23,709 nt of DNA from assembly GCA_027600665.1 (NCBI GenBank), contig JADGJL010000365.1, forward strand, positions 1 through 23,709, in the 5' to 3' direction. A program made the translations under genes and the position numbers. Of this stretch, positions 1-23,709 are shown in pieces. Each line of letters opens with the position of its first letter. Position 1 is the stretch's first letter. This stretch comes from Irineochytrium annulatum (lineage: Eukaryota > Chytridiomycota > Chytridiomycetes > Chytridiales > Chytridiaceae). The notes beneath the pieces were generated by a model. The model saw nothing but the letters and a program-made list of their open reading frames with translations. It was not told the DNA's origin and did not search any database.

Positions 1-967
1 CCCCGCTACCCCCCCCCCCCCCCGCGGCTCCCGCATCCCCCGGGGGGGCAGGGATTCGCCGGCGATCGGGAGCAGGAAGATGGGTGGGGGTCTTGGCCTG
101 CATGGAGGCAAAGGGAGGAAGAAGAGTTTTTACTCGTCGGCGATGGAGTAAACGGCTTGTTGCTTCAATTAGTCGGCATCCCTATACCTTTGTCGTTAAT
201 GCTTCCTGTGGTTCTTTAACACCTTTTATAACCTAGCTTCATTACTAATTGGCTATTATTGCCTGTTAAGGTATATACGCACTGCACTTAAATTGTAACC
301 AAATCATTGTATCATTGTGTTACATGTATTCCTTAGTTCTCCTTCCTATGTCCTATGGCGAATTGTTCTAGACCTCCATAGAATCTTATTGCGCTTGCTG
401 TATGGTATGGACGGCTTCATTTTAAGAAAGCATCGTAAAAATGCATAGTCGGAGCTGTTAACCACACCGCATGCATGAGTCTACAATACCTGTGCGATCG
501 GGGCCAAAAGCGATGAATAGTTGTTAAAGGAGTTCACCAGTAGAAGCCATGCACCTTCTTGGTTGTGCGAACAATGGGGATGTCGAGACTGCAGATACTG
601 ATTCACGCACGACCATCCCGAGACATACACACTTTGATGACATCCACAGCCGACAATATAGGGAGAGCAGCGTTTAGACTGGCGCATTATTTTGGACCCG
701 TCGTATTTCCGTGTATCTCGGAAGGTCAATTGATGAGAAAGACGCAGGTCCAACTAAAGAATCTCTTCGAAAAGGCTTAAACGCAACGAGTATGAGAGGT
801 ACTGGTAAATCCTAAAAGGGAACGAGAAAGAAAATTCTATACGCGGATCGTCGCTAATCGTGTAAACTGTATGAGAAGGAACGGCTGGCACCTCGTGTCG
901 ATGCCTCCAAAGAAACCAAAATAAGCAAAAGCAAAAAGTCCTTCACTATCAGACCACTAATCTTCCC
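1..967. other. Left contig end, no gene recognised
   Basis: The first bases are C-rich with a C homopolymer at about 10-23. The rest is AT-richer than the coding parts of the window. A frame stays open from about 52 to 235 on the plus strand and could be the tail of an exon, but it shows no family resemblance. Two short overlapping open frames at 481-753 (minus) and 559-780 (plus) look random and lack splice or homology support. No telomeric TTAGGG/CCCTAA array is present. The stretch should hold the 3' flank of the membrane-protein gene that ends at 968. Confidence 0.5.
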
Positions 968-2194
968 TCACACCTCGTCTTTCCCCATCTCAGAGTGCTT
1001 GATCGCCGTGTTGGCCCCCGCGGTGTTGTTGTTCGTCGACATCTTCGAGATGGTGGTCCTCCTCGACATGCTCTGGTCATTGCTCGAGCCCATGCTCGTG
1101 TGCTGGCCCCTGAAGATAAGCTGGTACAGGGGCTTTTGCTCAATCCAGGAGCTCAAGCACCAAGACATAAGCCACCAGTCGCAGAAGGAGAGCTTTGAGC
1201 CCGTGTAGTTAAGCTGCTCCTGGAAGCCGACGAGGATCGCGAGGACCGAGAAGAGGCACTCGACCACGAGGGAGCCGACGATCGTGCGGAAAGCCTCCAT
1301 GCCGCAAGATTCCATGTACTTTGCGCGGGCGGCCTGGAGCTTGTAGATGGAGTAGACGTCCATCCCGAGTCTGAGAAAAAACTTGTTATTTAGTCATTGC
1401 GTCCGCGATAAGCAAGCCTAACAAGTTCTCCACCTAATAAACAGCACGGGCAGGAGCGTCGCGATCTGCAGGTTGGTGGCGTTCTGCGACAGGCCCGCGT
1501 TGGCGACCGCGCCCGTCTGGGACGACACGACGAAGATGAGGACCGTCCGCGCGAACCTGACGGCAAACACGACGGCGCAGAGCGTGTACCCGGTGATCTC
1601 GACCATCCTCTTCGCCGACTTGACGTTGAGGAGCGCGTTAAAGCGGACGAAGGACATGTGCAGAATGCCGCAGAGGACGAAGGAGTAACATAGCGTCGCG
1701 GTGGCGGTGGCCCAATAAAGGTTTGGGACCGTACCCGCTATGGTGCGCGGGGACCAGGTGTTGAGCACGTTGACCGTGATGTAGCAGATCCAGCAGGCAA
1801 CGCATGCGGCCGCGATAATGTCCTGATACGTGCCATTAGTATTGAAATCTCGAAGGTCACGATGGGGACGCTCTTACGGTGCCGGTCAGCTTGCGGGTGC
1901 ACAGGGCAAGGCCATACTAATTTGAAGGGGCATCAGATTAGCATCCCGTAGAGGTTATCAGCACGCAGGCAATCCATTCTCCGGCCCCAAAAAAAGCACC
2001 GTCACCGAACGAACGTCACACGTTCCGCGACGACGACTTTTGGTAGAGGCCGGGGCTCACCTTCAGAATGCTGAAGTAAGAAAAGCCAGCGGCTGCACAA
2101 GAATAGAACGCGTTAGTAACTAAGGAGTGGGTGGCATCGTGCTCTCACCAAGGATGGAGAAGTTGGTTCTGTCGAAGACGGCGATGGCGCTCAT
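968..2194 (-). CDS. Multi-pass (7TM-like) membrane protein, orphan family
   Basis: I read five exons: 2149-2194, 2061-2092, 1878-1916, 1434-1822 and 968-1370. They join in frame to 302 aa. Introns start GTGAG, GTGAG, GTAAG and GTGGAG; intron 3 carries an ACTAAT branch motif just before its TATCAG acceptor. The protein begins MSAIAVFDRTNFSIL. It has about six or seven hydrophobic segments, roughly at residues 12-32, 40-61, 75-96, 115-138, 155-170, 197-216 and 230-248. The cytosolic-looking tail is Ser/Thr/Asn-rich. The layout resembles a 7TM protein, but I see no rhodopsin, cAMP-receptor or pheromone-receptor signature, so the function is unknown. It lies 578 bp downstream of the adenylation-ABC fusion gene on the same strand. 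A decayed copy with the same exon order sits at 10535-10975. Exon 3 is the least certain. Confidence 0.72.
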
Positions 2195-2772
2195 GGTGTC
2201 GGCGGTAGTAGAGATGTGAAGCTAGTAACGGGGGCTAGGAAAATGTTGCTGGAGGTAGCGACCGGCGGGCGAGGGGCAAAGTCGATGCGCGTAAATCCAC
2301 CACAATGGGCTCGCCGCCATTGTTACATTGAAGACATGCCAATTACCCGCCAACCTTTACCGAATTAAGCGATCACACCTACCCAACTTGCAGCCGAATC
2401 CTCGGGACCAGATCGGACGCTCGGTGATCGCGGGTGATCGCGAATGTGCGCGGTTCAAGGCGCGGCTGTCAAATTTCCCTTCGCCAAACCTGATCCTTGC
2501 TATGTCCAACAACGCCTGAAGGAGATCGAGATAGAGACATTTATTCGTTTATCAGACAGGGCGGAAAGGATCTGTCTGCGAACATAAACCAAAAAAAGAA
2601 AAAGATAGAGAAGAAAAAACATATTTTTAAGGGATGCGACTTCCGGCAGATGAATCAACTGCTTCAGATTAACGGGGAGAAACATGCATATCAACAAAAG
2701 CAAGGTTATTATCATCAAAGTACAACCACGCTATTATGTAAAATGGTGGGAAGTGAAAAAGGAGATAACAAG
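2195..2772. other. Intergenic: 3' flank of the fusion gene and promoter side of the 7TM gene
   Basis: This stretch separates two minus-strand genes. It contains an A-rich tract at about 2580-2635 and no convincing exon. It must hold the 3' untranslated region of the fusion gene and the promoter of the 7TM gene, but I cannot pick out specific elements. The short open frames in it (2328-2519, 2497-2802, 2500-2718) show no family features. Confidence 0.5.
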
Positions 2773-5700
2773 TTAAGCAACGCCTGCGTTCGCCAAGTAT
2801 AGCCTGGAGAACAGCGAGTTCGGGTCCCTGAGCAGCTGGAGCGGCGGGCCCTGCTCAGCGACCACCCCGTTGTTCATGACGACAACGGTGTCGCAGTCCC
2901 GGACGAGGTTGCTTCTGATGCGGTGGACAACGCTGATGAGCGTCGCGTTATGGCAGTGCTCCCGAATGGCCGTCTTCAGCTTGTTGTCTGACTCCTGGTC
3001 GATCGACGATGTAGCCTCGTCCATGAGCAGGATCTTGGGTTTGATTAAGAGCGATCGTGCGAGGCAGAAGAGCTGGCGCTGGCCGACGGAGAGGTTCTGA
3101 CCGCCGTTGTCCATGACAGTCTCGAGCCCGTTGGGCATAGCAGCCACGTACTCATGCATGCCGACGAGCTCAAGCGCGACCCAGATCTCGTCGTCGGTAA
3201 ACTTGCGGAGGAGGTCGAGCGAGTCCCTGATCGTACCGGAGAACAGGAAGGGATCCTGCGGGATGATCTCGATGCCCTTGCGGACAGTCTCGATGCCCAT
3301 GGCGTTTATGTCCCGATTGTCGATCGCAATGTAGCCCTTGACGTCCACGAGCCTCATCAAGCAGGAGAGCAGCGTTGATTTGCCCGAACCCGTCCTACCA
3401 ACGATGCAAACAGACTCTCCCGGGTGGATCTTGAGGCTTACGCCACGGAGAACGGCCTTGTCGGGCTTCGCATGGTAGTATGCCGTCACGTTTCTGAATT
3501 CGATCATCCCTCTCTTGGGCCAAGTACCCTCCGGCGGGTCCGACTGGAGGACCGGGGGGTCCTCCTCGGGAAGGTCAACGGCGTATTCAACCAGACGCTC
3601 AACAGAGTTCATCTCGGACTCGGCGTTAGCGGCAGATTTAAGGAGCAGGTTCATAATGTAGGACATGGAGGAGGCGTAGATCAGAGCGAGGCCGAGCTGG
3701 GATGGAGAGGGTGCGATGTTCGTGGACGAGATGCACGCGAGCGTGAAGACGACGAAGGCGGACAGAATCTCCATGCGAAGCGTAATCCAGACGTCGGCGT
3801 TAAAGCGAAGGAAGGCGGGCTTGTTCGATTTGTCGAGCAGCCTGTTTGCCTTCTCGATAAACTGACCCTCAACGCCGTAGGCGGTGATAGTGGGAATACC
3901 GTCAAACGTCTCCGAGATGTGGGCGTAAAAGGGCGAACGCTCGGTTGACTCGAGACGCTTGAGCTCGCGGACGGTAGCACGGTAGAAGCGGAGGACGAAC
4001 AGGTACAGAACGAACAGCGGAACCAGAACGGCGATCATGAATGGGGCCGAGTAGATTAGGATGACCAGGATCGAAATCAGAGCGCCGACACCGGAGACGA
4101 ACTGGAAGATCTGGGGCATCATTCTCTGGTCGATCGACTCGACGTCCTTGGTAAACCTGTTCATGATACGGCCGATAGGCTGAGTGTCGAACCACCAAGC
4201 AGGAGCGTTCATAAGACCGGCGAGGGCGGCGTTGTGAAGGGTTCGGGCGTTCCTGATGATGATTCGAAGAATGACGACGTTGAGCAGGCCTGCCAGAGTC
4301 AGAACAGTCAGCGTATGGTCCAATCACACCAAAGGGGGCTCTGTAACTTACAAAGAATGAGCACGGAGGAGTAGGCGATGATATTGTAGTACTGCACGTA
4401 GAACGACGTCGGTTGGTTCTCAAAGTAAACGTCTGTCCACCAGGTGAGCCACTGGTTCATTATGATCGTCGCGCCCTGGTAGACAAGCAGTAACGTCACA
4501 AGCGCTACGACTATCGGCCACCCTCCGGCGCCTAAGATGTAGCTCTTGTAAGTCGACCACTTAACCGATCCAGTCTCCCTGTCCTCCAGCGCGAATGCCG
4601 AGTCCTCCTCCTCCTTCTTTTTCTGCATCTCCCTCGACCTGCCCGGTTGGTTGTTCCTCAGCCTGCGGAGCGTATCGGCCCTCGTCATCTTCTTCTTCTC
4701 GCCGCTCGCGCCCTGCTTGGGACCCTGGGGCACGTCGTCCTCGAGATCGACAGCCGCCATCATATACTCGGCAAACTCATCTGTGGCCATAAGGGCCGGG
4801 AAGGTGCCCTGATGGAGGATACGGCCGTTCTGCATGTAGATGATGTGGTCGCACTCGGCAAGAACGTCACGCTTGTGGGTCGTGATGATACGGGTGCGGT
4901 TGTGAAGCTCGTGCTGAATGCAGTCCTCAAAGACAGCGCGGGACACCGTCTGGTCGAGAGCCGCGAGGGGGTCATCGAGGATGACGATTTCTGTACCAGT
5001 ACTATCAGCAATATTCCCAACACTCCATACATAAAAGCACATAAACTTACCAGCATTGCTGTATGCCGCCCTAGCCACCGCAATCCTCGCCTTCTGTCCA
5101 CCGGAAAGGTTCACGCCCTTCTCACCAATCTCCGTCTGGAAGCCGTGCGAGAACGAGTCGATATCATCCTGCATCTGCGTCCTCATAACCACCTTCCTCA
5201 GCTTCTGCACATCTAGCGGCTGGCCGAACAAGATGTTGTCCTCAACGGTACCCGTTCTGATCCACGGCTGCTGCGTGCAGTAAGCCACGTTGCCCGTTAC
5301 ATGGACCTGGCCCTGAATCTTGTTGACCTCGCCCAAGATGCCCGCCAAAAGCGTCGTCTTGCCGCACCCGACGCTGCCGACGATCGCCGTGAGCGAGCCC
5401 TTCCGGATCGTAATGTTGATGTCGTGCAGCTGGAACTGCGACTCGGCGGACGCCGCACGCCCGCGCGCCGACATTGGCAACGATGCCGACCCTGCAACCT
5501 CTTTACCCTTGCCTTTGTCAGCGCGGGGCATAGACACGCCGTTGATGGTAGACGCCCCGTCCGAGTCGTCGTCGTATTCGTCGATCGTGTTGGCATTGTC
5601 CACAAACCTCACGGTCACGCTCGGGTTGTTCTTAAACGTGTCCTCAGAAGGCGTCGTGAGCATCGACGTGGTCGTGACGGCCGTAGTAGGCGCGTGCGGC

Positions 5701-8700
5701 TCCTTCTCCAGGTCCTCCGACTTAACACCCTTCCTCCCCTTCTTCGGGGAACCCTTCGCGCCTCCGCGTCCACCGCGTCCACCACGACCGCGACCCTTCG
5801 GCTCCTCCTTATGCGGAGGCGGCCAAGCGAATGTGGCGTTGGTGATGACGATAGGGTCGATCATGTTCGTACCGTCCGGTCCATACCCGACAGTCCGGAC
5901 GCGCTCCTTGCTGCAGAGGAATTTCTGGATGCGGCCGCGAGACGTGAGGGACAAGATGTAAGCGCTGAGGACTTGAGGCAGCTGGATCAGCGGGTCGACC
6001 AGCATGGCGAAGAACGAGATGGCCGGGAAGATGATTGAGGCCTTAAGGGTAGCGTTCGTCAGGCCGTACCGCGTGAAGGCGGCGACGGGCATGATGGTGT
6101 TTGAAAGCTGGCCAATGATGACGAAGCAGACGACGCCAGTGTTGAAGGTCGTGAGCCAGCCGACCTGGACGGCGCGGATGCCCTGGACCTTGTCTGCAAA
6201 GAGGGCGGACCACCCGCGCATCTTGACAAGCTTTATACCGTCGAGAAGCTCGCGGATGAACTTAATGCGGACGTCGTTGACGGCCGCGAATCGGGGGGAG
6301 GAGCGACCCATGAAAATCGGAACGATGAGGATGAGGAGAACGAGCGAGGCTGCGAGCGCGCCAACACCGGCCCAGACGGCCGGGCCAAGGAGGCGGGAGA
6401 GCAGAATCATGTTAATCACGATCTGTAGCGGGATCGACCAGATTAGGTGTACGACCTCGAGGGACTTCGAAATCTTTTGGACAAAACCAACAGTTTAGCT
6501 ACATTAAACGCGACAATGAATGTAAACTCCACAAAGCTACTCACCGACTCGCAATCCACGTTTACTAAGTTCAAGACATGTCCCTTCGAGAACTCCCCAT
6601 TCAGGTCCGTCCTCAACGCCTTCCCGTAGATCGCGCCTACTAACACGCTCCGGTACCTGAAACCCTGCCTCCTGACAATCAAATCGCTCGCCCTTCCGGT
6701 CAAGCTCGCCAAGATCCTTGCCGCCAACAGGATGCCCGCGACGGGGTACACCGTCTTGAACAGCAGCGGGAACCCGCCCGTGAAGGTCATGATCTGATCA
6801 TTGTACGCGTCGATGAACGCCTGCGTCGCGTTGTCCGGCAGCGGGGGCGCATTGACGATGACGATAATCTGCTGCAGCAGTAGCGGCACGCAGATTTGGG
6901 CCAGGATCGAGACAAGCCATAAGAAGGCGGAGAAGAACCAGAGAAACCGGGAAGCTTTGTAGACGCCCGTGAGGATGCGAGGGGGGTTGGTGGGCTTGAC
7001 CTTGCCCTCGCCGACGAGTCGCCGCCAGCTGGCAAAGTCGTCAAACCATCGAGACACCCACGACTGTGCGACTTCGGCCTCGTCCGAGGTCGGAAGCCGG
7101 GGCAGGTCGTCGGGTGTGAGGGCGCGCTTGGCGCCGACAGCCATGATAGGGTTCATCCATGAGACGGTCATGAAGTTGAGGGGGTTGAAGCGGATCTGGC
7201 GGGTCGAGGCGGGAGAGGAGACGGATGTGGGGACAGGGACGGCGGGGGTGCCGGCGACGGAGGCGTGTGGAGTACCGGCCTCAAGCTGGCCGGGGCTAAG
7301 AGGGACGACCTCGGCCTTGCCGCCGTCCTTAAGGACGACCTCCGGCATGTGGGGAACAGGCTCAAACTCGTCCGCGCGGAATACTGACTCGTCAGAGTCA
7401 GAGTCGTCATCGCCGCGAATCGTTCCGGCAACGGTTGAGTCACCCCAATGTCCGTTAACTGAATTTACAATTAAGGATTGAAAACCCACAGACAAAGCAA
7501 AGCGTTAAGGTACTCACCATCGACCTCGTTCACCATCATGACCGAAAGTGCCATCGGCGTCACCTCATCATCGAACAGATCCGCCATGGTGCCGACATAC
7601 TTGTGCTTGCTTTGGAGCCAGAAGTAAAGCTGCACCATCGTGATCGAGTTTAGACCAGAAGACCTCAGCGGCGTCGTAACCGGCGGCGGCTTCCCCTTCG
7701 GGAAGGAGATCAGGTCCGCGATCTTGTCTGAGATCTTCAGCGCGGCCTCCATCTCCTCGGCCGAGTACTCGGAGAACAGGTCGCCGCCTGCACCAGGAGC
7801 GTCGGATGCACCGGCCGGCGGTAGCGGGGACGACGCTCCAGTCCTGGGCGGCGCGACGGGCCCTGCCGCAGCGGGCTGATCAGCCGACGAGGTCCGCAGA
7901 GAGAACTGCGGCGCGGTGCCCGAGTCCGCCCACTGCTGCAGCAAATTCATGTCGATCTTAAAACTTGCGTTGTACGGCATGTCGTCCAAAAGGCGAACAA
8001 CGTGCAGCGGCACATCCTCCTTCTCGAGCGCGGCCCTCAGCGCCTCCTTCCCAATCTCCAGCATTTTGACCTCAATGTCTGGTGCCGAGAGACCCTGCAA
8101 CTCGGCCATATTCGGCACGGCGTAGCAGATAACCGTCCTGTTCGACCCCGTGACGACCTTGATGGACTGTGCCATAGGCGGGTTCGTGTTGGCCTTCCCG
8201 GGCAGCAGGCACTTCTTCAACACGCCTTCGACCTGGTCAAGGTCGACAAAGACGCCATTAACCTTAACGGATCGGGACCGACGACCGACGATGGCGATGC
8301 GGCCCGAAGACGTCATGCGGCCGACGTCATCGGTGTACAGGAGGATCTCGTTATCGGCTTTGCGGCCGTAGGGGCGGAACATGTGCGCCGTGGCTGTCGG
8401 GTTGGCAACGTAGGAGGTGGCGGTGTGAGCCGAAACGATGCCGACGATGCCGGTCGTGCCGGCCGGGCAGTCGGAGGGGAGGACCTCGTTGGTGTCAAGG
8501 TCGAGGAGGACGAGGGCCTTGCAGCCCTGGGTCGCGGAGAAGGTGATCTCGGACGGGACGGGGTCGGTGGGCTTGATGAAGTGCTGGCAGACGCCGGCGA
8601 AGCCGACTTCGGAGCACTATCCCAGCACGTAAACAAGCTGAAGGGAGAGAAAGAAGATAATGAGTGACTTACAGCATAGTTAACGGCCACTGTCGCATTC

Positions 8701-10158
8701 GGGAACACCTTCTTTGCCAACGAGATAATTTCCAAATCCACGTTCTCCCCACCAACGACCATCCAGTAAACCGAGGGGAAAACGCCTTTCCCTGCCCCCT
8801 GTGCTGCCGCGAAATCCGTGAACGCCCGGAAGATACTCGGGGTAAAGTGGACCCTCAGCGGCTGCTTCCCATGCACTGGGTGGTTCAAATGGTTGATCAC
8901 ACTCTGGCACTGGTCCACAACGCCCGTGCTCGCGTCGAGGTACAGCGTCGTCTGGTTGAACATGAATCGCCTGATCTCGAAGAGCGGACGCAGGAACGTC
9001 GTCCCGCCCCGCAGCCACTGCCCGTCCTTATTCCGCAACATAGACGACGACTCAATGGCCAGGGGTTCGAGCGATCGAGACGTCGGGTACACGATGCTCT
9101 TGGGGACGCCTGTCGAGCCAGAAGTAGGCGTAACGCACGCGATCTCGGCGGGACGGGTGGTGATCTCGTCGCGCATGATATCGCGGACGTTGACGGGTCC
9201 CGAGGGGTACTCGACGTCCGTGAGGGTGCTGATGAGGCTCACGGCGTCGGTAGGCTCTAAGGAGCCGTTGGAGCGCTGGCGGCGGAGCGTGCGGGTCAAC
9301 GTCGTTGCGTTCGGGGCCCTAGAGATGGTGCCCATGGGTGTGCCGGTCGGCGTTGGGAGGTTCATCGCGCTGGGGCTCGCGGTAAAGTTGCCGCCGACGC
9401 CGCCGACGCCGGCGGCTTGGCTGCGGGAGTTGTTGTTGCGGGCGAGAGTGGCGACGACGACCTCCGGGATGACGGGTTCGAGGGCTGCGGGCGGGGGTAC
9501 GACAGTGCCGTGGAGGATGTGGGTCACGCCGGTGCGGTGAAGGATGGAGTTGATGACGGCGGGTGACCATTTGGTGTTAAGGTAGACACATGTCCGGCCA
9601 GAGAGCCAGACCGCATGTGATGCGCATACATAGTCAATCTCAAGGCTGTTTTTTTTTTAGGGGGGATAAGGAATTAGTTTAAGTGGGAGAAGGAAAGTTG
9701 TAAAAGAAAGCAAAAGGCGGAGGTAAGCAACGCGGAGGCAATTAAGTCTGGTGGTGCCTTTGACATCATGACCTTCGCCTCCATGCCGCCCCGTCTGGTG
9801 CTGTGCAGGGCGACCGAGCTGTCTCTTCTCGCGAGTCCCGTCTCCAAATCCCGCGGAGGCCATCCGCGTCCTCGCCGCCCCCGTCCTCGCCGCCCCCAGG
9901 TCTGATCCAACCCCGCAGTCCCCACGGCCCAATCCCAGTCCAGGAGGTAAAGCAGCGCCAGCAAACGTACTTCATGAAGATGCCGACGTGGGTGGTCCGC
10001 TCGCTCAGGACGGCGTTCAGCTTCTTTTCGATGCATCGCGTCCGCTGCCAGACTTGCGCGTACGTCCACTCCTGGTCGCCCTGCCGGACGGCGACGAGCG
10101 TCGGATACGCCTGCGAAACGCCTAGTAGCGCTTCTGTCGGAGTGAGCTTGTTGTTCAT
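2773..10158 (-). CDS. Adenylation-carrier-ABCC exporter fusion (NRPS-like A-T plus MRP-type transporter)
   Basis: Seven exons (9971-10158, 8673-9645, 7518-8616, 6545-7458, 5051-6473, 4352-4990, 2773-4289) total exactly 2251 codons. A domain (about 1-615): TSGSTGVPKS at 237-246 (A3), ACSEVG at 387-392 (A5), YTDDVGR at 481-487 (A7), GRRSRSVKVNG at 498-508 (A8) and FKID with Lys607 (A10). A low-complexity insert lies at about 130-200. Carrier (about 670-750): SSGLNSI, with Ser711 as the likely phosphopantetheine site. An acidic linker follows. The ABCC part starts near 845 with MNPIMAVGAKRALTPDDLP and has no TMD0, as in Yor1/ABCC4-type proteins. NBD1: Walker A GSVGCGKTT 1424-1432, LSGGQ 1514-1518, ILDD with Asp1539 instead of Glu. 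NBD2: GRTGSGKST 2043-2051, LSVGQ 2145-2149, MDE with Glu2170. No condensation, thioesterase or reductase domain is seen. Inferred role: activate and tether a carboxylic or amino acid and export a product. The substrate is unknown. Confidence 0.9.
5754..5795 (-). repeat. RG/GRG-rich low-complexity insert inside NBD1
   Basis: This DNA encodes GRGRGGRGGRGGAK (fusion residues 1285-1298). It opens an insertion of about 120 residues between the first beta-strand of NBD1 (ending FAWPP) and the strand leading to Walker A (starting FQLHDINITIRKG). The insertion is basic at first, then Thr/Ser-rich and acidic, and looks disordered. ABCC NBD1 domains usually have only a short loop here. No splice signals remove it and the frame is open throughout. 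Confidence 0.7.
9646..9970 (-). other. Long first intron of the fusion gene
   Basis: This 325-nt intron is several times longer than the others in the window. It begins with the good donor GTACGT and ends after an unusual A-run in AAAACAG (plus-strand T-run at 9649-9658). A pyrimidine-rich stretch and an ACTAAT-like motif lie upstream of the acceptor. Using these sites turns the codon into AAC and restores the adenylation frame exactly (VGIFM, then LEIDYVCASHAVW). It contains a tandem GC-rich repeat of a GGGGGCGGCGAGGAC-like unit near 9880-9905. A small extra exon inside it cannot be excluded. Confidence 0.65.
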
Positions 10159-10534
10159 CGTGTCCTCGACTCAGGCGCGATGACGGGGTGCGGGGGGGGA
10201 TGGGGCCGCGCAGCAAACAGAAGTGTGTTCAGGATAGCGCGGGATCAGTCGGGAGAGGGGGTTTGTTCGATCGAAGTCCAGTTGTGGAGACCAACCGGGG
10301 GCGAATTTTCGTGATGAACTCCGTGCCCTTCTGGAAGCCACCTCTCATATGAGGGGGCGATGTCTTCGCCGTGTTTCAGATGAAGGTCAACAACAACAAT
10401 GACAGCGCGCAACATCAGCTCTCAATCTGAAGTACAGCCTCACCAAGGAGTTCACTTCTTCATCACGGCCTCATCCTACTTAGAGGAGGAGAGGCTGATT
10501 TCCCACCCCGGCGAACCCTCGCCGCACATGCTGC
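10159..10534. other. Upstream region of the fusion gene
   Basis: This is the likely promoter side of the fusion gene, whose start codon is at 10158 on the minus strand. I see no coding exon and no clear regulatory motif. Its right part should correspond to the decayed 5' flank of the inverted 7TM copy that begins at 10535. Confidence 0.4.
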
Positions 10535-10975
10535 CATGGCTTCCATCGCCGCGTTCGACAGAACTTCGTTCCCTGCCCCTCGGTGAGCCCGCGCCGACGT
10601 GGCCGTGTACGGACGGGTTCTCAACTTCCTCGCCAGCCGCTGTCGACGCGGCAGGGGCTGGCATGTCGCGTCCTCCATGCGTCCTTCACGCGCTTAGTAC
10701 CTTTGGTACGGCCTTATCCGGTACACCACGCAAAATATCAGGCACAGTACGGACAGCGCTCCCACTCTCCGCACATCGACGTCCTCACCCACCCACACAC
10801 ACACACACACACGCACACACACAGTCGCAGGACATCATCGCGGCCGCTGTGTGCTGGCTCGTCTCCAACGCCGTTAACGTCCTCAACGCCTTGTCCTCTC
10901 GCACCATACCGAGTACAGTTCCAAACCTCTACTGACCACCGCCACCGTGAAACTCTACTCCTTTGAACGGCGGTA
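10535..10975 (+). pseudogene. Decayed inverted copy of the 7TM membrane-protein gene
   Basis: The ATG at 10535 opens MASIAAFDRTSFPAP, matching the start of the intact gene (MSAIAVFDRTNFSIL), and is followed by a GTGAG donor at the equivalent place. From about 10829 the frame reads DIIAAAVCWL..., then VNVLNALSSRTIPSTVPNLY, matching exon 4 of the intact gene (VNVLNTWSPRTIAGTVPNLY). It then hits a TGA exactly where the intact gene has TGG. Nucleotide similarity continues in shifted frame through the ACCGCCACCG segment to about 10970, then ends. Exons 2 and 3 are barely recognisable, and a CA microsatellite lies in the former intron before exon 4. The exon-1 junction carries an extra base. Intron positions are retained, so this arose by DNA duplication, not reverse transcription. 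The last half of the gene is missing. Confidence 0.82.
10794..10823. repeat. (CA)n microsatellite
   Basis: About 14 near-perfect CA units with one CG interruption. The repeat lies inside the pseudogene, in the segment corresponding to the intron before exon 4 of the intact 7TM gene. Confidence 0.95.
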
Positions 10976-11271
10976 GTGGACTTGATGATTCTGATTTTAA
11001 AGTAGGGGATGAATGAGTGATTTTGTCGCGCCTTTGGGGTTTCGTGCATTGATTTGGATATAATTCTCTAATGTATTTTATGACTGGGCATGACGACACT
11101 ATACAAGAGACTGAGGAACGTCAACGGACTAGCAGATAAAAGATCCTCTCGTCCTTTGTTATGAAATCGATTTCCCTTCCCGAGTTCCAGATTGTCAGTT
11201 CCGCTAGTGATCCGTCGTCAAATAGCTCATTTTTCCACTTGCCCCTGGCCAGACTGGACCTTTAAGCGACG
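10976..11271. other. Upstream region of UTP10
   Basis: This AT-richer spacer runs between the end of the 7TM pseudogene and the UTP10 start codon. It presumably holds the UTP10 promoter and 5' untranslated region. No exon or specific element is identifiable. Confidence 0.4.
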
Positions 11272-14200
11272 ATGTTCGGCCGCCAGCTCAAGGCGCAGGC
11301 CGCCGCGGTGCGGGTGCCCTCGAAGCGGCAGGTCCACTCGCTGTTGTTCGGCCGGGACGCCGCGGACCTAGACTCGGACTCCATTTTTGCCATCGGCTGC
11401 AACGGCCTCGCGGGCCTGGTCATGCGGGACGAGACCTTCGCCGTCTTCGAGCACTCGCTGTTCTCGGAGGCCATGAAGTCGGCTGACAGGAACTTGATGG
11501 TTCGGTCGTCCTAGTGTCTTTGGTGGTGGTTCTGAATGGGGGATGTAGAACGCGCGGGAGAACGACGAGTTGAACAAGACCATCGAGAGCTTCATGATGC
11601 TGGCGTCGTCGCATTTTCTGAATGAGGCGACCATGAAGGCGCTCGAGTGGCTGGCTCTCAGGTTCAGGGTCCACCAGCACAACGTGGACGCGATTATGAA
11701 GTGCATTCTTCCTTACCACGACACGAAGCAGTTCGTGGAGGTGGTTGCCGTCCTTGACATCAGGTTCGATGCTTTGTTTGGGTCCTCGAGTTTCTCCTTC
11801 CACGTCCATTTAACGCGACCGTAGTACCCACCCGCGATGGAGCTTCCTCATGTTCGTGCAAAAGACGGCGGTCCCCCTCACCCGCGCAAATTTAGTCAAG
11901 CGGATAGGCTCAGACACGAAGGTCTTTGCCGTCATATGCGAGATGGTCGAGTCGACTTTGACGAGCAAGTCGCCAAATGCCAATGCGGCGTCCTTCCTGG
12001 CTGCCCTCATGAATGAGATTCTGGAGAAAGGCGGGGATTTGATTTACGAGCTTCAGGTCACGCTCCTGCCGCTTCTGCTCAAGATGATCGCGTCGGCGCA
12101 TCGGGATTTTCAGGTTTGTTTGCTGGACGAACTATCGCTTTAATATTTAAACTGCCTCATGCACACCGCAGGCGTCTGCATTTATTATCATCGCCAGCGC
12201 CTCGAAGCAGGTGACCTTTGCGTCGGATTTCGTCGATTTGCTCGTTACTGCCGTGATGGGGTCGACGACGAAGTCGCTCTACGAGGAGGCCATCTGCTGT
12301 GTGATGGCCGTTGCCGAGGCCCGCGATGAGCCGTTACACTTCCCGAAAAAGGTCGGGCATGCTTTGACAGGAAAATCGTGAGTTTTTTGTTTTTTTTTCT
12401 CTTTTTGCCTTCCTTTTGTTGTATTTGGTGTTATTGTTAACGCGCTGGGCGATGTCCATCTTGCGCATCGATAGGCCTCTTTGGGACGCTATCCTGCGCG
12501 TCGTGTCTTCGGCGGGCACCCACCACTTCCTCCTTGGCCTTTTCGGGCACCTTGTCGACCAATATCTCGCGGCGAGCGACGCTAACGACCGATCGGCTGT
12601 CAATGCACGTGTCATCTCGCTCGTTGAGCGCGCGCGGATGTCGCCGGACGTCGTTGGCGCCGTCGCGGAGATAATCTTGGGTCTTGCCGCTGGTGGGGAG
12701 GGGAACAAGGAGCGAATGGCGTTCGTGGAGAAAATCATCAGGGCCTTGTGCTTTGCCGACTCGGGAGTCGCTAGCGTGCGAATCGTGGAGGGGATTAAGC
12801 GGTTGAAGGAAGGATCGAGGCAGCGCGAGGCGCTACTGAAGATGACGCTTTCGGCGCTGCAGGTGATTAGAGTTATGTTCTTTTGATGGATTTAGCTAAC
12901 GCTGCAACATTTATCTAGGGCTCCATTCATCAACCTCTTACGGATCTGAACTCGACCCTTTTTCTGAGCCTTCACCACCCTGAGGCTCACGTCCGGCTCG
13001 TGGCGTTTGAGCGGCTTAAGACCGTTCTACTTCCTGGGTCAGGAAAAAGCGCCGGATTTACCGTACGTGTGATAAAACGCCCGATTGCGACTCATGGGCG
13101 CTTTCTTGCTTAGGACCATTCCTCCCTCCCGGAGCTACTCCTCGGCGGCGTTCGCGACGAAGACGACGCCGTCGTGCGGACCGTTCTTTCGATGGATCAC
13201 GTGATGAGGATCAGGCCCGACGTGTTTTTGCCAGAGCTGGTTCGCATCGTAACGGATTCTCCGTCGCCGGCCACACAGCAGGCGGCGATTATAAGATTGT
13301 TGCGCGGGGTGAGGGAAGGCGTGTTTAAGATGGACGCGAATTTGATGGATGTTTTGTTCGCATTCTTGCTAGTGACTTATGAGGTATGTCGGTTACCTTT
13401 TTTATTATCACATTGCTGATGGCGTGTGTGTTTCCAGCGAAGAAGCTTATGGCCTTACGTGATTGAATTGATGGGCTCGGGCACGTTTCCGGTTAAGGCG
13501 ATTGGGGCCGCACCAAATGCACTCAAGACTCTGGTAACCGAGCTTGCGGCGAAAGATCACTCCTTTAAGGACTCCTCTCGGCTCGCAGCCGAGGCGCTTT
13601 CCATCTTCGTCTCCGATGTGGCTTGTGCGTAGCTTCTCTATTTCGCTAACGTGTACCTTCCTAAACGTCCGCGCGCTCTATTCTAGCAAATGCATTGAGC
13701 GGCCCGGACGCGGCGGCTCACACAGCATTTTTGTTGCAGAGCCTGGCATCGAGGCACCGGGGCGGCCGCATCTTAGCCGGGCTAATCGTCCGGCGCATGT
13801 CGGCTATCCAAGGGGCGACAACGGCAGTGCAATTGAAGATCGTTGTGGCGGCGGGTGCCAGGCTGAGCGGGATGAGGGTACAGCGGGCTTCGGCGTTGAC
13901 GGGCCTTATGACGGTTTGTTGTCCGATAATATCCTGGTCTTTGTTAAAGTAAGACGTTTTTTGTATAGGTGGACTTTGCGTCGGTTGTGAAGGACGGCGG
14001 ATCGAATGCCGCGCTGGAGTTCAGCTTGCTGGTGGACCTTATTTGCGGTGCACTTGGGCGGTGCGGCCCTGTAGTTGCCGGCGACTGGCTTGCCGACGCC
14101 AACGATGTAAGCATAGGATTGTCCTCTCCTTTTTGTGCCACCGCGTTCTAATTTTGTGTGGTGAGCAGGCTTTTGTTGAAAAGCGAGCTTTGGTTACGGC

Positions 14201-17200
14201 CTTTGACTGCCTTTCCCGCGCACCTGCCGCTGAGATCGTATCTAGCGCGCTGATCCACATGTTTAGAGCGATCCTGAGGAGTCAAGCGCTCCCGTTCCTT
14301 GCAGGGGTATGGATTGATCAAGGTAAGGAATTATTTGGTTGCTTGCTTTGACGTTGATGAACCAGATTTGCCGGCTGTGACGCGGGTTAAGGCCCTGGAG
14401 ACGGCGTCGTCGCTTTTGGTAGCGTATGCGGGCGGCAAGGATACCTGGGACTTCCAGGTCATCCTGCCGTCGGTGTTTATTGCGTTGGCTGATACAAACA
14501 AGGTAGGCTTGTCTTGACCCCTCTTTATGATAGACTTACATTGTGATTAGGGCGTGCGAGGTGCTGCTGTGAAGTGCATCCGTGCTGCTCTGCGCAATTA
14601 CAATCGAGGGTTAGGAAAGCCGAGCAAGAACGTTTTTGCACATGACAGCTTTTACGGCGCTCAAACTGGTTAGTGAGCGGACGGAAAGTTGTGAGCAATG
14701 TTGTTAAATGGGCTTTGCAGAGAACGTTAAGTTCATGACGCAGGATCTAATCTTGCGGCTGATCTCATTGGTCGTCGACTCGGGCGAGGAAATATTTTCG
14801 GAGCAGGGCTTCTTTCAAAGGCTCTTGGTGAAGACTTTGCAGCAAAAGGAGGGTGCCGATCCGAGCATGTAGCTTACCATCGTTCAACGCTAGCTAACTT
14901 TATCGAAGTGATAATATTTTGATCTCGCTCCTTTCTCACATTCTCGTGATCCCGCGCCGGAGCGCCAAGGTCGCCATACTAGACCTGCTGAAACCTATCG
15001 ATACCCCGCTGAAGCTCCGCACGCTTCGCCCGCTCTTTACCACGTACTTCAACGAGGAGAAGGCAGCGGGAGCACCATCGCCAGATGACAGCGGTGTTAG
15101 GATGCACCTGCTCGACTGCTTCTCGCCCGTGTCGATCACGACCATTTTTGCATCGAAGAGCGGGCGCTTCTTGCCGCTTTTTACCTCCATCATCTCATTC
15201 GGTAATCAAAATGTTTTAGGATTTTGATATTGACATGGAAATAGGGTCCGCCGATGAGTCGATAAAGTGTTTGGGCCTAATTCGCGACTCGTGGTTCGCC
15301 GCGCTGCCCGCTAAGCAACAAGAGTTCCTCGTGACCGCTATCCTCGACGCCGTCATTGGGGCGGGGAAAGAGGTCTCCCAGGTTGCTAGGGAGGTCTTGT
15401 ACGGACTGACTTTGCCCGCGGGCTTGCTTGTGAACGCGCTGAAAACATGCGAGATGCGGATAAGGGAGATCAGCGAAAGCGGCGGCGTGAAGCGGGCGAG
15501 AGCCGACAGGTATGGCTGTGGCTATCTTGTCCGCAATATCTGACGCGCCTCGAAGCGACAACAAGGGGAGCTACTACCGTCTCGCGACGATTCTGGAGCT
15601 TATCGAAGCCGAGAGCGTGAAGTTATCGTCAATGGGCGACCTCATCGGTCCGGTATTCGACATTCTTCAACTTATCCTCGGCATCCAGTCGGATGCGACA
15701 CCCGTATCGCCCGAGTACCTGAAGCAGCTATGCGTCTCGGCCGAGCTAAAGATCGTCAACGCCGTCAAGGTAGTCGTACGTACTATTCTCTTTCTTACTG
15801 GTACGATTCAGGTCGAAAAGCATAAGTTGGACGAATTCACCGTTCGAGTGGACCTGATTGTGCAGTGCATCAGAGGTACTGATCACCACCCGTCTTTCTG
15901 GGCAGAGCAGCAGTTGAACTCTATTTTAAATAGCCACGGACAACCCGCAAACGCACAACACCGCGCTCTTGCTCATGTCTTCGATCGCCGTCTTGTATCC
16001 CGAAAGCGTGCTCAACAGCATCATCCCCGTATTCACGTTCATGGGCGCAAACGTTCTCCGCCGGGACGACAACTACAGTTTCCATGTCATTCAGCAGGTG
16101 CGGTGTTTTGCGCTGCAATCTTGTTTCCGCTAACGCAGCAAGCAGACGCTTGAGGCCGTATTACCGGCCCTCGTTTCACATCATCACGGGCAAAAAGGTT
16201 CTCACGCTCTAAATGGTTAGTCCATACCCTCACTCCTCGCGCTAATCATGTCGATAGAGATGAAGCCCATTCTTGACGTCTTTATAAATACCCTGTTCCA
16301 CGTGCCAAAGCATCGGCGACTGAAGTGAGCTCTTTGAGTGCCTAAGAGTTCTCTTCTAATCTTGATAAGGCTCTTCATTATATTGACCTCAACGTTGGGA
16401 CCCCAAGAGTTCTTGCACGCCGTCATCCTGATGCTATTTGTGAAAATGGTGAACCGGACCAGCGAGGATGCCGCCGAGGCGCAGAACATTCCATCGTTCT
16501 GCTTAAGCCTGGCGCAGTACTTCTCTTGCGCGCAACAACTAAATGTATGCGGCTTATTTCTCCTTTTGGCTTGCTGACGATGTTTGTAGGCTATCATTGC
16601 TGTCCACAAGTTGCTAAAGCAAGCGATTACGCAGCCACCGTCGGGTGCTAAGGCTTCAGCGTTTGATTTAAGGTTCGCGCACTTGAAAGCCATAAATCTG
16701 ATGCTAGGTGGTGGTAGCCATTTGTCCGACAGAGCGCGGCGCAACCTGATCCTTTCATCATACGATTTCGTGGCAAACCTTCTCGCTAGTCGGTCGTTCG
16801 TTAGAAAGTTCAAAGGCGACGACGACGGAGGCGTCGGAGATGGCGCTGCAAATGAGGCGAACGCGCCGCTCTTCGAGCTCGTCGAAATCTTGCTCGATAA
16901 TATTCTCACCGTGCACGAGGCCGTCGCGACTGGAACTGGCATTGGCGCACACGCGAGTTTTGGGAAATGTGCGTGATTATCGATCTGTTTTACTTTATTG
17001 CAGCTGATGCTGGATCGTTATACAGCGGCATTGAAGCGATTGAACGTTTCGCTGGCAAATGTGATCGCTCTCTTGCCCTTGGAGTCGTTCTTGGACCTGA
17101 TTGCGTCGATGATCGACCACCGCAACCCGGCCGTGAGTTCATTGTGATTTGTCCATGTTTAAACCCTGTTTGTTTAGCTTCGTCGGAAGGCTATCACGAT

Positions 17201-19186
17201 TCTTGGCGAAAAGGTGAACCTTCTGCCTGCCAAGGGCCGCGACGACTCGTCCTCGCTCTTCCACGGCGTCTTTGCCAAGCTACACCGAAATGTGGCGGCG
17301 CACGGCGACGATGAGGGGGACGTGACGGTTAGGCAGGCGTCGCTCATATGCCTCAACTCTATGATCTTAGCTTTCGCTAAGGCAGATCCGGCGCTGTACC
17401 TGTCGCTTGCCAGCGCATTGCTGGACGAGGGCGGGCTTTTCCACGCGGACCGGAACATACGGGCTTCGTCCATTGTGTGCATGACATCACTGTGGTAGGG
17501 ATTGAGAGAAAGCATTCATGATGTGTATGTACTGACTGCCATTTAGCCAAGAGCTCGGTGCAAGGGTCGTCCCACATATTCCGAAGTACGTTAATGCGAT
17601 TTTGGCGGAAATCAGGAAGGACTCCGGCGGTAAGGGATTGCTTTGTCTCTTTGCGTGCAAAGGCCGCTGACAAGACAAACTCTAGACGGCCTTGCGGACG
17701 ACGTCGTCTTCATCAGCGCGCTCACGTCCATCGACACAGTCATCAAGACGGTCCCGACCTTCGTGAGCCCCTATATCATGGACGTGCTCGACGTCGTCCT
17801 TTCCTCCGACTCGCTCAAGTCCCTCCTCCAGTCGAACGCGAGCCTGTCCTCGAAGCTAAACGAGCGGAAGCGCGACATTATGTCCAACCTCGCGTCCAAG
17901 GTCCCCGCGCGCGTCCTCATCCCGTCCATCTCGGGCTATACTGCCCGTGCTATGGCCCGCGGTCCGGGGGCAATGCTGGAGCTCTTCGAGATCGCGAGCA
18001 TGATGATCTCGCACTTGGACAAAGTCGAGCTCGCGCGACACCATGGCGAGCTGGCCGACTTCTTCCTGTCGAGCTTTGATTACAGAAGGGCGTGCGCCGG
18101 GCGGGTGGATGGAAGGGATCTGGACAAGGTCGATGGCGGCGCGTCGTCGGCGTTCACGCAGATGGTTCTGAGGTTGAATGAGACGTTATTCAGGCCTATT
18201 TTTTTCCGGCTTGTCAATTGGGCGACGAACGACATTGCGGGCAAAGGTCTGCTTGAGTGCCCTGAAACGGATGATGTACTGATGTCTACAATAGCGCCGC
18301 CAAAGGACATCCACAACCGCCAGCTATTCTTCTACCGCCTCGTGGACTCGCTTCTTGGGAAGCTAAAGGTATGTTGTTTGTATCGTCTTCAATCGCAAGG
18401 TACTGGTACTGACTTCATAACAACATAGTCCATCATCTCCCCTTATTTCACTTCCGTCCTCGACCATGCCTCCGACCTACTCGCGTCATACCCGACGAAA
18501 GGGGCGATAGACGACCTTTGGCCGTGCGTGCTGTCATGCTTGACCAAATTTTTCACGTACAACCCGGAACCACTATCCATTGAGAAATTCGAAAGGGTGT
18601 GCGGGACGGTCGTGGAGCAGATGGGATTGGCCGGAGCGGGGAGGGTTGATTTGGTGGGTCTACGCTTCGTTTTTTGCTGGCTACGGAGTGAGCGCTAATT
18701 GATGGATCATAATAGGAGGTCGTGATCAAGTCGGTGATACCTTGCCTCGGTCAAATGGCGACGAACGTGGGCAAGGAGGCCGCTTGGAAGACTCTGAACA
18801 AGGCCATTCTGGAGAAATGCAGAAGCAAGCACTTCCAGGTATGGTGAATGCTCAATGAGGCAACGATTGCGTTTTCATTGTTCTATTGAATGCATGAAAA
18901 TCATATTAATGATGCCAACAGGTACGGATTCTGAGTCTCAAGGCGCTCGAGGAGCTCTACACACGCCTTGGAGACGAGTTCCTTGTGTTCCTACCCGAGA
19001 CGATACCGTTCATGGCGGAATTGATGGAAGGTTCGTCCTGCAGCGGCTATTTCCCCCCCAGTTTGCCCTTTTTACTGATTTGGTACTATTTCAGATGACA
19101 ACGAGCAAGTGCAGATTGCGTGCAACGACACGGCGGCTGAGATCCAAAGGCACCTCGGCGAGGACATCAACACGTTCTTCTCGTAA
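11272..19186 (+). CDS. UTP10: U3 snoRNP / SSU processome scaffold UTP10 (HEATR1)
   Basis: About 31 exons join in frame to roughly 2093 aa, within the family range (yeast about 1770, human about 2140). The N-terminus shows the hallmark ALEWLALRFRVHQHNVDA followed by ILPYHDTKQFVEVV. A mid-region block NSIIPVFTFMGANVLRRDD is also diagnostic. The rest is helical HEAT-like repeats. The BP28CT region lies near residues 1685-1800 (KVPARVLIPSISGYT), and the protein ends in acidic helices (GEDINTFFS). In the family it scaffolds the t-UTP subcomplex, binding nascent pre-rRNA in the nucleolus for 18S processing and Pol I transcription. Exon ends, in order: 11499, 11763, 12113, 12377, 12862, 13062, 13383, 13624, 13913, 14106, 14322, 14502, 14668, 14868, 15201, 15509, 15769, 15875, 16097, 16215, 16324, 16544, 16968, 17132, 17494, 17629, 18368, 18653, 18838, 19030, 19186. 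Uncertain points: donor GTTCGG at 11500, intron 15770-15811 (frame-neutral), the acceptor near 16142-16145, and the acceptor at 17025. Confidence 0.93.
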
Positions 19187-19256
19187 TGCAGCTTCACGTA
19201 CAGCTTCCCATTTCGTTTTTTGTTCAATTTGCTGTTTTTTTTTTGGTCTGCTTGCT

Positions 19257-19673
19257 TCACTTCTGCTGTTGCTGATGTTTGTCGTTTTGAAGGGCGAGGA
19301 GGTCCAATTTTGTGGTTGCGACCTGGATGTGCGGTTATCATGAGAAAGAACGATTTAAATTAGCAAAGAATGGACACAAACCATATCCAGCAGCATCTTC
19401 ATCTTGAGCCTGAGAAGGTTGTTTTCAGCCTCGAGCGCCCGATTCCGCTCGACCAGGTCCGAGTTCACGTTGTCTTCGCACCGCCAGGATCTCCCCTCGT
19501 ACACCAGGGTCGAGTCGCCCAGGGTGATTGCGACAGGCTCCTCGCGATCCTCAGGGTAGAACTCGGAGCGGCGCTCCTTGACGGGGCTCTTACCGCGTTC
19601 ATTAGACAAGAGAATTGAAGTCCGTTTATCAACGTACTCCTTTTTTGAAGGACTGGGAGAGCCGCCTGATCAT
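19257..19673 (-). CDS. CBY1: Chibby-family basal body/ciliary protein
   Basis: Three exons (19638-19673, 19382-19588, 19257-19322) join in frame to 102 aa, close to the usual Chibby length. The core ITLGDSTLVYEGRSW followed by a heptad region with LEAENNLLRLKMKMLLDM matches the family signature (a short beta-like 'L..G..L.YE.G.W' block, then a coiled coil with ENNLLRLK). The first exon gives MIRRLSQSFKKG, then SPVKERRSEF, recalling the basic, SP-containing N-terminus of animal Chibby. Intron 1 has a GTACGT donor and a CTAAT branch motif; intron 2 has GCTAAT and a CCAG acceptor. In animals Chibby acts at the distal appendages and transition zone of basal bodies and also binds beta-catenin. Here a flagellar basal-body role is the likely one. 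It converges with UTP10; the two stop codons are about 70 bp apart. Confidence 0.86.
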
Positions 19674-19852
19674 GCTCTTGTTTGTACGGCGGAGGTCAAT
19701 TTCGCTCACATCCTCATTAAGAGTGAGAGACTTCAGGAGAACGCGCATCACACGAATAAAGTGCAACATGATGTATAACCAAATGCCCACGAGTTATCTC
19801 CACTTCCAACAAAAAACCAGCTGCAAAATATAGCTTGTCGACACACGGTCCC

Positions 19853-20817
19853 CTACTTCAAAACCGCCTTCCCCTTCCACTCGGTCTGATACCCCGGTGG
19901 CCCACCCGCACCGGCGCCTACATCAATCGGCGGCGGCGGCCCAAAGTCAAAGTCCGGCGGCGGCGGCGCGTCCACCCCCACGGGGAAATCATACGCCGGC
20001 AGCTCCAGCTCCGACTCAGCCGCCCCACCGTCCAGCCCCACCCGTCGGATCCTGACCTCCTCCACCATGGCCGCCAGGACCCGCGCGTGCGCGAGCGCCG
20101 TTGGACCCTCCGAGGCCGTCAGCACCTGACAACGGAGGACGTATCGGCATTTACCGGGCGCGGTCTCGATGGTCGTCCCCGGGATCTTGAACATGAAGCG
20201 GAGGTCGTGCGCGCCGGGGATGAGGGGGGATGAGGTGCGCGTTGCGGACCAGAGGTCGTGGGAGGAGCAGTAGACCAGCTGTTTTACGATGACAAGAGTA
20301 CATGTTAATGAAACCGCTCGGGTGTACCATGGCAAATGAAGTGTTAAACACATACCTCGCCATCGTCAATGTTCGACGCGGTCATGGAAGGGCTGGTCGA
20401 CGAGGACGAAGGCGCTGCCATCGTGAGGCCACCGGGCGCCTGTCGTTCATACGCGCTCTTCAGATTCGGATGTGCGGCAGCGGAGGACGCCACATGATCC
20501 TTCGTCGCGGCGCCATACAGCTGTATAACTATACGGTCCGCCTAAGTTCACCACCTCGTCAGCACCACTGCACACAGGCACAAAGATAGGGAATCGCAAA
20601 CCTCCGGCAGGGCATCCGACAGCGCGAGCGACACGGTCCCGCTCAGATCCGTGCCGGCGCTGTCCTCGCGACCGCCGCGGAGGGTCGGCATCTCATCCAC
20701 AAAGACCTCGAGCGCCAGGATGGATGGGTGGGATGAGGCCGGCGGGGGCTTGGTTGGGGAGAGGATCCAGCCGGGTGACGGCGTCGAGGTCGAGGTCGCT
20801 GCTGTTGTGGGCTGCAT
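19853..20817 (-). CDS. Arrestin-fold (alpha-arrestin-like) protein with PY motifs
   Basis: Three exons (20602-20817, 20356-20541, 19853-20278) join in frame to 275 aa. After a Pro/Ser/Thr-rich start, the segment ALEVFVDEMPTLRGG, then LSGTVSLAL and IVIQLYGAAT, follows the arrestin N-domain pattern. DLWSATRTSSPLIPGAHDL and FMFKIPG match the later 'L.W......L.PG.H.F.F.F.iP' segment. The C-terminal tail is Pro/Gly-rich and holds LPAY (in ELPAYDF) and PPGY (in GGPPGYQTE), the LPxY and PPxY types bound by WW domains of Rsp5/Nedd4 ubiquitin ligases. Family role: adaptors for ubiquitination and endocytosis of membrane proteins. It is shorter than typical alpha-arrestins and appears to have only one arrestin domain. 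The first in-frame ATG (20817) was chosen as start. Confidence 0.72.
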
Positions 20818-21231
20818 GGGTCTGGGCGGTGTCTTTCCAAGCGGGTGTGCGTGGAGAGGAATTGGGTGGATGGATCTTGGCACAAGCGAGTGTCAATGAT
20901 TCCACAGAGTTCCCTTGGATGTCCCAGTCGAATGGCAGCCCAAAAATGAGGAAGGAATGGTACAATGTACGCATTAGAAGACGATGGAAGATATTCTGCA
21001 TAATATTCCCCGCACCGTCGGGTATGTTATGACACCGCTCTTCAGGAGGAGTTTTTATTTTAGTTCACCCCAATACACGGATATACCCCAGTGTAATTGA
21101 TCTTTCTTTCTACGAGTAGAAAAGGACCGCTGTGCCGCTGTGGGTGGGTGATCCATCAACATCAGTACAAGCCAACAGTGATGTGGATCAGGGTCAGGTG
21201 TTGACGACCTATTTGGCGCTGCTTCTCAGAT
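20818..21231. other. Divergent intergenic region between the arrestin-like and TRF-like genes
   Basis: The two flanking genes are transcribed away from each other, so this stretch should carry both promoters. The part near 21040-21130 is AT-rich. Apparent open frames in it (for example 20724-21032 plus) overlap the arrestin exon and show no family features. I see no distinct motif. Confidence 0.45.
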
Positions 21232-23345
21232 ATGACGGCAACGCTCGAGGACGAGGACTTCAGTGATGAGTCCGAGGAGCTCGAGGGCGAGATCCGGGCC
21301 ATCCTGTTTAGGGCCGTGATGAACCGGCCGTCGGCGCTGGACGACACGCGGATGGACGCGAAGGCGGCCCTGCTGCGAGGTAATTTTAACCTCCACAAAC
21401 CTTTTCTGAACAAAACTCAACGCCGGACGCCTGCTGATTTAATCTTTTTCTAGGGAAGCCAACGTTTGGGAAGATGCTGTTGGACCCCGAAACGCCGCTC
21501 GTCCCTGCAACGAGGGTCATGATGTTCCAGCTGTTCGATCTCCTGTACCTCGTGAACTCGTCAATGGGCCTCACCATCACGGGGAGGAAGGACGAGAAGT
21601 ACGAGAGCCTTCCCGATCACGACCGTCCGACATTTTCGTGTCAAGCGTTGGTTGGCGCCATCAACACGTTTGCCTCCGTTCGATGGGTGTACCCGCATAG
21701 GCGTGATCATGTCGATGTTATGACAAATCTGCATACTCAGGTTAGGAGCACTTCGGTTTTTTTGTTTTTGTTGCGTTCCCACGTGTATTTTCGGGGGCAT
21801 GGTTGCATTAACCCTCGCATGTAGCTGTATATCGCTCAATGGAAGAGGACCGGGAAGCCCCCAAAGCCAACGCGGATTTTCAATTTCGCCAATGTACGGA
21901 AAGGAAGCGAAGATGACCCTCTGAATAAGTTGATGGAACAAGGACTTCGGATTCGATGTGAAGAGGTTGGAATTTGTTCTATTGCCAAGCTGATGATTAA
22001 CACCGTGGTAGGTGGAAAGCACGATTAAAATGGGCGGGCAACTGCACAGACTTTTCACAAGGCATGAGTTTATTGGCTCGTTTGCGGCGCACCTGCATAG
22101 TGTGATGGAAATGATTCTCGAGATGGAGAACGAGTCAGCGGTATGATTGATTAAAATAACCTTATACTGAGTTTCACTTTATAGGAATCCCAAAAGGATT
22201 TATCGAACGCGAGAGGAGGGCCGCAATTGTTGAGCGAGCGTGACGATGCCAGTAGGGGCGGCAGAGCCGATGATATGGAAGAGGACGAAGAGGAATTCTA
22301 CGAAGCCGGCGACGAGTTCGACTCGAGGGTTCGTCCACCGTCAGTTGACGAGGAGACATTGGACGACGAAGCCGAGCTCGATTTCTCCGACGACGAGCGC
22401 GTGCAGGAGTTCACAGAGCTGATGAAGCGGTACGCGGTGCCGTATGTGAAAACCATGAAGAGAGAGTAAGTTCTCCAGATAACAACTTTTAGTTTTAACA
22501 TCATGTTCGTAGGCCGGAGGCCGACATGGAGTCCCTTTTCAGAAAACGTGAAAAGACGTTCTCGAATTCCGTTGGACCGAGCCCCAGGCGATCGGCAGCC
22601 AACTCGCCACCAGCGACTGTACGGCCTCACTCGAAGGGTCCCGCCCACGCCGTCGAGCGCTCGTCGCCTCAACGGAATGGGAAGCGGGCGAGCAAGGCCC
22701 GAAGCTTGGCGTCACCGGTGACCTCAGAACGCCGTCGGTCACCCACCCGCGACGGCGTCGAGGAGGAGGAACCTTTGGGTTCGGTGGCAAACGGCCGGCG
22801 GGCGGACAGGCTGCGGACGTCGACTGGGAGGGTGGAGGTGGGCGAGGACGAGGACAATGATGAGGCTCTCTCGGAGGCCAGAGCTGAGGAGATACGGAGG
22901 GTCGCGCGGGAGATGGCGGCGCAGGCGTTTAAGAATGCGGAGGCGAAAAAGAAGAAGCCGCGAAAGCCTCCGGGGGTCTGGCAGCCGCGCGAGCGCGAGG
23001 TTGTGGAGGACGCGGACGTCGATCACGTCGATGGGAACATCCCGCGGGCGGTGCGTCCGCCGCGCGAGAAGCAGGCGGGCAGGAAGAGGTGGACGGACGA
23101 GGAGGTCGCGGCGTTGGAGGATGGGATGAGGAGGTACGGGGTGGACTGGAAGTCGATCGTGGCCGCATATGGGAGCGCGGGGACCGGTGAATTGGCTGGC
23201 CGGACCAACATCAACCTGAAGGACAAGGTAATCAAAAAATTTGAATTTGCAACAAGTAATCGACGAAAAATAGGCGCGCAATGTAAAAAGGGACCGTTTA
23301 AAACAAGGACTTGACCCCGGGGTTTTTGAATTGGCGACAAATTAG
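21232..23345 (+). CDS. TRF-like telomere-repeat-binding factor (Tbf1/Taz1 type)
   Basis: Seven exons (21232-21379, 21454-21740, 21825-21965, 22012-22140, 22185-22465, 22513-23227, 23274-23345) join in frame to 590 aa. The N-terminal half (about 1-240) is helical and placed like a TRFH dimerisation domain (for example MMFQLFDLLYLVNSSMG, then AINTFASVRWVYP). A strongly acidic stretch follows at about 258-315, then a Ser/Arg-rich and basic linker. The C-terminus has a single Myb domain (about 518-575): RKRWTDEEVAALEDGMRRYG, VDWKSIVAAYG, then NLKDKARNVKR. The last is the telobox helix; the form LKDKARN and the longer loop before it are as in yeast Tbf1 and fission-yeast Taz1, whereas vertebrate TRFs have KDKWR/KDRWR. 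Expected role: binding double-stranded TTAGGG-type repeats at telomeres or as a subtelomeric/promoter factor. The last intron splits the telobox after LKDK. Confidence 0.87.
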
Positions 23346-23709
23346 TTACTGAAGACTAGCCGTGTTTTGCTGATGTTGAGCCGAATGAGAATTTGTAATA
23401 TATGCTGTAAGTTGCTGATGTTTCTTTTATTTGCTCCTTTGCACGCGTCAACTCTGGCGCAAAGATAGCTCTGGCGTGTTTTTCGCGTTTGCTGCAAGTG
23501 ATTTGGAAGTGCAGGACATGCTGTGGAAGGAACTGGACCGTTTCGCTCAGCCTACACTTGTGGCTCTTTTAAGATAGATACCTGCATATTTTATGACATT
23601 TGTTGCTCCTACTTGCACAACACATGAAAGTAATAACCCAGCATGCCCACTCTCGCGGACAAAGTTGTCCGCTGATGCCGCCTAAAATCCCCCCCTCCCC
23701 CCCCCCCCC
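23346..23709. other. Right contig end, 3' flank of the TRF-like gene
   Basis: No open frame of note follows the TRF-like stop codon. The stretch is AT-rich and ends in a C homopolymer (about 23689-23709) interrupted by one T. No telomeric repeat array is present even though the neighbouring gene encodes a telomere factor. The poly-C mirrors the left end and looks like an assembly or library effect. Confidence 0.5.

Follow-up and report, generated by a model that had tools for sequence, protein, structure and literature searches.

A chytrid gene joining an adenylation domain and a carrier domain to a full ABCC-type exporter

Organisation of the gene

The window, that is, the whole stretch of 23,709 nucleotides analysed from the chytrid Irineochytrium annulatum, contains a fusion gene on its minus strand (10158-2773) with seven exons and a product of 2250 aa, in which an adenylation domain (A) is followed by a carrier domain (T, Ser711) and then by a full ABCC-type exporter. 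The exons (10158-9971, 9645-8673, 8616-7518, 7458-6545, 6473-5051, 4990-4352 and 4289-2773) join to 6753 nt, an uninterrupted frame of 2250 codons that ends in TAA, and all six introns are GT-AG. The seven exons with phase-consistent junctions of the original prediction are retained; its count of 2251 codons is right if the stop is included, and one too high as a number of residues.

All features given here lie on the minus strand. Exon 1 (9971..10158) has the start codon at 10158 and encodes residues 1 to about 63; its start, M..TPTEALL, is common to the proteins P0002-P0005. Beyond intron 1 (9646..9970; 325 nt, GTACGT..CAG), exon 2 (8673..9645) specifies the A-domain core, including the A3 motif (TPTSGSTGVPK) and the greater part of the substrate pocket, and, after intron 2 (8617..8672; 56 nt), exon 3 (7518..8616) extends from the A5 motif to A10 and through a linker into the carrier domain. 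The latter exon includes the codons of Lys607, the A10 catalytic lysine (7957..7959), and of Ser711, the predicted phosphopantetheine attachment site (7645..7647). Intron 3 (7459..7517; 59 nt) marks the junction between the carrier and the transporter. Exon 4 (6545..7458) encodes an acidic linker, the pre-TMD1 segment NPLNFMTVSWMNP, which we take to be lasso-like, and the first part of TMD1, and is separated by intron 4 (6474..6544; 71 nt) from exon 5 (5051..6473), which encodes the rest of TMD1, a low-complexity insert and NBD1 (Walker A GSVGCGKTT, signature LSGGQKAR). Intron 5 (4991..5050; 60 nt) precedes exon 6 (4352..4990), with the NBD1 Walker B motif (ILDDPLAALD), a linker and the start of TMD2, and intron 6 (4290..4351; 62 nt) precedes exon 7 (2773..4289), with the rest of TMD2, NBD2 (GRTGSGKST, LSVGQRQ, LLMDEATSSID) and the stop codon TAA (2775-2773).

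The predicted succession of an A domain, a carrier and two ABC halves agrees with the motifs, with the predicted carrier fold described below and with the Pfam matches, which are AMP-binding (PF00501) at 76.1 bits (cut-off 29.9) and two stretches each of ABC_membrane and ABC_tran. As had also been foreseen, no condensation, thioesterase or reductase domain was present among the best 25 of 40 Pfam families for the protein.

A second copy and the junction at 7459-7517

A second copy of the gene is located on another contig, C873 (P0002). The products share 86% identical residues, dS is 0.96, and each of the six introns of the window gene is kept. The two copies are dispersed, and no flanking sequence is shared between them (blastn, E 1e-5; frame-by-frame blastp, 1e-6). 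Since there is no shared flank and dS is about 1, we rejected the view that the second copy is a haplotype copy. A further entry, P0001, was left out because it is not an independent homologue: it repeats the window gene, from a different start position and with another gene appended at the C-terminus.

The reading of the locus as one gene depends on intron 7459-7517, and the alternative that two adjacent genes were merged by a false intron has to be weighed here. Read-through of this intron meets a stop in both copies, so that a product limited to A-T is conceivable. Against a merger, the second copy has the junction at the corresponding position, with splice sites and frame kept at a dS of about 1, whereas the intron body has diverged: 76.9% of its aligned bases match between the copies, compared with a shuffled mean of 72.6% and maximum of 88.9%, a likeness no greater than for shuffled sequence, and identity in the exon ends on either side is 80-82%. 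Moreover, continuous homologues are found in Astraeus and in two further sequences, one of them a 2004-codon protein on a 6368-base contig. The repeated junction, with a diverged intron body between similar exon ends, makes two separate genes very unlikely on sequence grounds, and we rejected a gene-model artefact, which is almost certainly not the case, because the introns are conserved between the copies.

Adenylation, carrier and exporter domains

The A domain is of the NRPS type: the motifs that we take to be A3, A5, A7, A8 and A10 were all located, as claimed, and Lys607 (in MPYNASFKID) is invariant with the aligned NRPS rows. The A core is under strong purifying selection between the two chytrid copies (dN/dS 0.06). 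An adenylate-forming reductase of the Lys2/AAR type does not fit, the carrier being followed by the ABC transporter up to the stop codon. When the genome was searched with exon 2, solely the two copies matched; with exon 3, three weak NRPS-like stretches were added to them. Two peptide patterns searched in 84,980 prokaryote genomes (54 stretches) gave no bacterial relatives of the A domain, which is a weak negative.

The substrate pocket sets this domain apart from A domains that activate amino acids. Its code, in PheA numbering, is L R F H V G N F A K, and the ten positions are identical in all five fusion proteins that have them; the Chiua virens protein lacks part of the region, and P0157, a gene model without part of A, was excluded from the pocket count and from the tree described below. 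At position 235 the five fusion rows have Leu; of 109 NRPS A domains, 104 have Asp. Leu is likewise found in an alignment with 45 NRPS rows, which were picked by the motif F[DE]x[ST], a filter that was not applied in the 109-row check. In a phmmer alignment to PvdL the position is Glu, with low posterior, and neither alignment places there the Asp expected for an alpha-amino acid. Judging from these residues, the substrate is probably a carboxylic acid other than an ordinary alpha-amino acid. The original prediction had proposed to derive the substrate from the pocket residues, but the code fits none known to us and does not allow a substrate to be assigned.

As predicted, Ser711 lies within SSGLNSI, and an alignment of 22 rows including NRPS carriers shows it to be nearly invariant. 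The carrier profile PF00550 scores 13.1-17.8 bits in the five pieces analysed, below the cut-off of 20.8; the two families listed for these pieces at E up to 10 are both carrier families. Exon 3 was modelled with AlphaFold2 (mean pLDDT 75.4, pTM 0.43). Of the ten-residue blocks over the carrier, one has a pLDDT of 68, the final one 77 and all others 84-92. A helix (324-338) begins at Ser324, equivalent to Ser711, so that the serine opens helix 2 of a predicted four-helix carrier fold. Foldseek ranks 1-3 for this model were PvdL (9up2) and LgrA (5es8), with alignments of 352-360 columns, gaps included, for a model of 365 residues; whole-model TM-scores are low (0.26-0.43; rmsd 11-18) because the domain positions differ. 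VIA-align covered mostly residues 2-239, the A part, and barely the carrier. In the order and predicted fold of its A C-terminal subdomain and carrier, the fusion thus resembles A-PCP modules of NRPSs, among them PvdL and the initiation module of LgrA; it differs from these in having no condensation or release domain and in a pocket without the Asp of amino-acid-activating domains. The fold prediction for exon 2 had a mean pLDDT of 60.0, and was left out of the structure search and of the conclusions.

The carrier is also under strong purifying selection between the chytrid copies (dN/dS 0.05), and the linkers around it much less so (0.25-0.31, with 0.25 for the carrier-to-transporter linker). 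Regulatory roles are known among ABCC proteins, and the A-T unit could be a sensor, in which a metabolic acid, once loaded on the carrier, would gate the exporter, much as regulatory domains do in other ABCC proteins. The two long, variable linkers and the invariant pocket would suit such a role. However, the full catalytic motifs, including the A10 Lys and the carrier Ser, are kept, which is beyond the need of a sensor, and we regard this reading as distinctly improbable. The kept catalytic residues, the constrained carrier and its predicted fold support the proposed activation of a small acid that would be held on a pantetheine arm.

The exporter begins after a linker of roughly 100 residues; no hydrophobic segment of the protein precedes residue 922. 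As the original prediction had it, there are two TMD-NBD halves, and Walker A, signature and Walker B motifs are present in both NBDs. ABCC exporters without TMD0 include those of the ABCC4/ABCC5 and CFTR type. The fusion shares with ABCC/MRP exporters of this kind the two halves, a canonical NBD2 and the Asp after Walker B in NBD1 (ILDDPLAALD), and differs in its N-terminal A-T unit and in forming a clade apart. NCBIfam MRP is the best match of P0002, at 713 bits (755 for P0004), and these scores, being well under the equivalog cut-off of 1470, indicate an ABCC-like protein rather than MRP itself.

Relatives, neighbouring genes and possible function

The Astraeus odoratus protein (P0004; Boletales) is 48% identical to the C873 copy, and over their matched region it shares 83% identity with P0005. 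Between P0002 and P0005, the A core is 62% and the NBDs are 50-51% identical. An 18-row tree, in which some branches are long and the 13 non-fusion rows were hand-picked, groups the five fusion rows together with an SH-aLRT of 100. Horizontal transfer between chytrids and Boletales is possible.

The combination of A and ABCC is not new. An ABC-C transporter with an AMP-binding N-terminus, forming a separate isolated group, has been described in Boletales by Kovalchuk et al. (2015, PMC4692070), who attribute the first report to Kovalchuk, Lee and Asiegbu (2013) and already hypothesise coupled synthesis and export; this is the one description of the architecture that we found. Like that group, the chytrid proteins have the AMP-binding part N-terminal to a complete ABC-C transporter within a single polypeptide, and the five-row branch agrees with the isolation of the group. 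The passages on this group concern Basidiomycota, with no mention of a carrier domain, a pocket analysis or a chytrid member, and the part of Kovalchuk and Driessen (2010, PMC2848647) that we cite contains no such fusion. New here are the chytrid member, the carrier domain, the invariant pocket without the amino-acid-binding Asp, and the PKS-NRPS beside the second copy. NRPS-like proteins of the ChNPS12 type, as outlined by Bushley and Turgeon (2010, PMC2823734), likewise combine a single A domain and a membrane domain in the same fungal protein, but their membrane domain is of the ferric-reductase type and that of the fusion is ABC_membrane.

The two halves might act separately, with A-T working in trans with some synthase, the ABCC part being a general exporter, and the fusion just keeping them co-expressed. 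The weakly constrained carrier-to-transporter linker is consistent with this, as is the Chiua virens model, in which the transporter part is kept and Pro stands at the position of the carrier Ser. On the other hand, chytrids and Boletales have both retained the fusion, in a single clade, and no split version stood out among the protein matches listed, which were restricted to 0.55-1.75 times the query length, a range in which a lone A-T protein could not appear. We consider separate action rather unlikely.

The PKS-NRPS (KS, AT, DH, C, A, T and TE domains) is arranged head-to-head with the C873 copy, at 1.9 kb from it to the first recognised KS frame. The pocket of its A domain differs (FDPFV...), so that a common substrate with the fusion A domain is not obvious, and, having its own A, T and TE, it has no obvious need for another A-T. 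It adjoins one of the two chytrid fusion copies: the window, which on the 3' side of the gene has 2.7 kb up to the contig end, shows, when compared with pieces of the PKS-NRPS, just chance matches and weak A-domain-like ones, and no fusion gene is present beside two further PKS-NRPS copies, on C336 (whole) and on C175 (from 12001 on). In two Boletales, C. puteana and S. lacrymans, the homologue adjoins an unspecified NRPS cluster; in mycorrhizal Boletales, Kovalchuk et al. found no such association (PMC4692070).

Synthesis and export of fungal secondary metabolites usually reside on separate proteins. We tentatively propose, at a little under even probability, that the fusion is a membrane-bound synthesis-plus-export protein of fungal secondary metabolism that works with a partner assembly line. 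Its cytosolic N-terminal A domain would adenylate one particular carboxylic acid, which would then be attached to the protein's own carrier through the phosphopantetheine arm at Ser711; the partner, plausibly the PKS-NRPS divergent from the second copy, would use the loaded acid or have it added to its product, and the fused exporter would remove the finished compound. The gene structure, the conserved active sites, the constraint and the PKS-NRPS beside the second copy are observed, and we infer the substrate class, the use of the carrier in trans, the cargo and the cytosolic side, as well as any passing of the acid to the protein's own exporter. The proposal is favoured by the constraint on the A core and carrier compared with the linkers around the carrier, by the introns shared between the two copies, by the invariant pocket with Leu at position 235, by an A core more alike than the NBDs between P0002 and P0005, by the PKS-NRPS beside the C873 copy and the NRPS clusters in Boletales, and by the lack of hydrophobic segments ahead of residue 922. 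It is weakened by the Pro of Chiua virens and the carrier profile under the Pfam cut-off, and tight coupling to a synthase by the window copy and the two PKS-NRPS copies that lack the respective partner. Because the fusion is shared with mushroom-forming fungi and its second copy lies beside a PKS-NRPS, it probably ties the making of a compound to its export.

The protein could instead be self-contained, the carrier being a loading device from which the thioester-bound acid or a released derivative is handed straight to the exporter. The missing condensation, thioesterase and reductase domains, the window copy without an adjacent synthase in the window and the linker of roughly 100 residues between A-T and the transporter are in line with such a relay, but a releasing step is missing, one copy is paired with a PKS-NRPS, and we know of no ABCC exporter that takes a covalently tethered substrate. 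This alternative seems rather improbable to us, and the PKS-NRPS together with the Boletales NRPS clusters suggests a partner synthase. In a more specific version, which we judge quite unlikely, the thioester-bound acid would be presented directly to the ABCC transmembrane cavity, making activation, tethering and export one cycle. To our knowledge, no loading of an ABC exporter by a carrier arm has been described; if true, it would be a novel one, kept between chytrids and mushroom-forming fungi.

An activating enzyme covalently joined to its exporter makes coupling testable in a single polypeptide, and the identical pocket across phyla points to one conserved acid. The basidiomycete family, so far little noticed, is extended by the chytrid copies, with the PKS-NRPS neighbour as a candidate partner; these copies differ from the basidiomycete proteins in carrying low-complexity inserts.

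Gene model and second copy

The fusion gene of the window, which is HK101_007416 of Irineochytrium annulatum (Chytridiales) in the protein database, follows the predicted seven-exon model on the minus strand: 10158-9971, 9645-8673, 8616-7518, 7458-6545, 6473-5051, 4990-4352 and 4289-2773. All six introns have GT-AG borders, and the spliced gene of 6753 nt including the stop is translated into 2250 residues. Pfam confirms that one protein combines an adenylation (A) domain (AMP-binding, residues 16-456) with two ABC half-transporters, each a pair of a transmembrane and a nucleotide-binding domain (TMD and NBD). The public model, P0001, begins at exon 2, and its C-terminus is fused with the next gene, a membrane-protein-like frame without a Pfam match (968-1873, minus strand) that lies 3' of the fusion gene and is followed by the contig end. 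The start codon chosen here (10158) is common to the second copy and the basidiomycete homologues. It should be noted that an RGG-rich low-complexity insert is located between TMD1 and NBD1 (window about 5735-5800, residues from 1285), and that the basidiomycete homologues have no such insert.

A whole-genome search with P0002 (26.9 Mb assembly) revealed one further fusion copy, P0002 itself (HK101_010929), on contig C873 (20441-13170, minus strand). It has one extra intron and retains all six introns of the window gene at homologous places and in the same phases, which bears out the intron set, including the carrier-transporter junction. Outside the fusion gene, the window contig (C398) and C873 share no sequence at the cut-offs used, and hence the C873 copy is a dispersed duplicate. 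The two copies differ with a dS of 0.96 and a dN of 0.099 (ratio 0.10; Nei-Gojobori, 2202 codons). The dN/dS values are 0.078, 0.060 and 0.055 for the N-core, core and C-subdomain of the A part, 0.05-0.09 for the TMDs, 0.07-0.10 for the NBDs, 0.31 and 0.25 for the two linkers around the carrier, 0.12 for the linker after NBD1, and 0.19-0.29 for the low-complexity inserts. The carrier has a value of 0.048 and is therefore under as much constraint as the catalytic core.

Carrier domain and substrate pocket

The five carrier pieces score 13.1-17.8 bits in Pfam, under the threshold of 20.8, and two carrier families are the sole families listed for them at E values up to 10. The predicted carrier with Ser711 as phosphopantetheine site is nevertheless supported: in a 22-row alignment with full-length NRPSs, Ser711 is nearly invariant and the A10 lysine, Lys607, is invariant (Ser324 and Lys220 in exon 3 numbering). 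For exon 3, AlphaFold2 (mean pLDDT 75.4, pTM 0.43) predicts helices at 286-303, 324-338, 344-348 and 354-362, and the second of them begins with Ser324; the exon 2 model was poor (mean pLDDT 60.0) and was left out. The top three Foldseek rows for the exon 3 model are PvdL (9up2) and two chains of LgrA (5es8), which resemble it over 352-360 columns but differ in domain placement, explaining their low whole-model TM-scores. A second look with VIA-align is mostly confined to the A part and provides little test of the carrier.

The A-domain pocket has L, R, F, H, V, G, N, F and A at nine positions in PheA numbering, and Lys as the tenth residue; the nine are identical in all five fusions (L-INS-i alignment with 45 motif-picked NRPS A domains). 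In an alignment without the motif filter, the pocket Leu sits at the position occupied by Asp in 104 of 109 NRPS A domains. In domains that activate alpha-amino acids, this Asp anchors the amino group of the substrate. The phmmer alignment to PvdL places a Glu there instead, with low posterior, and the amino-acid-binding Asp is absent in either alignment. Between P0002 and the basidiomycete homologue P0005, the A core is 62% identical and the NBDs 50-51%. The simplest reading is that the substrate would be a conserved, non-standard acid.

Relatives and published precedent

The domain-architecture check, run as three protein searches (93, 68 and 9 rows, each search reaching its limit on scored candidates, so that family size is a lower bound), did find fused relatives: among the matches listed, precomputed Pfam domains place AMP-binding and ABC domains together in at least five proteins, the two chytrid copies and the basidiomycete homologues P0003-P0005. 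The latter share 47-48% identity with the C873 copy; P0004 is from Astraeus odoratus (Boletales), and identity to this protein over the matched region is 78% for P0003 and 83% for P0005. P0003 comprises 2004 residues on a 6368-base contig, and this nearly uninterrupted frame suggests a transcript covering both halves. The five fusions form one branch (SH-aLRT 100) in an 18-row tree of ABC parts, whose 13 non-fusion rows were hand-picked from the first search and include some long branches. Another relative is P0157 from Chiua virens (Boletales); the first portion of the A domain is missing from its model. The carrier Ser is present in the other five of these six proteins; P0157 has Pro in its place and Ser for Asn in the A5 motif, and its transporter part is still predicted. 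Thus, the carrier may be dispensable in at least one lineage, or the gene may be decaying, and P0157 is possibly a natural loss of the activating half.

Both the architecture and the coupling idea are already in print for basidiomycetes, as Kovalchuk et al. 2015 (PMC4692070) describe an ABC-C transporter with an N-terminal AMP-binding domain in Boletales. They cite an earlier finding of this fusion transporter in Serpula lacrymans, Coniophora puteana and Ceriporiopsis subvermispora, and again propose that biosynthesis and transport are tightly coupled. In C. puteana and S. lacrymans they report that it is associated with NRPS clusters, whereas they saw no such association in mycorrhiza-forming Boletales. 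A domains fused to ferric-reductase membrane domains are also described (Bushley and Turgeon 2010, PMC2823734, in the part consulted), whereas the membrane part of the window protein is an ABC exporter. As far as the open-licence literature searched reaches, the additions made here are the occurrence in a chytrid, the carrier domain, the invariance of the pocket and the pairing with a polyketide-peptide synthase (PKS-NRPS).

PKS-NRPS pairing, proposed function and neighbourhood

On C873, a PKS-NRPS gene (22346-34075) is divergent from the fusion gene, its first recognised KS frame being 1.9 kb from the fusion start codon. Its KS, AT, DH, condensation, AMP-binding, carrier (43.1 bits) and thioesterase (65.3 bits) domains were each recognised on exon-sized frames. 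Two further copies with a terminal thioesterase are present on contigs C336 (6.5-18.3 kb) and C175 (20.6-32.5 kb, where a KR domain is recognised); they are 84% identical to each other and 73-78% identical to the C873 copy over the main blocks of the alignment and 82-83% over shorter blocks. No fusion gene lies on the stretches covered (C336 whole, C175 from 12001 on), and tblastn found no PKS-NRPS in the window, the best of its weak matches (E 0.001) being the fusion's own A domain. The pairing is therefore seen for one of two fusion genes and one of three PKS-NRPS genes. Several similar frames on C873 (5836-7278, 8459-9940 and 35861-37348), F-box/LRR-like by eye, stand on both sides of the pair; the one tested had no Pfam match.

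We tentatively favour, at somewhat under even chances, a scheme in which the A domain and carrier would load one conserved acid and cooperate at the membrane with a partner synthase, after which the fused exporter would remove the product. That the carrier passes its load straight to the exporter is unlikely, and would require a release step that the fusion protein does not have. That the fusion merely secures co-expression of the two halves seems similarly improbable, and a sensor role for the A domain and carrier more so still.

On its 5' side, the window fusion gene is adjoined by a large UTP10/HEATR1-type gene (about 11800-19300, plus strand, extent judged from open frames), in which a BP28CT domain (74.3 bits, frame 17634-18425) is the sole domain recognised. 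Further along, a Myb-like DNA-binding domain (22499-23311, plus strand) scores 22.1 bits against a Pfam cut-off of 24.4. An inverted repeat of ~130 bp, 76% identical, flanks the fusion gene (1696-1825, minus; 10828-10950, plus), and each of its arms codes for part of the same membrane-protein-like frame (DIIAAA...NVLN...TVPNLYW).
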